A stretch of DNA of 64,000 nucleotides from Halobacillus hunanensis. GTDB lineage: Bacteria > Bacillota > Bacilli > Bacillales > Halobacillaceae. This document shows positions 1 through 64,000 of this stretch, one piece after another. The first letter of the stretch is position 1. Every line of letters starts with the position of its first letter. The DNA is taken from assembly GCF_900166655.1 (NCBI RefSeq), contig NZ_FVZB01000005.1, positions 811,001 to 875,000 of the forward strand. The letters are read 5' to 3'. A program made the translations under genes and the position numbers. Below the pieces are notes generated by a model. That model did not search any database. It was given only the letters and a program-made list of their open reading frames with translations, and was not told where the DNA came from.

Positions 1-277
1 TGGCAGCGAGTATCATTAGCATTTCAACATTTAGTTCTTTGTCACGAATGGTCGCCTCTATTCCCTCTTTGGCTTTGGCGTATCCTCCTGTGACGAAGGC
101 AATGATATGCAATGTAATATAGGCACTTTGGGGGAGATGTTCGATGTTCAGCCAAGTAAGAAACAGGATCAGGCCGCTAAAAAGAGCAGCAATTAATTCC
201 ACATGCTCTTTACTATTTTCAACGAGTGAAAAAGAAGAAAATGGACGTACACGAATGGAACGAACTTCTGCAGGCAT
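1..277 (-). CDS. P1B-type metal ATPase, N-terminal part (PfeT-like)
   Basis: Only the first 92 codons are in the window; the gene runs off the left edge. The protein starts MPAEVRSIRV and has no N-terminal CxxC metal-binding domain. Hydrophobic stretches at about residues 29-45 and 52-65 are followed by GGYAKAKEGIEATIRDKELN and VEMLMILAA, typical of the TM1-TM2 region of P1B-type transition-metal ATPases. The start is preceded by GGAG with 11-nt spacing. A perfect PerR-box match and a near-perfect Fur box lie upstream. PfeT (ZosA) of B. subtilis, a ferrous-iron exporter, is PerR-controlled, so Fe(II) efflux is the best inference. A CadA/ZntA-type Zn or Cd exporter cannot be excluded without the TM6 CPx-like motif, which is outside the window. 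Confidence 0.75.
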   Translation of the reverse strand, partial: MPAEVRSIRVRPFSSFSLVENSKEHVELIAALFSGLILFLTWLNIEHLPQSAYITLHIIAFVTGGYAKAKEGIEATIRDKELNVEMLMILAA

Positions 278-304
278 GGCATTCTCATCTCCTTTTTTTA
301 TAAT

Positions 305-319
305 TGATAATAATTATCT
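305..319. promoter_or_regulatory. Fur-type box
   Basis: TGATAATAATTATCT matches the 7-1-7 Fur box TGATAATNATTATCA at all but the last base. It lies in the 5' leader of the P-type ATPase, between its promoter and start codon. Confidence 0.6.
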
Positions 320-369
320 TCTATGTTGTTAGAAACCAATCCATAAGGTGTATGAGGAGGGGGTGCTAT

Positions 370-384
370 TTATAATTATTATAA
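370..384. promoter_or_regulatory. PerR-type box
   Basis: TTATAATTATTATAA is an exact match to the PerR consensus TTATAATNATTATAA. It begins 16 bp downstream of the proposed -10 of the leftward promoter, where a bound repressor would block transcription of the P-type ATPase. Confidence 0.65.
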
Positions 385-400
385 ATTTATATATGTTATT

Positions 401-428
401 ATATTATCATTATTTCAATATAAGTCAA
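401..428 (-). promoter_or_regulatory. Promoter of the P-type ATPase
   Basis: Read leftward: -35 TTGACT (428-423), 16-bp spacer, -10 TAATAT (406-401). A TATAAT alternative lies 3 bp further on. The PerR-type box follows directly. Confidence 0.5.
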
Positions 429-507
429 TGGAATAAGTGTCGAAAAGGAACTATAAATTCAGAAAATTTTTACATAGGTGCAGGGGGAAAATATCCGAGC
501 TCGAAGG

Positions 508-537
508 TTGATATTACATGTGTCAAGTTGCTATATT
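508..537 (+). promoter_or_regulatory. Sigma-A promoter of the amino-acid importer
   Basis: TTGATA (508-513), 18-bp spacer, TATATT (532-537), about 40 bp upstream of the binding-protein start. Confidence 0.45.
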
Positions 538-577
538 GAATAAGTGTTAAATTAACGTAGAGAGGTGGACATATTCC

Positions 578-1462
578 ATGCGAAAGGGTCTTTTACTTAT
601 ATTTATTCTCATGTTTTCTGTTGTTCTCGATGCATGCGGAGCAGATAAGGGTGAAGAGGGTTCAACTGAAAACAGTAAGTCAGCAGAGCAGACGTCGGAC
701 TCAAAATGGAGTGAAATCCAAGAGGCAGGTGAGATTGTAGTTGGCACGTCAGGAACACTTTATCCAGCTTCCTTCTATCCTGAGAATTCTGACAAGCTTA
801 CAGGGTATGACGTGGAAATTATGCGTGAAGTGGCTAAACGATTAGGTTTAGAGGTTTCTTTTGAAGAATACGGTGTAGATGGATTGTTATCTGCTATTAA
901 AAGTGGTCGTATAGACGTGGTTATTAATGATATGGAAGTTACTGAAAATAGGAAGAAAGAATTTGCATTTAGTGATCCATATAAGTATTCGTATTCAACG
1001 ATGATTGTGCGTGAATCAGACCTTTCAGGTATTGAAACTTTAGAGGATCTTGAAGGCAAGAAACATGGTGGAGGCGCAACCACAGTGTTTTCGAAAATTG
1101 CTGCGCACTTTGGAGCTGAAACGAAGACATACGGAAATGTAGCCAATGATGTGTACCTTCGTGATGTAGCTAATGGACGTACGGATTTTATAATCAATGA
1201 CTACTACTTGCAGACGTTAGCGTTAAAAGCATTACCAGAGATACCGGTGAAGCTTCATCCAGATCTCAAATTTCATCCAACAGAGTCGGCTATCGTGATG
1301 CCAAAAGATGCTTCAACTCTTAAAAAGAAAATTGATGAAACTTTAAATGAGATGAGGAAAGATGGAACACTGACAAAAATCTCTAAAGAGTTCTTTGGTG
1401 GAAAAGATGCTTCTAAGAAACCCGAAGCCGATGTAAAAGAAATTGAAGGTTTAGACCTGTAG
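578..1462 (+). CDS. Amino-acid ABC transporter substrate-binding lipoprotein
   Basis: A family-3 extracellular solute-binding protein of 294 aa, expected to be lipid-anchored outside the membrane. The signal peptide ends in a lipobox, LDAC, with Cys20. The bilobed core begins near residue 50 (GEIVVGTSGTLYPASF). It contains the family stretch YDVEIMREVAKRLGL and ends with RKDGTLTKISKEFFGG. It resembles YxeM and cystine/polar amino-acid binding proteins; the substrate cannot be fixed from sequence. The start follows AGAGGTGG with 9-nt spacing. The permease begins 10 bp after the stop, so the two form an operon. No ATPase gene is present on either side. Confidence 0.85.
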   Translation: MRKGLLLIFILMFSVVLDACGADKGEEGSTENSKSAEQTSDSKWSEIQEAGEIVVGTSGTLYPASFYPENSDKLTGYDVEIMREVAKRLGLEVSFEEYGVDGLLSAIKSGRIDVVINDMEVTENRKKEFAFSDPYKYSYSTMIVRESDLSGIETLEDLEGKKHGGGATTVFSKIAAHFGAETKTYGNVANDVYLRDVANGRTDFIINDYYLQTLALKALPEIPVKLHPDLKFHPTESAIVMPKDASTLKKKIDETLNEMRKDGTLTKISKEFFGGKDASKKPEADVKEIEGLDL

Positions 1463-1472
1463 GGGTCTCGTT

Positions 1473-2165
1473 ATGTTTGGTATTCAAATCAATGACATCA
1501 ATTTAGAGAAGCTGTTTGTGCCAGAACGTGCTTGGGACAATTTACCGTTTGTATTAGAAGGGGTACCGTACACGTTACTAGTAGCTGTTCTAGGTATGGT
1601 GCTCGGTCTGATTTTGGGCTTTTTCTTAGCTTTGGCAAGAGGATCAGACAATTTTCTACTAAGGTGGCCTGCTCGTATTTATATCACCTTAATGCGGGGG
1701 ACACCGATTCTTGTTTATTTATTCGTGCTCTACTTTGGTCTTCCCGTAGTCGGAATTACACTGACAGCACCGGTAGCCGCTATTATCGGTTTCGGGACGA
1801 ATAGTGCAGCGTACATCGCAGAGATCAATCGATCGTCACTGAATAGTGTCGATCATGGCCAATGGGAATCATCGCGGGCTCTTGGATTATCTTATTGGAA
1901 AACCATGCGAAGGATTATTGTGCCACAAGCGACGAGAATTGCGATCCCGCCGTTAGCGAACGTTTTTCTTGATATATTAAAAGCTACCTCTTTAGCTGCA
2001 ATGATTTCGGTTCCGGAGATATTGAACAAGGCTCAAATTGTTGCAGGACGCACAACAGATTCATTAACGATGTATATTCTGGCTGCGATGATTTATCTAG
2101 TATTAACCTTGTTTTTCTCGGTTCTTCAAGATTATTTAGAGCGTCGCTACAATAAATATTTATAA
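1473..2165 (+). CDS. Amino-acid ABC transporter permease (HisM/ArtM type)
   Basis: A 230-aa inner-membrane permease of the polar amino-acid uptake family. It has about five membrane segments, starting near residues 31-55. MRGTP sits at 74-78, and the ATPase-coupling EAA loop (ESSRALGLSYWKTMRRIIVP) at about 132-151. It follows its binding protein in the same operon. The next gene is the zinc-system ATPase behind a terminator and Zur-like sites, so the importer has no dedicated ATPase here and must borrow one encoded elsewhere. Confidence 0.88.
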   Translation: MFGIQINDINLEKLFVPERAWDNLPFVLEGVPYTLLVAVLGMVLGLILGFFLALARGSDNFLLRWPARIYITLMRGTPILVYLFVLYFGLPVVGITLTAPVAAIIGFGTNSAAYIAEINRSSLNSVDHGQWESSRALGLSYWKTMRRIIVPQATRIAIPPLANVFLDILKATSLAAMISVPEILNKAQIVAGRTTDSLTMYILAAMIYLVLTLFFSVLQDYLERRYNKYL

Positions 2166-2171
2166 ACATCA

Positions 2172-2204
2172 ATCGTCGGTCCTGGTGACCGGCGATTTTA
2201 GTTT
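2172..2204 (+). terminator. Terminator of the amino-acid importer operon
   Basis: Ten-bp stem ATCGTCGGTC / GACCGGCGAT (2172-2181 / 2187-2196, one G-T pair) followed by TTTAGTTT. Confidence 0.6.
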
Positions 2205-2307
2205 ACGTTAGCCTTCAATAAATGAAAGCATGTTCTTTTCCAATTTAGGAAAAGAGGTGTAACTTGCATTACGGCTTCATTCCTACTATGATATTAATGG
2301 CATTTTT

Positions 2308-2328
2308 AAATCGTAATCATTTTGAATT
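2308..2328. promoter_or_regulatory. Zur-like box 1 upstream of znuC
   Basis: AAATCGTAATCATTTTGAATT. The left half matches AAATCGTAATNATTACGATTT exactly through ATT; the right half is degenerate. It is the first of two sites upstream of the zinc operon. Confidence 0.45.
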
Positions 2329-2363
2329 ACTCGTTTACAACTGAATCGAGAACCGTTATAATT

Positions 2364-2384
2364 AAATCGTAATCATTCTTATTT
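2364..2384. promoter_or_regulatory. Zur-like box 2 upstream of znuC
   Basis: AAATCGTAATCATTCTTATTT repeats the same strong left half 56 bp after box 1 and ends 18 bp before the znuC start, within the expected promoter/leader. Confidence 0.5.
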
Positions 2385-2402
2385 GTGAAAGGGAACCTGT
2401 GT

Positions 2403-3182
2403 ATGGGCAATGATAAAATTATAGAAATAGACCATGTTTCTTTTAAATATGATGCAGAGTGGATTGTGCAGGACGTGGATCTATCTATTGAAAAAGGACA
2501 ATTCTTAGGTCTTGTCGGCCCAAACGGCTCTGGGAAGTCTACGCTAATTAAATTAATGCTTGGACTGGTCAAACCAGATCAGGGGAATATTCGCCTCTTT
2601 GGCCAGGAACTTCGACATTTTAATCAATGGCAGGAAGTCGGGTTTGTTTCGCAAAAAGCAAACAGTTTTAATTCAGGGTTTCCGGCAACTGTACTTGAGG
2701 TTGTGAAAACTGGGCTCGTGTCTCGTATAGGAGCCTTTCGTTTTTTTAATCGGAAACATAAAGAGAAAGCAATGAAAGCTCTAGAAATCGTTGAGATGGA
2801 AGACTACGCTGAGAGCAGTATTGGCGAATTATCAGGTGGGCAGCAGCAGCGTGTATTTATTGCCCGGGCACTTGTCAGTGATCCTTCTTTACTGATCCTG
2901 GACGAGCCCACAGTTGGTGTGGATGCCAAGCATGTAGCCAATTTCTACGACTTACTAGCTAAGCTTAATCGAGAGCAGGACATATCCTTGTTAATGGTGA
3001 CACACGATATTGGAACAATAACAGAGCATGCAACACATGTTGCGTGCATGAATAAATCTCTGCACTTTCATGGAATCTCTGAAGAATATAAAGGTTTTGA
3101 AGAGGGGAACTTGAATCAATTATATGGTCATTCTGTTCAGCCGCTTACTCATAACCATCATCATGAGGTGAAACACTCATGA
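2403..3182 (+). CDS. znuC: Zinc ABC transporter ATPase
   Basis: ATPase of the ZnuABC high-affinity zinc importer, 259 aa from ATG 2403. That start is chosen because AAAGGGA lies 8 nt upstream; an in-frame GTG at 2385 sits too early. Walker A GPNGSGKST is at 39-47, signature LSGGQQQRV at 143-151, Walker B LLILDEPT at 163-170, and an H-loop histidine follows in VTHD. A short His-rich tail (HNHHHE) may bind metal. The stop overlaps the permease start (ATGA). Upstream Zur-like sites and downstream zur support zinc rather than manganese as substrate. Confidence 0.9.
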   Translation: MGNDKIIEIDHVSFKYDAEWIVQDVDLSIEKGQFLGLVGPNGSGKSTLIKLMLGLVKPDQGNIRLFGQELRHFNQWQEVGFVSQKANSFNSGFPATVLEVVKTGLVSRIGAFRFFNRKHKEKAMKALEIVEMEDYAESSIGELSGGQQQRVFIARALVSDPSLLILDEPTVGVDAKHVANFYDLLAKLNREQDISLLMVTHDIGTITEHATHVACMNKSLHFHGISEEYKGFEEGNLNQLYGHSVQPLTHNHHHEVKHS

Positions 3183-4036
3183 TCGAAAGTTTTTTTCAGT
3201 ATCAGTTTTTACAAAATGCAGCCATAACAGGAATGCTAATCGGGATAGTGGCACCGTTATTAGGTGTTTTTATCGTGGTTCGACGACTCTCTTTAATTGC
3301 CGACGCCCTATCTCACATAACACTGACAGGTATTGCAGCAAGTCTTCTTCTGGAAAAGAAAGTCTCAGCTGTTCAAGATCTCAACCCTGTTTATATGGGG
3401 ATGGTGTTTTCGGTAGGCGGAGCTATTTTAATTGAGAAACTGCGGAAAGTCTATAAACATTATGAGGAACTGGCGATTCCTATTATATTATCTGGCGGGA
3501 TCGGGTTAGGTGTGCTGCTAATCTCATTAGCAGACGGTTTCAATACAGATTTATTCAGTTACTTATTTGGCAGTGTCACGGCCGTCACTCGTTCTAATAT
3601 GTGGACAGTTTTAATCATTACTATCGTTGTTATTACGATTGTTATCCTTTTTTATAAGGAATTGTTTGTGCTCTCATTTGATGAAGAACATGCTTCCATT
3701 TCCGGAGTGAATGGCAAATGGATCCATCTTTTGTTTATTGTCATGGTGGCTTTAGTGATTGCATCAGCAATGCAAGTAGTCGGAATATTGCTGGTGTCAG
3801 CTCTGATGACTCTGCCAGTTGCAGCAGCCTTACGAATTGCTGCCAGTTTCAAACAAACGATTGGGTTATCGATTGCGTTTGGTGAACTTTCCGTTATTCT
3901 TGGGTTGTATACCTCCTATCATTTAAGCGTCCCTCCTGGGGGAACCATTGTGCTGACGGCAATTATTATCTTGATGATGTCAATGCTTTATAAAAAGGTG
4001 AGAAATCAACTCTATATAAAGGGTGAAACAATATGA
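3179..4036 (+). CDS. znuB: Zinc ABC transporter permease
   Basis: Membrane subunit of the ABC-3 metal permease family, 285 aa with about eight hydrophobic segments. It carries the family stretches VAPLLGVFIVVRRLSLIADA near the N-terminus, SHITLTGIA, and LLVSALMTLPVAAALRIA toward the C-terminus. It overlaps znuC by 4 bp and zur by 4 bp, so the three genes are translationally coupled. Confidence 0.9.
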   Translation: MIESFFQYQFLQNAAITGMLIGIVAPLLGVFIVVRRLSLIADALSHITLTGIAASLLLEKKVSAVQDLNPVYMGMVFSVGGAILIEKLRKVYKHYEELAIPIILSGGIGLGVLLISLADGFNTDLFSYLFGSVTAVTRSNMWTVLIITIVVITIVILFYKELFVLSFDEEHASISGVNGKWIHLLFIVMVALVIASAMQVVGILLVSALMTLPVAAALRIAASFKQTIGLSIAFGELSVILGLYTSYHLSVPPGGTIVLTAIIILMMSMLYKKVRNQLYIKGETI

Positions 4037-4443
4037 ATGTGGAAACAGCCTTGCAACGACTTAAAGATAAAGGATACAAACGGACAAGACAAAGAGAGCG
4101 TATTGTTGAGATCTTCGTCAATCAAGACCAATACATTGCTGCAAAAGCTATTCTTAAACAAATTCAAGAAGACTTTCCAAGTGTGAGTTACGATACAGTG
4201 TATCGCAACCTTTACTTGTTAACGGAAGAAGAAATTCTTGAAGCTACGGAACTTAGCGGGGAGAAGCATTTTCGTTTAGGTTGTGAAACCCATGGTCATC
4301 ATCACCATTTTATATGTACGGATTGTGGGAAAACGAAATCCATTGAGTTTTGCCCTATGGAAAGTATTAACGAACACCTGAGCGGTTATGATATTGAAAA
4401 TCATAAATTTGAGATTTACGGAAAGTGTCCCCGGTGCAGTTAA
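4033..4443 (+). CDS. zur: Zinc-responsive Fur-family repressor
   Basis: A 136-aa Fur-family regulator. The N-terminal winged helix contains VSYDTVYRNL at 51-60. The His-rich stretch HGHHHHFICTDC at 87-98 supplies sensing ligands. Two CxxC pairs (C95/C98 and C132/C135) form the structural zinc site. Co-transcription with znuCB and Zur-like boxes upstream of both znuC and znuA identify it as Zur rather than Fur or PerR. Zinc-loaded Zur would repress all four genes, including itself. Confidence 0.9.
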   Translation: MNVETALQRLKDKGYKRTRQRERIVEIFVNQDQYIAAKAILKQIQEDFPSVSYDTVYRNLYLLTEEEILEATELSGEKHFRLGCETHGHHHHFICTDCGKTKSIEFCPMESINEHLSGYDIENHKFEIYGKCPRCS

Positions 4444-4444
4444 T

Positions 4445-4480
4445 AAAAGTCTGCGACACAAGTCGTGGACTTTTATTTTG
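4445..4480 (+). terminator. Terminator after zur
   Basis: Stem AAAAGTC-TG-CGAC / GTCG-TG-GACTTTT (4445-4457 / 4462-4474) with an internal TG/TG mismatch, followed by a T-rich tract. Confidence 0.7.
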
Positions 4481-4490
4481 TGCTGATACA

Positions 4491-4510
4491 AAAAGTAATG
4501 ATTACAATTT
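4491..4510. promoter_or_regulatory. Zur-like box upstream of znuA
   Basis: AAAAGTAATGATTACAATTT contains the palindromic core GTAATGATTAC of the Zur box and lies 50 bp upstream of znuA. Confidence 0.5.
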
Positions 4511-4560
4511 AGAGGTCAGTACTATTCATGAAATGATATTCAAGAGAAGGAGGAGTAACA

Positions 4561-5574
4561 ATGGGGAAATACGCTAGTCTTATTTTGATACTTACTTTAC
4601 TTTTGTCTGCATGTGGAAATGAAACATCCCCAGAAGATTCATCAGACAAACAGTTAAAAATTCATACGACTGTATATCCGTTAAAGTATTTTACGCAGCA
4701 AATTGCTGGTGATTTAGCAGAGGTATCGAGCATCCTGCCGCCAGGAACAGACCCTCATACTTATGAGCCCACCACAAAAGAGATGATAAAAATAGCCGAA
4801 GCGGATGCTTTTATTTATAATGGAGCGGGCCTGGAGTCCTATGCGAAAACGATCGCGGATACTGTGAAGCCTGAAGGAGTGCAGATTCTAGAAGCGTCGA
4901 AAGGAATCAAACTCGAAGAACATGTTCACAACCATGGGGAGAATACCGATTCTAATGAAAAAGATACACATGGTGATGAAGAGCATTCTCATGAAGAAGA
5001 AAAGGAACGTTCACATGCAGGTGAGGGGCACGAGGGGCATACACACGGGAATCAAGACCCTCATATTTGGCTTGACCCCATTCGTTCGATTCAATTAGCT
5101 GAGAATATTAAACAAATGCTCATTTCTATACAACCAGAATCTGAGGAGCAATTTACCGAGAATTTCAATCAACTGAAAAATAAACTAGTTGATCTGGATC
5201 AGCAATTCCATAATCAGTTAGAAAGTAAGCCTAAGGATAAAATTATTGTTTCCCACGCTGCTTATGGGTACTGGGAGCATGCGTACGGAATTGAACAAGT
5301 GGCTGTCTCAGGTTTAACCCCAACTAGTGAGCCTTCGCAAAAGGAACTAGAAGATATTATTGAAACAGCACAGGAATTTCAGTTGGACTATGTATTATTT
5401 GAACAAAACGTTACACCTAAAGTAGCCAAAGTTGTTCAAAATGAAATCGGTGCAGAACCATTGCGTATTCATAACCTCTCGGTGTTAACAGAAGAAGATA
5501 TTCAAGCGAATGAAGATTACTTTAGTCTAATGAAACAGAATCTAGAAGTGTTGTCTAAAGCCTTGTCAAAATAA
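4561..5574 (+). CDS. znuA: Zinc-binding lipoprotein of ZnuABC
   Basis: Cluster 9 (A-1) metal-binding lipoprotein, 337 aa, capturing Zn(II) outside the membrane for ZnuBC. The lipobox LLSAC ends at Cys18. Family ligands are visible at His66 (GTDPHTYEP) and His168 (QDPHIWLDP), with another His in SHAAYGYW. Between the first two lies a long acidic, His-rich loop (about 121-162), the hallmark that separates zinc- from manganese-binding members. It is transcribed on its own from a promoter with a Zur-like box. Confidence 0.93.
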   Translation: MGKYASLILILTLLLSACGNETSPEDSSDKQLKIHTTVYPLKYFTQQIAGDLAEVSSILPPGTDPHTYEPTTKEMIKIAEADAFIYNGAGLESYAKTIADTVKPEGVQILEASKGIKLEEHVHNHGENTDSNEKDTHGDEEHSHEEEKERSHAGEGHEGHTHGNQDPHIWLDPIRSIQLAENIKQMLISIQPESEEQFTENFNQLKNKLVDLDQQFHNQLESKPKDKIIVSHAAYGYWEHAYGIEQVAVSGLTPTSEPSQKELEDIIETAQEFQLDYVLFEQNVTPKVAKVVQNEIGAEPLRIHNLSVLTEEDIQANEDYFSLMKQNLEVLSKALSK

Positions 5575-5576
5575 TA

Positions 5577-5612
5577 AAAAGCTGCACACCCATAATGGTG
5601 CGCAGCTTTTTT
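5577..5612. terminator. Bidirectional terminator znuA / MFS gene
   Basis: Stem AAAAGCTGCACACC / GGTGCGCAGCTTTT (5577-5590 / 5597-5610) with one mismatch, A-run on the left and T-run on the right. It serves the convergent znuA and MFS genes. Confidence 0.8.
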
Positions 5613-6790
5613 TACGGTGGAGAACTACTAAGGTGCTGAACATGTGGGCTCCGTTTTGAAACAGTTGATATAAATACGAGCATGAGTAATACGACAATAA
5701 TATAAAAGAATGATAATCCAGGAAAAAGATCGATAACAATCCCTGACAGAAAAGGTCCTGCAATACTTCCAAGGCTAAAGGCCATGCCGCACATAATATT
5801 GCCTGCGGGAAGTAATTCCTTTGGAAGCAAGTCAGTCATATAGGATATTCCCAGTGAGAATAAAGAGCCTACAAAGAGTCCGCCTAAAGCAAAGGTTACA
5901 AATAACCACAGGGTAGAATGTTCAAAGAAGGCGGCGAGTAGGAAGGCCACGATTCCTCCCGCTACTACTGAAAGAATGACTTTTTTTCTGCCGATTTTAT
6001 CACTTAAAGTTCCGAGTGGTATTTGTGATAATAAACTCGCTGCGGCAAATGATGGAATAATCAAGGATAAAGTGTTAACATCATGACCAATTCGCATTCC
6101 ATAGACAGGGAAAATACCATGGAGAGTAGCTTCAAGAAATCCATACGTAAGAGGAGGGAGGAAAGCTACCCACCCAAGCTTAAGTGCCCGGCCGAACCGT
6201 CTAATTGAACTTGTACTGTAAACAGTTGTTTCGTTATGATCAGGCATCTCATTTCGTACAAACCACATGGTACTCCAAACGATCAAACTTAAAAGAGCCG
6301 ATACTAGAAACGGTATGTAAAGGCTGATCGACAGTAAGTTGGTCATTAAGGGCCCGAGAGTAAACCCTACGCTGAAAAACAAACCGTAGTAGGCAATACT
6401 TCTGCCGCGGGATTCATTAGCAGCTGAGGCGGTAATCCATGTTTGGGTACCAAAATGCAGGACTTGGTCGCCAATACCAACAAGCATACGCAGAGCAAAC
6501 CAAAACCATAAAGCCTGCCAAAATGGAAACAAGGCAAGCGAAATAAAGACGAGGGCTCCCCCTATCATAATGACGGGTTTGTACCCTAGTTTCTGAAGGG
6601 GTTTCTCCATAAATGGGGAAGAGATTAAAATTCCAATATATAATCCGGTAGCGTGAAGTCCGTTAATCGACGAAGAGACACCGTTTTGCTCTAAAATTAC
6701 CGCTAATAACGGTAACAGCATTCCTTGAGAAAAACCGGAAATTGTCACAAGTCCAATGAGAATCCAAAATCTTGATCGTACTGAAACCAT
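5612..6790 (-). CDS. MFS efflux transporter (YfkF-like)
   Basis: A 392-aa major facilitator with twelve predicted membrane segments. The loop between TM2 and TM3 carries the degenerate motif EKPLQKLGYKPVIMIGG, and its counterpart in the second half is GTLSDKIGRKKVILSVVAGG (about residue 260). The start ATG 6790 is preceded by GGGGGAGGG. The surrounding set (yfkD, yfkC) suggests the B. subtilis YfkF orthologue; the substrate is unknown. It is divergent from the OsmC gene. Confidence 0.8.
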   Translation of the reverse strand: MVSVRSRFWILIGLVTISGFSQGMLLPLLAVILEQNGVSSSINGLHATGLYIGILISSPFMEKPLQKLGYKPVIMIGGALVFISLALFPFWQALWFWFALRMLVGIGDQVLHFGTQTWITASAANESRGRSIAYYGLFFSVGFTLGPLMTNLLSISLYIPFLVSALLSLIVWSTMWFVRNEMPDHNETTVYSTSSIRRFGRALKLGWVAFLPPLTYGFLEATLHGIFPVYGMRIGHDVNTLSLIIPSFAAASLLSQIPLGTLSDKIGRKKVILSVVAGGIVAFLLAAFFEHSTLWLFVTFALGGLFVGSLFSLGISYMTDLLPKELLPAGNIMCGMAFSLGSIAGPFLSGIVIDLFPGLSFFYIIVVLLMLVFISTVSKRSPHVQHLSSSPP

Positions 6791-6882
6791 AACACCCTCC
6801 CCCTCTATATTAGCTCATCCATATTATCGTAAACGAAATGAACTTCAGTCGGCAAGGATATTGTATAGAAGAGGTTATTTAC

Positions 6883-6911
6883 TTGCCTAAAACGGTTATT
6901 ATATATATAAA
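6883..6911 (+). promoter_or_regulatory. Promoter of the OsmC gene
   Basis: TTGCCT (6883-6888), 17-bp spacer, TATAAA (6906-6911), about 35 bp upstream of the start. Confidence 0.4.
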
Positions 6912-6945
6912 GAGAAAGAAACTTTGCAGAAAGGGGAAGAGTACA

Positions 6946-7338
6946 ATGGAATTTTATATTAAAGATGAGGGTGTTCGAACATCTTTTGATTACGGTGAAC
7001 TGGACATCTCCAGCGATGAAATGAGTGGTTTCCGTCCGTTTCAGTTGATGGTTGCCTCGATTGCTGGATGCAGTTTGAGTGTGTACCGTAAAATTTTGGA
7101 CAAGCAAAGAATTAATTATGAAGACATTACGGTTCAGGCAAAAGTTGAACGGAATACGGAAGCAGCCAACCGGATAGAGAAAGTCAGCCTGCGTTTTGTT
7201 GTTAAAGGGTATCATTTAAATCAAGATAAACTGCTAAAGAATTTAGAAGTTTCCCGTAATAATTGTTCCATGGTTCAATCTGTAAAGGATAGTATCGAAA
7301 TAGAGGAATCTCTTGAGTGTATTCAGCTTAGCAGGTAA
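6946..7338 (+). CDS. OsmC/Ohr-family protein
   Basis: A 130-aa cytoplasmic OsmC-fold protein, probably a thiol peroxidase. The start at 6946 is chosen because AAAGGGGAAG lies just upstream. The two family cysteines are visible: Cys42 in IAGCSLSVYRKIL and Cys107 in RNNCSMVQSV. In the family this pair reduces organic or fatty-acid hydroperoxides. It belongs to the YhfA/OsmC subgroup rather than classical Ohr, so the substrate is inferred only. It stands alone with its own promoter and terminator. Confidence 0.8.
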   Translation: MEFYIKDEGVRTSFDYGELDISSDEMSGFRPFQLMVASIAGCSLSVYRKILDKQRINYEDITVQAKVERNTEAANRIEKVSLRFVVKGYHLNQDKLLKNLEVSRNNCSMVQSVKDSIEIEESLECIQLSR

Positions 7339-7343
7339 AATAA

Positions 7344-7385
7344 AGGAGCCTATCCTGAGATAAGCAGGATGAGCTTCTTTTTTTT
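7344..7385 (+). terminator. Terminator after the OsmC gene
   Basis: Hairpin built on ATCCTG / CAGGAT with outer AGC / GCT pairs, followed by CTTC and eight T residues (7378-7385). Confidence 0.65.
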
Positions 7386-7440
7386 GTATTACGAACCTGA
7401 TCGGCTTACTCGAAAAGGTTCTGCATATAGGGGTGAAAGG

Positions 7441-8052
7441 ATGAAGGCTTTTCTAGTAAAAACACTTTTTTATATATTGGGTTTAATTATTATTTCACTC
7501 GGTATTACCTTAACCATTAAAGCAGACCTTGGAGCAGGTGCATGGGATGCGATGAATGTCGGTCTCACTGAAATAATTGGCTTGACTGTGGGAAATTGGG
7601 TCATCATTATCGGCTCCATTTTGATTGGTACTAATGCTCTAATTGCAAAGGAACGTCCCGATATATTGGCGGTGATTACTATTTTAGTTATCGGGAAGAT
7701 GATTGATTTCTGGCTAATCACAGGCTTGGCACATGTCTCCATTACCGGGTTTTTGACTCAGTTTGCTTTCTTGATATTAGGGATAGTTATACTTGCGATC
7801 GGCGTTTCGCTGTATTTACAGCCAAACTATTCACTCAATCCAATTGATGGTTTTATGGTGGCCTTACAGAAGAGGTTTGGTCTATCACTTACAGTAGCAA
7901 AAACTTTAACAGAAGGTTTTGCGCTTATCCTTGCCTTGTTATTTGGCGGACCAATCGGTCTTGGGACTGTAATCATCCTCGTATTAATTGGACCGACTAT
8001 CCAGTTCTTTGATCCAAAAGCAGAACGTGTAATGAACAAATTGATTGCTTAA
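7441..8052 (+). CDS. YczE/YitT-family membrane protein
   Basis: Integral membrane protein of 203 aa from ATG 7441 (GGGGTGAAAGG directly upstream; an in-frame upstream extension has no ribosome site). Five to six hydrophobic segments. The N-terminal ISLGITLTIKADLGAGAWDA and GLTVGNWVIIIGSILI are characteristic of the YczE group. In B. subtilis YczE is needed for production of bacillaene-type antibiotics, but its biochemical role is not established. The function here is unknown. Confidence 0.8.
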   Translation: MKAFLVKTLFYILGLIIISLGITLTIKADLGAGAWDAMNVGLTEIIGLTVGNWVIIIGSILIGTNALIAKERPDILAVITILVIGKMIDFWLITGLAHVSITGFLTQFAFLILGIVILAIGVSLYLQPNYSLNPIDGFMVALQKRFGLSLTVAKTLTEGFALILALLFGGPIGLGTVIILVLIGPTIQFFDPKAERVMNKLIA

Positions 8053-8115
8053 ATGAGAATAGTTCAGGACCATTTTTCACAAGCTATAGAAAAATGAAAG
8101 GTGGTCAGAAACAGG

Positions 8116-8910
8116 ATGAGATTCAAGTGGCTAGGACTTATTGTTCTTATTGGCTTCATCTCTTTAGTTTCATCACAGGGTACACTTGCCAAGGAAAAAG
8201 GACAGGACAAAAATTCAACCATCCCTAATCACGTCTTAAATATTTCAAAGGATAACACCTATCCTAACTCAACAGAAGATCAGGAAATATTAGAAGCTGA
8301 AGAATTAACAGATGAACTGATGGAAGAGTCAGATGTTCGTATTACGAACCCGCAGTTGATCGAAATGCTAAATGAAACAACCCTTCAACCTTCCCCGTTT
8401 GCCTTAGGTTACCGAGCGGAGATTTTTTTAGGACGATGGCCATTAGCTTATAAATCAACAGAATCTAATATTAATTGGGAGTATCAGCAGATTAATGTTA
8501 ATGAACTTGATAATCATGGAGGCAGTCAACCAGCCAAAATGAGCTACGAGCAGAAGGAAGAAAAGCATGTAAAAGGCGGACTAACATCCAAGATCAGCCA
8601 TAGTGATCAAATTATGAAGTTGATTTTATTAGAGGCACAAAAGAATTCGAAACTCCCCCTTTCATTCCATACAGTATTTGGTGCGGGAACGAAGCAGAAA
8701 AACACTTACGCTGTGCCCGTGAATAAAACAGGTGTTCTTCAAGCGTATGCCCCTGCTATCAATGAAAAAGGGGAAGTCACGTTTGGTGATGTTTACATCA
8801 AGTTAAAAGGCTCGAAAGCAACCTTGGAAATTAAAAATGTTACCAGACAAGGGATAGGAGCCTGGATTCCGATTCAGGATCATGTCAGTTTCTCTTTTGA
8901 ATTAAAATAA
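8116..8910 (+). CDS. yfkD: YfkD-family secreted protein
   Basis: A 264-aa protein with a signal peptide of about 25 residues (hydrophobic core GLIVLIGFISLVSS). The mature part holds the family block PSPFALGYRAEIFLGRWPLA at about residues 92-111. ATG 8116 is preferred over GTG 8101 because AGGTGG lies 11 nt upstream of it. No enzymatic motif is evident. It resembles B. subtilis YfkD, of unknown function, and sits next to a yfkC-like gene as in B. subtilis. A position outside the membrane is inferred from the signal. Confidence 0.78.
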   Translation: MRFKWLGLIVLIGFISLVSSQGTLAKEKGQDKNSTIPNHVLNISKDNTYPNSTEDQEILEAEELTDELMEESDVRITNPQLIEMLNETTLQPSPFALGYRAEIFLGRWPLAYKSTESNINWEYQQINVNELDNHGGSQPAKMSYEQKEEKHVKGGLTSKISHSDQIMKLILLEAQKNSKLPLSFHTVFGAGTKQKNTYAVPVNKTGVLQAYAPAINEKGEVTFGDVYIKLKGSKATLEIKNVTRQGIGAWIPIQDHVSFSFELK

Positions 8911-8914
8911 AGCC

Positions 8915-9772
8915 TTACTCCTCTTTAGAGGAATAAGACTGAACTTGAACGCGCTGCTCCGCCATGGCAATGTTATGATCAAACATTGTCTCGGCAATGA
9001 TACGGCGCGTTTCTTTTGATGCGGTCCAATAGACCAGGTCTTCCACAACACCTGTTATCGTATATTGATAACCATGGTATTGGTCGTTGAGTGAATACAT
9101 CCCATATACTTTATAAGGTTCTATAGGCTTTTTCGCTAAATCTTTTTTCAGATACATGCCTGCTTCGTCATTCAAACGTACACATGCTGCTTCTAAAGCC
9201 GTAAACACTTTTCTTGGGTCCTCAAGAAAGTTCGTGGTTACATGTTCAATGACACGCATGTAATCTATATTATAATTCTCAATCGTATCAATTTGACCGT
9301 TGCTGACCGTCAAAAGCTTACCGCTCCATTGTCTGATTTTTAAGAAGCGAAGCCCGACATCTTCAACAATGCCGTGGTGTGTATTGTTCAGTGTAATATA
9401 ATCCCCTTTATGCAGTTGTTTCTCATACAAAAGAAATATTCCTGCAAAAAAGTCTTTGATCAGACTCTGCGCGCCAAGGCCGATAATAATCCCTATGATT
9501 CCGGCACCGGCTAGAATTTTTCCGATATCAACCCATGTAGATAACACGATAATGATAAAGGCGATGAGGGCTCCGTAACTGACGATCGAGTTGATCATGG
9601 CTTCAAGTGTCTTTTCTTTTCTTTCTTCTATAAATGAAGTTCTCTTAAAAAATGATCTGATTACTTTACGAATAATCAAGACAGCAACAAATAAAATGAT
9701 CGCACTGACGAGAATTTGAACGGTATTATTATATTCAAACAAGTCTATGATGAATTTTCCGAATTGTTCCAC
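8915..9772 (-). CDS. yfkC: MscS-family mechanosensitive channel (YfkC-like)
   Basis: A small-conductance mechanosensitive channel, 285 aa, with a GTG start preceded by GGGAGG at 8-nt spacing. The N-terminal part holds about three hydrophobic segments. The pore-helix and beta-domain signature GAGIIGIIIGLGAQSLIKDF is followed by GIFLLYEKQLHKGDYI. Such channels release solutes on hypo-osmotic shock. It is convergent with yfkD, separated by 4 bp, with no obvious terminator between them. Confidence 0.88.
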   Translation of the reverse strand: MEQFGKFIIDLFEYNNTVQILVSAIILFVAVLIIRKVIRSFFKRTSFIEERKEKTLEAMINSIVSYGALIAFIIIVLSTWVDIGKILAGAGIIGIIIGLGAQSLIKDFFAGIFLLYEKQLHKGDYITLNNTHHGIVEDVGLRFLKIRQWSGKLLTVSNGQIDTIENYNIDYMRVIEHVTTNFLEDPRKVFTALEAACVRLNDEAGMYLKKDLAKKPIEPYKVYGMYSLNDQYHGYQYTITGVVEDLVYWTASKETRRIIAETMFDHNIAMAEQRVQVQSYSSKEE

Positions 9773-9900
9773 GTGAAATGCCTCCCGATTAAGCTTATGC
9801 AGGGAGCGTTTAGTTGTATAGCTCCACGACCCAAGAGACCGACAAAGTCGTCAAGGGTTTATGTGAGTTATTATACCATGCTTAATCGTGTTGTATCTTA

Positions 9901-9929
9901 TGGACACACTTCCTGCTTTGTACTATGAT
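9901..9929 (+). promoter_or_regulatory. Promoter of the SE1561-type gene
   Basis: TGGACA (9901-9906), 17-bp spacer, TATGAT (9924-9929), 43 bp upstream of the start codon. Confidence 0.45.
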
Positions 9930-9972
9930 AGGCAAGGTGGCTAAAAAACAAACGTTGAAAGGGTATGAGAGA

Positions 9973-10119
9973 ATGTCTCAGCAAGAAAAACTTTCCGACC
10001 TTAAAGCGCGGTTATCTGCGTTTATGAATCGTGTTGATCAAATGGATCCTAATGATACTTCCGTTGAAGATATTGATGAACTAATAAAAATGCTTGAGGA
10101 TCTTGAAAGAAAAATGTAA
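9973..10119 (+). CDS. SE1561-type small protein
   Basis: A 48-aa acidic, probably helical protein. The start is set at ATG 9973, behind GAAAGGG at 9-nt spacing. The heptad-like pattern KLSDLKARLSAFMNRV and the segment DTSVEDIDELIKMLEDLE resemble small proteins annotated as the SE1561 family in Firmicutes. Function is unknown. It has its own promoter and terminator, so it is a free-standing gene. Confidence 0.7.
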   Translation: MSQQEKLSDLKARLSAFMNRVDQMDPNDTSVEDIDELIKMLEDLERKM

Positions 10120-10120
10120 A

Positions 10121-10161
10121 TAATCGATCTGACTCTCACACAATTGTGGGGGTTGATTTTT
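10121..10161 (+). terminator. Terminator after the SE1561-type gene
   Basis: Imperfect hairpin with core CTCACA / TGTGGG and outer AATC / GATT, followed by TTTTTT. Confidence 0.55.
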
Positions 10162-10237
10162 TGGTCATAATACTTTATCATGATAAATCGCTAATGTAAG
10201 AAAGCATAAAGAGAGAATACATCTGAGAGGAGCGACC

Positions 10238-11554
10238 ATGATGGCGTCAGCTGTTATTGTATCCGTACTCGTGCTGACTATTTTAAGTTTAGCTCGAGTG
10301 AATGTTATTATAGCGATTCTTGCAGCGAGTCTTACAGCAGGAATCATGAATGGAGAAACGTTAGTAAGTTCTTTAGAACTGTTAGTTAGTGGAATGGGGG
10401 ATCAGGCGAGGGTAGCATTAAGTTACATCCTGCTTGGTGCTTTTGCCGTAGCCATCAGCCATTCAGGAATTACCAGTATGTTTGTTGGCTATTTGCTAAA
10501 AGTATTAAAAGACAAGCGAACCATAACTGTTCTAATTATCGCGGGGGTAGCAAGTTTATCACAAAATGTGGTGCCTGTTCATATTGCTTTTATACCTATT
10601 CTAATTCCTCCGTTGCTTCACATGTTCGATCGCATGCAAATAGACAGGCGGGCAGTAGCTTCTGCGTTGACCTTTGGACTCAAAGCGCCTTATATAATGA
10701 TTCCGATCGGCTTTGGTTATATATTTCATGAAACGATTCAGCAAGCTATGGCATCAAATGGTGTTTCCATTACAATAAATACGATTGCCAAGTCACTGTT
10801 TGTACCAGGTCTCGGGATGATTGCAGGGTTACTGTTTGCGGTGTTTGTTACGTACCGGCAGAGGAAAGAGCCTCCCCAAGCGGAGAATTTTGATGAGGAA
10901 CCGAGCTCACTCCTGCGAAATTTCACACCAGAGCGTTTCAACAAAAAGCACGGGTTTACGATCATTGCGATCCTCGTAACTTTGGTAATACAAGCCTATT
11001 GGAAAGACCTTATTTTGGCTGCACTAGCCGGATTGACCCTCATGTTTATCTTTAAGGTTGTACCATTTAAAAAAGGTGATCGAATTGTTAATGATGGAAT
11101 TGCGATGATGGGGACGATCGCTTTCGTCATGTTAGTAGCGGCAGGCTATGCCAATGTTCTGACAAAAACTAAATCGGTTTCTGCATTGGTTGAAGCAAGC
11201 TCCGGGTATTTAGGCGACAGCAAGGCATTGATTGCATTTGTGTTATTGCTTGTAGGATTAGTAGTGACAATTGGAATAGGATCTTCCTTTGCAACGGTTC
11301 CTATCCTGGCTGCATTGTTTGTTCCTATTTGTGTGAGTGCAGGATTCTCAGCTATGGCTATTGCTGCGTTGATTGGCACAGCAGGAGCCCTTGGAGATGC
11401 GGGGTCACCAGCTTCAGACAGTACGCTTGGTCCGACCTCAGGATTAAATGCTGATGGGAAACATAATCACATATGGGACACATGTGTGCCGACTTTCCTT
11501 CACTATAACATTCCGTTATTTATTTTCGGATTGGCGGCTTCATTGATACTTTAG
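10238..11554 (+). CDS. NhaC/YuiF-type carrier
   Basis: A 438-aa membrane protein with about eleven hydrophobic segments. The start ATG is preceded by GAGAGGAGCGACC. Features include ALSYILLGAFAVAISHSG, SQNVVPVHIAFIPILIPPLL and the C-terminal GTAGALGDAGSPASDSTLGP, all typical of the Na+/H+ antiporter-like YuiF group. B. subtilis YuiF (HisP) has been linked to histidine uptake, so amino-acid transport coupled to Na+ or H+ is plausible. The substrate is not determined by sequence. Confidence 0.8.
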   Translation: MMASAVIVSVLVLTILSLARVNVIIAILAASLTAGIMNGETLVSSLELLVSGMGDQARVALSYILLGAFAVAISHSGITSMFVGYLLKVLKDKRTITVLIIAGVASLSQNVVPVHIAFIPILIPPLLHMFDRMQIDRRAVASALTFGLKAPYIMIPIGFGYIFHETIQQAMASNGVSITINTIAKSLFVPGLGMIAGLLFAVFVTYRQRKEPPQAENFDEEPSSLLRNFTPERFNKKHGFTIIAILVTLVIQAYWKDLILAALAGLTLMFIFKVVPFKKGDRIVNDGIAMMGTIAFVMLVAAGYANVLTKTKSVSALVEASSGYLGDSKALIAFVLLLVGLVVTIGIGSSFATVPILAALFVPICVSAGFSAMAIAALIGTAGALGDAGSPASDSTLGPTSGLNADGKHNHIWDTCVPTFLHYNIPLFIFGLAASLIL

Positions 11555-11588
11555 AAGAAATAAATGGATAATCCTTTAAAATTTTCTT

Positions 11589-11618
11589 ATATAATTTTCC
11601 CTATCCTATCACATACTA
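11589..11618 (+). promoter_or_regulatory. Possible sigma-G promoter of pdaA
   Basis: CATACTA (11612-11618) fits the sigma-G -10 CATnnTA and lies 18 bp after ATATA, a weak -35. pdaA is forespore-expressed in B. subtilis, which makes this plausible but unproven. Confidence 0.35.
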
Positions 11619-11639
11619 AGTAAAAAGTGAGTGGTAGTT

Positions 11640-12419
11640 ATGTGGCGACAATTGTTTGCGTTATGTATTGCTTTTACTTTACTTATTCTCCCAATAACAG
11701 CGTTCGCAGAGGGATGGGGTTATAAGAAAAGCAGTGAGGGGAAAGAACCCGAAGTGGGGAAATACGGCCCTTTGGTGGAGAAATACGATGGGTTTTATGT
11801 AGATCATTCTGGTGAAAAAGTGGTTTATTTAACCTTTGATAATGGTTATGAACAGGGATATACAGGAAAAGTACTTGATATTTTGAAAAAACAACAAGTT
11901 CCTGCTGCTTTTTTTGTGACAGGTCATTATATTAAGAGTGCTCCCAAGCTCGTTAAAAGAATGGAAGAAGAAGGACATATTATCGGTAACCATTCATGGA
12001 GCCACCCTGACTTCACTAAGTTATCAAAGCAGGAAATGAAAAAAGAACTTGGAAAAGTAGAAAAATCCGTGCGAGATCTGACAGACCAAGAATCCATGAC
12101 ATATGTACGTCCTCCACAAGGAAAGTTTAATGAACAAACCTTAAAATGGGCCAGGGAGCTAGGCTACGTTCACGCTTTTTGGTCGCTTGCTTTTGTTGAT
12201 TGGCAGACGGACCATCAGAAGGGATGGGAATATGCCTATCAGAGTGTCATTAAGCAAATTCACCCGGGTGCTGTTATATTGTTGCATACCGTGTCAAAAG
12301 ATAATGCAGATGCTTTGAATGAATTGATTATCCAGCTAAGAAAAAGAGGATATCATTTTGGAAGCTTAAATGAATTAATGATGAAAAAGCTTCTCCCTTT
12401 TCCAATAGTTCATTTATAG
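11640..12419 (+). CDS. pdaA: Peptidoglycan N-acetylmuramic acid deacetylase (spore cortex)
   Basis: Polysaccharide deacetylase (carbohydrate esterase 4) of 259 aa. It makes the muramic delta-lactam of spore cortex peptidoglycan, needed for germination. The signal peptide ends near AFA (residue 23). CE4 motifs are visible: TFDNGY (65-70, with Asn in place of the second Asp as in PdaA), metal ligands His118 and His122 in HSWSHPD, RPPQG (157-161), DW (187-188) and LLH (214-216). ATG 11640 is chosen over GTG 11631 because of ribosome-site spacing. Its presence shows the organism makes endospores. Confidence 0.9.
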   Translation: MWRQLFALCIAFTLLILPITAFAEGWGYKKSSEGKEPEVGKYGPLVEKYDGFYVDHSGEKVVYLTFDNGYEQGYTGKVLDILKKQQVPAAFFVTGHYIKSAPKLVKRMEEEGHIIGNHSWSHPDFTKLSKQEMKKELGKVEKSVRDLTDQESMTYVRPPQGKFNEQTLKWARELGYVHAFWSLAFVDWQTDHQKGWEYAYQSVIKQIHPGAVILLHTVSKDNADALNELIIQLRKRGYHFGSLNELMMKKLLPFPIVHL

Positions 12420-12425
12420 GATGTG

Positions 12426-12464
12426 AAAAGACCTGGCTGTAATACTAGCCAGGTCTTTTTTTAT
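12426..12464 (+). terminator. Terminator after pdaA
   Basis: Ten-bp stem AGACCTGGCT / AGCCAGGTCT (12429-12438 / 12447-12456) followed by T7. Confidence 0.8.
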
Positions 12465-12507
12465 ACGTTGGATTGGTGTAAACTTACAAAAAAAAGGATA
12501 ATACATA

Positions 12508-12579
12508 ATGAAAGTCGAATGCAATAAAGAGGAACAGGTTAGGTCCTCTTTTTTGGTTTATGTAGAGGAGGGCTTAGAA
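12508..12579 (+). promoter_or_regulatory. Leader of yfjP with small ORF and terminator-like hairpin
   Basis: A 23-codon ORF starts at ATG 12508 (MKVECNKEEQ...) and ends just inside yfjP. It contains an 8-bp stem AAAGAGGA / TCCTCTTT (12526-12533 / 12544-12551) with T6 at 12549-12554. The layout could attenuate transcription, but the ORF has no convincing ribosome site, so translation of the leader is uncertain. Confidence 0.35.
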
Positions 12580-13448
12580 TGTGGGAAGTAGAGATGGAAG
12601 CTGCAGGTATATATGATTTTGATTATGCCTTGCAAAGATGGGCTATGGACCCGCTAACGCATTTAAATGAAAGGGAAAAATGGGTCGATATTCCTGTCCG
12701 TATGAAGGATGATTCCTGTGTTGTTCGAGTAACAAGCCTGGGAACAACTGAACGCCCCTTGTTTAAGATTCAAGGAGATAGTGAAAAGAATAAGGAGAGT
12801 CTTCTTGCTCATGTAGTTCATCTCTTTCAATGGAAGCGTAGTTTGGAAGAGGTTCAGGAGCACTTTGCTCATACGAATTTAGGTGACTTATTTGCGCGTT
12901 ACCCCGGCACCCCGATTGTTAAGGATTTTAATTTATATGATTGTTTAATGAAAGTGATTATACACCAGCAGTTGAATATGAAATTTGCTTATACACTAAG
13001 TACAAGGTTTGTCGAACAATACGGGTATAAGAAGGATGACGTGTGGTTTTATCCTGATCCAGAAGTTGTGGCCTGTTTGGACTACGGGCAGCTTAGAGAA
13101 CTGCAGTTTAGTCAGAGAAAAGCGGAATATATCATAGATACATCACGTTTAATTATGGAAGGCCGTTTAAGTTTAGACGAACTTGCTGAGAAAACGAACG
13201 AGGAGGTTATGGCTGAACTTGTAAAGATAAGGGGAGTTGGGCCGTGGACGGCAGAAAATTGGCTGATGTTTGGAGTTGGCAGAAATAATTTGTTTCCCAA
13301 AGCTGACATCGGCATCCAAAAAGCTATACAGCGTTATTTTAAGTTAGATAAACGCCCAGACTTTGAACAAATGAATGGACTAAGTGCTGACTGGGAACCC
13401 TTTAAAAGTTACGCTTCCCTGACGCTTTGGAGAAGTATAGAAGGTTGA
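12579..13448 (+). CDS. yfjP: AlkA-type DNA-3-methyladenine glycosylase (YfjP-like)
   Basis: Helix-hairpin-helix base-excision glycosylase of 289 aa, expected to remove alkylated purines from DNA. The hairpin KIRGVGPWTAEN lies at about 217-228. The catalytic aspartate is Asp243 in FPKADIGIQ. The N-terminal half carries the AlkA-like beta domain, and KVIIHQQLNMKFA marks the first conserved helix. The start is preceded by AGAGGAGGGC. It lies near pdaA, as yfjP does in B. subtilis. Confidence 0.87.
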   Translation: MWEVEMEAAGIYDFDYALQRWAMDPLTHLNEREKWVDIPVRMKDDSCVVRVTSLGTTERPLFKIQGDSEKNKESLLAHVVHLFQWKRSLEEVQEHFAHTNLGDLFARYPGTPIVKDFNLYDCLMKVIIHQQLNMKFAYTLSTRFVEQYGYKKDDVWFYPDPEVVACLDYGQLRELQFSQRKAEYIIDTSRLIMEGRLSLDELAEKTNEEVMAELVKIRGVGPWTAENWLMFGVGRNNLFPKADIGIQKAIQRYFKLDKRPDFEQMNGLSADWEPFKSYASLTLWRSIEG

Positions 13449-13621
13449 ATAAGCATTTTTTAAGTCATATTTTATCAGTTCGGCTCGTATGATGGTAAAA
13501 AGCTACTCGTCCTTATTTTTTCCAAACGAAATGCTGGGATGATATTCAAAATTTAATATCAATGCGTTATAATAAAACCCATGTTGGAAAATATGGATGG
13601 TAAAGGAAAGAGGTCTTAATA

Positions 13622-15514
13622 TTGGTGACTAGAGAGAGGTATTCTGACCATGTTCATAGCGGAGAAGTGTTGGACATTCTAGAAGCTAGCGGTACTCCGG
13701 CATGTCTCATCAATGTCCATTACCAGTCTGTTACATTCAATGATGAAATGCGTAAAATGCTGCAGCTTGATCAAGTTTATCTATCTTTTTGTGAATGGTT
13801 GTCTTTGATCCGCACTTCAAATCGTCCGGAAATCCATCAATTAATTCATCAGACTCCTAAAGAGAAGGAGCAGAGTCTTTCAATTCATCTTAAGATTGCA
13901 AACGACTATCATATGTTTATGTGCAAGATGGTCAATTTGAAAAATGATCAAAAAGTACTTATTTTTTCAAATGCACAATCAACTGTAAACGGCTCATTAC
14001 CTTATAAAAGGGATGAAGACACGTTACCCTCTAATTATTCATATTTACACTCAAATACTTCTACGAACCAATCAAAACCGGCTATTCATAACTTAGATTT
14101 GATTACGGATTCATTTACCGATCATAAAACATCATCCAAAGAAGAATTGTTTACACAAGTGGCCGACCACTTCCCACATGGGTTAGCCATGATCAATAAC
14201 TATTGGGAAGTCATTTATGCAAATGATAAAATGGAGCAGTTAACAGGTCTTTCTTACCATGAGAATTCCCAGAAGAAACTTTGGGATGTGATCTCTGTAG
14301 AGGAGTATGCCAGCTTCTTTCAGCGTTGCCTGAGGGCGATGGATACTCAGGAGATGATAGAACTCGAAGGGGATATGCGCGACCAGACGGTAAAAATGAC
14401 GATTTTACCTACAGCTCAAGGTTTAACATTAATTGGACAAGATATTACTTTAAATAAACAGCAGCTTCAAGCGTTACAAGCGTCTGAGAAAAGGTTTTCG
14501 ATTTTAGCCAATAATATTAATGACGTTTTTTGGATCTGTGATTTTGATTTTCAAAAGGTTCATTATATCAGCCCTGCTTTTAATGAGATGTTTGGTATGA
14601 AAAGAAGAGAACTATTATCAGGCTGGTCTTCCCTGAAGAATTTGATCCATATGAATGATTACAATAAAGTGTCCAGTGCTTTCTCTATAATGAAGCAGCA
14701 AAAACATCATGTGGAGTATCGAATAACGACTAGAAGCGGGGAAGAAAAGTGGATTCGAACACAAGGGTTTCCTGTGATCAATGAAGGCGCAGAATATGTC
14801 ATTGGCACACATCAGGATATTACGAAATTCAAGGAAATGGCCCAGCTTAAAGAGAAATCACAGCAATTATCAACGATTACTCAAATGGCCGCTGGTGTGG
14901 CACATGAAATAAAGAATCCCTTGACGGCCATAAAAGGTTTTCTCCAAATTGGTGCAGCTAATCCGGATTTACGGGACAATTATTATGAAATTATCCTGGA
15001 TGAAGTGAACCGTATTGAATCGATTGTCCAGGATTTTATGATGCTGTCTAAACCGAAGTCTTCCATTCAATTAGAAGAAATTGATATTGAAGATGTTGTC
15101 TCCTATGTTCTGCGATTATTAGATCCTGAAGCAACCAGTAAAAATATTAACTTAACTTTTACTTGTAATATTGTAGAGAATTCTTTTCAATCAGAACCTA
15201 AAAGACTGAAGCAAATACTGCTGAACATCATTAGTAATGCCATTGATGCGACTGCCAAAGATGGTAATGTCGAAGTCTCTGCTTATACAAGAGAAGACGA
15301 TTTGATCTTGTCTATTATTGACGACGGACAGGGGTTAAGTGATCAAGATCTGGCCAAACTTGGAGAACCTTTCTTTACTACGAAAGAAAAAGGAACGGGC
15401 CTTGGCGTCATGGTAACCAAAAAGATGGTTAATGATTTAAATGGTATGATTGCTTATAAAAGCGAACTGGATCAAGGGACTTCTGTCACCATCAGTTTGC
15501 CATATGATCTTTAA
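13622..15514 (+). CDS. PAS-domain sensor histidine kinase (sporulation-kinase type)
   Basis: A 630-aa cytoplasmic kinase without membrane segments. PAS-like domains lie at about 170-285 and 290-405; a weaker one may sit at the N-terminus (15-120). The HisKA helix carries His428 in AAGVAHEIKNPLTAIKGFLQ. The ATP domain shows the N box NIISNAIDA (Asn539), G1 DDGQGL and G2 GTGLG. The start is TTG 13622 behind GAAAGAGG at 8 nt; GTG 13625 is possible. No response regulator is adjacent. An orphan PAS kinase of this type in a spore former most often feeds Spo0F, as KinA-KinE do, but the partner is inferred. Confidence 0.85.
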   Translation: MVTRERYSDHVHSGEVLDILEASGTPACLINVHYQSVTFNDEMRKMLQLDQVYLSFCEWLSLIRTSNRPEIHQLIHQTPKEKEQSLSIHLKIANDYHMFMCKMVNLKNDQKVLIFSNAQSTVNGSLPYKRDEDTLPSNYSYLHSNTSTNQSKPAIHNLDLITDSFTDHKTSSKEELFTQVADHFPHGLAMINNYWEVIYANDKMEQLTGLSYHENSQKKLWDVISVEEYASFFQRCLRAMDTQEMIELEGDMRDQTVKMTILPTAQGLTLIGQDITLNKQQLQALQASEKRFSILANNINDVFWICDFDFQKVHYISPAFNEMFGMKRRELLSGWSSLKNLIHMNDYNKVSSAFSIMKQQKHHVEYRITTRSGEEKWIRTQGFPVINEGAEYVIGTHQDITKFKEMAQLKEKSQQLSTITQMAAGVAHEIKNPLTAIKGFLQIGAANPDLRDNYYEIILDEVNRIESIVQDFMMLSKPKSSIQLEEIDIEDVVSYVLRLLDPEATSKNINLTFTCNIVENSFQSEPKRLKQILLNIISNAIDATAKDGNVEVSAYTREDDLILSIIDDGQGLSDQDLAKLGEPFFTTKEKGTGLGVMVTKKMVNDLNGMIAYKSELDQGTSVTISLPYDL

Positions 15515-15523
15515 ATTTAAAGA

Positions 15524-15557
15524 ATCCGCTGCGGTTTTCGGCAGCGGGTTTTTTTTG
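15524..15557 (+). terminator. Terminator after the kinase gene
   Basis: Seven-bp GC-rich stem CCGCTGC / GCAGCGG (15526-15532 / 15541-15547) followed by G and T8. Confidence 0.8.
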
Positions 15558-15814
15558 ATGCAGTAACTTATAGTTAGATAGTAAATTCAGAAAACATATA
15601 TTCTTTTGAGGAGATATATCTTCTAACGTAAGCCTTAAGAACTATAATATCAATTGTAATGTTAAGAAAAATTACGCAATAAACGCTTACATTAAAAAAC
15701 TTTATTTTTTTAAAGCAAAGCTGTTTACAAACTCTTAAAAGCCTTCTATAATCCCGATTGTACTAAAAAATAATCGACTGAATTAGATGTTATTGTGTAA
15801 GGGAGGGCTTTTGA
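15558..15814. other. Intergenic region before the YitT-type gene
   Basis: About 257 bp of A/T-rich sequence. I see no ORF with a ribosome site and no clear hairpin or -35/-10 pair; the promoter of the next gene must lie here. Confidence 0.5.
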
Positions 15815-16663
15815 ATGATGAAAAAATTACTTTCCTTCTTACTCATAAATATTGGGTCTTTGGGAGTAGCTGTAAATGTTCATTTCTTTCTTTCGCCAAA
15901 CGATTTAGCCACTGGAGGAGTAAGTGGATTATCTATTGTTATAAGCAATGTATTTCCTGATCTATCCTTGGGATTGATTATGCTTATGCTGAACGTGGTT
16001 TTATTTATTATTGGTTTTATATTTCTAGGATTTCAGTTCGGGGCTAAAACTATCTATGCAAGCTTTGCTCTATCCTTTATGGTATGGGGACTTGAAGCGT
16101 TATTTCCTATGAACCAGCCGTTGAGTGATGATTTGCTAATCCAGCTGATTATAGGACAAATCATTGCTGCTTCAGGGATGGCCATTGTATTTCATCAAGG
16201 GGCTTCCACAGGCGGAACCGATATCTTTGCTATGATCTTAAATAAATATTTCTCAATCGAGGTTGGAAAAGGAGTACTCTTTTCTGATCTTGCCATTGCT
16301 GTGTCTTCTATCTTTGTATTTGGGCCAGCGGTTGGCATGTACGCCTTCTTCGGAGTGATCCTTAATGGATTAGTAATTGATTACGCGCTGCAGCAGTTTA
16401 ATCACAATAAAGAAATTGTCATCATCAGCCGGGAGAGTGAACAAGTTCGTCATTTTATTGTGCATAATCTGGGGCGTGGAGCGACAATCCATTATGCCAG
16501 AGGCGCATTCAATCAGGAAGATAAAGAAGTTATCACTACCATCATGAACAGAAAAGACTATACACGACTTAAAAAGTATATGACGGCTATCGATAACAAA
16601 GCTTTTATTACCGTCCATTCTATGAATGAAATTATGGGACAAAACTTTAAACGCTTAGCTTGA
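15815..16663 (+). CDS. YitT-family membrane protein (DUF2179)
   Basis: A 282-aa protein with five to six hydrophobic segments in the first 190 residues (for example NVHFFLSPNDLATGGVSGLS and GASTGGTDIFAMIL). A soluble C-terminal DUF2179-type domain follows from about residue 205 (EIVIISRESEQVRHFIVHNL). Bacillaceae carry several such paralogues of unknown function. The ribosome site GGGAGGGC precedes tandem ATG codons at 15815 and 15818; either could start. Confidence 0.82.
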   Translation: MMKKLLSFLLINIGSLGVAVNVHFFLSPNDLATGGVSGLSIVISNVFPDLSLGLIMLMLNVVLFIIGFIFLGFQFGAKTIYASFALSFMVWGLEALFPMNQPLSDDLLIQLIIGQIIAASGMAIVFHQGASTGGTDIFAMILNKYFSIEVGKGVLFSDLAIAVSSIFVFGPAVGMYAFFGVILNGLVIDYALQQFNHNKEIVIISRESEQVRHFIVHNLGRGATIHYARGAFNQEDKEVITTIMNRKDYTRLKKYMTAIDNKAFITVHSMNEIMGQNFKRLA

Positions 16664-16678
16664 ACCAGCAAATGGCAG

Positions 16679-16715
16679 GCCACTGGAAAAGATTGATTTT
16701 CTGGTGGCTTTTTTT
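16679..16715 (+). terminator. Terminator after the YitT-type gene
   Basis: Twelve-bp stem GCCACTGGAAAA / TTTTCTGGTGGC (16679-16690 / 16697-16708, one mismatched or wobble position) followed by T7. Confidence 0.8.
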
Positions 16716-16808
16716 ATAGGAGATTATCTCATTTTAAAATTTTGAAAATTTTGATATACTTAAGTAGATCAAAATGAATAGGTACTCATAATCAAAGGAG
16801 GAGTCATA

Positions 16809-18380
16809 GTGGACCAAGCTCAGCTGATTGCACCAGAACAATATAACATCGTAATGGAAATGGAAAAGTATGCTAAAGATTATGATCGAAAAGCTTTATT
16901 ATGGCTGAATGAAACAGGCGACCGTGAAGAAATTACATATGACGGGTTAATAAAAAATGCGAACAAAATTGGAAACGCTTTCCTCGAAGCTGGTTTAAAA
17001 AAGGGAGATAAAGTGCTAGTCATGATCCCAAGGCTGATCTCTGCATATCAAGTATATGTTGCCGCCTTAAAAGTGGGCATCGTTGTCATTCCCAGCTCTG
17101 AAATGCTCCGTGCTAAGGATCTGACTTACCGAATCTCTCACGGAGAAGTCACAGCAGTTGTTAGTCACCATGCTTTTACTGATCAGTTTAATGAAGTGAA
17201 GGAAATGGGGCATGTGAAGGCATTTACTAGTGGTGGATCTAAAGAAGGCTGGTTAAGTCTTGATGACTTAATGGAGGAGCAATCTGATTCATTGGAAATG
17301 GCTGATACCCATAGAGATGACATGGCGTTCCTTTCATATACTTCTGGAACCACAGGAAATCCAAAAGGAGTCGTACATACCCACGGATGGGGATTCGCCC
17401 ATTTAAAGACGGCCGCCTATAAATGGTTGGCGATCGAGGATGGAGATACAGTATGGGCAACAGCAGGACCAGGCTGGCAAAAGTGGATCTGGAGTCCTTT
17501 TCTTTCCGTCTTAGGAACAGGGGCAAAGGGGCTTATTTATCAAGGTAAATTCGACCCGAAGACATATTTGGGTTTACTTGATCAACATCAAGTCAATGTC
17601 TTGTGCTGTACACCAACTGAATATCGATTAATGGCCAAAGTTGATAATTTACAGGAATACAGCCTCAAGCACTTACATAGTGCCGTTTCAGCCGGGGAAC
17701 CGCTAAATCGAGAAGTAATCGATACATTTAATCGTCACTTTGATGTAACGGTTCGTGATGGCTATGGCCAGACTGAAAATACATTACTTGTTGGGATTAT
17801 GAAGGATATGGAAGTTCGGCCTGGTTCCATGGGACGTCCTACACCTGGAAATCATGTGGATATCATCGATGAGGAAGGCGATCCGGTTGAGGCAGGTGAA
17901 GTTGGGGATATTGCTGTCCATTTAGATACTCCTGCTTTATTTAAGGAGTATTATAAGGACAATGAACGCACTAAGCTAGCGCAAAGGGGCAATTATTATG
18001 TAACCGGTGACCAAGCTAAAAAGGATGAAAAAGGATACTTTTGGTTTGAAGGAAGAAGCGATGATATTATTATCAGTTCCGGTTATACGATAGGACCATT
18101 TGAAGTAGAAGATGCGCTAGTCAAACATGCCGCCGTTCAGGAATGTGCCGTGGTTTCCAGTCCGGATGAAGTTCGTGGAAATGTGGTAAAAGCTTTTATA
18201 GTTCTGCAAGATGGATATGAAGGAACAGAATCGTTGATTAAAGAACTTCAGAATCACGTGAAAGAATTAACGGCTCCTTATAAGTATCCTAGAAAAATTG
18301 AGTTCATTACTGAGCTGCCAAAGACAACATCAGGTAAAATCAGACGAATTGAATTAAGAAAACAAGAGCAGCCCAATTGA
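16809..18380 (+). CDS. Acyl-CoA synthetase (MbcS-like)
   Basis: AMP-forming acyl-CoA ligase of 523 aa with a GTG start behind AAAGGAGG. The ATP loop YTSGTTGNPKG is near residue 178-188. GYGQTEN is the A5 motif, and TGDQAKKDEKGYFWFEGRSD contains A7-A8. The catalytic lysine is Lys510 in TTSGKIRR. The family activates short and medium-chain acids. Similarity to methylbutyryl-CoA synthetase (MbcS) suggests branched short-chain acids used to prime branched fatty acids, but acetate or medium-chain substrates are possible. It is a single-gene unit with an extended -10 (TGATATACT, 16752-16760). Confidence 0.85.
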   Translation: MDQAQLIAPEQYNIVMEMEKYAKDYDRKALLWLNETGDREEITYDGLIKNANKIGNAFLEAGLKKGDKVLVMIPRLISAYQVYVAALKVGIVVIPSSEMLRAKDLTYRISHGEVTAVVSHHAFTDQFNEVKEMGHVKAFTSGGSKEGWLSLDDLMEEQSDSLEMADTHRDDMAFLSYTSGTTGNPKGVVHTHGWGFAHLKTAAYKWLAIEDGDTVWATAGPGWQKWIWSPFLSVLGTGAKGLIYQGKFDPKTYLGLLDQHQVNVLCCTPTEYRLMAKVDNLQEYSLKHLHSAVSAGEPLNREVIDTFNRHFDVTVRDGYGQTENTLLVGIMKDMEVRPGSMGRPTPGNHVDIIDEEGDPVEAGEVGDIAVHLDTPALFKEYYKDNERTKLAQRGNYYVTGDQAKKDEKGYFWFEGRSDDIIISSGYTIGPFEVEDALVKHAAVQECAVVSSPDEVRGNVVKAFIVLQDGYEGTESLIKELQNHVKELTAPYKYPRKIEFITELPKTTSGKIRRIELRKQEQPN

Positions 18381-18411
18381 TTCGGGAAGGTTTAATAAAA
18401 GTACGGTAAAG

Positions 18412-18454
18412 GAGTAAAGACCTGAGATACATTTCTCAGGTCTTTACTCTTTTT
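18412..18454 (+). terminator. Terminator after the acyl-CoA synthetase
   Basis: Perfect 16-bp stem GAGTAAAGACCTGAGA / TCTCAGGTCTTTACTC (18412-18427 / 18434-18449) with loop TACATT and T5. Confidence 0.85.
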
Positions 18455-18609
18455 AGGGTGATTCGGATAGTGTCTTTATGAAAAAATGAAACGAAAGACA
18501 CGGGTTATTCGTATACCATACATGGTTAACAGTAATAGAAATGTAATGCACTTTTTGCTAATTCAATTACCTATTAGTTGAATGAGTGCGTAAAGACAGG
18601 GGTGTAAGG

Positions 18610-19035
18610 ATGCGAAAGAAAATAAATTATTCTATAATCGTGATAATTTTAGTCATAATTACTGTTATTTATGTAAATCATACATATTTTTTTAACCCAC
18701 TGGTCTTTAATCAAGATAAAATTACGCCGCATGCGTGGAGCGACTATCAACGTCCTTTGATTCTTAAATTATATCGGTTTGATGAAAAGAGAGAAATTTT
18801 CACCATCAAAAAAGAGGAAAAAATCCGGGAATATTTAAAGGCCTTAAAGAAAAGTGCTGAAATGGATCAGAAAGTAAGCGGCAGCGGAACACCAATTGGA
18901 GGGCTTACACTATCAACAGGAGATACTAAACTTCTTGATATTTTGTTTTATAATGATTATTGGGTGATACTGAAGCAGGACAGGTCCGCTTTTGAGATGA
19001 CAAATTCATTGAAACAGCTCTTTCAGAGTTACTAG
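18610..19035 (+). CDS. Membrane-anchored protein of unknown function
   Basis: A 141-aa protein with one N-terminal membrane segment (about residues 7-24, SIIVIILVIITVIYV) and a soluble domain, probably outside the cell. The start at 18610 follows AGGGGTGTAAGG; a longer in-frame GTG at 18586 lacks a ribosome site. I recognise no family. The ISIVP-like stretch TKLLDILFYNDYWVILKQDR near the C-terminus looks like a beta-rich fold. It is monocistronic. Confidence 0.6.
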   Translation: MRKKINYSIIVIILVIITVIYVNHTYFFNPLVFNQDKITPHAWSDYQRPLILKLYRFDEKREIFTIKKEEKIREYLKALKKSAEMDQKVSGSGTPIGGLTLSTGDTKLLDILFYNDYWVILKQDRSAFEMTNSLKQLFQSY

Positions 19036-19064
19036 GCAGGCGCTAAATATCAATGCGCCTGCCT
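19034..19064 (+). terminator. Hairpin after the anchored protein gene
   Basis: Perfect 10-bp stem AGGCAGGCGC / GCGCCTGCCT beginning inside the stop codon. The T-run is weak (GATTAATG), so it may be an mRNA 3' stabiliser rather than a strong terminator. Confidence 0.5.
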
Positions 19065-19140
19065 GATTAATGTACATGTTTTCAGGGAATCTGCTATACT
19101 TGTCGTTGTTAGAATTAGGTGTTTTGTGAGGTGAAATAAG

Positions 19141-19395
19141 GTGAGTAAGACGTTTACGCATATTTTTAATTCTATACTAGGTGCCCTCATCCTTATTGAG
19201 GGCGGCGTCTATATTTTTCTAAATACTAAAGATGGAAGCCTTCATTTACAAAGTATTGTCGTAACGGTGCTGTTATTATTGGCCTGGGCATTATCTTACC
19301 GGAAACAATTAACAAGTGAGGATTACAACAAGTGGCTTATTGTCACCATCATCATTATGATCCCGATAATTTTTCCTTGGCTATTCTTTATTTAA
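19141..19395 (+). CDS. Small membrane protein
   Basis: An 84-aa protein with a GTG start behind GAGGTGAAATAAG. Three hydrophobic segments (about 10-26, 38-52 and 66-82) are separated by short charged loops. No family is recognised. It faces another small membrane-protein gene on the opposite strand, 5 bp away. Confidence 0.6.
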   Translation: MSKTFTHIFNSILGALILIEGGVYIFLNTKDGSLHLQSIVVTVLLLLAWALSYRKQLTSEDYNKWLIVTIIIMIPIIFPWLFFI

Positions 19396-19400
19396 AAAAC

Positions 19401-19670
19401 TTAAACCAGCCAATAGCAAAGACCTGCTATTGAAATCAAGAGGCTTGAACTTAAGTATAAATAACCGAACAGACGATGTTTCTTTTCATCGCTATTTGTT
19501 TCGACTGTCCCAGCGAAAATGAGGAATAGGGTAATTAAGATGAGCAGAACAATTTCGACATTCTCCCATTCAGTTGGTTTGAACAACAGCCAACAAGCGG
19601 CAGGCCATGCTGTGTATGAGGGGATATACAAAGGTGAGAAGAACCTGTCCCAATTTTGGAATAAACTCAT
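19401..19670 (-). CDS. Small membrane protein
   Basis: An 89-aa protein with an excellent ribosome site (AAAGGAGG, 9 nt before the ATG), the reason this frame is preferred over the overlapping plus-strand ORF. Hydrophobic segments lie at about 17-30, 37-54 and 66-88. Function is unknown. Confidence 0.6.
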   Translation of the reverse strand: MSLFQNWDRFFSPLYIPSYTAWPAACWLLFKPTEWENVEIVLLILITLFLIFAGTVETNSDEKKHRLFGYLYLSSSLLISIAGLCYWLV

Positions 19671-19742
19671 CGCATCCAGCCTCCTTTCTTATGGTTTAGG
19701 CAGCGAATAAAAAATGGCTGTCGTGATAAACTAAGCGAGCAA

Positions 19743-19776
19743 AAAACGTAATCCTTGATGGGTTACGTTTTTTATT
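19743..19776. terminator. Bidirectional hairpin
   Basis: AAAACGTAA / TTACGTTTT flanked by an A-run on the left and T-run on the right, between the small membrane-protein genes and the BCCT gene. Confidence 0.6.
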
Positions 19777-19838
19777 ATTTGTTGTGACCCGTGTTTAAAT
19801 AAAGAATATCAACGATGTGAGAATCTTGTCGATTATTG

Positions 19839-19864
19839 TGTTAATCTTTTGGGGAAGAGGGTAT
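19839..19864 (+). promoter_or_regulatory. Sigma-B-type promoter of the BCCT gene
   Basis: TGTTAA (19839-19844), 14-bp spacer, perfect GGGTAT -10 (19859-19864). It gives a leader of about 145 nt to the GTG start. Osmolyte carrier genes in B. subtilis such as opuE and opuD have sigma-B promoters. Confidence 0.45.
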
Positions 19865-20016
19865 AACTATACCATACTGCTTCTAAAGTCATAGTCTTTA
19901 TTCCTTTTATTACTGGTTGTGCTCCCATCCTCTTGACACATTTTCTTCAAAGTTTTTCCTCTCTACAATATCACTATGGTGAAACGCAATGGTTTTACCG
20001 GGAAGGAAGATGCATT

Positions 20017-21648
20017 GTGAATATGAAATTGATTGATTGGCCTACGTTTATTGGTGCCCTTGTCTTACTCTTAGCAGTAACGGTACCACTTGTATTATTT
20101 CCAGAGGCCGGAAAGGAAATTGTTAATCAAGCCAACTCGTTTATGACAGGTACATTTGGAGTTCTGTATATTATTATGGGACTAGTCGTTTTTGCTTTCT
20201 TAATTTTTGTAGCTTTTAGTAAAAATGGACTCATTAAATTAGGCGATGAAGGTGAAAAACCTGAATTCGGCACGTTCTCATGGGCAGCTATGCTGTTTGC
20301 TGCTGGTATTGGTTCAAGTATATTGTATTGGGGTGTCATCGAATGGGCTTATTATTATCAGGGCCCGCCATACGGTCTTGCACCTGAATCAATGGAGGCT
20401 ATCCGGTGGTCCACAGCTTACGGCATATTCCACTGGGGACCTATCGCCTGGGCGATCTATACATTACCTGCTTTGCCGATTGCTTACTTCTATTATGTTA
20501 GAAAGAAACCTGTATTGAAAGTAAGTGAATCGGTCCGTCCGGTTTTAGGAAAATCAGTTGACGGACCATTGGGCAATCTTATTGATGTATTGTTTATGTT
20601 TGGTTTATTAGGCGGGGCAGGGACAACATTAGCACTAGGTGCCCCGATGATCGCTGAGGGCATCAGTGAATTAACTGGATTAGAAGTCACACTGGGTCTT
20701 CAAGCAGGGATCATGCTCATATGCACAGTGATTTTTGCCATTAGTTCTTATTCGGGTCTAAAACGAGGAATTAAGGTATTAAGTGATATCAATATTTGGC
20801 TCGCATTGTTCTTGCTTGCTTTTATTTTCATTTTTGGACCTACTCGATTTTTATCAGAAACAACCGTTAACTCAGTAGGGGTTATCTTGGATAATTTCTT
20901 CAGAATGGCAACCTGGATGGAGCCTTTTGGAAATCTAGACCAATTTGAAGAGACACGTTTCCCAGAATCATGGACAATTTTCTACTGGGCCTGGTGGCTT
21001 GTGTATGCACCGTTTGTCGGTTTATTTGTAGCTAGGATTTCAAGAGGCCGAACGATAAGGCAAATGATTCTAGGGACTATGATTTATGGAACCATCGGGT
21101 GTATTTTATTCTTCGGGATTATGGGGAATTTCGGTTTGTATCTGCAGCTGACAGGTCAGTTCGATGTCGTCGGTTTTATGGATGCAAATGGTGCTCCGGC
21201 AACGATTATTGAGGTCATTAATCAGCTTCCCTTAGCGAAGTTTATGGTATTGGTCTTTACAGTTCTTGCGATTATCTTCTTAGCAACAACCTTTGATTCC
21301 TCTTCCTATATTTTGGCTTCTGTTGTACAAAAAGAAGTTGAGGGAGAGCCGCTTCGCTGGAATCGACTATTTTGGGCTTTCGCGTTAAGTATTATGCCGT
21401 TAGTGCTGATGTTTTTAGGAGGACTAGATACTTTGCAGACGGCTAGTATTGTCGGAGGGTTCCCATTGATTTTTATCATGTTTCTGTTAGCTTGGTCATT
21501 TCTCAAAGCTTCGAATACAGATATTCGGGCCTCTGATGATTACGAACCTCCTACCATTCATATCAAGAGGTGGAAAAAACGCAACAAGAAGAAAAGACGT
21601 TCAGCTCTTGAAGTATTTGAAGAGAAAAATCGTGAAGATAATGAATAA
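20017..21648 (+). CDS. BCCT-family osmolyte transporter
   Basis: A 543-aa betaine-choline-carnitine transporter with about twelve membrane segments. The start is set at GTG 20017, behind GGGAAGGAAG; the longer frame to 19933 has no ribosome site. Signature stretches are SWAAMLFAAGIGSSILYWGV, GIFHWGPIAWAIYTLPALPI and GLLGGAGTTLALGAPMIAEG. The strongly basic C-terminal tail (KRWKKRNKKKRRS) is typical of osmosensing members. The likely role is Na+-coupled uptake of betaine or a relative under salt stress; the exact substrate is not determined. Confidence 0.87.
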   Translation: MNMKLIDWPTFIGALVLLLAVTVPLVLFPEAGKEIVNQANSFMTGTFGVLYIIMGLVVFAFLIFVAFSKNGLIKLGDEGEKPEFGTFSWAAMLFAAGIGSSILYWGVIEWAYYYQGPPYGLAPESMEAIRWSTAYGIFHWGPIAWAIYTLPALPIAYFYYVRKKPVLKVSESVRPVLGKSVDGPLGNLIDVLFMFGLLGGAGTTLALGAPMIAEGISELTGLEVTLGLQAGIMLICTVIFAISSYSGLKRGIKVLSDINIWLALFLLAFIFIFGPTRFLSETTVNSVGVILDNFFRMATWMEPFGNLDQFEETRFPESWTIFYWAWWLVYAPFVGLFVARISRGRTIRQMILGTMIYGTIGCILFFGIMGNFGLYLQLTGQFDVVGFMDANGAPATIIEVINQLPLAKFMVLVFTVLAIIFLATTFDSSSYILASVVQKEVEGEPLRWNRLFWAFALSIMPLVLMFLGGLDTLQTASIVGGFPLIFIMFLLAWSFLKASNTDIRASDDYEPPTIHIKRWKKRNKKKRRSALEVFEEKNREDNE

Positions 21649-21654
21649 CGCTGC

Positions 21655-21690
21655 GCAGACCTGTTTTTAAACGAGCAGGTCTGTTTGTTG
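21655..21690 (+). terminator. Terminator after the BCCT gene
   Basis: Stem CAGACCTG / CAGGTCTG (21656-21663 / 21676-21683) followed by TTTGTTGTTT. Confidence 0.6.
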
Positions 21691-21740
21691 TTTCAGAAAG
21701 AGTTTAGAGGGAAAATGAAAAAAATAAAGGGGGCGATTAT

Positions 21741-21965
21741 TTGCTGCTAAACAGTATAGGCCTTTTGATCGTAGGGGTTGCTGTGTTTATTTTGATCATA
21801 ATCGTAGCTTTGAAAATATTTATAAAAAAGAAACCGGTAGATAGTTCCTATACCCCTTTCGATTATATAACAGGCCAAACCGACAAAGAATTTCATGAGA
21901 ATGAGGAAATCACCGTTGAAGAAAATGAGGATAACGATAGAAAAGAAAAAGATATCCTAAAGTAA
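21741..21965 (+). CDS. Small membrane protein (DUF3951-like)
   Basis: A 74-aa protein with a TTG start, placed by AAAGGGGG 7 nt upstream. One membrane segment at about 5-28 is followed by a conserved-looking YTPFDYITGQTDKEFHE block (37-53) and an acidic tail. The block resembles DUF3951 proteins of Bacillaceae; function is unknown. Confidence 0.65.
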   Translation: MLLNSIGLLIVGVAVFILIIIVALKIFIKKKPVDSSYTPFDYITGQTDKEFHENEEITVEENEDNDRKEKDILK

Positions 21966-22005
21966 GAAGCCGCTGAGGCGATCCAGCAGCTTCTTACTTC
22001 ATTTT
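21960..22005 (+). terminator. Terminator after the DUF3951-like gene
   Basis: Stem AAGTAAGAAGC-C-GCTG / CAGC-A-GCTTCTTACTT (21960-21975 / 21984-21999) overlapping the stop codon, followed by CATTTTT. Confidence 0.75.
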
Positions 22006-22030
22006 TGAGGCACGTATAGTACTCATCTAA

Positions 22031-22132
22031 TTATACAATATAGATAAGGATATAAAGAATACTTGCTAAAATTGCGGAACCACTAATACCATAGATGAAA
22101 TCTGTAGAATTATATTCGGCTTGCTTTCTCAT
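22031..22132 (-). CDS. 33-residue membrane microprotein
   Basis: A 33-codon gene behind GAAAGGGG. The N-terminus is hydrophilic (MRKQAEYNSTDFIYG) and is followed by one membrane segment (SGSAILASILYILIYIV) to the end. The clean ribosome site and the polar-then-hydrophobic layout argue for a real protein. No family is recognised. Confidence 0.5.
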   Translation of the reverse strand: MRKQAEYNSTDFIYGISGSAILASILYILIYIV

Positions 22133-22468
22133 AATAGGAGCCCCTTTCTATAAATACAAAATCTTGTCTGCCTTGCTGTTACTTCATAAATCTACTGAAT
22201 AATTGCTGTACGAAAAGCATCGGCTTCAACTTCTTATACTTATTAGACGGATATAAATGGCAAAAGGTTTCATTTTTATGACAAAATATTTCATTTGTGT
22301 TACAAGACGCAATAATAACATGGAGTATATTTGTTTACTTGAAACCTCATTTAAAAAATGGCAACATTCCTTCTGCCAAACATGCATTTAGATTATATTG
22401 ATAAGGTTGCTGTAATCGCTTTAGTATTAAAGTATAGGAAACGAAGCAAAAGAGGGAGGAAACATACA
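22133..22468. other. Upstream region of mtlA
   Basis: About 335 bp between two divergent genes, A/T-rich. It must hold the mtlA promoter. The only site I can support is a cre-like box at 22411-22424. An in-frame extension of mtlA to 22358 lacks a ribosome site. Confidence 0.5.
22411..22424 (+). promoter_or_regulatory. cre-like site upstream of mtlA
   Basis: TGTAATCGCTTTAG matches 12 of 14 positions of the CcpA site TGWAANCGNTNWCA, 45 bp before mtlA. Mannitol operons are commonly under catabolite repression. Confidence 0.4.
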
Positions 22469-23923
22469 ATGTCTGAACAAAATAAACAGTCAGGGATAAG
22501 GGCGTTAGTGCAAAAGTTTGGCAGCTTCCTTAGCGGAATGATCATGCCAAATATTGCTGCCTTTATCGCCTGGGGGATTATTACAGCATTATTTATAGAG
22601 ACTGGCTGGGCGCCAAATGAGGATCTGGCCGCACTAGTTGACCCGATGATTAAATATTTATTGCCATTATTAATTGCTTTTACCGGCGGACGTATTATTC
22701 ACGGTTTACGCGGCGGCGTTGTTGGTGCCACTGCAGCTATGGGGGTCATTGTAGGAGCAGAGATTCCTATGTTTATGGGCGCCATGCTGATGGGACCAGT
22801 AGGTGGATATGCAATTAAATGGATTGACAAGCTTTTTGAAGGAAAAGTTAAGTCAGGTTTCGAAATGCTCGTTAACAACTTTAGTGCCGGGATTGCCGGA
22901 GCAATCTTAGCCATTATCGGCTTACAAATCATTGGACCGATTGTTACTGGAATTACCTTAGCTTTAGGTGCAGGTGTCGAAGTCATGATCAATGCGGGAC
23001 TTTTACCATTAGTCAATATATTTATTGAACCTGCAAAAGTTCTGTTTTTAAATAACGCTATTAATCATGGGATTTTGAGCCCGATTGCCGTAACGCAAAC
23101 AGAAGAATTAGGAAAGTCCATCTTATTCTTGTTGGAAACAAACCCTGGACCGGGACTTGGTGTTTTACTGGCTTTTTCCATATTCGGAAAAGGAATTTCC
23201 AAACAGTCCGCCCCAGGGGCAGCTATTATCCACTTCTTCGGGGGAATTCATGAAATTTATTTCCCTTATATTCTGTCCAAGCCGTCCTTAATTCTTGCGC
23301 TTATTGCAGGTGGTGTATCAGGGACAGCTACATTTGCTGCATTCGGAGTCGGACTTACTTCTACGGCATCGCCTGGCAGTATCATTGCCGTGCTGGCTCT
23401 AACTGCTAGAGGGGACTATATAGGAGTGATTGCTGGTGTACTTGTGGCCGCGGCTGTTACTTTTGTAGTCGCTGCCGTTATTCTGAAGTCTGGAAAAGAA
23501 GAACAGGACATTACAGCAGCTACCTCCAAAATGGAAGAAATGAAAGGTAAGAAAAGCAGTGTGGCTGATCAATTGACGGCAAATGAGCCGCAGGAAACGC
23601 CAAATGACGAGACTCAAGAGGTTCCTCAGATCAACCAGGGAGCTATTGATAAAGTCATATTCGCCTGTGATGCCGGTATGGGATCAAGTGCCATGGGTGC
23701 TTCGTTATTAAAAAATAAATTTAAAAAAGCTTCGATTGATATAAATGTAACGAATATGGCAATCAACGATCTTCCTTCAGATGTGGATATTGTCATTACC
23801 CATAAAGATTTAACAGAAAGAGCCAAACAGAAAGTTCCGAATGCACATCATATTTCTGTTGAAAACTTCTTAAATAGTCCGAAGTATGATGAATTGGTTG
23901 GTGAATTACAGGAAAGTGAATAA
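22469..23923 (+). CDS. mtlA: Mannitol PTS EIICB
   Basis: Membrane permease and phosphotransferase of the mannitol system, 484 aa from ATG 22469 behind GAGGGAGGAAAC. The EIIC domain spans about 1-340, with MIMPNIAAFIAWGIITALF near the N-terminus and GGIHEIYFPYIL as the substrate-loop signature. An acidic linker leads to EIIB, whose phosphorylated Cys400 lies in FACDAGMGSSAMGASLLKNK. Phosphate passes from MtlF to Cys400 and then to mannitol during uptake. It is the first gene of the mtl locus; EIIA is separate, as in other Bacillaceae. Confidence 0.95.
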   Translation: MSEQNKQSGIRALVQKFGSFLSGMIMPNIAAFIAWGIITALFIETGWAPNEDLAALVDPMIKYLLPLLIAFTGGRIIHGLRGGVVGATAAMGVIVGAEIPMFMGAMLMGPVGGYAIKWIDKLFEGKVKSGFEMLVNNFSAGIAGAILAIIGLQIIGPIVTGITLALGAGVEVMINAGLLPLVNIFIEPAKVLFLNNAINHGILSPIAVTQTEELGKSILFLLETNPGPGLGVLLAFSIFGKGISKQSAPGAAIIHFFGGIHEIYFPYILSKPSLILALIAGGVSGTATFAAFGVGLTSTASPGSIIAVLALTARGDYIGVIAGVLVAAAVTFVVAAVILKSGKEEQDITAATSKMEEMKGKKSSVADQLTANEPQETPNDETQEVPQINQGAIDKVIFACDAGMGSSAMGASLLKNKFKKASIDINVTNMAINDLPSDVDIVITHKDLTERAKQKVPNAHHISVENFLNSPKYDELVGELQESE

Positions 23924-23931
23924 ATGAATGT

Positions 23932-24010
23932 GGTTGGGACAAAGATATTTTCTCCGCTAAAACAGCACATCATCGTCTTTTGACTTAGGAGATTTAGTTA
24001 TGTCCCAACC
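23932..24010. repeat. Long hairpin between mtlA and mtlR
   Basis: GGTTGGGACA (23932-23941) and TGTCCCAACC (24001-24010) form a 10-bp perfect stem around a 59-nt arm with a further TCTCC / GGAGA pairing. It may act as a processing or partial termination site. A run of C/T rather than pure T follows. Confidence 0.6.
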
Positions 24011-24045
24011 TCTTTCTACTTTCTAAGGAAAGGGGGGGATAATTG

Positions 24046-26139
24046 ATGTTTATATCTGCAAGGGAAAGAAAAATGCTTCAGCTTCTGGTTGATGCAAAGG
24101 AAACGGTACCTATAAAAGAATTAGCTGAATACCTTGATGTAAGTGCACGAACCATTCACAGGGATTTGCAGGGAATTGAGAAGGTTCTTCGGGAATATGG
24201 ATTGCTTTTACAAAGACAAGCAGGCAAAGGACTGGCGATAGAAGGGGATCAATCGAGCAGGGAAAAGTTAAAAGAAGCGATCGTTTCACACGAGGCTATA
24301 GATTATACGCCTGAGGAGCGCCAGGTACTTATCTTGTCTAAACTGCTTGAGGCTAGGGAACCGGTCAAACTTTTCTCCTTGGCTGCAGAATTAGGTGTGA
24401 CAGTAGCGACGATTAGTCATGACCTGGATAAGATGGAAGAGAGAGTCAATGATTTTCAGCTTGAACTGATTCGTAAAAGAGGATATGGAGTTGAGGTTAA
24501 AGGAAGTGAGTCTCATATTCGCGAAGCGATCAGCTTATTAATTATGAAGCATATGAACGAATTAGACTTTATAACGCTGCTTCGCGAGAACGTGAATGAT
24601 GCTTCGCTCGATCAAGTTTCAGAACAATTACTGGGTCTGGTAAGCAGGGAAAATATCTCTCTTATCGAAACAACTGTCGAATCCATTCGACCTTCTTTAC
24701 ACTATGACTTAACAGACCATGCCTATATCGGTTTAGTCATCCATATCGCTTTAGCTATTGAACGTTTACAACAAGGTGAAGTTATCGTTATGGATGCGGA
24801 ATACTTGCGTTCTTTAAAGGATTCTAAGGAATTTGAATTGGCTGCAGCGCTGATTGAGAAACTTGAGAGTACTTTTGAGATCGATATACCAGAAGATGAA
24901 ACAGGCTATATTACGATGCATCTTATGGGGGCGAAGATCCGCTATGATACAGATGCCATAATTGAAGACAGCAGTCTAAGTATTGCTTTTAAAGCCAAAC
25001 AGCTCATTGAATTTGTCTCAAAGGCTACACGGCAGGAACTTCATCATTCTACACAGCTGCTTAATGATTTGGTTGTCCATCTGAAGCCGAGTGTATATCG
25101 AATTCAGCAGCAAATGGATATTCAAAATCCGTTGACCGAGCAGATTGAACAGGATTATCCTGACTTGTTCAAGACTGTACAGAGTGCAGTTATACAAGTC
25201 TTTCCCGGTCTTGTTTTTCCTAAAGAGGAAACGGCCTATATCGTGATGCATTTTGCCTCAGCGCTGCTAAATATGGAGGAAACGCGTGGACTTCGAGTAT
25301 TGGTTGTTTGTTCAAGCGGAATGGGAACGGCCAAAATACTCGCTGCCAAACTTCAACAGCAGTTTTATCAGATTGAAGAGGTAGATCATCGTTCCCTGTT
25401 TGATTTGGAAAAATCGGATCATCAACAGTATGATCTCGTGATATCTACGGTTCCTATGAGAGATTACACAGATTATGTGTTAGTTAATCCAATGCTTCCT
25501 ACTAAGGACATTCAAAAACTGCAGCACGTTATTCGCAAGGTAAGAATGGATGAGCGATTGAAGCAAGCCAGACCTGTTTCCAGGCTTCCCTTTAAACATG
25601 AATCGAAGGAAGATATTCAATATTCAATAGAGGCCATTCAGGCTTATGCGGAAACCGTTACGGAAGTTTTAAACCATCTATCCATCATACGTACAACTGA
25701 AGCAGATAAGGAGAAGGTGTTGCTTGAAGCTTGCCAGTATTTAAAAGAGGCTGACGTTGTACATGATGTCCCTAAGGTTGCAAAGGCCTTACTGAAACGA
25801 GAGGAAGCTGGCGGTTTGGGTATTCCCGATACCAAACTTGCGATTTATCATACAAAATTAAAGGAAATAGCAAAACCATGTTTCACCCTCGTTCATCTCG
25901 AGGAGGCAATCGAGGTGCAAGGAATGGATGGAGAGAACATGAATAGTGATTCCTTTATTGTAATGCTCGCTCCAGCTGATTTGTCTATTCGCGGGAATGA
26001 AGTGTTAAGTTATTTAAGTTCCTTAATTGTAGAGGATGAGGAAAGTACGCATGTACTGCAATCCCATGATGAGGAACGTATGAACATTTATTTTTCTAAC
26101 AAACTATATCAATTTTTACAAGAAAAACTTTCAAATTAA
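24046..26139 (+). CDS. mtlR: Mannitol operon activator
   Basis: A 697-aa PTS-controlled DNA-binding activator. The N-terminal DeoR-like helix-turn-helix contains VSARTIHRDLQGIEK (about 30-45) and a second HTH follows near 100-130. Two PRD domains follow. A GatB-like EIIB domain carries Cys422 (VVCSSGMGTAK) and a C-terminal EIIA-like domain begins near 545. In related MtlR proteins, phosphorylation of PRD2 activates, while phosphorylation of EIIB/EIIA inactivates. ATG 24046 is chosen behind AGGGGGGG. Its position between mtlA and mtlF matches Geobacillus-type loci. Confidence 0.92.
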   Translation: MFISARERKMLQLLVDAKETVPIKELAEYLDVSARTIHRDLQGIEKVLREYGLLLQRQAGKGLAIEGDQSSREKLKEAIVSHEAIDYTPEERQVLILSKLLEAREPVKLFSLAAELGVTVATISHDLDKMEERVNDFQLELIRKRGYGVEVKGSESHIREAISLLIMKHMNELDFITLLRENVNDASLDQVSEQLLGLVSRENISLIETTVESIRPSLHYDLTDHAYIGLVIHIALAIERLQQGEVIVMDAEYLRSLKDSKEFELAAALIEKLESTFEIDIPEDETGYITMHLMGAKIRYDTDAIIEDSSLSIAFKAKQLIEFVSKATRQELHHSTQLLNDLVVHLKPSVYRIQQQMDIQNPLTEQIEQDYPDLFKTVQSAVIQVFPGLVFPKEETAYIVMHFASALLNMEETRGLRVLVVCSSGMGTAKILAAKLQQQFYQIEEVDHRSLFDLEKSDHQQYDLVISTVPMRDYTDYVLVNPMLPTKDIQKLQHVIRKVRMDERLKQARPVSRLPFKHESKEDIQYSIEAIQAYAETVTEVLNHLSIIRTTEADKEKVLLEACQYLKEADVVHDVPKVAKALLKREEAGGLGIPDTKLAIYHTKLKEIAKPCFTLVHLEEAIEVQGMDGENMNSDSFIVMLAPADLSIRGNEVLSYLSSLIVEDEESTHVLQSHDEERMNIYFSNKLYQFLQEKLSN

Positions 26140-26152
26140 AAGGAGAATGAAC

Positions 26153-26590
26153 ATGTCTGAAACTATTTTAACTGCGAACAATATTGTCTTAAACGAAAAG
26201 TTTGATGGTAAGGAGGAAGCGGTTCGATTTGTAGGAAATCTGCTTCATAAGCAAGGGTATGTCGAGGAAGAATACATTGGCCAAATGCTTGAACGAGAAG
26301 AAGTTACTTCTACTTATATGGGGAATTATGTAGCCATTCCTCACGGGACAGAAGATGGAAAAAAAGCTGTGAAAGAGACAGGGATTACGATTGTAACGGT
26401 TCCAGAGGGAGTAGACTTTGGTGAAGGAAATATCGTGAAATTACTGATTGGTATTGCGGGTAAAGGAGACGAACACTTAGAGGTATTGTCTCAAATTGCT
26501 CTTGTATGCTCTGAAGAAGAGAACATTGATAAAATACTGCAGGCTGATTCCAAGGAAGCCATTCTTGCCATTTTTGAAGAGGTGAATTAA
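26153..26590 (+). CDS. mtlF: Mannitol PTS EIIA
   Basis: Cytoplasmic phosphocarrier of 145 aa. The active histidine is His64 in YVAIPHGTEDG. ATG 26153 is used because AGGAG lies 7 nt upstream; ATG 26147 is too close to it. It takes phosphate from HPr and passes it to MtlA. It starts 13 bp after mtlR and its stop abuts mtlD. Confidence 0.93.
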   Translation: MSETILTANNIVLNEKFDGKEEAVRFVGNLLHKQGYVEEEYIGQMLEREEVTSTYMGNYVAIPHGTEDGKKAVKETGITIVTVPEGVDFGEGNIVKLLIGIAGKGDEHLEVLSQIALVCSEEENIDKILQADSKEAILAIFEEVN

Positions 26591-27724
26591 ATGCTGGCGG
26601 TTCATTTTGGTGCAGGTAATATCGGCAGAGGATTCATCGGTGCTTTATTATATAAGGCAGGTTACGAAATCGTATTTGTTGATGTGAACGGTGAGCTAAT
26701 CGATCAAATAAATAATAAAAAAAGATATACGGTTGAACTGGCCGGATCGGATGATGTATTAGAAGTGACAAACATATCAGGCGTCAATAGTTTGACGCAC
26801 CCAGAAGAGGTCATAGAACAGATCAAACAAGCAGACCTCATTACAACAGCCGTAGGTCCTTCTATTCTACCCAAAGTGGCCCCTTTGATGGCTGAAGGAT
26901 TAAAGAATAGAACAACTGCTGTTAATGTGATTGCATGTGAAAATATGATCGGGGGCAGTGATTTGCTTAAGAAACACGTGCTTTCATACTTAACCCAAGA
27001 AGAAGCATCACGTGTCGAAGAAAGAACAGGTTTTCCTAATGCCGCAGTCGATCGAATCGTTCCGGGTCAAGTTCACGACGAAATATTGAAAGTGACTGTC
27101 GAGCCATATTTTGAATGGGTAGCGGATTCATCTTCGCTTAAAGGAGAGACTCCAGAGATCGACGGGCTCAAACTTGTGGAAGACCTGACTCCTTATATAG
27201 AAAGAAAGTTATTTACAGTGAATACAGGACATGCTGTAGCTGCCTATTTAGGAAGTTATTATGGACTGCAAACGATCAATCAGGCCTTACATGACGATCG
27301 AATTCTTCCTAAAATAAAAGGGGCCTTAGATGAGTCAGGCGATGTCCTCATTAAAAAATATGGATTTACAAAAGGTGAGCATGAACAGTATATAGAAACG
27401 ATATTATCAAGGTTTGCGAACCCGGAATTATCAGACGAAGTATCTCGAGTAGGCCGTGCTCCGAAGCGTAAGCTGGGAGCAAATGACCGCCTAATTCGTC
27501 CGGCTGTCGAATATGTCGAATGGAATAAGGAAACACCGGCTTATTTAGTTGAAGTCATTGCAGCGGCCTTACTCTACAAACAGGATCAAGATCAGGAAGC
27601 AGTAGAGCTTCAATCTCTGATAGAAGAAAAAGGAGTTAAAGCTGCCCTGATGGAAGTATCTGAACTCAGAGAAGGGCATCCTTTACTTCAAGCTGTAGAA
27701 AAACAATTTCAATCTATGCAATGA
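26591..27724 (+). CDS. mtlD: Mannitol-1-phosphate 5-dehydrogenase
   Basis: NAD-dependent polyol dehydrogenase of 377 aa that turns mannitol 1-phosphate into fructose 6-phosphate. The NAD-binding loop FGAGNIGRGFIG is at 6-17. The catalytic Lys206, Asn211 and His214 lie in ERKLFTVNTGHAVAAYLG. Length is normal for the family. It begins on the base after the mtlF stop and ends in a strong terminator. Confidence 0.95.
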   Translation: MLAVHFGAGNIGRGFIGALLYKAGYEIVFVDVNGELIDQINNKKRYTVELAGSDDVLEVTNISGVNSLTHPEEVIEQIKQADLITTAVGPSILPKVAPLMAEGLKNRTTAVNVIACENMIGGSDLLKKHVLSYLTQEEASRVEERTGFPNAAVDRIVPGQVHDEILKVTVEPYFEWVADSSSLKGETPEIDGLKLVEDLTPYIERKLFTVNTGHAVAAYLGSYYGLQTINQALHDDRILPKIKGALDESGDVLIKKYGFTKGEHEQYIETILSRFANPELSDEVSRVGRAPKRKLGANDRLIRPAVEYVEWNKETPAYLVEVIAAALLYKQDQDQEAVELQSLIEEKGVKAALMEVSELREGHPLLQAVEKQFQSMQ

Positions 27725-27731
27725 CCATTAA

Positions 27732-27766
27732 AAAATCCTCTCTAGGAGTACCCTAGAGAGGATTTT
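27732..27766. terminator. Bidirectional terminator mtlD / PilZ gene
   Basis: Perfect 15-bp stem AAAATCCTCTCTAGG / CCTAGAGAGGATTTT (27732-27746 / 27752-27766). The PilZ stop codon lies inside the right arm. Confidence 0.85.
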
Positions 27767-28112
27767 GCTGCTTCTGATATTCTTTAAGAACTTTTATTAT
27801 TTCATCATGGTGATCGTCGAGGAAACGAAGTCCATAATGATAAGTCGTACCAACTTGTTTACTCCAGACAATTTCTGAAATAAAGTGCAACGTATGGTGA
27901 AGAATCGTCGTTTCAAGGAAAAGCTGGATTTTTCGCTTAGCTGGAAGTTTAAAACTGGTAGCAAGAAGCAGACCGCCGGCGCTTATATTAACAATCTGTC
28001 CGGTGCCTTGTGAAGGGTAAGACGATTCATCAGCGTGATTGATCACTTTGAAGTGTGCTGAAACCATTTCTTTAAAGTCATACCTCAGAATCTCTTGCCG
28101 TTTATAGCGCAT
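27753..28112 (-). CDS. Single-domain PilZ protein
   Basis: A 119-aa PilZ-domain protein, a candidate cyclic-di-GMP receptor. The second motif VNISAGG (about 41-47) fits D/NxSxxG. The N-terminal arginine motif is unusual: KRQEILRYDF has five residues between arginine positions instead of RxxxR, so ligand binding is uncertain. The coding sequence ends inside the shared terminator stem. The upstream neighbour is a repeat-rich stretch. A role in motility or envelope control is possible but not shown. Confidence 0.75.
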   Translation of the reverse strand: MRYKRQEILRYDFKEMVSAHFKVINHADESSYPSQGTGQIVNISAGGLLLATSFKLPAKRKIQLFLETTILHHTLHFISEIVWSKQVGTTYHYGLRFLDDHHDEIIKVLKEYQKQQNPL

Positions 28113-28274
28113 AGGATCATCCTTTCCCTGTAAGTCTTATGCCTGAGAGTAATTTCATGATGGGCCTTTTCAAAAATAAAGGCTGATAGATCTCCTTCTA
28201 TTGTCGTTGCTCCGCAATCGCTCCGTTTGTTGGACCGAGCAAGGTTCCGTAATTTTAATAGGAGAATGGGGTGC

Positions 28275-28424
28275 GAAATCACTCGCTTTCCACGGGGTTG
28301 GAACAAAAGTATTTTATCAAATGAAAATCCGAACTTAGTAAAAACTATAATTGGTGCATATAAACCGCTACGAAAATATACTTCGCTTTCGCGCGTAGTG
28401 GGGCCACGGAAAGCGAGTTATTTC
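28275..28424. repeat. Inverted repeat with GGAAAGCGAG arms
   Basis: Arms of 21 bp (28275-28295 and 28404-28424) match at 18 positions when one is reverse-complemented; the core is ACTCGCTTTCC. The arms resemble the palindromic GGAAAGCG repeats scattered in Bacillaceae intergenic regions. Confidence 0.6.
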
Positions 28425-28519
28425 CTCGACCATCTTCTCCTCATCCAAATTTATAGGAAAATTATAACATGATCAAGGAAACCTATAACTTATAACTGTC
28501 TATAATCTTTGAAAATTTC

Positions 28520-28528
28520 TGATACAAT
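28520..28528 (+). promoter_or_regulatory. Extended -10 element of pepF
   Basis: TGATACAAT (TGn plus TACAAT), about 50 bp upstream of the pepF start; no clear -35. Confidence 0.4.
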
Positions 28529-28577
28529 AGAAGTGATTTATAGAGCCGAAAAATACGATTGAAAAAGGATGGTCGGG

Positions 28578-30353
28578 ATGACAGTTTATAAACCAACTTG
28601 GGATCTAGATACTATTTTCAAAGGGGGAAGCCACTCAGAGGAATTGAAAGGGTACATAGATGAGACTGAAACTCTTTTAAGCGAACTAGAAACGCTTGTT
28701 TATCAATTTTTGCCACCGAAAAACCCTGAGCAGACAGACCAGCTGACTTCAATTATTGATAAACGCCAAGAAACATCAAAGCATTTGGGGGAGTTTGGCG
28801 CATTTGTAAGCTGTTTGACAGCTCAAAATGTCAATGATACAGCGGCTGGATCCTTAGTCACGAAACGAAGCGAACTCGGTGCCAGGTTCGGGAATATAAT
28901 GACTGAATTTGACCAGAAATTAGTTCAAATCGATTCGCATGTTTGGGGGACTATGCTAAAAACACCTTCACTTGCCGACTTATCATTCGTGCTGGAAGAA
29001 CGGAGACGAAAGGTGAAGGATAAGCTAGATGCTGCTCAAGAGTCATTAATGAATGACTTATCAGTAGATGGCTATCACGCCTGGGGTCAAATGTATGATA
29101 CGATCGTTGGGAAAATGACGATAGAATTAGATGGGGAGACGTTATCGGTTGGGCAAGCTGCTAACAAGTTGAACACTTCTGATCGAGATCAGCGAAAGAA
29201 AGTATTTGATAAGCTTCAAAGTGCCTGGAGCAGTCAATCGGATTTGTTCACAGAAACACTGAATCATCTCTCGGGGTTCAGGCTGCAAACTTATAAGCAC
29301 CGGGGATGGGACGACGTCTTAAAAGAGCCGCTTGAATATAATCGAATGAGTGAAAAGACATTAACCACTATGTGGGAAACAATCTCTAAGTTTAAAGATC
29401 GTTATAAAGAATTTTTACAGAGAAAAGCGCAATTACTCGGCCAAGAGAAACTGAGCATGTATGATGTGGGAGCACCCCTCGGGGATAGTAATCAGAACAT
29501 GAATTATAATGAAGGGGCACAGTTCATCATTGAACAATTTGAGAAATTCAGTCCCAAGCTTGCGGAATTCACTTCAATGGCTTTTGACAAGCAGTGGATT
29601 GAAGCGGAAGATCGGCCTGGGAAACGTCCAGGAGGATTTTGTACGAGTTTTCCGGATAGCGAGCAAACCAGGATATTTATGACCTACTCAGGATCGTTGT
29701 CGAATGTGGCTACACTGGCTCATGAACTTGGACATGCTTACCATCAACATGTCATGAATGAGCTGCCGATCATGAATCAAGGATATGCGATGAATGTAGC
29801 GGAAACAGCCTCTACGTTTGCTGAAATGATTGTGGCAGATGCCGCAGTGAAAAATGCAGCCAATGAGGGTGAAAAAATAGCGTTACTTGAAGATAAAATA
29901 CAACGCAGTGTCGCATTTTTCATGAACATTCATTCTCGCTTTCTTTTTGAAACAAGATTTTACGAGGAACGGAAACAGGGAACAGTTTCTACTGAACGGT
30001 TAAACGAATTAATGGTGCAGGCACAGAGAGAGGCCTATGCAGACAGCTTAGATGAATATGACCCAACATTCTGGGCCTCAAAACTTCATTTCCACATTAC
30101 AGATGTTCCTTTTTATAACTTTCCTTATACATTTGGTTATTTATTCAGCCTCGGTGTGTATGCGAAAGCAATTGAGGGAGGTCACGATTTTGAGGATCAA
30201 TATATTGCTCTTCTGCAAGATACAGGGCGCATGACGGTGGAAGAGCTGGCTCAAAAGCATTTGGATGTTAATCTTGAAAAGCCAGATTTCTGGGAACATG
30301 CGCTTGACCTTTGCCGGGCAGATGTAGAAGAGTTTCTAGAGCTCACATCATAA
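28578..30353 (+). CDS. pepF: Oligoendopeptidase F family zinc peptidase
   Basis: M3B metallopeptidase of 591 aa that cleaves short peptides in the cytoplasm. The zinc motif HELGH is at 382-386 (TLAHELGHAYHQHVM), with the third-ligand region NVAETASTFAEMIV downstream. ATG 28578 is chosen because AAAGGA lies 8 nt upstream; ATG 28569 overlaps it. The length fits the PepF/M3 clade of about 590-600 aa. The next gene starts 38 bp after the stop. Confidence 0.92.
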   Translation: MTVYKPTWDLDTIFKGGSHSEELKGYIDETETLLSELETLVYQFLPPKNPEQTDQLTSIIDKRQETSKHLGEFGAFVSCLTAQNVNDTAAGSLVTKRSELGARFGNIMTEFDQKLVQIDSHVWGTMLKTPSLADLSFVLEERRRKVKDKLDAAQESLMNDLSVDGYHAWGQMYDTIVGKMTIELDGETLSVGQAANKLNTSDRDQRKKVFDKLQSAWSSQSDLFTETLNHLSGFRLQTYKHRGWDDVLKEPLEYNRMSEKTLTTMWETISKFKDRYKEFLQRKAQLLGQEKLSMYDVGAPLGDSNQNMNYNEGAQFIIEQFEKFSPKLAEFTSMAFDKQWIEAEDRPGKRPGGFCTSFPDSEQTRIFMTYSGSLSNVATLAHELGHAYHQHVMNELPIMNQGYAMNVAETASTFAEMIVADAAVKNAANEGEKIALLEDKIQRSVAFFMNIHSRFLFETRFYEERKQGTVSTERLNELMVQAQREAYADSLDEYDPTFWASKLHFHITDVPFYNFPYTFGYLFSLGVYAKAIEGGHDFEDQYIALLQDTGRMTVEELAQKHLDVNLEKPDFWEHALDLCRADVEEFLELTS

Positions 30354-30391
30354 TCGACTATGTATATAAACGAATCGAGGAGGATAAATTC

Positions 30392-30688
30392 ATGGAAAAA
30401 AGGATACCTGACGATGAGAAGCAAGAAAGAGTGGATGGGTTAGAGGGTTGGAAGCTGGATGGCAAGTTTATTGTCAAACGTTATCGGTTTGGGGATTTTC
30501 TAACAGGAATTCAGTTTGTGAATAATGTTGCTGAGTACGCCGAAGATATCCAGCACCATCCGTTTATCAGCATTGACTATAAAATGGTTACAGTTAAATT
30601 AACATCTTGGCAGGCGAAAGGATTGACTGAGCTTGATCTCGAATGTGCAGACAAATATGACAACCTTTATAAACAGATAACAGAATAG
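30392..30688 (+). CDS. 4a-hydroxytetrahydrobiopterin dehydratase (PCD family)
   Basis: A 98-aa pterin-4a-carbinolamine dehydratase family protein. The active-site pattern is present: Glu51, His55-His56-Pro57 (EDIQHHPFI), Tyr63, Trp73 in place of the more common histidine, and Asp82. The start at 30392 follows CGAGGAGG. In bacteria without phenylalanine hydroxylase such proteins may serve molybdopterin or folate-type pterin repair; no hydroxylase is in view. It is co-directional with pepF and the following membrane-protein gene. Confidence 0.85.
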   Translation: MEKRIPDDEKQERVDGLEGWKLDGKFIVKRYRFGDFLTGIQFVNNVAEYAEDIQHHPFISIDYKMVTVKLTSWQAKGLTELDLECADKYDNLYKQITE

Positions 30689-30698
30689 GAGATCAGTT

Positions 30699-31088
30699 AT
30701 GCGTGTATTCTTAATCACTTGGTCAGTTGCCCTTGCAACAGGTGCACTGACCTTTTTCTATCAAACGAAAATTCTTATCAGCCCGCCTGTGTCATCGGGG
30801 GAGGCCATGATTTTCTGTGCAGGAACTCTGGTGTCAGCTGTATTTTTTATTTGGGCGATGAAGGAATCACCCAAGAAGTACACCAGCGTTATTTCCTGGG
30901 CAGCGATCGTCTTTTTCATGTGTGCACTGCTGCTGGCGATTTTAAATCAGGTTGTGATGAGAAATAATGAAGGGGCGCTTTTCATTATGGACGCAGCCTC
31001 TGTGGTCGCTTCCGGAGCAGTTGCGGTTTACGGTGGAAATTGTATTATGCACAAGCGAAAAGAAAGAAGTCGTTCATCTGAGGGATGA
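30699..31088 (+). CDS. Four-segment membrane protein
   Basis: A 129-aa hydrophobic protein with four likely membrane segments (about 3-22, 34-52, 64-86 and 95-113) and a basic tail (HKRKERSRSS). It starts 10 bp after the pterin dehydratase, so is probably co-transcribed. No family is recognised. Confidence 0.65.
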   Translation: MRVFLITWSVALATGALTFFYQTKILISPPVSSGEAMIFCAGTLVSAVFFIWAMKESPKKYTSVISWAAIVFFMCALLLAILNQVVMRNNEGALFIMDAASVVASGAVAVYGGNCIMHKRKERSRSSEG

Positions 31089-31101
31089 GCGACTTCTTTT
31101 G
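31065..31101 (+). terminator. Terminator of the pepF operon
   Basis: Stem AGAAGTCGTTCATC / GATGAGCGACTTCT (31065-31078 / 31084-31097, two mismatched or wobble positions) with T4. The left arm overlaps the end of the membrane-protein gene. Confidence 0.7.
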
Positions 31102-31120
31102 CTTCGAAATCACGTTAGGT

Positions 31121-31228
31121 TAGAATCTTTTTGCGCTAAGGGTAGAATCCTTCTTAGTTTGGATCCCATAAAGTTTGGGCAGAATCTGTTAACTTTCCGG
31201 TCGAATCATTGATCGATCGGGCAGAATC
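31121..31228. repeat. Degenerate ~21-nt GAATC repeats
   Basis: GAATC (or GATCC) recurs at 31123, 31145, 31161, 31182, 31203 and 31224, spacing 16-22 nt. Several copies are preceded by GGGCA or GGGTA. The array lies between converging genes and resembles no coding sequence. Confidence 0.5.
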
Positions 31229-31233
31229 AAAAT

Positions 31234-32169
31234 TCATTCAGAGTCTAGTAATGCCTGCACATGGTCAGAGGTAAATAAGCTCAGCGTTTGTTCAGGTGGC
31301 GCCAAACATTCAATAAACTCCTCAGTGAACGGATGAGTAAAGCTGAGTTTCGCGGCATGAAGAGCTTGTTTGCCAGGAGAATGTGCTTCCCCGCCATAAA
31401 GTTCATCGCCAAGCAAAGGATGACCTGCATAACTTAAGTGGACGCGGATTTGATGAGTGCGTCCTGTGCCGAGTCTCAACTTAACGAGAGAAGCTCTCCG
31501 ATCATCACTATATTGAATCCGTTCGTAAAACGTTTCAGCATGCTGTCCGCCAGCAGACACTCTTCTTCGTGCGGGGTGATGACGATCTTTACCAATTGGC
31601 TGTACAATTGTACCTTGAGCCGGTTTGATTTTACCGTGCACCCACGCCAGATACGTTCTGCTAATCTCTCTTCTCTTCAACAAATTGCCCAGCAATGCAA
31701 TCGCAAGTTCATGTTTTGCAAATAAAATGGCTCCAGAAGTATCACGGTCTAAACGATGCACGTACTTTGGAGTGGATTCAATTCCATTCGCCTGAAAATA
31801 AAAGGCCACTGCATTAACGAGCGTATTCGTCTGCTCAGGTCTGTTTGGATGAGTATCCACTCCTGCTGGTTTATTAACGACAAGTAAGTGGTCATCTTCA
31901 TATACAACGGTAATGTCAGCATAAGTCGGGGTCACTTCAAGCGGACGAGGTTCAAACAGTTTGATACGGAGAGAGTCCCCTTCGCTCACATGCGTTTGTT
32001 TCCAATGCCTCGATTCATTGTTCAACGTTACACTCCGTTCCGTCCGGTGTTTATGAAGGAGTTTTCTAGGGACTTTCCATTCACTCTTTAGGATCCGTTC
32101 AATTGTATAGGAATCCCATTTTTTGGGGATCGTAATTTCAAACCATTCACCTTGGCGTCTCGTTTTCAT
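31234..32169 (-). CDS. RluA-family pseudouridine synthase
   Basis: A 311-aa RNA-uridine isomerase. The catalytic motif HRLDRDTSGAILFAK (138-152) carries Asp141. GTGRTHQIRVHLSYAGHPLL is the second conserved block. The N-terminal 80 residues look like a degenerate S4-type RNA-binding region. ATG 32169 is chosen because AAAGGTG lies 6 nt upstream. The target (23S rRNA or tRNA) cannot be assigned; it is closest in layout to YhcT/YjbO-type paralogues. Confidence 0.88.
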   Translation of the reverse strand: MKTRRQGEWFEITIPKKWDSYTIERILKSEWKVPRKLLHKHRTERSVTLNNESRHWKQTHVSEGDSLRIKLFEPRPLEVTPTYADITVVYEDDHLLVVNKPAGVDTHPNRPEQTNTLVNAVAFYFQANGIESTPKYVHRLDRDTSGAILFAKHELAIALLGNLLKRREISRTYLAWVHGKIKPAQGTIVQPIGKDRHHPARRRVSAGGQHAETFYERIQYSDDRRASLVKLRLGTGRTHQIRVHLSYAGHPLLGDELYGGEAHSPGKQALHAAKLSFTHPFTEEFIECLAPPEQTLSLFTSDHVQALLDSE

Positions 32170-32365
32170 TGATTTCACCTTTTTCTCTTAAAGCTGTTTC
32201 CTATTGTACTGTGAATAGACAGGATTAGAAAGGGTTTGGGAAATAAACCTTCTGTCTCGATGTGTACACGATTCGAATTAAGTGCATAATAGGTATCGAC
32301 AAATCTCGTTATGTGTTATACTAGACAGGTTGAATAATTTGCGATTTGAAAGAGGTGTGTGCTTC

Positions 32366-34207
32366 ATGCAACACAGAAATGATATTCGTAACATTGCGAT
32401 CATCGCACACGTTGACCACGGAAAAACAACGCTTGTGGATCAGATGCTTCGCTATTCTGGTACATTCCGTGAGAACGAACACGTGGATGACCGTGCTATG
32501 GACTCTAATGATTTGGAAAAAGAACGCGGCATTACAATCTTAGCGAAAAATACCGCGATTAATTATAATGATGCACGAATTAACATTCTCGATACACCAG
32601 GTCACGCAGACTTTGGTGGAGAAGTAGAACGTATTCTAAAAATGGTAGACGGTGTGTTATTAGTTGTTGACGCTTATGAAGGTTGTATGCCACAGACTCG
32701 TTTTGTTCTGAAAAAAGCGCTGGAACAAAAGTTAACACCAGTTGTTGTTTTGAACAAAATCGACCGTCCTAATGCTCGTCCTAATGAAGTAGTTGATGAA
32801 GTACTTGATTTATTTATCGAGCTCGGTGCAGACGATGAACAGCTTGAGTTCCCTGTTGTTTATGCTTCCGCATTGAATGGTACATCCGGTGATGAGCCTG
32901 AAGATCAGAACGAAACAATGGATCCGATCTTTAAGCTGATTATGAATAATATTCCGGCTCCTGTTGATACACAGGATGATCCGCTGCAATTCCAGGTTAC
33001 CCTCCTTGATTATAACGATTACCTTGGGCGTATCGGAGTTGGACGTGTATTCCGCGGAAGTATTAAAGTAGGACAGCAAGTGTCACTTATGAAGAAAGAC
33101 GGTTCTGTGAAAAACTTCCGGGTGTCTAAACTGTTTGGTTTCATCGGTCTGAAACGTATCGAGATTGAAGAAGCTAAAGCCGGTGACATTATTGCTCTAG
33201 CTGGTATGGAAGACATTAACGTTGGGGAAACGGTTTGTCCGACAACTCACCAGGAAGCAATGGAAATTCCTCGTATCGATGAGCCGACTCTTCAAATGAC
33301 GTTCCTAGTGAACAACAGCCCATTTGCAGGCCGCGAAGGGAAGTATGTAACATCCCGTCAAATCGAAGAACGTTTATTGACACAATTAGAAACAGATGTA
33401 AGTTTGCGTGTTGAACCTACAGATTCTCCTGATGCCTTTACCGTATCAGGACGTGGAGAGTTACACTTGTCTATTCTTGTGGAAAATATGCGTCGTGAAG
33501 GCTTTGAACTTCAGCTTTCCAAGCCGAAAGTTATTTTGAAAGAAGTCGATGGAGTAACGTGTGAGCCGATGGAACGTGTTCAAATCGATACACCTGAAGA
33601 ATATCAAGGCGCTGTTATGGAGTCGATTGGAATTCGTAAAGGTGAAATGCAGGACATGGTTAACGACGGAAACGGTCAAGTTCGTCTTGAATTCCTCGTA
33701 CCATCTCGTGGCTTAATCGGGTATTCTACTGAATTTATGACACAAACGCGCGGGTATGGAATTTTAAATCACACGTTCGATGGCTATGCTCCTCTGACTA
33801 AAGGGCAAGTAGGCGGACGTCGCCAAGGTGTGCTTGTTTCTCTTGATAAAGGGAAGTCTTCTACCTATGGTATTATGAACCTTGAGGATCGCGGCACAAT
33901 TTTCGTAGAGCCTGGTACAGAGGTTTATGAAGGAATGATTGTAGGAGAACACAGTCGCGAGAATGACTTAACCGTTAATATTACAAAAGAGAAGCACTTG
34001 ACTAACGTGCGTTCAGCAACGAAAGATACGACGAGCACCATTAAAAAGACTCGTCAGCTAACGCTTGAAGAAGCGATTGAGTACTTGGATGATGATGAGT
34101 ATTGCGAGGTTACACCTGAAGCAGTACGACTTCGTAAGAAATATTTGAATAAGAACGAACGTGAGAAAATGGCTAAGAAGAAAAAACTTCAGAACGCAGA
34201 GTTGTAA
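32366..34207 (+). CDS. typA: Ribosome-associated GTPase TypA/BipA
   Basis: Translational GTPase of 613 aa. G1 is AHVDHGKTT (14-22). ERGITILAKNTAI is the switch region, DTPGHADFG is G3 and NKIDR is G4. EF-G-like domains and the TypA C-terminal domain (KGKSSTYGIMNLEDRGTIFV) follow. It binds the ribosome and supports 50S assembly and growth under stress, including cold. ATG 32366 is chosen behind GAAAGAGGTG; the frame extension to 32282 is not needed and the length is normal. Confidence 0.95.
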   Translation: MQHRNDIRNIAIIAHVDHGKTTLVDQMLRYSGTFRENEHVDDRAMDSNDLEKERGITILAKNTAINYNDARINILDTPGHADFGGEVERILKMVDGVLLVVDAYEGCMPQTRFVLKKALEQKLTPVVVLNKIDRPNARPNEVVDEVLDLFIELGADDEQLEFPVVYASALNGTSGDEPEDQNETMDPIFKLIMNNIPAPVDTQDDPLQFQVTLLDYNDYLGRIGVGRVFRGSIKVGQQVSLMKKDGSVKNFRVSKLFGFIGLKRIEIEEAKAGDIIALAGMEDINVGETVCPTTHQEAMEIPRIDEPTLQMTFLVNNSPFAGREGKYVTSRQIEERLLTQLETDVSLRVEPTDSPDAFTVSGRGELHLSILVENMRREGFELQLSKPKVILKEVDGVTCEPMERVQIDTPEEYQGAVMESIGIRKGEMQDMVNDGNGQVRLEFLVPSRGLIGYSTEFMTQTRGYGILNHTFDGYAPLTKGQVGGRRQGVLVSLDKGKSSTYGIMNLEDRGTIFVEPGTEVYEGMIVGEHSRENDLTVNITKEKHLTNVRSATKDTTSTIKKTRQLTLEEAIEYLDDDEYCEVTPEAVRLRKKYLNKNEREKMAKKKKLQNAEL

Positions 34208-34212
34208 TTCAT

Positions 34213-34248
34213 AAAAACGTCTGATCCAAAACGGATCAGACGTTTTTT
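34213..34248. terminator. Terminator typA / YtkA-like gene
   Basis: Perfect 15-bp stem AAAAACGTCTGATCC / GGATCAGACGTTTTT (34213-34227 / 34233-34247), usable in both directions. Confidence 0.85.
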
Positions 34249-34251
34249 ACG

Positions 34252-35052
34252 TTATTTTGTTACTTGAACGGTTTCTTCCTGATGACCATGAATCTCTTGG
34301 TCAGGTTTTTCGTAATGAATGGTTACTGTGTACTCTCCCTCAGAAGGGAATGTATAGGCAGCAGTGTACTCACCTGGATTCTTTTCTTCAGCAGGAACGT
34401 ATTTATGCTTGTCCAGCTGATCTGAGCTGATTTCAAATTTTACCATAGCGTTTTCAAATGGTTCCTCTTTGTGATTGATGTGAGTAGTCAGCGTAGATTC
34501 CTCAGCAGTTTTAAATTCATGATCATTCATAAAATGAACCATGAATGCACTGTTTCCATGGCTGTGACCTTGAGCTGATTCACCCTCTCCACCGTGACCA
34601 TGGCTGTCTTCTTTCTTGTCAGCTTCCTTCCCTGCTACTTCGACTTCAACTTGAGGCATAACATGCATAGTGCTTGTCTGAGTATGAGCAATCACTACAT
34701 AGGTGCCTGGTTTTTCAAAAGTATAGCCAGCTTCATAGACCCCGCCGCTCGTATGCTCAGCTTTCACCATATGAGATTGCTCCTGTCCTGCTTCAGAATG
34801 CCAGATTTCGAATTCAACGGACTCAGCATCTGTCACCTTTTCTTCACCCTTGGTAACAACGGCTTGAATGACTGTTTCCTCTTTCAAAGGAAGAGGCTCT
34901 TCCTGGAATTGTACCTCAACTTCCGGCATTACGGGTTCTTTACTGCTATTTGTACTGGAGTCTTCACTTGCCTCGTTTTCGGTAGAGGATCCACAAGCCG
35001 TAAGTATGAGAATTAATCCAAAAAAGACGATTATGTTTGCTAATTTTTTCAT
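34252..35052 (-). CDS. Lipoprotein with two YtkA-like domains
   Basis: A 266-aa surface lipoprotein with lipobox ILTAC (Cys20). Two FixH/YtkA-like beta domains, at about 45-140 and 175-262, each hold the pattern EYTAAYTFPSEGEYTV or YEAGYTFEKPGTYVV. They are joined by a His-rich linker (SHGHGGEGESAQGHSHGN). The histidines suggest metal binding, perhaps copper, but no copper genes are adjacent. Close YtkA proteins have unknown function. Confidence 0.78.
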   Translation of the reverse strand: MKKLANIIVFFGLILILTACGSSTENEASEDSSTNSSKEPVMPEVEVQFQEEPLPLKEETVIQAVVTKGEEKVTDAESVEFEIWHSEAGQEQSHMVKAEHTSGGVYEAGYTFEKPGTYVVIAHTQTSTMHVMPQVEVEVAGKEADKKEDSHGHGGEGESAQGHSHGNSAFMVHFMNDHEFKTAEESTLTTHINHKEEPFENAMVKFEISSDQLDKHKYVPAEEKNPGEYTAAYTFPSEGEYTVTIHYEKPDQEIHGHQEETVQVTK

Positions 35053-35393
35053 GTCAGAATCTCCTCTATTTTAAGTTAGTCAAATAGTCACACTTATCAT
35101 AACATGTAGAATTCTAGGATGACATGACATTAAGGAGTTTGTTGTGGCAATGGTGTGACACTGTTTTTGATACTAAGTAATCGCTTCTATTTGGATCCCA
35201 AATGTCCCACAGGAAAGCGCCCTTTGCTTTCCGAGGAATCTGAGGATGTTTCTACTATAAACGAGACAGAAGAAGTTCGATTAAGTTCGGCACGTCCTGT
35301 GGAGCGATGGTAGATGGCACACAAGTAATCTGAACTGATTTCAATAATGGTTCGGATTACCTAACGCTTCATTCAGTTTCTCTCAGTCTTTTT
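35053..35393. other. Repeat-bearing intergenic region
   Basis: A 341-bp stretch between two leftward genes. It contains a GGAAAGC / GCTTTCC palindromic element (35202-35305) and a hairpin GTAATCTGAAC / GTTCGGATTAC (35325-35335 / 35350-35360), the latter possibly the 3' end of the bshB2 transcript. No gene is supported. Confidence 0.5.
35202..35305. repeat. Palindromic GGAAAGCG element
   Basis: GGAAAGC / GCTTTCC (around 35211-35230) nested in TCCCACAGGA / TCCTGTGGA. It is the same sequence family as the repeats at 28275-28424 and 56879-56997. Confidence 0.5.
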
Positions 35394-36068
35394 TTAGTCA
35401 TCCCATTTATAGTTGTAAAAGGCTTCTCTAGTTACCCATTTTAATGCTTCTGGATCGTTGGCTCGAATTCCTTCATCAAGGGTTTCGAGCATTCTGGCTG
35501 TCTGTGAAATGTGTGCACGCATAGCGTTCAGCTTTTGTTCCTGAACGTTTGTTATATCATGGACGACATCTGGTTCACCAAGTTCTTCTTCAGTATTATT
35601 GGCAAAAGCAACGGCATGAAGTTTCGGACGTTTAGCTGGTTCGATTTGTGTTAAAGCACGGACAACAGCTCTTGCTGTCGCTTCATGGTCAGGGTGAACG
35701 GCATACCCGGGATAAAAGCTGATTATTAAAGAGGGCTGCAGTTCATCGATTAACTCGCTGACAAGCTGAGTCATTTTGTGATCGTCTTCAAATTCCAATG
35801 TCTTATCCCGAAGTCCAAGCATACGTAAGTCTTCAATTCCCATCGCTTTCGCAGCTTTTTGCAGTTCTGTACGGCGGATATCCGGCAGCGTTTCTCGTGT
35901 AGCAAAAGCGGGCATGCCAAGATTTCGTCCCATCTCACCAAGTGTTAAACAAGCGTAAGTAAGCGGTGTGCCTTGATTAATATAAGAGGCAATCGTCCCT
36001 GAAACACCGAATGCCTCATCGTCGGGATGCGGAAAAATGACGAGGACATGATTTTCTTTTTCGATCAT
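35394..36068 (-). CDS. bshB2: Bacillithiol N-acetylglucosamine deacetylase
   Basis: LmbE-family zinc deacetylase of 224 aa. It removes acetyl from GlcNAc-malate in bacillithiol synthesis. The metal motif PHPDDEAFG is at 13-21 and the third ligand lies in HPDHEAT (about residue 124). It resembles B. subtilis YojG (BshB2) in length and N-terminus. The start has GGAGCG 6 nt upstream. It is divergent from nadE. A partner BshA or BshC is not in the window. Confidence 0.88.
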   Translation of the reverse strand: MIEKENHVLVIFPHPDDEAFGVSGTIASYINQGTPLTYACLTLGEMGRNLGMPAFATRETLPDIRRTELQKAAKAMGIEDLRMLGLRDKTLEFEDDHKMTQLVSELIDELQPSLIISFYPGYAVHPDHEATARAVVRALTQIEPAKRPKLHAVAFANNTEEELGEPDVVHDITNVQEQKLNAMRAHISQTARMLETLDEGIRANDPEALKWVTREAFYNYKWDD

Positions 36069-36220
36069 ATGAATCGCTCCTTAAGTGGTTATCTAATTCT
36101 ACATTATTGCGCAGTTGAGCTCGTTTTTAAAGCTATTTGTTTACATCTGAAACAGGTTTAGCGGACGTCGGGAGAAGGAATGAGACAGGCAAGAGGAGAC
36201 AGAGAGGAGTTCTTTCTTTT

Positions 36221-36970
36221 ATGGAACAAAGAATCAATTATCTTGTTTATTGGCTGCAAACGAAGGTAAAGGAAGCAGGGGCAAAGGGAGCATTGGTCGG
36301 TGTCAGCGGCGGCATCGATTCAGCTGTAGTGGCTTATCTGATTAAACGAGCTTTCCCTGATCAGTCGCTTGGAGTAATTCTTCCGATCAATCAACGGGTT
36401 GTAGACCAGACGGATGCCGTTGCAGTGGTGGAGGAAGCCAATCTCAATTGTGTTGGAATAGAATTGACAGAGGCTTATAATGAGACCTATTTATCTATTC
36501 AGCAAAAACTGGTGGAAAAGGGAGACTGGAATGAGGAAACATCTCAGCTGGGCGGCGCAAATTTTCAAGCCCGATTGCGGATGAGCACCCTGTACGCAGT
36601 GGCCAGTAATTATGGTTATTTAGTGGTTGGTACAGATAATGCGGCTGAGGATTATACCGGTTATTTTACAAAATACGGAGACGGTGGCGTGGACTTAGTT
36701 CCGTTGATCCATATGAGAAAGGAAGAGGTACGGGAAATGGCCGAGTACTTACATATCCCTGAATCAGTGATCAAGAAGAAGCCAAGTGCTGAACTGTGGG
36801 AAGGTCAGTCTGACGAAGAGGAAATGGGGATATCCTATAACTCGATAGATGCCTACTTGCGCGGAGAAAACATTGACCCTGAGGATGAGCAACGACTTCA
36901 AGCGCTTCATGCACGAACAGAGCATAAAAGACAAGTTCCCGCCGGCCCTCCTAAATATGAGGGCGAGTAA
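36221..36970 (+). CDS. nadE: NAD synthetase (ammonia type)
   Basis: A 249-aa N-type ATP pyrophosphatase that amidates deamido-NAD. The P-loop SGGIDS is at 29-34. VGTDNAAEDYTGYFTKYGDG is the substrate-site block and KKPSAELWEGQSDE is the C-terminal loop. No glutaminase domain is present, so ammonia is the donor. ATG 36221 is used, with GAGAGGAG 11 nt upstream. It is followed after 2 bp by a cysteine hydrolase gene. Confidence 0.92.
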   Translation: MEQRINYLVYWLQTKVKEAGAKGALVGVSGGIDSAVVAYLIKRAFPDQSLGVILPINQRVVDQTDAVAVVEEANLNCVGIELTEAYNETYLSIQQKLVEKGDWNEETSQLGGANFQARLRMSTLYAVASNYGYLVVGTDNAAEDYTGYFTKYGDGGVDLVPLIHMRKEEVREMAEYLHIPESVIKKKPSAELWEGQSDEEEMGISYNSIDAYLRGENIDPEDEQRLQALHARTEHKRQVPAGPPKYEGE

Positions 36971-36972
36971 GG

Positions 36973-37530
36973 ATGTCCCAAAAAACAGCTTTACTCATTA
37001 TCGATATGATTAACAAAATGGATTTTGACGGCGGTGAGGCTCTGCTGGAAAACACGAGATCCATAATGGATAGCTTAAATCGCTTGAAAGCAGGGGTCAA
37101 GCAACGAGAAATACCTGTAATCTATGTAAATGATAATTTTGGGCTATGGCAGGATAATAAAACCGACCTTATTGAGGAGTGCAGAAAGGGAATCGGCCGC
37201 CCCATTATTAACGGAATTCTCCCGGAAGATGATGACTATTTTATTATTAAACCTAAACACTCCGGTTTTTACGGAACTCAATTGAATATTCTGTTGGGGC
37301 AGCTGGGCATTTCCAACTTGATCTTAACCGGAGTCGCGGGGGATATTTGCGTTTTATTTACAGCCAATGACGCTTATATGCGTGAATTTAATCTATGGAT
37401 TCCACGAGATGGTATAGCCTCAGAGAAAGAAGAAGATAACGAAAATGCGATTAAAATTATCGAAAGGTCATTATTTGCGAATACAGCCAAAATCTCTGAA
37501 ACCGATATCGATAAGGTTTTTGATTATTGA
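36973..37530 (+). CDS. Isochorismatase-family cysteine hydrolase
   Basis: A 185-aa hydrolase with the triad Asp11 (LLIIDMINKMDF), Lys93 (IIKPKHSGFYGT) and Cys126 (GVAGDICVLFTANDA). It begins 2 bp after nadE and shares its transcript. Coupling to NAD synthetase suggests a nicotinamidase-like role in NAD recycling, but the sequence also fits general amidases of the family, so this is only inference. The strong promoter of the following leader overlaps its last codons. Confidence 0.82.
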   Translation: MSQKTALLIIDMINKMDFDGGEALLENTRSIMDSLNRLKAGVKQREIPVIYVNDNFGLWQDNKTDLIEECRKGIGRPIINGILPEDDDYFIIKPKHSGFYGTQLNILLGQLGISNLILTGVAGDICVLFTANDAYMREFNLWIPRDGIASEKEEDNENAIKIIERSLFANTAKISETDIDKVFDY

Positions 37531-37555
37531 CATTACTGAGGGAACTGTATATTCT
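37527..37555 (+). promoter_or_regulatory. Sigma-A promoter of the mutS2-like leader
   Basis: Consensus TTGACA (37527-37532) overlapping the preceding stop codon, 17-bp spacer, TATTCT (37550-37555). Transcription should begin near 37562. Confidence 0.65.
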
Positions 37556-37614
37556 AAGGATAGAGAACGGTATGTTCCGCCATTTAAATCCATTCTTTAA
37601 AGGAGAATGTTTGT

Positions 37615-37635
37615 ATGAGTGTTGTTCTTAACTAA
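37615..37635 (+). CDS. Six-residue leader peptide MSVVLN
   Basis: ATG at 37615, stop TAA at 37633-37635, with AAAGGAG (37599-37605) 9 nt upstream, as good a ribosome site as any in the window. The last codons and the stop form the left arm of a long stem, so a ribosome paused here would change leader folding. It is a regulatory peptide rather than a functional product. Confidence 0.6.
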   Translation: MSVVLN

Positions 37636-37764
37636 ATCCGTTAATTGGATACTGTTCTGAAATATTGAGAAAGACATGCAATATGCAGGTCATATTTGTG
37701 TTTTCTAAATTTTTCAGAACTTAGTTAAGAGCGAGCATTCTCATAGCAGAAGCATTTGATATAC

Positions 37765-37798
37765 AAAGCTATGGCTTACTTAGTCATAGCTTTTTTTA
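37765..37798 (+). terminator. Conditional terminator in the mutS2-like leader
   Basis: Stem AAAGCTATG / CATAGCTTT (37765-37773 / 37785-37793) with T7 at 37791-37797. It lies 135 bp before the gene it would silence. Confidence 0.75.
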
Positions 37799-37932
37799 TA
37801 TCATTTAAATGGCGGAGTACCAGACGGGCACAGCAATGTGTCTTTAGTTCTCCATAAATAACCATTTCAGCTGCGATGAGCCTTTAAGCTTATGGCGGCT
37901 TTTTTATGGTTTAAAATAGGAGGTAATCGAAG

Positions 37933-39858
37933 TTGAACAAGGTAACCTTTCAAACGTTAGAATTTCATGAGATTTTACTTGAAGTGAGCGGCTATGCATT
38001 AACCGATAAAGGAAAAGAAACGATATTAGCAAGCAAACCATCATATGATAAACGGCTGATTACCCATTGGCATAAGGAAGTTGATGAAGCAAAAGCGATC
38101 CTATCGAGCTCCGGTAATGTGCCTATTCATACCTTGAATAATGTCACTCAAATGCTGGAACAAGCCAAAAAAGGCATGTTAATTCGGGCTGATCAATTTT
38201 CACGTCTGGCTTCATTTCTAGATCATTGCACAAAATTAAAACGGTTCATGAGAGGGAAGGAAATCATGGCTCCGACGATTAGTCTGTATGCGTGGTCAAT
38301 AGTGGATTTAACTATACTGGAAGAAGAATTGCATCGGGTGATTCGGCATGGTCAAGTAGATGACCATGCCTCTAAAACGTTAGCGAAAATCCGCAAACAA
38401 ATAGCAGCTAAAAGCATGAAGATTAAAGAGAAAATCGATCACATGTCAAAGTCTGCTAAGCTTAAACCGTATATGCAGGATAAACTGGTGGTCGAAAAGA
38501 ACGGAAGATATACTCTTCCGATTAAGAAAGAAAATCGAAATAAAGTAAAGGGATCCGTTGTGGGTCAGTCTTCTTCAGGAGCTACTTTATTTATTGAACC
38601 AGAGGAGATTACAGTTCATCAAGAAGAGTTGCATATTCTTAAAATTAGTGAGGAGCAAGAGGTAGAGCAAATCCTCTACACTTTGACGAATACGTTTACA
38701 TCCTACGAACAAGAACTGTCTATTGCCATGGAAACGATGCATAAGTATGATGTTATTTTTGCAAAAGCAAAGTACAGTCACCACATCAATGGAAAGTCAG
38801 TAACTTTAAATGAGGAGGATGTCATCAACTTACATGAAGCCAGACATCCACTGCTTAAGGAGCAAGCTGTGCCCTTGACGATTACGATGGACTCGGAGGA
38901 TCAAAGCTTAGTGATTACAGGACCGAATACAGGTGGGAAAACAGTTACCCTTAAGACAGTTGGACTTCTGGTAATAATGGCGCAAGCAGGCCTTCACATA
39001 CCCGTTGGAAAAGAAAGCACCCTGCCTCTATACCAACATGTACTTGTCGATATAGGGGACGGACAAAATATCAAGGAAAATTTGAGTACGTTCAGCTCAA
39101 GACTTGTGAATATCATTGAAGTGATGAGGCAAGCCAATGAGTACAGTCTTGTGCTGCTTGATGAATTAGGTTCTGGAACGGATCCGGGAGAGGGAATGGG
39201 GCTGGCTACAGCAATTTTAGATCAATTAGCTGATAAAGGGGCTAGAATCTTAGCTACTACCCATTACAGTGAAATGAAGGACTACGCAGCGGGTAAACAA
39301 GGGTTTATGAATGCCGCCATGGAGTTTGATGTTGACACACTGCAGCCAACGTACAAACTTATCCTGGGTGCAACAGGGAAAAGTCAGGCATTTGATATCG
39401 CCTTAAAGCTTGGTTTACATCCGAAGATTCTTGAAAATGCCTACGCGATTACGTATAAACAGGAAAAAACTTTTCATGTCGATGATACATGTTTAAGAAA
39501 ACTGGATTATAGCCAACAAGTTGCCGTTAACCGTTATGGAAAGGTGTCTCGTTCGGGAGGGAAAACGGACCAGAAACCAGTCGAATTCCAGATGGGAGAC
39601 AATGTTACCGTTCAAGCGACGGGGGAAACGGCAATTGTTTATAAAGGGCCAGACCAACGGGGGAATTATATTGTGCAAATTAAAGGAGAAAAACAGACCA
39701 TTAATCACAAGCGGTTAAAGCTTCATATCCCTGCAGAGGAACTTTATCCTGAAGACTACGACTTTGATATTATTTTCAAATCAAAAGAGTACCGAAAAAT
39801 TAAACATCAAATGGGAAAGAAGCATGTGGAAGGGCTGTATCTTGAGGAGGAAGAATAA
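37933..39858 (+). CDS. MutS2 paralogue lacking the Smr nuclease domain
   Basis: A 641-aa MutS2-type protein with a TTG start behind TAGGAGGT. The lever/clamp region spans about 1-300, with VVGQSSSGATLFIEPEEI characteristic of MutS2. Walker A GPNTGGKT is at 330-337, Walker B LVLLDE at 406-411, and ATTHY is the switch histidine. After the ATPase the usual long coiled-coil segment is missing. A KOW-type domain follows at about 552-600 (FQMGDNVTVQATGETAIVYK). The C-terminal Smr domain (LDLRG, HGKG) of standard 785-aa MutS2 is absent. MutS2 binds collided ribosomes in B. subtilis, so a ribosome-directed ATPase induced through its leader is the inferred role; a DNA role is possible. Confidence 0.85.
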   Translation: MNKVTFQTLEFHEILLEVSGYALTDKGKETILASKPSYDKRLITHWHKEVDEAKAILSSSGNVPIHTLNNVTQMLEQAKKGMLIRADQFSRLASFLDHCTKLKRFMRGKEIMAPTISLYAWSIVDLTILEEELHRVIRHGQVDDHASKTLAKIRKQIAAKSMKIKEKIDHMSKSAKLKPYMQDKLVVEKNGRYTLPIKKENRNKVKGSVVGQSSSGATLFIEPEEITVHQEELHILKISEEQEVEQILYTLTNTFTSYEQELSIAMETMHKYDVIFAKAKYSHHINGKSVTLNEEDVINLHEARHPLLKEQAVPLTITMDSEDQSLVITGPNTGGKTVTLKTVGLLVIMAQAGLHIPVGKESTLPLYQHVLVDIGDGQNIKENLSTFSSRLVNIIEVMRQANEYSLVLLDELGSGTDPGEGMGLATAILDQLADKGARILATTHYSEMKDYAAGKQGFMNAAMEFDVDTLQPTYKLILGATGKSQAFDIALKLGLHPKILENAYAITYKQEKTFHVDDTCLRKLDYSQQVAVNRYGKVSRSGGKTDQKPVEFQMGDNVTVQATGETAIVYKGPDQRGNYIVQIKGEKQTINHKRLKLHIPAEELYPEDYDFDIIFKSKEYRKIKHQMGKKHVEGLYLEEEE

Positions 39859-40019
39859 ACAATTTCTTCGGTTATTCATATAAACTCGTGTTGACATGCT
39901 CTAAGTAATCATAAGGGAGATATTTAGAAAAGACATGGGGAGAGGACCGCGGGTTGAACTTGCCGAAAAAGAAATAAATACCTAAAAACCCGCTGGCCTT
40001 AGGCAGCGGGTTTAGTATA
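39859..40019. other. Intergenic tail after the MutS2 paralogue
   Basis: Contains an isolated TTGACA (39893-39898) without a matching -10 and the terminator of the next leftward gene (39984-40013). No gene is supported. Confidence 0.5.
39984..40013 (-). terminator. Terminator of the 39-residue protein gene
   Basis: Read leftward: AAACCCGCTG / CAGCGGGTTT stem closing a short GCC/GGC loop region, followed by TTTTTAGG. Confidence 0.75.
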
Positions 40020-40139
40020 TCAATACTGTTCTGTTTGTTTTGGTGCCATTTCCGTAGGTTTGGATTCAAGGTCTGTGTAACCTACAAAACCGAATGAAAT
40101 GACAATGAGTAACAAAATTGCGAATAATACTTTTCTCAC
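40020..40139 (-). CDS. 39-residue secreted or membrane microprotein
   Basis: GTG start behind TGGAGGT at 6 nt. The sequence begins VRKVLFAILLLIVISFGFVG, a signal-like or membrane segment, followed by a short polar tail (YTDLESKPTEMAPKQTEQY). It has its own strong terminator, which supports reality. No family is recognised. Confidence 0.55.
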   Translation of the reverse strand: MRKVLFAILLLIVISFGFVGYTDLESKPTEMAPKQTEQY

Positions 40140-40195
40140 TAAAATACCTCCAGGGAGTAATGTGTACATTGTGTTTAGACGAATGTTAATTTAGA

Positions 40196-40270
40196 GATCC
40201 CTTGAAGTTATGATGAAAGAATTACAATGGTCTAAAATGGTCTCATTTCAAACTTTATATGAAGGGATCG
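40196..40270. repeat. Inverted repeat in the intergenic region
   Basis: GATCCCTT (40196-40203) and AAGGGATC (40263-40270) with inner AGTT/AACT enclose two direct copies of AATGGTCT. It could be a weak hairpin or regulator site. The rest of 40140-40381 shows nothing. Confidence 0.35.
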
Positions 40271-40381
40271 AAGAAGTATCTATCAAATAGTTTGAGTTTC
40301 ACTAGAATTTCCTTTTTTATTTTACTTGTTGCCTAGGACAATTGCAACATATTTTGTCGAATCTGCAAGAAAATTTCAATG

Positions 40382-40696
40382 TTAAGAAACTAGTTTTAAA
40401 CCTACGACTCCAATCACAATACAACTAATGAAAAATAGTCGTTTCACACTAGCTTTTTCTTTAAACAATAGGATACCGAGCAGTACGGTTCCAACAGAGC
40501 CTATTCCTGTCCAGATCCCATATGCGGTACCGATGGGCAGGTCTTTAAGCGACAGGGAGAGAAAGTATAGGCTTAATCCCCCTGAAACAATGGCTAACAG
40601 GGTAGGAATTTTTCTGCGGAATCCTTCTGATAGTTTGAGGAACAGCATCCCTGACATTTCTCCAATACCAGCAAAAAGTAAAAAGATCCATGACAT
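40382..40696 (-). CDS. SMR-family efflux subunit
   Basis: A 104-aa four-helix small multidrug resistance protein. The membrane-embedded glutamate lies in MSWIFLLFAGIGEMSG (Glu13), and GTAYGIWTGIGSVGTVLLG is helix 3. It overlaps its partner (TAATG), so the two probably form a heterodimer, as YvdR/YvdS and YkkC/YkkD do. The GTAYGIWTGIG block is found in guanidinium exporters as well as in drug exporters, so the substrate is open. Confidence 0.85.
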   Translation of the reverse strand: MSWIFLLFAGIGEMSGMLFLKLSEGFRRKIPTLLAIVSGGLSLYFLSLSLKDLPIGTAYGIWTGIGSVGTVLLGILLFKEKASVKRLFFISCIVIGVVGLKLVS

Positions 40697-41046
40697 TATA
40701 ACCCCTCCTCAGTAATAACTTCCACCTTTGATGACTCTGACATTTTTAAGCCAATGATGCCAAAAATTAAAACGGCAATAAAAAAGACCTTTCCGGCGCT
40801 TGCGATATCGCCAAGAAATGCCATTCCGATTACGGCTGTACCAGCTGCGCCTATTCCTGTGAAAATGGCGTATCCAGTGCCGATGTCGATCATTTTTATT
40901 GCTTTTGTAAATAAGAAAAAGCTAATGAAAATGGATATCAAAGTAAAAACGGTAATGAAGGGTTTTGTAAACCCTTCAGACATTTTAAGACCCACGGCCC
41001 AGCCAATTTCAAACAGAGCACCTATAAATAAATAGATCCAGGCCAT
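40696..41046 (-). CDS. SMR-family efflux subunit
   Basis: A 116-aa four-helix SMR protein with Glu13 in MAWIYLFIGALFEIGWAVGL and KMSEGFTKP after helix 1. It has a short extra C-terminal tail (ESSKVEVITEEGL). It lies between tetR (2-bp gap) and the second SMR gene (overlapping). Paired SMR proteins normally insert in opposite orientations to make an asymmetric proton-coupled exporter. Confidence 0.85.
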   Translation of the reverse strand: MAWIYLFIGALFEIGWAVGLKMSEGFTKPFITVFTLISIFISFFLFTKAIKMIDIGTGYAIFTGIGAAGTAVIGMAFLGDIASAGKVFFIAVLIFGIIGLKMSESSKVEVITEEGL

Positions 41047-41048
41047 AT

Positions 41049-41639
41049 TTAATCCTCCTTGCTTGACTTTTGTACACCAAGCCAGAATATTTTAAAACTT
41101 GCTTGCTCTCGTTGAGCCAGCGTATCTTTATCGTAGAAATTTTCTTCAAGAAACAGACCATCAATTAACGTATAGAAGGCTGAGAGTACATCCTTAATAG
41201 GAAGCTGTCGTAAACTGCCTTCTTTCATTCCTTTTTCAATAATGGGCCGGATAATATCATTTGTCTGTTCCTCCACTTGCAGAAACACTTGCTTAATTTC
41301 TTCCGAGAAGTCTTCCGGCGGAAAAAAGGTAAACCGTTTAAAGAACGTACCTTCAGTTGAATTAGCCATGTGATCAACATAGAATTGATACACTCTTTCC
41401 AGACGTTGTTTAACGGGTTGATCGTAGGTTTTTTCCGTGAACGCTTGGAAATGTTCCGTCTCCTTCATAGCTACTTCTTTTAATACCTCCAGGAAAATTG
41501 CTTCCTTACTTCCAAAGTGATTATAAAGCGAAGGCTTTTTAATCCCTACTTTAGAGGCAATATCAGTAAGACTTGTATTTTCATAGCCGTTATGAGCAAA
41601 ACGCTCCAGGCTGACATCAATGATTTTCTGTTTTGACAT
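41049..41639 (-). CDS. TetR-family repressor of the SMR operon
   Basis: A 196-aa regulator. The helix-turn-helix holds TSLTDIASKVGIKKPSLYNHF (the usual TetR signature, about 25-45), followed by GSKEAIFLEVLKEV. The start is placed at 41639, with GAGGG 6 nt upstream. It is the first gene of the tetR-SMR-SMR operon and presumably represses it, releasing DNA when it binds a toxic cation. The arrangement matches B. subtilis yvdT-yvdS-yvdR. Confidence 0.87.
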   Translation of the reverse strand: MSKQKIIDVSLERFAHNGYENTSLTDIASKVGIKKPSLYNHFGSKEAIFLEVLKEVAMKETEHFQAFTEKTYDQPVKQRLERVYQFYVDHMANSTEGTFFKRFTFFPPEDFSEEIKQVFLQVEEQTNDIIRPIIEKGMKEGSLRQLPIKDVLSAFYTLIDGLFLEENFYDKDTLAQREQASFKIFWLGVQKSSKED

Positions 41640-41654
41640 GTCCATCCCTCACTA

Positions 41655-41670
41655 ACTAACGGTCGGTAGT
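41655..41670. promoter_or_regulatory. Probable TetR operator
   Basis: ACTAACGGTCGGTAGT is an imperfect palindrome placed just downstream of the leftward -10, over the expected start of tetR transcription. Confidence 0.45.
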
Positions 41671-41673
41671 TTA

Positions 41674-41702
41674 ATTGTATCACCGAATAATTTGTTTGTC
41701 TA
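41674..41702 (-). promoter_or_regulatory. Promoter of the tetR-SMR operon
   Basis: Leftward: TAGACA (41702-41697), 17-bp spacer, TACAAT (41679-41674). Confidence 0.45.
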
Positions 41703-41733
41703 GCCTTTTTAAATGTTGAAGAGTGATCAGATG

Positions 41734-41758
41734 GTTTACTGAAAACGGGATAGGGTAT
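41734..41758 (+). promoter_or_regulatory. Sigma-B-type promoter of the DUF3006 gene
   Basis: GTTTAC (41734-41739), 13-bp spacer, GGGTAT (41753-41758): 11 of 12 positions of the sigma-B consensus with ideal spacing, 58 bp before the start codon. Confidence 0.6.
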
Positions 41759-41816
41759 AGAGGAATAGGTCGAATTTTTTAGAAATTTCAGCTATTTTGT
41801 CTGGAGGGAACATGTT

Positions 41817-42038
41817 TTGAATAAATATAAGTTAGATCGTTATGAAGGTTCATATGCGATATTGATTCAGGAAGATACTAATAAAAGTGAACTATTAGTC
41901 TTGAAAGAACGACTCATTGCATTCGCTGAAGCGGGAGATCTTCTGTCTATTGACTTTGATGCAATGGGGAATTTAAAGGAAGTTCAGGTCGTGGAGGGTG
42001 GAAATGACAGAGGTGACATTAGACCGTCTTGTCTATAA
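41817..42038 (+). CDS. DUF3006-family small protein
   Basis: A 73-aa protein with a TTG start behind GGAGGG at 8 nt. It begins MNKYKLDRYEGSYAILIQED, the DUF3006 pattern, and has AGDLLSIDFDAMGNL in its second half. DUF3006 genes often accompany metallo-beta-lactamase-fold genes, but this one stands alone with its own stress-type promoter. Function is unknown. Confidence 0.75.
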   Translation: MNKYKLDRYEGSYAILIQEDTNKSELLVLKERLIAFAEAGDLLSIDFDAMGNLKEVQVVEGGNDRGDIRPSCL

Positions 42039-42065
42039 AATAACTGATTAAGACTAATAAAATAT

Positions 42066-42116
42066 CAATTAAAACTCCGCAAATGATGAGGGATGCGGAG
42101 TCTTAATTGAGGGTTT
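42066..42116. terminator. Bidirectional terminator
   Basis: Stem CAATTAA-A-ACTCCGCA / TGCGGAGT-C-TTAATTG (42066-42081 / 42094-42109) followed by AGGGTTTTTAT, between the converging DUF3006 and flavin reductase genes. Confidence 0.75.
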
Positions 42117-43232
42117 TTATTCTATAATTTCTTTTTCTAATTCATGTTCCTTTATATTGGCTTTTGGAAGCATAATGGAATCAAAGTCGAAAGGTTTAAT
42201 TTCCTTATTATATAGGACTCGGTGAGGAAGATCCGGATTTTGTAGTGCGCTGGTCGCTAAACTGACTAAGTCCGCTTTTTCTTCCTTTATTAGTGAACTG
42301 GCCGTTTCAGGGTCCTGGAGCTGGCCGTTAGCGATTGTAGGCAGGCCACTATAATGTTTGGCTGCTTCAGCAATAGATTTGCTTCCTTCTCCAAAGCTTG
42401 GTTGTGTTCCGGAAGCATCTGTAACGTGAATAAAATCCAGAGAAGTATCCCCAAGTTCCGTGAAAATTGTTTCAGCATCATTTTCTCCCAAAGCCCAACG
42501 ATGATCGGCATCGGTGACTTTTCCTTGAGATATCCTAATACCGACCATGAACTCTTTTCCGACAGCTTTTCTAACATGAAGGATGACTTCTGTAAGAAAG
42601 AGAACACGGTTTTTGGTTGCGCCGCCATATTGATCTTCTCTAAGGTTCATATAGTCTGTTAGAAATTCATCAAGTAAATAACCATTGGCGCCGTGGATTT
42701 CAATACCATCGAAGCCAGCTTCTTTAGCATGTTTGGCAGCCTGTCCAAAGCCATGTTTTACTTGTTTCATATTTTCGTGGCTCATCCCGGCGGGAACTGG
42801 GTATGGGCCTTCGCCTCCGTAAAGAGGAACCATATCTTTCTTTGGCTTCACAGCAGAAGGAGCGATCGAGTGATCGGCATGGGGATTTCCCTGTGATTGT
42901 GAACCTGCATGCATGAGCTGAGCAATAATTAGAGAACCGTTAGCATGAACGCTTTCTACAATAGGTTTCCACGATTTCATCTGTTCTTCATTTGCAAGGC
43001 CCGGCTGGTGATAGTACCCTTGCGAAAATTCTTCGTCAGGATAAACCCCTTCTGTAATGATAGTTCCAAATCCGCCTTTCGCATAGCGGTTATAATATTG
43101 CTCCATTGTTTTATTTGCCAGACCGTTATTCTCAGCACTAATTCGGGTCATCGGAGCCACTACATATCGGTTAGGAAGCTCTTTATTATTGATTTTCAAC
43201 TTTTCAAATAAAGAATGATAAGTGTCATTCAT
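42117..43232 (-). CDS. Old-yellow-enzyme family FMN oxidoreductase
   Basis: A 371-aa TIM-barrel NADH:flavin oxidoreductase. The FMN region PNRYVVAPMTRISAEN is near the N-terminus. The substrate pair His/Asn lies in FDGIEIHGANGYLLDEFLTD, followed by DQYGGATKNR. ATG 43232 is chosen because AAGGAG lies 9 nt upstream; the ATG at 43241 overlaps that site. It probably reduces electrophilic alkenes or quinones. It is a single gene; no regulator is adjacent. Confidence 0.88.
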   Translation of the reverse strand: MNDTYHSLFEKLKINNKELPNRYVVAPMTRISAENNGLANKTMEQYYNRYAKGGFGTIITEGVYPDEEFSQGYYHQPGLANEEQMKSWKPIVESVHANGSLIIAQLMHAGSQSQGNPHADHSIAPSAVKPKKDMVPLYGGEGPYPVPAGMSHENMKQVKHGFGQAAKHAKEAGFDGIEIHGANGYLLDEFLTDYMNLREDQYGGATKNRVLFLTEVILHVRKAVGKEFMVGIRISQGKVTDADHRWALGENDAETIFTELGDTSLDFIHVTDASGTQPSFGEGSKSIAEAAKHYSGLPTIANGQLQDPETASSLIKEEKADLVSLATSALQNPDLPHRVLYNKEIKPFDFDSIMLPKANIKEHELEKEIIE

Positions 43233-43320
43233 TGTTTCCATCTCCTTTTTTTGTACATTAATTATTTGATTATCCTTAAATCAAGAAAGTTAAACTCTCA
43301 GGGTAATATAAATCATAAAA

Positions 43321-43347
43321 AAACCGTCACTAATTAAGTGACGGTTT
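43321..43347 (-). terminator. Terminator of the lipoprotein gene
   Basis: Perfect 11-bp stem AAACCGTCACT / AGTGACGGTTT (43321-43331 / 43337-43347); leftward it continues into T7. Confidence 0.8.
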
Positions 43348-43351
43348 AAGT

Positions 43352-43834
43352 TCACGATATAGAGTTGGTGATTTCCATGGCTTCCTTGAGACGTTTCTCT
43401 TTGTTCGTACTTGTATATTCTAGCTGGTAAATGACATCATAATCTCCGTTATACCACTCGACAAAAACGTGATCGTCTCGTTTTTGAATTCCTGCAACGC
43501 CTCCTGCATCGAGAGGAATCTGTAATTCGGATTCTTCTAAATCATTGCCCGGATCGAAAATAGTGCGAACTAGAGCTTGTACAGACGAATCGGATTGGTA
43601 AATAACTTCCGTTTCATTGCCGTTCACGTTAGCTTTCAATGATTTCAATTCAAATGGAAGCTCTTCAGGAAGCCCGAGCTTGTCTTGCTGTTCCTGAGAT
43701 AAAGATTCGATTGGGGTGGCGAAAGTTTCCGGATAAAGTTCTTTTAAGTGACTTAGTGAGAGGTCTGGACCGGATGAGCAGCCAGCTAATAGAACAAAGA
43801 AGATGACAAGAGATAATCTATGGATGGATTTCAT
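43352..43834 (-). CDS. Lipoprotein of unknown function
   Basis: A 160-aa lipoprotein with lipobox LLAGC (Cys18) and serine-rich start. ATG 43834 has GGGAGTG 5 nt upstream. The mature domain has alternating strands (KANVNGNETEVIYQSDSSVQ, HVFVEWYNGDYDVIYQLEYT) resembling DUF4367/LolA-like folds, but I do not assign a family. It would sit on the outer face of the membrane. Confidence 0.65.
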   Translation of the reverse strand: MKSIHRLSLVIFFVLLAGCSSGPDLSLSHLKELYPETFATPIESLSQEQQDKLGLPEELPFELKSLKANVNGNETEVIYQSDSSVQALVRTIFDPGNDLEESELQIPLDAGGVAGIQKRDDHVFVEWYNGDYDVIYQLEYTSTNKEKRLKEAMEITNSIS

Positions 43835-44076
43835 ACGTACACTCCCTATGTTAACTAACATCCTTAATATATACAGAACATATTTTAGCACAAATGGCTA
43901 GACATTAGAAAAGCTTCTACAGTTTGTTTAAATCAGGTCAAAATAATTTGAAACCAGAACAGAGGATCTTTCGTTATATAAGTAAGTTAATAGAAAGTCC
44001 TTAGTCTGATTATTTTATGGGAAGTTTCAGAAACAGAGAAGCTAGATTAACAAATCTATTAAAAGGGGAGTCTCCA

Positions 44077-44484
44077 ATGAGTAACTTTGCCATTCGTACT
44101 TTTCAGGAAAATGATTTCGATATGATTCAGTCGCTGCTGCAACAAGAACAATGGAGCAATCTTGTAGAGAATAGGGAAGAGACGATGCAGGCATTGCTGA
44201 ATTCTGATCTTACTTTAGTAGTGGTAGATGGGCATGAAGTAGTGGGATACTTAAGAGGGCTGACAGACGGAGCAGTTACATTGTATATTTGTGAAATCCT
44301 TATTAAAAAAGATTATCGTAAAAAAGGGATCGCCCAACAGCTAATGAAGGAAGCGCATGGTTGTTATCCTAGTACTAGAATTGAAATGCTGGCTACCAAT
44401 TCTTCGAAGGAATACTATACGGACCGAGGCTATCGTCCTTTTTATGGATTTAGAAAATCTGCCGAAGAATTGCAAAAGAATTAA
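44077..44484 (+). CDS. GNAT N-acetyltransferase
   Basis: A 135-aa Gcn5-related acetyltransferase. The acetyl-CoA loop is RKKGIAQQLMKEAHG (about 89-103), preceded by the strand YICEILIKKDY. The C-terminal half contains the typical NSSKEYYTDRGYRPF. ATG 44077 follows AAAAGGGGAG. The substrate is unknown. Confidence 0.82.
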   Translation: MSNFAIRTFQENDFDMIQSLLQQEQWSNLVENREETMQALLNSDLTLVVVDGHEVVGYLRGLTDGAVTLYICEILIKKDYRKKGIAQQLMKEAHGCYPSTRIEMLATNSSKEYYTDRGYRPFYGFRKSAEELQKN

Positions 44485-44518
44485 CAAAATGCAAGAATAG
44501 CAATATATTCAAAAAAAT

Positions 44519-44559
44519 ACCACCTCAGGTCATCCAATATTTGGATGACCTGAGGTGGT
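44519..44559 (-). terminator. Terminator of the yxlEFG-like operon
   Basis: Perfect 19-bp stem (44519-44537 / 44541-44559) with loop TAT. Leftward it runs into TATTTTTTTG; to the right there is no T-run, so it serves the minus strand. Confidence 0.85.
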
Positions 44560-44574
44560 GAAATATGGGTTTGT

Positions 44575-45379
44575 TCAGGCGAGTTCTTTATGTTTTAGGA
44601 TGTAGCTTGCTGAAATCAGCAGGCCGGCAATAAGCAAGGTAGTTACGAATGCTGTTCCCCATAGATCAGTAGGGATTGAACCGGTTTGTAGTATGTCTCC
44701 CACGTACGATGTAAGAAGTGAAGGATTCCATTCGATAATATGGGCAAATATCGTACTGAGAATAAACAAGGCGATCAGTGAAATGATTGTTAAGAACGCT
44801 ACTAATCCAGGCGTTTTTACCAGAGTATTCATGAAGATGGTCACGCTAATTACGAATATTATCCAAAGTCCGTAAAAGCCAGCAGCAGCCCCAATTAGTT
44901 CAAAGCTTAAACTACCGAATAAGAGGTTGACATAGTACCAGCTGCCAAGAATTCCAGCACACAAACTGAGTAAGCTCAGGGCGACGATACTTGCCCACTT
45001 GGCTGTAACATATGTACCATAGCTTACCGGCTTTACGAGAATCAATTCTGCAATGCCGCTTCTACGTTCGGTGGCAATCGTACCCATCGACATAAGGAGC
45101 AATCGTACCCATCGACATAAGGATGAGAACGGCGACGCCAATCATATTAAATTGGCTGATGCTCATCATAAATACATCCGCAGGGGGAGGGGTAGGGATA
45201 TTAATCGTTGCTCCCTCAGGTAAACCACCTACTGATTCGAGAATTTGCGGTAAGTAATAAGTGGTCAGTGGATCCATAATCCCGAGTAGTATAAAAACGA
45301 GTGGGACCCATATCCATTTATAATTGCGCCACGCTCCGATCGATTCTGTCTTAAAGACGGTCATCCACTGCATGCTCAT
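44575..45379 (-). pseudogene. ABC-2 permease (YxlG-like), frameshifted by tandem duplication
   Basis: The two halves of an ABC-2 type permease lie in different frames. The upstream part (from ATG 45379, MSMQWMTVFKTESIGAWRNY) runs correctly to LILMSMGTIA. It then reads out of frame and ends near 45062. The downstream part resumes with MSMGTIATERRSGIAELILV and continues to 44575 with about four membrane segments. The cause is visible: a 25-bp unit at 45075-45099 is repeated at 45100-45123, adding 25 bp. Removing one copy restores a single frame of about 260 aa. Without correction the transporter would be inactive. Confidence 0.85.
45075..45123. repeat. 25-bp tandem duplication
   Basis: Two copies of a unit beginning CAATCGTACCCATCG at 45075 and 45100; the second copy shares 24 bases. 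Unit length is not a multiple of three. Confidence 0.95.
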
Positions 45380-46274
45380 TCACCACCTTCATAAATAAGT
45401 CCTCGAGCGTAATCCGCCCTACTTCGAATTGCTCTAACTGCCATCCTTCTTCTAACGATCGTTTCAAGATTTGATCGCGTGCAGATTTTATGTCGGTTAC
45501 ATATAAATCGAGGCGCTGCTTATCTTTGACTACACGATTTACAAACTGCAGTTGAGCTAGTTTATGTTGCAAATCCTCATGATTCAGCGATGCTTTGATA
45601 GAAATTTTGTCCACATGATGCCTTTCTCTTAGCTGATCTAACGTACCCGATTCGATAATCGATCCTTTATGCATTAATAAAATCTCATCACTTGCCTCTT
45701 CCGCGTCACTGAGAATATGCGTAGAGAAAAGCAGTGTTGTTTCCTGCTTTAACTCCTCCATTAAATTGAGTACATCTCGTCTGCCAATCGGGTCAAGGGC
45801 AGAAACTGGTTCATCCAGCATAAGGAGTTTTGGCCGGTGGATCATTGCCTGAGCGATCCCGAGGCGCTGTTTCATTCCGCCGGAGTAGGCTGCGATCTTA
45901 CGTTTGGCAGCATCTTTTAACCCTACCCTTTCCATTAAAAGTTCTGCCTCTTTCTTAGCTTCTTTTTTACTTAAATAAGCAAGCTGCCCTACATAAATGA
46001 GGAACTCCATTCCGGTCATCCAAAGATAAAATTGAGGATGCTGGGGGAGATAACCGATTTCTCTCCTATTATCTTTAGTGATGGAAGGGCCAAGGCTGAT
46101 GGTGCCGCTTGTCGGGCGGATTAATCCGGCCATCATTCTTAATGTGGTTGTTTTGCCAGCACCGTTAGGACCTAATAAAGCAATACAGTTTCCGGCAGGA
46201 AGTTGAAAACTAACCTCTCTCACAGCATAGTTTTGGCCATACATTTTCGTAAGCTGGTCAACTTTAATCATCAT
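45351..46274 (-). CDS. ABC transporter ATPase (YxlF-like)
   Basis: A 307-aa ABC-2 type ATPase. Walker A LLGPNGAGKTTT is near 33-44, signature YSGGMKQRLGIAQAM near 133-147, Walker B LLMLDEP, and H-loop FSTHILSD. The C-terminal 90 residues form the usual extension of drug/antibiotic exporters. It overlaps the small upstream gene (TAATG) and the permease gene by 29 bp, so the three are translated together. Its permease partner is frameshifted. Confidence 0.87.
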   Translation of the reverse strand: MMIKVDQLTKMYGQNYAVREVSFQLPAGNCIALLGPNGAGKTTTLRMMAGLIRPTSGTISLGPSITKDNRREIGYLPQHPQFYLWMTGMEFLIYVGQLAYLSKKEAKKEAELLMERVGLKDAAKRKIAAYSGGMKQRLGIAQAMIHRPKLLMLDEPVSALDPIGRRDVLNLMEELKQETTLLFSTHILSDAEEASDEILLMHKGSIIESGTLDQLRERHHVDKISIKASLNHEDLQHKLAQLQFVNRVVKDKQRLDLYVTDIKSARDQILKRSLEEGWQLEQFEVGRITLEDLFMKVVNEHAVDDRL

Positions 46275-46495
46275 TAATAATCTCGCTTTCCAAAAATAAA
46301 ATAAATAATAGGACCGATAATATTAATAAAGATAATGATGAGTGCCCACAGCCATTTTGGCCCATTTGCAGCTTCAGTTTTTGCTAAACTAATAAGTGCA
46401 GTGATCATAAGTATGAGCTGAATGATAAATAGGGGAGCCAAGATTGCAAAGTTTTCCTGGATTATTCGGGTGGCATCCTGCATGAGTAAAATCAA
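46274..46495 (-). CDS. PLDc_N-domain membrane protein (YxlE-like)
   Basis: A 73-aa protein with a TTG start behind AAGGAGG at 8 nt. Two membrane segments (about 18-38 and 48-68) and the end motif NIIGPIIYFIFGKRDY are typical of the phospholipase-D N-terminal-like family. In B. subtilis yxlE precedes yxlFG in the sigY operon, where it influences sigma-Y. Here no sigY or yxlC/D is adjacent. Confidence 0.78.
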   Translation of the reverse strand: MILLMQDATRIIQENFAILAPLFIIQLILMITALISLAKTEAANGPKWLWALIIIFINIIGPIIYFIFGKRDY

Positions 46496-46572
46496 ATGTT
46501 ATACCTCCTTTTTGCTCTGTTGTTTTTGTACGTTTAACCTATCATGTAGGTTCCCTTTTTTAAACGAAAAAT

Positions 46573-46601
46573 TTGACTTTATTATCAGAATTTTATACAC
46601 T
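46573..46601 (+). promoter_or_regulatory. Promoter of the trp operon
   Basis: TTGACT (46573-46578), 17-bp spacer, TACACT (46596-46601). The transcript starts about 10 bp before the TRAP-binding triplets. Confidence 0.5.
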
Positions 46602-46617
46602 GTTACGAAAGTATTTA

Positions 46618-46673
46618 GAGTTGAGAATGAGATTAGATGAGTTGAGGAAATAGGTTGAGTTGAGCTGAGAGAG
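46618..46673 (+). promoter_or_regulatory. TRAP-binding leader of the trp operon
   Basis: Eleven GAG/TAG triplets begin at 46618, 46623, 46629, 46634, 46639, 46644, 46651, 46657, 46662, 46667 and 46671, mostly with 2-3-nt spacers. Eleven is the number of subunits in TRAP (MtrB). Tryptophan-loaded TRAP would wrap this RNA and promote termination and lower trpE translation. A weak hairpin TTGG / CCAA before a T6 tract (46724-46729 area) is the candidate terminator. Confidence 0.75.
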
Positions 46674-46761
46674 CTAGGGATCCTTGGACCTTTGGAGCCG
46701 TTTGGATTGCCTGTGCCAATATTTTTTCACCCCCTATTTATACCCCTCAACGTCTCATTTT

Positions 46762-46778
46762 CCATAAAATTTTTATGG
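46762..46778 (+). promoter_or_regulatory. Hairpin next to the trpE ribosome site
   Basis: CCATAA / TTATGG with an A/T loop ends at the start of the GGAGAGGTGAG ribosome site of trpE. It could mask that site in the TRAP-bound form. Confidence 0.35.
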
Positions 46779-46794
46779 AGAGGTGAGTCCGCAT

Positions 46795-48312
46795 ATGAGT
46801 AATACCACTCTGGAATCGTTCCTTGCAAGCGTCAAGGAATATAAAACGATTCCCATCGCTAAAACGTTTTACACCGATACGTTAACACCTATTCACATGT
46901 TTCATGCATTAAAAGAGGAAGCCGTATATATGCTTGAAAGTCAGGACCCGGAATCTCCTTGGTCTAATTTCTCATTCATTGGTTTAGATCCAATGATTGA
47001 AATTAAACAGAACGAGGGTTCCTTTGTTATCCGTGACATTCTTACCGGCCGAGAGACGAAAAAGTCTTCTCTAAAAGAGGCATATGAAAGTACTGTTGAT
47101 CAACTTGAAGTGGAGTCAGCAGATGTTTCGTTACCCTTTAAAGGCGGGGCAGTCGGCTATGTGGCATACGATGGTATTTCTGATTATGAACCTGTGCCGC
47201 AAGCTATCGAAGACGATATAAACTTATCCAATTACCATTTGTTATTCTGCCAGACGCTTATTGCCTACCATCACCGAACAAAGGAAGCGACGATCCTGAC
47301 CTATGCCAGGATTGATGAGAATACGGATGTTGAGCAAACATTTTATTCGGCAAAAGAAAGATTACAAACGGTAGAGGGAGCCCTAAAAGGTCAGAACTTC
47401 TTGCCTGACTTAATGCTGGCTGATGAAAATGAAGATCTTACACCGTCTATAAATTTCTCCAGTAATTATCAAAAACCTGTGTTTAAGCAGGATGTGGAGA
47501 TAATCAAAGAATACATTCGAGCAGGAGATATCTTTCAAGCGGTTTTGTCACAGCGTTTTGAGGCAATAACCAAGAGAAACGGATTTGAGCTTTATCGGGT
47601 CTTAAGAAAAGTAAACCCTTCACCTTATATGTTTTATTTACATTTTGATGATGTAGAAGTAATCGGCAGCTCACCGGAGCGGCTGTTGCAAGTACAGGAG
47701 CAGCGGCTTGAAATTCATCCGATTGCCGGCACAAGGAAACGAGGAGCTACTCAAGAGGAAGATGACGCCTTGGCTGATGAATTGCTGGCCGATGAGAAGG
47801 AGCAGGCTGAACACCGGATGCTAGTCGATTTAGCACGTAATGATATTGGAAGAGTTTCTGAATACGGAACAGTGAACGTTCATGATTATATGACGATTGG
47901 ACGTTTTTCAAAAGTTATGCACATCATTAGTAAAGTAACAGGGCAATTGAAAAAGGATATTTCTCCAATTGATGCCCTCATTTCAGCCTTCCCTGCCGGC
48001 ACGTTATCTGGAGCGCCGAAGGTCCGGGCAATGCAGATTTTAAGGGAGCTTGAGCCAACTCCAAGACATCTTTATGGAGGAGGCATCGTGTATTTAGGAT
48101 TTGATGGGAACATTGACTCTTGTATTACGATCCGGACAATGACTAAGGTGAATGAAAAAGTGTATGTACAGGCAGGAGCTGGAATCGTGGCAGATTCTGA
48201 CCCTGATGCAGAGTATCAAGAAACATTAAATAAGGCGAGTGCTCTAAAAAGGACGATTGAATTAGCTGAGAAGTTATTTGAGCAGAGTAGAGAAGGAGCT
48301 GAGGCAAAATGA
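46795..48312 (+). CDS. trpE: Anthranilate synthase component I
   Basis: A 505-aa chorismate-using enzyme that makes anthranilate with TrpG. ATG 46795 is chosen behind GGAGAGGTGAG. The feedback-site region includes LLESQD (about 47-52), and the catalytic half has GDIFQAVLSQRFE, PSPYMFYLHFDD, GSSPERLL, IAGTRKRGAT and DLARNDIGRV. First gene of the trp operon; its stop overlaps trpD (ATGA). Confidence 0.95.
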   Translation: MSNTTLESFLASVKEYKTIPIAKTFYTDTLTPIHMFHALKEEAVYMLESQDPESPWSNFSFIGLDPMIEIKQNEGSFVIRDILTGRETKKSSLKEAYESTVDQLEVESADVSLPFKGGAVGYVAYDGISDYEPVPQAIEDDINLSNYHLLFCQTLIAYHHRTKEATILTYARIDENTDVEQTFYSAKERLQTVEGALKGQNFLPDLMLADENEDLTPSINFSSNYQKPVFKQDVEIIKEYIRAGDIFQAVLSQRFEAITKRNGFELYRVLRKVNPSPYMFYLHFDDVEVIGSSPERLLQVQEQRLEIHPIAGTRKRGATQEEDDALADELLADEKEQAEHRMLVDLARNDIGRVSEYGTVNVHDYMTIGRFSKVMHIISKVTGQLKKDISPIDALISAFPAGTLSGAPKVRAMQILRELEPTPRHLYGGGIVYLGFDGNIDSCITIRTMTKVNEKVYVQAGAGIVADSDPDAEYQETLNKASALKRTIELAEKLFEQSREGAEAK

Positions 48313-49331
48313 AACAACAATTAAGCAGCTTAGTGGAAGGCAATGTATTGACAGAGGAAGAAGCTTATCAGATCATGACTCAGATCATGGACGGCGAGGT
48401 GTCTACAGGGCAGCTTATGAGCATGCTTTCCATTATGCGTCACAGAGGCGAGGCTGTGGAAGAAATGACTGGTTTTGTTCGGGCAATGCGCGCTAAGATG
48501 ACAAAGCTCGATATGGCTCCGGACGATCTCGTTGACACGTGCGGTACAGGTGGCGACAGCAGTTCCACGTTTAATATTTCTACAGCTGTTTCCATTATAT
48601 TGGCAGCCCTTGATGTGAAAGTCGCCAAACATGGCAACCGTAAAGTATCTTCCAAAAGTGGGAGTGCTGATGTTTTAGAAACATTGAGGGTTCCGATCGA
48701 TTCAACACCAGAACAAGGTGTTAAGGCGATTATGGATAAAGGGATGACCTTTTTATTTGCCCCAAATTATCATCAGGCGATGAAACATGCGGTGCCAGCT
48801 CGTCAAGAATTAGGGTTTCGAACCATTTTCAATCTACTTGGACCAATGGCTAACCCAGCTAATGCCAAGCGCCAGCTGATCGGAATTTATGATACGTCTT
48901 ATGCTGAAAAAATGGCAGAAACCCTGAGACAGCTAGGGTCAAAACATGTATTATTAGTTACCGGCCGGGACGGATTGGACGAAATTACGATGACGGGGGT
49001 AACCGATGTTGTAGAGTTGAAAGACGGTGACATTCATAGATTTACCCTTACCCCTGAAGACCTCGGACTCTCAAGAGGCAAACTTGCCGATATTCAAATT
49101 ACGAATAGTCAGCAGAGTGCAGATTTGATTCAACAGGTCCTTTCAGGAGAAGCCAATGAGAGTGCCATGACGATCGTGACCATGAATGCAGCAGCAGGAC
49201 TTTACGTGGCAGGAAAAGCCGTCAGCTTAACAGATGGTGTAAAACAAGTCCAGGACGCGATCAGCAGTGGAAAAGTACTAACCTATTTCACATCGATCCA
49301 GGAAGAAAAGGAGAATCGTCAGTATGCTTGA
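48309..49331 (+). CDS. trpD: Anthranilate phosphoribosyltransferase
   Basis: A 340-aa enzyme that joins anthranilate to PRPP. The PRPP loop DTCGTGGDSSSTFNIST is at about 76-92 and KHGNRKVSSKSGSAD follows. It overlaps trpE by 4 bp and trpC by 8 bp. Confidence 0.95.
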   Translation: MKQQLSSLVEGNVLTEEEAYQIMTQIMDGEVSTGQLMSMLSIMRHRGEAVEEMTGFVRAMRAKMTKLDMAPDDLVDTCGTGGDSSSTFNISTAVSIILAALDVKVAKHGNRKVSSKSGSADVLETLRVPIDSTPEQGVKAIMDKGMTFLFAPNYHQAMKHAVPARQELGFRTIFNLLGPMANPANAKRQLIGIYDTSYAEKMAETLRQLGSKHVLLVTGRDGLDEITMTGVTDVVELKDGDIHRFTLTPEDLGLSRGKLADIQITNSQQSADLIQQVLSGEANESAMTIVTMNAAAGLYVAGKAVSLTDGVKQVQDAISSGKVLTYFTSIQEEKENRQYA

Positions 49332-50085
49332 AACTATTTTAGCCGTAAAAAAACAAGAGATTGAACGAATGTATTTGCCAGAGGAGGCAGATGTATCGAA
49401 ATATTCTTTCTATCAATCTTTGAAACAATCACCTTATACGGCTGGTTTAATTGCTGAGGTGAAGAAGGCATCCCCGTCAAAAGGAATTATTCGGGAGGAT
49501 TTTAATCACGTGATGGTAGGAAAACAGTACTCTGATGCTGGAGTGCAGGCGATTTCAGTGCTGACAGATCAACACTTTTTCCAGGGGCATCGTGATTTCT
49601 TAACAGATATTAAGAAGTTTGTGGATGTGCCGGTCATGAGGAAGGATTTCATTATCGATCCCGTGCAGGTGGCAGAAAGTCAGCTGATTGGTGCGGATGC
49701 GATTTTGCTAATTGGAGAAGCCCTCGAAGCGGGCAAACTGCATGAGCTGTATTTACAGGCCTATGAAGCGGGACTTGAAGTGCTCGTTGAGGTACACAGT
49801 GAGGAGACGCTTGAAGGGGTGTTAAAGGAATTCACCCCGGAGATTATTGGGATTAATAACCGTAATCTGCATACGTTTGAGACGACGCTTGAGCAGACAA
49901 AACAAATAGCAAAGTTGGTTCCGAATGATTGTTTACTCGTTTCGGAGAGTGGAATCTTTACTTATGATGATATTGAGCAGGTTGCAGGATACGGCGCAGA
50001 AGCTGTGCTAGTAGGAGAATCGTTAATGCGTCAGGCCAATATTAAACAGGCAGTTAGCCAATTAATGAAAGGGGTGAATGTGTGA
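49324..50085 (+). CDS. trpC: Indole-3-glycerol phosphate synthase
   Basis: A 253-aa TIM-barrel enzyme. Catalytic lysines lie in IAEVKKASPSKGII (near 46) and VPVMRKDFIID (near 107). The Glu/Asn/Ser pocket is in GINNRNLHTFE and VSESGIFTYDD. It is a separate protein from trpF, as is usual in Bacillus, and is embedded in the operon by overlaps at both ends. Confidence 0.95.
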   Translation: MLETILAVKKQEIERMYLPEEADVSKYSFYQSLKQSPYTAGLIAEVKKASPSKGIIREDFNHVMVGKQYSDAGVQAISVLTDQHFFQGHRDFLTDIKKFVDVPVMRKDFIIDPVQVAESQLIGADAILLIGEALEAGKLHELYLQAYEAGLEVLVEVHSEETLEGVLKEFTPEIIGINNRNLHTFETTLEQTKQIAKLVPNDCLLVSESGIFTYDDIEQVAGYGAEAVLVGESLMRQANIKQAVSQLMKGVNV

Positions 50086-50747
50086 TGCTTGAACCGTTAG
50101 TGAAATTGTGCGGCAATCGATCCTTAAGTGATGTGCAGAAGACGGCTTCTTCATCAGCGACTCACCTCGGATTTATATTTGTAAATAGTACGAAGCGCTA
50201 TGTGCGTCCTGAGCAGGTAGGCAAGTGGATTAGAAAAGTTCGCCCTCAGCAAAAACTTGTCGGTGTTTTTGTAGAGCCTTCCATGGAACAGTTGGATGAA
50301 GTGTTAGCTTTTGCCCCATTGGATGTAATTCAACTTCATGGTAATGAAACGGTATCCGATATTTTGAAAATTAAAGAATCGTTCGACCTGCCTGTATGGA
50401 AGGTTATCCACCATCAGGAAAACGCCTTAGAGCAAATGGAGCTCTTTAAAGGTGTAGTGGATGGATACGTGATCGATTCGAAGGTGGCTGGAGCCTATGG
50501 AGGCACGGGGATTCGTTTTGACTGGGAGGCCGTTGAAAGCTATCTTGAGGCTGCAAATGCCCAAAACGTATCCTGTCTTATAGCAGGCGGGATTAATCCA
50601 GATAATATTGAACAGTTAATGGAGAAACAACTAGATGGAATCGATGTATCAAGTGGAATTGAAACAGATGAACAGAAGGATATTAATAAAATTCAAGCCG
50701 TGATGAAAGAGGTGGAACGTCATGTTGCAAGTGTTTCCGGACGTTAA
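50085..50747 (+). CDS. trpF: Phosphoribosylanthranilate isomerase
   Basis: A 220-aa TIM-barrel isomerase. ATG 50085 overlaps the trpC stop (TGATG) and has GGGGTG 8 nt upstream. The catalytic cysteine is Cys8 (VKLCGN) and the general-acid aspartate is in [28 protein letters not shown] replaces the commoner FVN stretch without affecting the active site. Confidence 0.93.
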
Positions 50748-51915
50748 AGGTCGATTTGGAGATTTTGGAGGGAAATATGTTCCTGAAACGTTAATGGGAC
50801 CGCTGCAGGAACTGGAGGAAGAATTAAATAAAGCGATGGATGATCCAGCTTTTTTGCAGGAGTATCATGATGTGTTGAAGGAATACGCCGGTCGGCCGAC
50901 CTCATTAAGTTTTGCTGATCAAATGACGGAACATTTAGGCGGAGCGAAAATTTATCTAAAAAGAGAGGATTTGAACCATACCGGGGCCCATAAAATGAAT
51001 AATGCAATTGGCCAGGCATTGCTTGCTAAACGGATGGGGAAAAAGAGAATCCTTGCTGAAACGGGAGCTGGTCAGCATGGTGTAGCAGCTGCGACCGTTG
51101 CAGCTAAGTTCGGCCTTGAATGCCAGGTTTTTATGGGGGAAGAAGATATTCGCCGTCAGGAGTTAAATGTGTTCCGCATGAAATTACTCGGTGCGAAGGT
51201 CACTCCGGTTTCCAGCGGAAATGGTACGTTGAAGGATGCAACTAACGAAGCGATCCGGTACTGGGTGGCGAACTGTGAAGACCATTTCTATCTGATTGGA
51301 TCTGTGGTGGGACCACACCCTTATCCGAAAATGGTCAGAGATTTTCAGCGTGTAATTGGTGATGAATCAAAACTGCAATTTCTAGAAGTTGAACCGGAGC
51401 TTCCTGACCGGATTTATGCGTGTGTCGGAGGAGGAAGTAATGCGATGGGCATGTTTTATCCATTTCTAGAGGATGCTTCTGAACTGATCGGGGTGGAAGC
51501 AGCCGGTAAGGGAGTCGATACTCGTGAACACGCTGCAACGTTGACGAAAGGTAATCCAGGTGTCATACACGGTTCACTAACGTATTTAATGCAAGATGCA
51601 AATGGGCAAATCACTGAACCTTATTCGATCTCTGCAGGGCTAGATTATCCAGGCATTGGCCCAGAACACGCTCACCTCTTCCAAACAAAGCGTGTCAGAT
51701 ATGAGTCGATTACTGATCAAGAGGCACTCCATGCGTTGAAGCTTTTGACAGAACAAGAAGGGATTATTCCAGCGATTGAAAGCGCCCATGCGCTGGCCCA
51801 GGCTTTTAAAGAAGCAGGAAATATGAGCTCCGATCAAACGATCCTGATCAATCTATCAGGACGTGGAGATAAAGATATGGCCACATTAATGCAGCATTTT
51901 CAGGAGGAGGAGTAA
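50722..51915 (+). CDS. trpB: Tryptophan synthase beta subunit
   Basis: A 397-aa PLP enzyme condensing indole with serine. The PLP lysine is Lys91 in [10 protein letters not shown], and the phosphate loop is [21 protein letters not shown] is the indole/COMM region. It overlaps trpF by 26 bp and has AGAGGTGG before its ATG. TrpB1-type, with the N-terminus needed to contact TrpA. Confidence 0.95.
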
Positions 51916-51916
51916 C

Positions 51917-52717
51917 ATGCTCACGAAAACATCTTTCCAGGGAAAACTAACGAAAACCGAAGATTTGTTTATTCCTTTTATTGTAGCGGGCGATCCAACA
52001 CCAGAACTTACGATTGAATTTGCGCTGCGATTACAAGAAGCGGGGGCAGATGTTCTTGAGCTTGGCATTCCTTATTCAGATCCACTGGCAGATGGACCGA
52101 CGATCCAGCGTGCTGCCCAACGTGCCTTGAAAAATGAGATGTCGTTGACGAAAGCCATTGAACTTGTACCTGAAATGCGCCGGGCTGGCTTGCAAATACC
52201 CGTCGTTATTTTCACCTATTATAACCCCGTGATGCAGCTGGGCTACGACCGATTCTTTGAACTGCTTGATGCAAACGGGGCCGAAGGGGTGCTGATCCCT
52301 GATTTACCATTTGAAGAAAGTGAAGGCATTCGTAAGCTGGCTTCTGACCGAAATGTTGAATTTATCTCACTCGTCGCCCCAAATTCAGACAAACGAATCA
52401 AACAAATTGCCGAACACGCGAATGGGTTTCTCTATTGTGTCTCCACACTTGGTGTGACAGGGGAACGCAACGAAATGTCTCCAGACGTCATCACTTTTAT
52501 TAAAAAAGTAAAAGAACACAGTTCTGTACCTGTTGCGGTAGGATTCGGGATTTCGACAAATGATCACGTCAACTTGGTACGCGAACACGCAGACGGTGTT
52601 ATTATCGGGAGTAAAATTATTCGCTTGATTGAAGAAGAACTCGAAGCATTTAAGAGTGGAAATGAGGCAGATGCTCTTGAACGCTTCTACAAGAGTGTCC
52701 ATGAGCTTATAAAATAG
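51917..52717 (+). CDS. trpA: Tryptophan synthase alpha subunit
   Basis: A 266-aa TIM-barrel lyase that releases indole. The catalytic Glu lies in ADVLELGIPYSDPLADGP (near 47) and Asp in IPDLPFEES. The phosphate site is GFGIST followed by GVIIGSKII. It begins 1 bp after trpB, with GGAGGAGGAG before the ATG. Confidence 0.95.
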   Translation: MLTKTSFQGKLTKTEDLFIPFIVAGDPTPELTIEFALRLQEAGADVLELGIPYSDPLADGPTIQRAAQRALKNEMSLTKAIELVPEMRRAGLQIPVVIFTYYNPVMQLGYDRFFELLDANGAEGVLIPDLPFEESEGIRKLASDRNVEFISLVAPNSDKRIKQIAEHANGFLYCVSTLGVTGERNEMSPDVITFIKKVKEHSSVPVAVGFGISTNDHVNLVREHADGVIIGSKIIRLIEEELEAFKSGNEADALERFYKSVHELIK

Positions 52718-52750
52718 GATTAGAAGCTGAGCATAGAGGAGTTGAGCAGA

Positions 52751-53335
52751 GTGATATATATGATCGATCACTATGATTCCTTTACCTACAACATTGTTCA
52801 GTATTTAGGCGAACTAGGTGAAGAGATCATTGTCCGGCGTAATGATCAGGTGAGTATAACGGAAATAGAGCAATTACAGCCAGACTTGTTATTGTTGTCA
52901 CCAGGTCCATGTTCCCCTGATGAGACAGGGCTCACGATGGAAATCATTGAGCATTTTAAAGAAGAGGTACCGATCTTTGGAGTATGTCTTGGTCATCAAG
53001 CGATTGCTCAAAGTTTTGGCGGAAATGTGGTTCGAGCTGATCAACTTATGCACGGAAAGTCTTCACAAATCCATCATGATGCCCAAGGTATTTTTGAAGG
53101 ACTGAGTAATCCAATGGAAGCCATGCGTTACCATTCTTTAATCGTGGATCTCGATGGGTTACCAGAGTGCTTTGAAGTGACAGCTGCAACAGTCGAAGGA
53201 GAAATCATGGGGCTCCGGCATGTAAGTCTGCCGATAGAAGGGGTGCAATTTCACCCGGAATCAATTGGAACTGGGGATGGAAAGCAATTGCTGAAAAATT
53301 TATTAAAACAACGAATAAAAGCTTTTATTTCTTGA
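52751..53335 (+). CDS. trpG: Glutamine amidotransferase (TrpG/PabA)
   Basis: Class I glutamine amidotransferase of 194 aa. The triad is Cys79 (FGVCLGHQAIA), His168 and Glu170 (VQFHPESIGTG). It starts at GTG 52751, behind AGAGGAG at 9 nt; TTG 52742 abuts that site and is rejected. It lies 33 bp after trpA and before the operon terminator. In B. subtilis the shared TrpG/PabA is in the folate operon, so this placement puts it under trp control. Confidence 0.88.
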   Translation: MIYMIDHYDSFTYNIVQYLGELGEEIIVRRNDQVSITEIEQLQPDLLLLSPGPCSPDETGLTMEIIEHFKEEVPIFGVCLGHQAIAQSFGGNVVRADQLMHGKSSQIHHDAQGIFEGLSNPMEAMRYHSLIVDLDGLPECFEVTAATVEGEIMGLRHVSLPIEGVQFHPESIGTGDGKQLLKNLLKQRIKAFIS

Positions 53336-53340
53336 AAAAT

Positions 53341-53378
53341 AAAGCCTGCTGATAAACAAATGTCAGCAGGCTTTTGTA
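53341..53378 (+). terminator. Terminator of the trp operon
   Basis: Twelve-bp stem AAAGCCTGCTGA / TCAGCAGGCTTT (53341-53352 / 53363-53374) followed by TGTAGG. Confidence 0.75.
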
Positions 53379-53695
53379 GGTATTTAGGCTCATTTTACAA
53401 GGTTGTATTTAGCTGTCCGATGACCATTTGTTTAAAGTTTCGCAATAATAATGCAATTCTCCTAAGCTATGTCATAGAGGTAATAAGTAAGTTTGTGAAA
53501 AAGTTACATACTTGATAATCGCGACAAATAAGCAGTCTTTTATAAAAATATTGCTATTTTCACAATGTGTAAGATTGTGTTAGGTTAGATAACGTTGTGT
53601 CAACGAGCTCGTATAACACATTGAAATTGGGAAAAAATAGTCTAGACGTATTTGAAGTGAATTTATTTCTTATTCTTAGGAGTTGAGTATGTAGT
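53379..53695. other. Upstream region of the symporter gene
   Basis: About 317 bp, A/T-rich, with a short palindrome CGTTG-TGT-CAACG (53593-53605). I see no -35/-10 pair I would defend and no ORF with a ribosome site. Confidence 0.45.
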
Positions 53696-55108
53696 ATGGA
53701 ATTGCAAAATGATCCGACTTTACTTTGGTTTATCGGACTTTATGCCGTCGTTATGGTCGGTATTGGAATATTTACATCCAAAAAGGTGTCAGGAAGTGAA
53801 GACTTCGTTCTGGCCGGAAAGAGTTTAGGACCTTTCGTACTAATGGGGACATTGCTAGCTACATGGACAGGCAGCGGTAGTATTTCCGGCGGGGAGACCT
53901 CAATGGCCTTCAGTTACGGAATTTGGCCTGCATTAATGCTGATGCTTCCTACGTTATTAGGTATTATTGTCCTCTATGTCATTGCACCAAAAATCCGCGA
54001 ATTCGGTAAATTTACAGTATCAGGCATTCTGCAGGCGAAATATGGCCGTAAGTCCCGGAATATAGCAAGTGTCATTATTATCCTTGCCTATGTGGGAATT
54101 GTGTCTTATCAGATGAAAGGGTTTGGCTTTATATTGAATCTGACCACAGGCATGTCTGTTGGATTAGGGACACTGCTTGGCGGGATCATGATTATCTTTT
54201 TAGCCATGATCGGCGGTTTACGTTCTGTATCTCAAACTGATGCGATTAGCGGCTTTTTAATGGTCGGCGGACTCATCATTACGGTACCAACGATTATTGC
54301 AGTCGCAGGCGGTTGGGGAGACATCGTTGCCAACGTCCCAGAGTCCCATATGACAGCGACTGGTGGTTTAACAACCATCCAGCTTATGGGGTACCTGCTT
54401 CCATCACTTTTCCTACTATTAGGTGACCAAAATATGTATCAGCGTCTTGCCTCATCAAAAGGCGACAGCTCGGCTAAAAAGGGCCAAATCGGCTGGCTGA
54501 TTGCTATGATTGTCATTTCACCATCGATTTCTATTATCGCCTTTGCTTCTCGCTCAATCTTTCCAGATATTGATCCTGGAATGGCCTTAATGGCAACAAC
54601 GCTTGCTATGCCGACAGTGCTTGGCGGGATCTTACTTGCTTCAGCAGCATCCTTTATCATTACGACAGGTAACTCATACCTGCTATCTGCAGCGACCAAC
54701 TTGACGTATGATATTTATGGGAATTATGTCGATAAGGAAGCCTCAGACAAAAAGTTATTAGGGATGACACGTCTATTCATCGTTATCCTGGGTGTACTTT
54801 CTTATCTGCTGATCAGCTATTTCCCAACTGTACTCAGCGTACAAATGTATGCATATACCGTTTATGGGGCCGGTTTAACACCAGCATTGCTCGCTGTCTT
54901 CTTCTGGAAACGCGTGAATGCCGCCGGCGGTATCTCTTCCATGCTTTCAGGTGTTGTGGCCACACTAGTATGGGAACTGATTTTACAAAAACCTTTCGAC
55001 ATCAATAGTGTTGTGATCGCTGTTCCGATTGCTGTTATTGTCTTGATCGTTGTCACACTGATGACGACAAATGGCAATGGACAGAGTCGTGAACCAGCGA
55101 ATGCTTAA
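53696..55108 (+). CDS. Sodium:solute symporter (SSS family)
   Basis: A 470-aa membrane protein with about thirteen hydrophobic segments. Family features include SEDFVLAGKSLGPFVLMGTL near residues 33-52, WTGSGSISGGETSMAFSYGI, and the GGLRSVSQTDAISGFLMVGG signature near 180-200. It is a Na+-coupled importer of an organic solute (amino acid, carboxylate or osmolyte); the substrate cannot be read from sequence. It stands as a single gene with its own terminator. Confidence 0.85.
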   Translation: MELQNDPTLLWFIGLYAVVMVGIGIFTSKKVSGSEDFVLAGKSLGPFVLMGTLLATWTGSGSISGGETSMAFSYGIWPALMLMLPTLLGIIVLYVIAPKIREFGKFTVSGILQAKYGRKSRNIASVIIILAYVGIVSYQMKGFGFILNLTTGMSVGLGTLLGGIMIIFLAMIGGLRSVSQTDAISGFLMVGGLIITVPTIIAVAGGWGDIVANVPESHMTATGGLTTIQLMGYLLPSLFLLLGDQNMYQRLASSKGDSSAKKGQIGWLIAMIVISPSISIIAFASRSIFPDIDPGMALMATTLAMPTVLGGILLASAASFIITTGNSYLLSAATNLTYDIYGNYVDKEASDKKLLGMTRLFIVILGVLSYLLISYFPTVLSVQMYAYTVYGAGLTPALLAVFFWKRVNAAGGISSMLSGVVATLVWELILQKPFDINSVVIAVPIAVIVLIVVTLMTTNGNGQSREPANA

Positions 55109-55117
55109 TAAGGAATG

Positions 55118-55158
55118 TATAAGCCTCTCTATAGTCGTAGGGAGGCTTATATTTTTAT
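55118..55158 (+). terminator. Terminator after the symporter gene
   Basis: ATAAGCCTC / GAGGCTTAT-based stem (55119-55130 / 55140-55150) followed by ATTTTTAT. Confidence 0.75.
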
Positions 55159-55279
55159 GAAATATGCAATTATGGTTTGACTTCGTGCAATTAAGTTGAG
55201 ATTTGTGCAATTATTTTTTTGAGGAAAAGTATTGATTACATAAAGTGAAAACGATATAATGATTATTGTCGATTCAGAC

Positions 55280-55352
55280 GGGGCATTAGCTCAGCTGGGA
55301 GAGCGCTACACTGGCAGTGTAGAGGTCAGCGGTTCGAGCCCGCTATGCTCCA
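55280..55352 (+). tRNA. tRNA-Ala (GGC)
   Basis: A complete 73-nt cloverleaf. Acceptor GGGGCAT / ATGCTCC (one G-T), D arm GCTC / GAGC, anticodon stem CTACA / TGTAG with loop CTGGCAG (anticodon GGC, reading GCC/GCU), T arm AGCGG-TTCGAGC-CCGCT, discriminator A. CCA is not encoded. Its terminator palindrome follows at 55361-55380 and has been split by an insertion sequence. Confidence 0.95.
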
Positions 55353-55360
55353 TTACTTAA

Positions 55361-55380
55361 ACCCTTGCTATAGCAAGGGT
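55361..55380. repeat. Left target duplication: tRNA terminator palindrome
   Basis: ACCCTTGCTATAGCAAGGGT, a perfect 20-bp palindrome, repeated exactly at 57045-57064 on the other side of the IS element. Confidence 0.85.
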
Positions 55381-55416
55381 CAGGCTGTCGAGAAAGTCTC
55401 GACAGCCTGATTTTTT
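55380..55416 (+). terminator. Hairpin at the IS left end
   Basis: Perfect 14-bp stem TCAGGCTGTCGAGA / TCTCGACAGCCTGA (55380-55393 / 55397-55410), loop AAG, T6. It would stop tRNA-Ala read-through into the transposase. Confidence 0.7.
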
Positions 55417-55487
55417 CTGATTTCTTTTATTTTTCACCGCTCTCATTTGTTATCCTATTGATAAGAATCTATTTAGGCGGTGATCTT

Positions 55488-56840
55488 TTGTTTCAGTCAA
55501 GAAAAGAACGACAAAATGAAATGGAAATCGTAACGATTGAAGAGCTTGTCCCGGAAAATCACTTACTCCGTAAGATTGACCAATACATAGATTTCTCCTT
55601 TATCCCCGAAAAAGTACGTCCCTTCTATTCTGAAGATAATGGTCGTCCATCTCTGGATCCCCTTGTATTATTCAAAATGATGTTCATCGGTTATTTTTAT
55701 GGCATACGTTCCGAACGTGAGTTAGAACGACAAATTCAGACCAATGTGGCTTACCGATGGTTCTTGGGGTTGAACCTAACGGACGCTGTCCCTCATCATT
55801 CGACGATCAGCTGGAATCGCAGAACACGTTTTAAAGAGACCGATATCTTTCAAGAGGTCTTTGATGAAATCGTGCTTCAGGCCATGAACCACCGCATGGT
55901 GGCAGGGCGTGTGCTTTTCACAGATTCGACTCATTTGAAAGCGAACGCCAATAAGAAAAAGTTCTCCAAACAAGAAGTTCACGTAGAAACAGCTGACTAT
56001 ATCGAAGAGTTGAATGAAGCTGTCCTTGAGGATCGGGTGGATCACGGAAAAAAGCCCCTCAAAGAAAAAGAGGAGGTGAAGAAAACCAAAGAAGTTAAAA
56101 TCAGTGATACCGATCCGGAAAGTGGATATTTGTATCGGGAAAATAAGCCGGAAGGGTTCTTTTATCTCGATCATCGTACGACGGACCTGAAGTACAACAT
56201 CATCACGGATGTCCATGTCACACCAGGCAACATTCATGATTCCAAGCCTTATTTACAACGTTTAGACCGTCAAATCGAACGATTCGGATTTGATGTTGAA
56301 GCTGTTGGTTTAGATGCCGGATACTTGACCAATCCCATTTGTCACGGCCTCGCTCAAAGAGATGTATTTGGAGTTATTGCCCACCGTCGATTTCAAAAGA
56401 GGAAAGGATTTCTAGCTAAATGGAAATACAAATATGATGAAGATCGTGATATGTATGTTTGCCCACAAGGTGAAGAACTGATGTATGCTACCACAGATCG
56501 TGATGGATATCGCCATTACAAATCTGATCCTGCCCGGTGTAAGGAATGTCCTCTTCTCGCTCAGTGCACCCAAAATCAAAAGCATCAGAAAACGATCACA
56601 CGCCATGTGTGGGAAGACGACAAAGAGCAGGTTCGGTTGAACCGCCTTTCCAATGAAGGAAAGTGGATCTACCGTATGAGAAAAGAGAAAGTCGAGCGTA
56701 GCTTCGCAGATTCAAAAGAACTGCATGGGCTGCGTTATTGCCGCTTGCGTGGAAAAGAGAAAGTGAAGGAACAGGCGCTGATGACGGCTGCCTGTCAGAA
56801 CATGAAAAAGATTGTCCTCCATCTAGCCAGGGTGAGCTAG
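55488..56840 (+). CDS. IS1182-family transposase
   Basis: A 450-aa DDE transposase. The likely start is TTG 55488 behind AGGCGGTG; an upstream TTG at 55458 has no ribosome site. The N-terminal DNA-binding region includes [20 protein letters not shown]. The catalytic triad is Asp146 ([11 protein letters not shown]), Asp276 (GLDAGYLTN) and Glu403 ([15 protein letters not shown]). Cysteines in CPQGE and [10 protein letters not shown] form a probable zinc-binding insert. The reading frame is intact, so the element may be active. Confidence 0.92.
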
Positions 56841-56878
56841 GCGAAGGAGAGTCTTTTTCTATCTTAAAGAAATTCCAA

Positions 56879-56997
56879 GGAGCGAGTCCCCTTCCACTCC
56901 TGCGGAAGAACGAGTGAGCCGAGATCGCCGAGCGTGGGTTTCGCGAGGAAGCTCGGGCGCTCGTCCGCGGAAAGGGAAGGGGCTTTCGCTCCTGGCG
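56879..56997. repeat. GC-rich inverted repeat within the IS 3' region
   Basis: GGAGCGA-GT-CCCCTTCC at the left pairs with GGAAGGGG-CT-TTCGCTCC at the right. It surrounds CCGCGGAAAG-type sequence of the same family as the intergenic repeats at 28 and 35 kb. It lies between the transposase stop and the right IS end. Confidence 0.65.
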
Positions 56998-57044
56998 GCA
57001 AGAAAAAAAGCTTGTAGAAAAACACGGGGTTTCTCTACAAGCTG

Positions 57045-57069
57045 ACCCTTGCTATAGCAAGGGTTTTTC
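57045..57069 (+). repeat. Right target duplication with original T-run
   Basis: Second copy of the 20-bp palindrome (57045-57064) followed by TTTTC, the original 3' side of the tRNA-Ala terminator. Confidence 0.85.
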
Positions 57070-57443
57070 TTATGTCGCTGGGATAGGTATTATGCTGGGT
57101 ATTAACGTTGTAACCCGCTGAATTGCACGTACACTATTCTGCTGGGCAGAGAAGAAAGCCTTCATCAAGTCATTTATTTGATGAAGGCTTTTTCTAATGA
57201 ATTAGAGATTCTATTTTAACTCATTTGCTAAATGAACTGCTTTAGCCATATTAATCAAATTAAAGTTCAAGCGTTAAGAAATGGTTTATTCTCTTTCTGG
57301 TGGATCTTTCATTTCTGGATCAAGTTATTCAACGTGGTAGAGTCATTCGTACTATTTAACAGGACAATTATAAACAAGGACACAAGCAAAATGAATCAAC
57401 CTTAATATAAATATACTAAAAGTAAAAATAGGAGGTTAGTTTT
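57065..57443. other. Intergenic region before the collagen-like gene
   Basis: A 379-bp stretch. It holds a 14-bp perfect hairpin AAAGCCTTCATCAA / TTGATGAAGGCTTT (57155-57168 / 57178-57191, T5 after). A leftward frame at 57212-57274 could be the worn C-terminus of a transposase, but is too short to call. The rest is A/T-rich. Confidence 0.5.
57155..57193. terminator. Strong hairpin in the intergenic region
   Basis: Perfect 14-bp stem AAAGCCTTCATCAA / TTGATGAAGGCTTT with T5 to the right. The gene it once served is no longer recognisable. Confidence 0.6.
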
Positions 57444-58097
57444 TTGTCATATAACAAAAGAACAAACCACTGCTGTCCCCGTTGTAGTAGGAATCCTTGC
57501 TGTTGTTCTGTCCAAGGTCCAAGAGGGCCAAGAGGATTTCCTGGACCACAGGGGGACCCTGGGGCACCGGGACCCGCAGGACCACAGGGGAACCCAGGTG
57601 CATCGGGGCCTGCAGGGGCACAAGGAGAGCCTGGCCCCCCAGGACCTCAAGGGCCTCCGGGGCCGGGGGTAACACCAGTTTATGGTTCACTATCTACTGA
57701 GCCTGGGACCGGAAGTCCTGCTATAAGTGACACAAATGTTGACTTTGCAATAGTTGGTCCCTTTAGTGGAACAACACCAAATACTGCAGATGACTCTATT
57801 ACTGTGAATAGCCAGGGAGTATATACGGTTTCGTTTTCAACTGTAGTAAATGCGATAGGCCCAGAAGGATCATTTGCTAATGTTACTTTTAATCTCTCTA
57901 TAAACGGGACTCCTGATTTTTCAAAACAACTTGATTTTCAAACCCTTATTGCTACTAATGTTAATGAAGTCGATACATTATCAAGAACAGACCAATTAAT
58001 GTTAACTCAAGGTGATGTTATACGAGTTTTAATAAGATCTGCAAATGGTGATATTTTTTATGCAGATGGTGCATTGGTCGTAACAAAGGTTGCATAG
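57444..58097 (+). CDS. Collagen-like exosporium-type protein
   Basis: A 217-aa protein with a TTG start behind TAGGAGG. The Cys-rich head ([14 protein letters not shown], 8-21) is followed by 17 uninterrupted Gly-X-Y triplets (25-75), rich in GPQ, GPA and GEP. A beta-rich C-terminal domain of about 140 residues follows, with [18 protein letters not shown]-type strands resembling BclA/C1q-like heads. The layout matches spore-surface glycoproteins of the BclA type, though the cysteine head replaces the usual targeting leader. Local GC is raised by the triplets. A trimeric surface filament is the expected form; exosporium placement is inferred. Confidence 0.82.
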
Positions 58098-58212
58098 TTA
58101 AGTTTCTCACAAAAGAACGGTGTACTGCTTGTTGAAAAGGAAGGTTCTCGGAATCTGTTTTAGGCATGATGGATGAATCCTGAAATATATATAGCAGAAA
58201 GGGGGGGCTCTT

Positions 58213-59142
58213 ATTACGAAAAAAATTCTTTTATTTTGTGACCCTGGAATTGATGATTCCTTGGCAATTATGTACACCATGCTAGACCCAGAACTCGATC
58301 TGGTCGGAATTGTCACCAGTTATGGGAATGTTACACAAGACCAGGCAACAGCCAATGCTGCTTATTTGGTGCAATTAGCGGGTAGAAACGATATTCCCAT
58401 TATTCCTGGTGCTTCCAATCCAGTACAGGAGGATGAAGTGACGTTTTACCCGGGAATTCACGGTGAGGAAGGAATTGGTCCGATTCAGCCTCCTAGTAAT
58501 ATGCAATATCAGATTTATCCTTTTGACACCATTCGTCTCATTATAGAAAGATATAGAAATGAGATTATCATTGTAGATACAGGACGTTCGACTACTCTGG
58601 CAACTGCATTTATTCTATTTCCGGACCAAATAAAAATGGTGCATTCCTTCTATGTAATGGGCGGGGCATTCTTTGTCCCAGGGAACGTAACACCATTGGC
58701 GGAAGCTAACTTCTTTGGAGATCCTACATCTTCTAATTATGTTGTTAAAAATGCCCATAACCTGACGGTAACTCCATTAAATGTAACTCAATTTGCCATT
58801 ATCACTCCAGATATCGTTGAAGATATTTCTCAAAACAAGAAAAACGTCTATGCCTCTATCATGGCGCCTGTCTTTGAATTTTACTACGATTTTTATAAAG
58901 AAACCGTACCAGGTATTTTAGGTGCGCCCATTCACGATCTTCTTACTATTATTCTTATTAAAAATCCTGCTATTGTTGATTACATATACTATAATGCAAA
59001 TGTGGTTGAAGGCATAGAAGCAAGAGGCATGTCCTATATTGACCTTCGTCCGACTAGTAAGACTGGGGAAACGAGCATTGCTATCCATCTTCATTACGAA
59101 GCTTTTATAGAAGAATTTAGTAAGGTGATGCTGCCAGAATAA
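58213..59142 (+). CDS. Nucleoside hydrolase with AUU start
   Basis: A 309-aa IunH-type N-ribohydrolase, splitting nucleosides to base and ribose. The Ca2+ site DPGIDD (residues 10-15) needs the frame to open upstream of the first standard start (TTG 58261). The only plausible initiator behind AGAAAGGGGGGG is ATT at 58213, giving MTKKILLFCDPGIDDSLAIM. The first family aspartate (of DxDPG) is Phe here. Later motifs are present: IVDTGRSTTLATAF, FYVMGGAFFVPGNVTP, AEANFFGDP and APIHDLLTI. It follows the collagen-like gene by 115 bp. IunH is an exosporium protein in the B. cereus group. Confidence 0.82.
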   Translation: MTKKILLFCDPGIDDSLAIMYTMLDPELDLVGIVTSYGNVTQDQATANAAYLVQLAGRNDIPIIPGASNPVQEDEVTFYPGIHGEEGIGPIQPPSNMQYQIYPFDTIRLIIERYRNEIIIVDTGRSTTLATAFILFPDQIKMVHSFYVMGGAFFVPGNVTPLAEANFFGDPTSSNYVVKNAHNLTVTPLNVTQFAIITPDIVEDISQNKKNVYASIMAPVFEFYYDFYKETVPGILGAPIHDLLTIILIKNPAIVDYIYYNANVVEGIEARGMSYIDLRPTSKTGETSIAIHLHYEAFIEEFSKVMLPE

Positions 59143-59167
59143 TTGAGAACTTAATGAGTGATCTCAA
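59143..59167. terminator. Weak hairpin between converging genes
   Basis: TTGAGA / TCTCAA (59143-59148 / 59162-59167) between the nucleoside hydrolase and LysR genes; short stem, no long T-run. Confidence 0.35.
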
Positions 59168-59169
59168 CT

Positions 59170-60051
59170 TTACGTAACAAACCCCTCCGCCATCGAGATA
59201 AATTCCCGGACACTGTATGGCAAGTACTTGTTTTTTTTCCACACCATTCCTAACTCAAGGTTGATATTAGAATTTGTTAAGGTGATCGCCTTAATTTCGG
59301 GATTATTAATTTTTTCGCAAATTTTACTGGGCAATAAGGCAATCCCGAGCTTAGCTTCAACCATTTCGATCATAAAATCTTTTTGCGAACTATGGCAGAC
59401 AACTTTTGGTTCAAACCCGTTCAAAGCACATTCTTCCATAATTCGGTCATGAAGGGTAAAGTCTTCACGATACAAAATAAAGGGTTGATTTTGCAATGCT
59501 GACAGATCGATGGATTGATACTCAGCTAATGGGTGAGAGCTATGTACGATCAGCATTAACGGGTCCTTGATCACTCTGACGATTTCAAAGTTTTCCTTTT
59601 TAATAGGGGTGTTGCAGATTAAGCCAATATCGAGTGATCCCTCATCAACTCCACGCTTAATTTCCTTCGATCCTACTTCTGTTAAACTAATTTCGATTAA
59701 AGGATAGATTTCTTTATAATGAGTGATTAGTTTTGAGAAAAAAGCTGCTCCAATAATGGGAGGAATGCCGATTCGTATTTCTCCTTTTTTTAATTCCATA
59801 ATATCTGTCAGTTCTGATGTTAAGTTTGAGAAGGCCTCCAGAACATCCTTAGCATTCGATAATACAGCTTTGCCGGCATCCGTTAATTCGAGGTTCTTGG
59901 ATCGATAGAATAAGGGGACCTCTAATTCGTCTTCCAAATTTTTTACGACTTTACTGATGGAAGGTTGAGAGACATGCAACGAAGCGGCGGCTTTTGTAAA
60001 ACTTAAATGCTTGGCAACTTCTGAGAAATATTCCAAATGTCGAATATCCAT
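59170..60051 (-). CDS. LysR-family regulator
   Basis: A 293-aa regulator with an N-terminal winged helix (FTKAAASLHVSQPSISKVVK, 18-37) and a periplasmic-binding-like effector domain from about 90 (GEIRIGIPPIIGAAFFSKLI). It is divergent from the malate synthase gene, sharing a 236-bp promoter region with a T-N11-A palindrome. By the usual LysR layout it probably controls glcB and the glycolate genes in response to a two-carbon acid; the effector is inferred. Confidence 0.87.
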   Translation of the reverse strand: MDIRHLEYFSEVAKHLSFTKAAASLHVSQPSISKVVKNLEDELEVPLFYRSKNLELTDAGKAVLSNAKDVLEAFSNLTSELTDIMELKKGEIRIGIPPIIGAAFFSKLITHYKEIYPLIEISLTEVGSKEIKRGVDEGSLDIGLICNTPIKKENFEIVRVIKDPLMLIVHSSHPLAEYQSIDLSALQNQPFILYREDFTLHDRIMEECALNGFEPKVVCHSSQKDFMIEMVEAKLGIALLPSKICEKINNPEIKAITLTNSNINLELGMVWKKNKYLPYSVREFISMAEGFVT

Positions 60052-60112
60052 TGAATTCCTCCGTTTTTCAAGAAAAATCTATTATAACAAAAGTGAATAC
60101 ATCACATTCTAT

Positions 60113-60127
60113 ATAAGTATTTCTTAT
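60113..60127. promoter_or_regulatory. LysR-type T-N11-A site
   Basis: ATAAGTATTTCTTAT, a 15-bp palindrome of the T-N11-A kind in the lysR/glcB divergent promoter region. Confidence 0.5.
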
Positions 60128-60181
60128 GTCTGAATATTTATTATATTATAAAAGATGAGGCACGGGAAGGTGTAGATGAAT

Positions 60182-60211
60182 GGAAAGCCGAATATAGTGG
60201 AAAGGCTTTCC
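60182..60211 (+). promoter_or_regulatory. Hairpin in the glcB leader
   Basis: Perfect 8-bp stem GGAAAGCC / GGCTTTCC (60182-60189 / 60204-60211), 75 bp before glcB; no T-run. Confidence 0.35.
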
Positions 60212-60286
60212 GAGAAACATTTGTGTAAAACCCATCGAGAATGCATTCCGCCAGTCAATCTATTCATTTTAAGGAGGAAATGATTT

Positions 60287-62467
60287 ATGAAAGAATACGT
60301 GCAGATCGATAATCTTCAAGTATCTCCTGTTTTATATGAATTTATTAATTCAGAGGCCATCCCTGGAAGCGGACTGACAGGGGAGGAGTTTTGGCATGGT
60401 CTAGCTTCTATCATCCATGACCTATCTCCCAAGAATAAGCGCTTATTAGCTAAAAGGGATGATTTGCAACAACAAATAAATGAGTGGCATAAACAACATA
60501 AGCACGATTTTGATAAAGAGAGTTACAAATCGTTTTTGAAAGAAATTCAATATCTGGAACCTTCAGTGGAGGATGTACAGATCACTACCGAAAATGTTGA
60601 CGAGGAAATTGCTCATCAGGCAGGCCCTCAGCTTGTCGTACCTGTGAATAATGCTCGTTATGCGATCAATGCAGTAAATGCGCGATGGGGAAGCTTGTAT
60701 GATGCTCTTTACGGAACTGATGTCATTAGTGAAGAGGATGGGGCGGAAATCGGCAGATCATACAACCCGCTCCGCGGTGAGAAGGTCATTGCCTATGCTA
60801 AAGAGTTTTTAGATCGAGTTGTACCTTTAGAGCAAGCGTCCCATAAAGATGTAGAAGTTTACTTCGTCAATAATGGCGTATTGGCTGCTACATTAAGCAG
60901 TGGTAAAACAGTTGGTTTAAAAGTGCACGATCAGTTGACAGGGTATACGGGGCAGCCGCAGGAGCCTGATGCACTTTTAATTAAAAACAATGGCATTCAT
61001 TTTGAAATTCAAATTGACCGAGACGATTCAATTGGAAAAACGGATCAGGCTGGTGTAAAAGATGTACTTGTAGAATCTGCCTTAACAAGCATTATCGACT
61101 GTGAAGATTCGGTAGCTGCTGTAGATGCTGAGGATAAGGTGCTCGTATATAGCAATTTATTAGGTTTATACAAAGGGGACTTATCGGCAACGTTTACGAA
61201 AGGAGACCGAACCATTACGAGAACCTTGAACCCTGACCGTACGTATTCTTCACCAGAAGGGAAGGAATTCTCGTTACCGGGACGGTCGCTCATGTTTGTG
61301 CGTAATGTTGGCCACTTAATGTCAAGCGATGCTGTACTTGATCAGGATGGTAACGAAGTGCCTGAGGGGATATTGGACACCGTGATCACGGGTCTGTTAG
61401 GTAAACATGATGTGTTGAGAAATGGAAGATATCAAAACTCTACTCAAGGTTCCATTTATATTGTGAAGCCAAAAATGCATGGTTCTGAAGAAGTAGCATT
61501 TTCGAATGAACTGTTTGATCGTACGGAAGACTTGGTTGGATTAGACAGAAATACGTTAAAAATCGGCGTAATGGATGAGGAGCGTCGTACTACGTTAAAC
61601 TTAAAAGCAGCTATCCGTGAAGTAAAAGAGCGAATCGTATTCATTAATACAGGGTTCCTCGATCGAACAGGTGATGAGATTCATACTTCCATGGAAGCGC
61701 ATGGTCCGATGATCCGTAAGAATGACATGAAATCTTCGAAATGGCTTCAAGGCTATGAGAAATCGAATGTTAAAGCAGGACTGGAAACTGGATTACAGGG
61801 CAGGGCGCAAATCGGTAAAGGGATGTGGGCCATGCCAAATATGATGAAAGCCATGATGGAACAAAAAGGCGGGCATCTTGAGGCTGGGGCTAATACGGCG
61901 TGGGTGCCATCGCCAACCGCGGCTACTTTGCACGCCTTGCATTATCATCAGGTAGATGTACGCGACGTACAAAATAATTTATCACAATCGCTTACGGACC
62001 AACAGGATGATATTTTAGAAATTCCACTTACGGCAGATCAGCAGTGGACACAAGAGGAAGTGCAAGAGGAACTGGATAATAATGCTCAAGGGATATTGGG
62101 CTACGTTGTGCGCTGGGTGGAGCAGGGAGTCGGCTGCTCAACGGTCCCTGATATTAATAATGTTGGGTTGATGGAAGACCGAGCGACTTTAAGGATCTCC
62201 AGTCAGCATATTGCAAATTGGCTTCACCATGGAGTGTGTACGGAGGAACAGGTTTTGGAAACATTAAAACGAATGGCTAAAGTAGTGGATCAGCAAAATG
62301 CTTCTGATTCAGCGTATCGAAATATGGCTCCGAACTACGACGATTCTGTAGCTTTTCAAGCTGCTTGCGACTTAGTATTTAAAGGTTTGGAGCAACCTAG
62401 CGGGTATACCGAGCCGATTCTTCACCGTCGTCGGATTGAAGCGAAAAGTCGGGTTCACGCTAAATAA
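60287..62467 (+). CDS. glcB: Malate synthase G
   Basis: A 726-aa cytoplasmic enzyme condensing glyoxylate with acetyl-CoA to malate. It is full length for the G isoform. Family blocks include [20 protein letters not shown] (near 128), [40 protein letters not shown] (catalytic core near 463) and [20 protein letters not shown]. The start follows AAGGAGGAAATG. With the adjacent glycolate-oxidase subunit it links glycolate oxidation to central metabolism. No isocitrate lyase is in the window. Confidence 0.95.
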
Positions 62468-62636
62468 TGTGAGGAAGGACCATTGAACTCGTGTATGGGT
62501 TTATGGTCCTCTTACCTCCATCATAAAAAAACCTTACATATATTTTTTTAACTATACTTTTCTGAATATTTAAATAAATAGTCGAAATATGTAGGGGATG
62601 TCATCACTCATCAAGCTCTCACAGGAGGCGGATGGT

Positions 62637-63929
62637 ATGGAACTAAAAGAGTTAATGAATGAAATAAGGGTTCCGAATAAAGCGTTTGGTCATAACGGAG
62701 TGACTGTGCTCACCCCAACATCTGAAAGTGAACTATCAATGGTACTTAGGTCTGCTCAAGAAGAAGGGAAGAAGATATCCGTTATGGGCAGGGGAACGAA
62801 ACAAGGTTATGGAGGAGGAATGGAGGAGTACGATTATTTGTTATCTTTAGCTAAGTATAAAGGGATTGTCGAACATACGGTCGGAGATATGACGGTGACC
62901 TTAAAACCTGGTACGACGATAGCTGAATTGCAGAATTATTTAAAGGAGCATAACCAGATGGCGGCCATAGATCCAGCTTGGCCAGATGATTCGACAATCG
63001 GCGGTGTTATTGCAGCAAACGAAAGTGGACCTAAACGTTTAATGTATGGATCGGCACGCGATCTTGTGATTGGGTTACGAGTTGTATATCCAGACGGAAG
63101 TGTGATTCGTACAGGAGGTAAAGTTGTAAAAAATGTCGCCGGTTATGACATGAACAAGTTGTTTATAGGTTCGATGGGCACACTTGGCGTGATTTCTGAA
63201 ATCACATTAAAATTGCGCCCTGTCCCTAAATACGAGAGCTTAATAATCCTCTCCGCGACTGAGGACCTACTTGGGAAATTGCGGGCATTTGCGGTTCAGC
63301 TGCAGGACTCGATGCTGGAGCCGGCTTCATTGGAATTACTGAATCCAACTCTATCCTATAAACTCCTTAATAAACATGCTTATAGCTTATTAATCTCGTT
63401 TGAAGATGTCGAGAATTCGGTTCAATATCAGGAAAACTGGGTGGAGGAACACAAACCTGACAGTACTGAAATAACGCAATTATCCTTACAGGAAGCCAAA
63501 GGTTTTTGGGCTCAATTTGCTGCGAATGCTCCGAACAGCTTACAGGAAATGTGTGACGACGCTGAGATAGAAGGTGTTTTGAAACTAGGAAGTAAAAACT
63601 TGGATGTTTTTGAGCTCATTGAAGAAAGTCGACGTATCCAGGAGAAATATGATATGAAGGTGGAAGCCCACGGTGGAGCAGGACATGGGGTAAGTCATAT
63701 CATTTTGAAGGGATCAGAAACTAGCATGAAGCAGGCAATTCCTCATATCAGAAATTTTGCGGAACAGAAAAGCGGCCACGCAGCTATTAAACATTTGCCA
63801 TTTAACCTCCGTTCAGAAGTAAACGTCTGGGGAGAACCTCCTTCCTACTTTTTCTTATTTAAAGGCATTAAGGCAAAAGTAGACCCCCATAACACGTTAA
63901 ATTATAAGAGGTTCATAGGAGGGATATAG
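62637..63929 (+). CDS. glcE: Glycolate oxidase FAD subunit (GlcE-like)
   Basis: A 430-aa FAD-binding oxidase (type 4). ATG 62637 is chosen because AGGAGG lies 8 nt upstream. The PCMH-type FAD domain holds VMGRGTKQGYGG (near 54) and DPAWPDDSTIGGVIAANESG (near 113-132), followed by GGKVVKNVAGYDMNKLFIGS. The C-terminal substrate domain is shorter than in GlcD. Glycolate oxidase needs GlcD/E and an iron-sulfur GlcF; the next gene begins 1 bp after the stop. Lactate or another 2-hydroxyacid is an alternative substrate. Confidence 0.85.
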   Translation: MELKELMNEIRVPNKAFGHNGVTVLTPTSESELSMVLRSAQEEGKKISVMGRGTKQGYGGGMEEYDYLLSLAKYKGIVEHTVGDMTVTLKPGTTIAELQNYLKEHNQMAAIDPAWPDDSTIGGVIAANESGPKRLMYGSARDLVIGLRVVYPDGSVIRTGGKVVKNVAGYDMNKLFIGSMGTLGVISEITLKLRPVPKYESLIILSATEDLLGKLRAFAVQLQDSMLEPASLELLNPTLSYKLLNKHAYSLLISFEDVENSVQYQENWVEEHKPDSTEITQLSLQEAKGFWAQFAANAPNSLQEMCDDAEIEGVLKLGSKNLDVFELIEESRRIQEKYDMKVEAHGGAGHGVSHIILKGSETSMKQAIPHIRNFAEQKSGHAAIKHLPFNLRSEVNVWGEPPSYFFLFKGIKAKVDPHNTLNYKRFIGGI

Positions 63930-63930
63930 G

Positions 63931-64000
63931 ATGCTGGTAGAGAAGGTGAAAAATAATAAACCGGTTTGTTCGACTGCTAGCTTAAGCAATTATTTCCCAG
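63931..64000 (+). CDS. Next gene of the glycolate operon, 5' end only
   Basis: ATG 63931 with GGAGGGATATAGG upstream and 1 bp after glcE. Only 23 codons are visible (MLVEKVKNNKPVCSTASLSN...). The position suggests the iron-sulfur subunit GlcF, but the visible residues show no ferredoxin motif yet, so identity is open. Confidence 0.5.
   Translation, partial: MLVEKVKNNKPVCSTASLSNYFP

Follow-up and report, generated by a model that had tools for sequence, protein, structure and literature searches.

In Halobacillus hunanensis, an attenuator of the vmlR type probably controls the gene for a paralogue of the ribosome-splitting ATPase MutS2, and comparative and fold-model evidence suggests that stalled ribosomes would switch this gene on. 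In our best reading, translational stress would induce a nuclease-free ribosome-splitting ATPase, the MutS2 counterpart of HflXr, which is itself an HflX-type GTPase and not a MutS-type ATPase. It is conceivable, at somewhat under an even chance, that the two together represent a widespread resistance-type system of Bacilli that has so far escaped description: an inducible, nuclease-free splitter derived from MutS2, with its own attenuator family and a fixed seven-codon sensor ORF. The initial annotation knew of no account of such a unit, and we likewise recognised no description of the Smr-less paralogue or its leader in searches of the open-licence PMC literature (preprints lie outside this set). 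The window analysed is a stretch of 64,000 nucleotides, in which the relevant features are as follows.

37527–37555, + strand: promoter-like site TTGACA-17-TATTCT (10 of 12 consensus positions)
37576–37589, + strand: 5′ strand of the long-range helix P1, TCCGCCATTTAAAT, a perfect 14-bp complement of 37803–37816
37600–37605, + strand: Shine–Dalgarno sequence AAGGAG of the leader ORF (from the sequence; also in relatives)
37615–37635, + strand: leader ORF ATG AGT GTT GTT CTT AAC TAA, MSVVLN-stop (from sequence and comparison)
37624–37635, + strand: 5′ strand of stem A, the putative anti-antiterminator, made of the final three ORF codons and the stop codon
37654–37662, + strand: 5′ strand of stem P2, pairing with 37712–37720 (swap test)
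37673–37691, + strand: hairpin P3, a possible RNA polymerase pause hairpin (window fold)
37712–37720, + strand: 3′ strand of stem P2, pairing with 37654–37662 (swap test)
37721–37732, + strand: 3′ strand of stem A, 12 contiguous pairs with 37624–37635, one of them G–U
37742–37747, + strand: CATAGC, the putative antiterminator strand, complement of GCTATG at 37768–37773
37765–37797, + strand: terminator T1 and its T-tract (T7 at 37791–37797; terminator scan)
37803–37816, + strand: 3′ strand of helix P1, complement of 37576–37589
37870–37905, + strand: second terminator T2 with six T (by eye; missed by the simple scan)
37918–37923, + strand: Shine–Dalgarno sequence of the MutS2 paralogue gene (from the sequence)
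37933–39858, + strand: Smr-less MutS2 paralogue, 641 residues, TTG start (TIGR01069, Foldseek)
39589–39732, + strand: KOW-like five-strand barrel, approximately residues 553–600 (predicted structure, pLDDT about 81)
39733–39855, + strand: new conserved C-terminal tail LYPEDYDFDIIFKSKEYRK..., approximately 40 residues (alignment)

The paralogue scores 592.9 bits against the MutS2 model TIGR01069 (NCBIfam cut-off 400), and its closest experimental structure in a Foldseek search is 7qv3, a collided disome carrying the MutS2 of B. subtilis. The ATPase core is kept, with ATPase residues invariant over 27 alignment rows, and alignment places the barrel opposite the MutS2 KOW region. The TIGR01069 match covers only model positions 2–518 of 790, the coiled coil is missing and no Smr domain was found by Pfam scan or alignment; the last 102 residues gave no Pfam match at E ≤ 1. 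Profile, structure prediction and alignment thus agree with the domain reading of the initial annotation, in which KOW is retained and the coiled coil and Smr are lost. In MutS2 the KOW domain contacts uS10 through a loop whose aligned counterpart in the paralogue is altered, with the contact residues not kept, so the binding of the paralogue may differ. In a phylogenetic tree, 37 paralogues form one side of a branch apart from MutS2 (99/98), and the protein falls outside the MutS2 clade.

Most elements of the leader had been placed correctly beforehand: the promoter, the six-codon ORF with its ribosome site, CATAGC, GCTATG and the T7 run all lie where they had been proposed, and the stem closing on the end of the ORF exists, with 12 contiguous pairs in place of the 10 bp originally given. 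The RNA from 37558 to 37932 folds with −136.4 kcal/mol (z −10.5), a value reached by none of 100 shuffled sequences. A terminator scan of the leader region returned two sites (the second at 37826–37843) against 0.2 in shuffles, and T2-like terminators were also noticed by eye, uncounted, in related leaders. Boxes resembling the promoter-like site precede several related leaders, again as judged by eye; the 601-bp region contains three such sites against 2.2 in shuffles, and the promoter alone is not significant. An isochorismatase-like gene lies upstream of the leader and ends at 37530. A search of Rfam with the leader gave no match at the gathering threshold, and under relaxed thresholds returned only animal or ciliate RNA models (E 0.03–0.8), none of them credible.

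The leader is tied almost exclusively to this gene. Across 397 genomes sampled from the host's order, 183 encode a MutS2 paralogue and the leader pattern matches at 123 places; comparison with the listed coordinates of paralogues put 121 of these places shortly before a listed paralogue, on the same strand. One further match (genome G052) precedes a frameshifted paralogue, and the other (G215:C3:474644), followed by an acetyltransferase-like ORF and no paralogue, was set aside as a chance match. Conversely, 121 of 131 listed close paralogues carry the exact pattern and nine carry diverged forms; G232 is the only one of the 131 for which no leader form was found upstream. A pattern for the deeper clade ii matched in seven of 130 genomes, five times just upstream of a listed paralogue and twice where the position of the gene is not listed (G064 and G140). 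A search of contigs with a single paralogue protein yielded only seven loci.

An ORF of exactly seven codons, preceded by a Shine–Dalgarno sequence, is present in 63 of 66 motif-selected leaders (2.3 expected from shuffles), in 27 of 29 class loci not chosen by motif (1.9 expected), in all of 15 further loci (1.3 expected) and in four of five loci of a fourth set (0.4 expected). These counts take all loci without choice; a few loci are shared by two sets, and visual inspection did not extend to every ORF. In a narrower sample that drew on 45 of the 66 leaders, with near-copies taken out, and on 13 selected loci of the 29, the count is 67 of 71 against 3.3 expected. The six codons of the window are an exception, shared among the 66 parsed leaders only with L004; L075 has nine codons if read from an upstream GTG and seven if read from the GTG that follows, and L028, at a contig end, was left out of the family set. 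Clade i ORFs mostly end in V-L-N, with codons 2–4 variable and codons 5–7 forming the RNA-pairing strand, while clade ii has a seven-codon ORF of different sequence (SAVGSK, SGVVSK or SEVVSA) that pairs with its own downstream strand.

Conservation of pairing was assessed by swap tests, which replaced a pair scan too noisy for use. Stem P2 covaries (−12.8 kcal/mol for own pairs and −5.0 for swapped pairs in 45 leaders), whereas stem A does not (−14.4 and −13.7 kcal/mol) because it is nearly invariant, as is GTTCTTAAC on its ORF side. Stem A has a mean of 11.85 expected pairs over 41 leaders and is the only stem recovered by RNAalifold from a plain alignment of 66 leaders, P2 being missed since its arms vary in length and spacing. 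Helix P1 reaches at least 9 bp in 24 of 45 non-redundant leaders but in 5.9% of swapped pairs, and a T1 candidate is present in 41 of 45 leaders and absent from four. Conserved loop motifs are also present; TTNTTT, a pause motif of the NusG type, occurs in the P3 stretch of 26 of the 45 (7.5 in shuffles) and is absent from 19; the window lacks it and reads ATATTT there. Lack of conservation of the peptide and pairings upstream of orthologues had been named as the refutation of a leader-peptide attenuator; both are conserved there, and ORF length, P2 covariation and linkage to the paralogue strongly support the attenuator.

In fold models of 41 leaders, the expected number of antiterminator pairs was 2.84 with the ORF free and 6.11 with it blocked, with an increase in 32 and a decrease in none; in nine, a ribosome on the ORF changed the antiterminator by no more than 0.5 pairs. 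A control block within P2/P3 left the value at 2.83. These models thus predict that a ribosome sitting on the ORF favours an antiterminator, in competition with the intrinsic terminator. The difference between folding with and without a ribosome, proposed earlier as a check, appears in most of the leaders modelled but is weak in the window itself (5.8 pairs free and 7.0 blocked).

Such a switch might operate as follows. Free ribosomes would read the leader ORF, normally seven codons and here six, and be released fast; the 3′ end of the ORF would then pair with the downstream GTTAAGAAC to form stem A, the CATAGC strand would be held, T1 would form with T2 as a backup, and the gene would be off. 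Ribosomes slowed on the ORF, by a bound drug or otherwise, would block stem A; CATAGC would then be free to pair with the 5′ half of the T1 stem, and transcription would run on into the gene. The encoded protein, which combines the MutS2 core and a KOW barrel but has no Smr domain, may then split or clear the stalled ribosomes.

The same leader could sense translation while the paralogue acts on nucleic acid (branched DNA, recombination or RNA–DNA hybrids). DNA activities are among those reported for MutS2 homologues, the KOW loop departs from its form in MutS2 bound to the ribosome, and Smr has given way to a new tail; however, a sensor of ribosome occupancy best suits a target in translation, and the closest experimental fold is that of MutS2 on a collided disome, so we regard this alternative as unlikely. 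A switch responding to a bound ligand or protein, with the ORF incidental, would account for the large structured leader and its conserved loop motifs, but a fixed seven-codon ORF with a Shine–Dalgarno sequence in two clades of differing sequence, together with the Rfam result, makes it distinctly improbable.

A classical amino-acid attenuator, in which the ORF responds when valine, leucine or asparagine tRNA runs short, is slightly less probable again: the V-L-N ending of most clade i ORFs would fit, but it falls in the pairing strand next to variable codons, clade ii ORFs read otherwise and the controlled gene is not biosynthetic. Finally, T1 does follow the isochorismatase-like gene, as would an ordinary end-of-operon terminator accompanied by a chance ORF. 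A promoter-like site nevertheless separates that gene from the leader, in Cytobacillus spongiae it is a DUF4395 gene that precedes the same leader, and the conserved association of leader pattern and seven-codon ORF with the paralogue contradicts this explanation, which we consider extremely improbable.

If attenuation of a ribosome-splitting paralogue is the correct reading, a MutS-type ATPase joins ABC-F and HflXr among the Gram-positive ribosome factors under leader-ORF attenuation, the presence of the paralogue in nearly half of the sampled genomes has a reason, and nature offers a test of whether the Smr domain is needed for MutS2-type splitting. The switch is compact and conserved, and since two deep clades share ORF length and switch logic while their ORFs differ, it would sense general ribosome occupancy and not one drug; cells would then, if this is true, tolerate ribosome-targeting antibiotics of several classes.

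B. subtilis MutS2 splits collided ribosomes using its ATPase, and its KOW and Smr mutants are reported to be only very modestly sensitive to erythromycin, which makes a splitting factor without Smr plausible (PMC10897456). The two proteins share the ATPase core, the clamp and lever region and the KOW domain (PMC10897456), but MutS2 has the coiled coil and Smr, whereas the paralogue has another tail and its own clade. Among leaders, the closest anatomical likeness is to that of vmlR in B. subtilis, which also places a short ORF inside an anti-antiterminator stem ahead of an intrinsic terminator and controls an ATPase that acts on ribosomes (PMC9226507). The vmlR leader also has a pause hairpin with TTNTTT, a motif seen in 26 of the 45 leaders here but missing from the window. 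It differs in its ORF of three codons (MIN, against seven) and in its gene (ABC-F, against MutS2-type); a second terminator and a P1-like helix, present here, do not appear in the portions of the vmlR description consulted (PMC9226507). The leader of msrD in streptococci likewise couples a leader peptide to attenuation of a ribosome-acting ATPase, of a gene class different from the MutS2 paralogue (PMC10314930). In Listeria monocytogenes, hflXr (rli80) similarly sets a paralogue of a housekeeping ribosome splitter behind a leader-ORF transcription attenuator, although its ORF, of 14 codons with an RLR motif, is unlike that described here (PMC6310831).

Within the window, the predicted RNA fold of the region preceding the paralogue (37558–37932) has a z-score of −10.5, with no equally stable sequence among 100 shuffles. 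The promoter-like site, ribosome site, short ORF and terminator described here by the initial annotation are all present, and the second of the two terminators was identified by eye. The locus is arranged as follows.

Up to 37530: end of an isochorismatase-like gene, the 5' neighbour of the leader
Between the isochorismatase-like gene and the paralogue: intergenic region of 402 bases with promoter-like site, ribosome site, ORF MSVVLN and two terminators
37933–39858, + strand: paralogue gene, 641 residues
39733–39855: conserved C-terminal tail of about 40 residues (LYPxxYDxxxxFxxxxxRK...), after the KOW region and in the place of Smr
40382–41645, opposite strand, downstream of the paralogue: SugE-like small multidrug transporter pair and TetR-type regulator gene, all scoring below NCBIfam cut-offs

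The window protein matches TIGR01069 with 592.9 bits (cut-off 400), the match being confined to model positions 2–518 of 790, and its own genome also encodes a normal MutS2 of 787 residues with 40% identity to it. When 17 paralogues are aligned with nine proteins of the MutS2 type, the KOW region proves to be kept and the coiled coil and Smr domain to be missing, as proposed earlier. The tail ends in acidic residues in most clade-i rows and in basic ones (RGSKKALRKIQKEI) in most clade-ii rows; a Pfam search with the last 102 residues of the window protein gave no match at E ≤ 1. The ATPase-motif residues are invariant across 27 paralogue rows. A structure predicted from an alignment of 27 paralogues (mean pLDDT 82.6, pTM 0.68) consists of a MutS2-like core and five strands at 557–599; its top Foldseek match is an integrative model of YabR–MutS2 and its best experimental match is 7qv3, which shows MutS2 on a collided disome. 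At the loop whose uS10-contacting residues are named for B. subtilis MutS2 in PMC10897456, the aligned residues differ, with QVGMMK in the own-genome MutS2 and QIKGEK in the paralogue.

Paralogues were found in 31 of 44 genomes in a family search and in 183 of 397 genomes (54 of 135 genera) in an order search at E ≤ 1e-118. Among the matches listed by a class-level profile search (200 genomes), we counted 49 of 591–1105 bits; those of 583 bits or less have, with few exceptions, frames of about 790 residues, like MutS2. In a 49-protein tree, all 37 paralogues lie on one side of a branch (support 99/98) and split into clade i (98/93), which contains the window, and the deeper clade ii (100/99; 37–40% identity). 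One paralogue with a leader (L134) is carried by the Paenibacillus plasmid pHD01, close to a tyrosine recombinase/integrase gene, and another occurs in the clostridium Acetoanaerobium on a record of 2.6 Mb that is classed as a plasmid. Their leader ORFs are MSVNVLN and MSVIVLL, respectively.

The leader lies upstream of all 66 clade-i-like genes examined (29 + 19 + 18), each with enough upstream sequence. Its commonest ORF is M-x-x-V-V-L-N-stop (MSVVVLN, MKVVVLN, MLGVVLN, MLSVVLN, MYLVVLN and others), which is one codon shorter in the window and L004. The ORF is followed by a small hairpin, by stem P2 and hairpin P3 and, in many leaders, by TTATTT. Next come the strand GTTAAGAAC, which is complementary to GTTCTTAAC of the ORF, in many leaders CATAGC, and the terminator T1; by eye, a second terminator (T2) follows in most related leaders. 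The pattern of ORF end and partner strand matches 122 of 397 genomes, with zero matches for a reversed control pattern. At 121 of its 123 distinct places a listed paralogue of the same orientation follows 138–894 bases downstream, and at one more (G052) a frameshifted paralogue follows. The remaining place, a second match in G215 (L110, 474644 region), precedes an acetyltransferase-like ORF and is probably due to chance. The peptide and pairings are conserved upstream of orthologues, a check that the initial annotation had proposed, and 121 of the 131 close paralogues listed (at least 44% identity) carry the exact pattern. Among the other ten, the leaders of the window, G019, G217, G302 and G422 lack the exact pattern, those of the latter four being read individually; a seven-codon ORF was located in G114, G241, G368 and G415, and no leader was found upstream in G232. 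Broken paralogue frames that retain the leader pattern occur at L109, L111, L112 and L113 (G052, G345, G030 and G346, the last judged from search output only).

ORF length varies little. An ORF of exactly seven codons, with an ATG or GTG start and an SD-like site, occurs in 63 of 66 motif-picked leaders (2.3 expected from shuffles; exceptions L001, L004 and L061), in 27 of 29 class loci not picked by motif (1.9; exceptions L148 and L150), in all of 15 further loci (1.3) and in four of five of a fourth set (0.4), these sets sharing a few loci, holding several near relatives and including some ORFs not read by eye. The second commonest lengths are eight codons (13/66) in the motif-picked set and nine (11/29) in the 29-locus set, the latter from one genus-level group that has an in-frame ATG further upstream. 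In clade ii the seven-codon ORFs differ in sequence (for example MSVLGSK, VSAVGSK, MSGVVSK and MSEVVSA); L148 has eight codons, L150 a three-codon ORF only, and L145 and L151 are ambiguous. A middle strand, located in 15 of 16 clade-ii leaders tested, pairs with the ORF at −14 to −23 kcal/mol in those 15. It has a second partner further on, close to the gene, with a mean of −18.5 for the leader's own strand, −16.2 for strands from other loci and −9.6 for shuffled ones; L149 reaches just −6.3 here.

A swap test paired each arm, in 45 non-redundant leaders, with its own partner and with those of other leaders. P2 arms prefer their own partner (−12.8 versus −5.0 kcal/mol; best of the row in 22/45). 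P2 covaries by this test; stem A, in which the ORF end pairs downstream, varies too little to give a covariation signal. A long-range helix, P1, encloses the ORF and T1. Nine or more contiguous pairs are seen for it in 24/45 leaders, compared with 5.9% for swapped partners and 0/45 in a control region; it is present in 16/18 leaders of the window's family versus 8/27 others, and some of its helices (L017, L060 and L069, among others) are A/T-rich and may be chance. Duplex energy is weaker evidence for P1 (own −22.6, swapped −18.3; best of the row in 10/45). P1, with its 3' part within 37803–37932, can form only once T1 is passed, and T2 comes after it. TTNTTT occurs in 26/45 leaders versus 7.5 in shuffles and is absent from the window.

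A ribosome on the leader ORF would allow the CATAGC region to pair with the T1 5' arm. We folded the RNA up to the T1 loop in 41 leaders, the other four of the 45 having no T1 candidate, and computed the expected pairs between these two segments. With a ribosome over the ORF they rise in the model from 2.84 to 6.11 (32 up, 0 down), with one at the start codon to 5.93 (29 up, 1 down), and with a control block of equal size inside P2/P3 they stand at 2.83 (0 up, 1 down). The ribosome effect anticipated by the initial annotation thus appears in 32 of 41 related leaders and is small in the window's own model (5.8 to 7.0). Since codons 2–4 vary and codons 5–7 form the pairing strand, we infer that ribosome occupancy would count for more than peptide sequence. 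With the vmlR leader ORF, likewise, two of three altered sequences function like the natural one and the third less well (PMC9226507). The leader is very likely an attenuator.

The product probably acts on ribosomes and is induced by translational stress, a somewhat less secure reading. We found no description of the Smr-less paralogue or its leader in the open-licence PMC literature. According to PMC10897456, B. subtilis MutS2 splits disomes, an activity abolished in Walker mutants; loss of MutS2 makes cells hypersensitive to chloramphenicol, tetracycline and erythromycin, and KOW and Smr mutants show very modest erythromycin sensitivity only. By analogy, the paralogue may be a stress-inducible, nuclease-free ribosome splitter. 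A precedent for an attenuator-controlled paralogue of a splitting factor is HflXr, which lies behind an attenuator and confers antibiotic resistance (PMC6310831).
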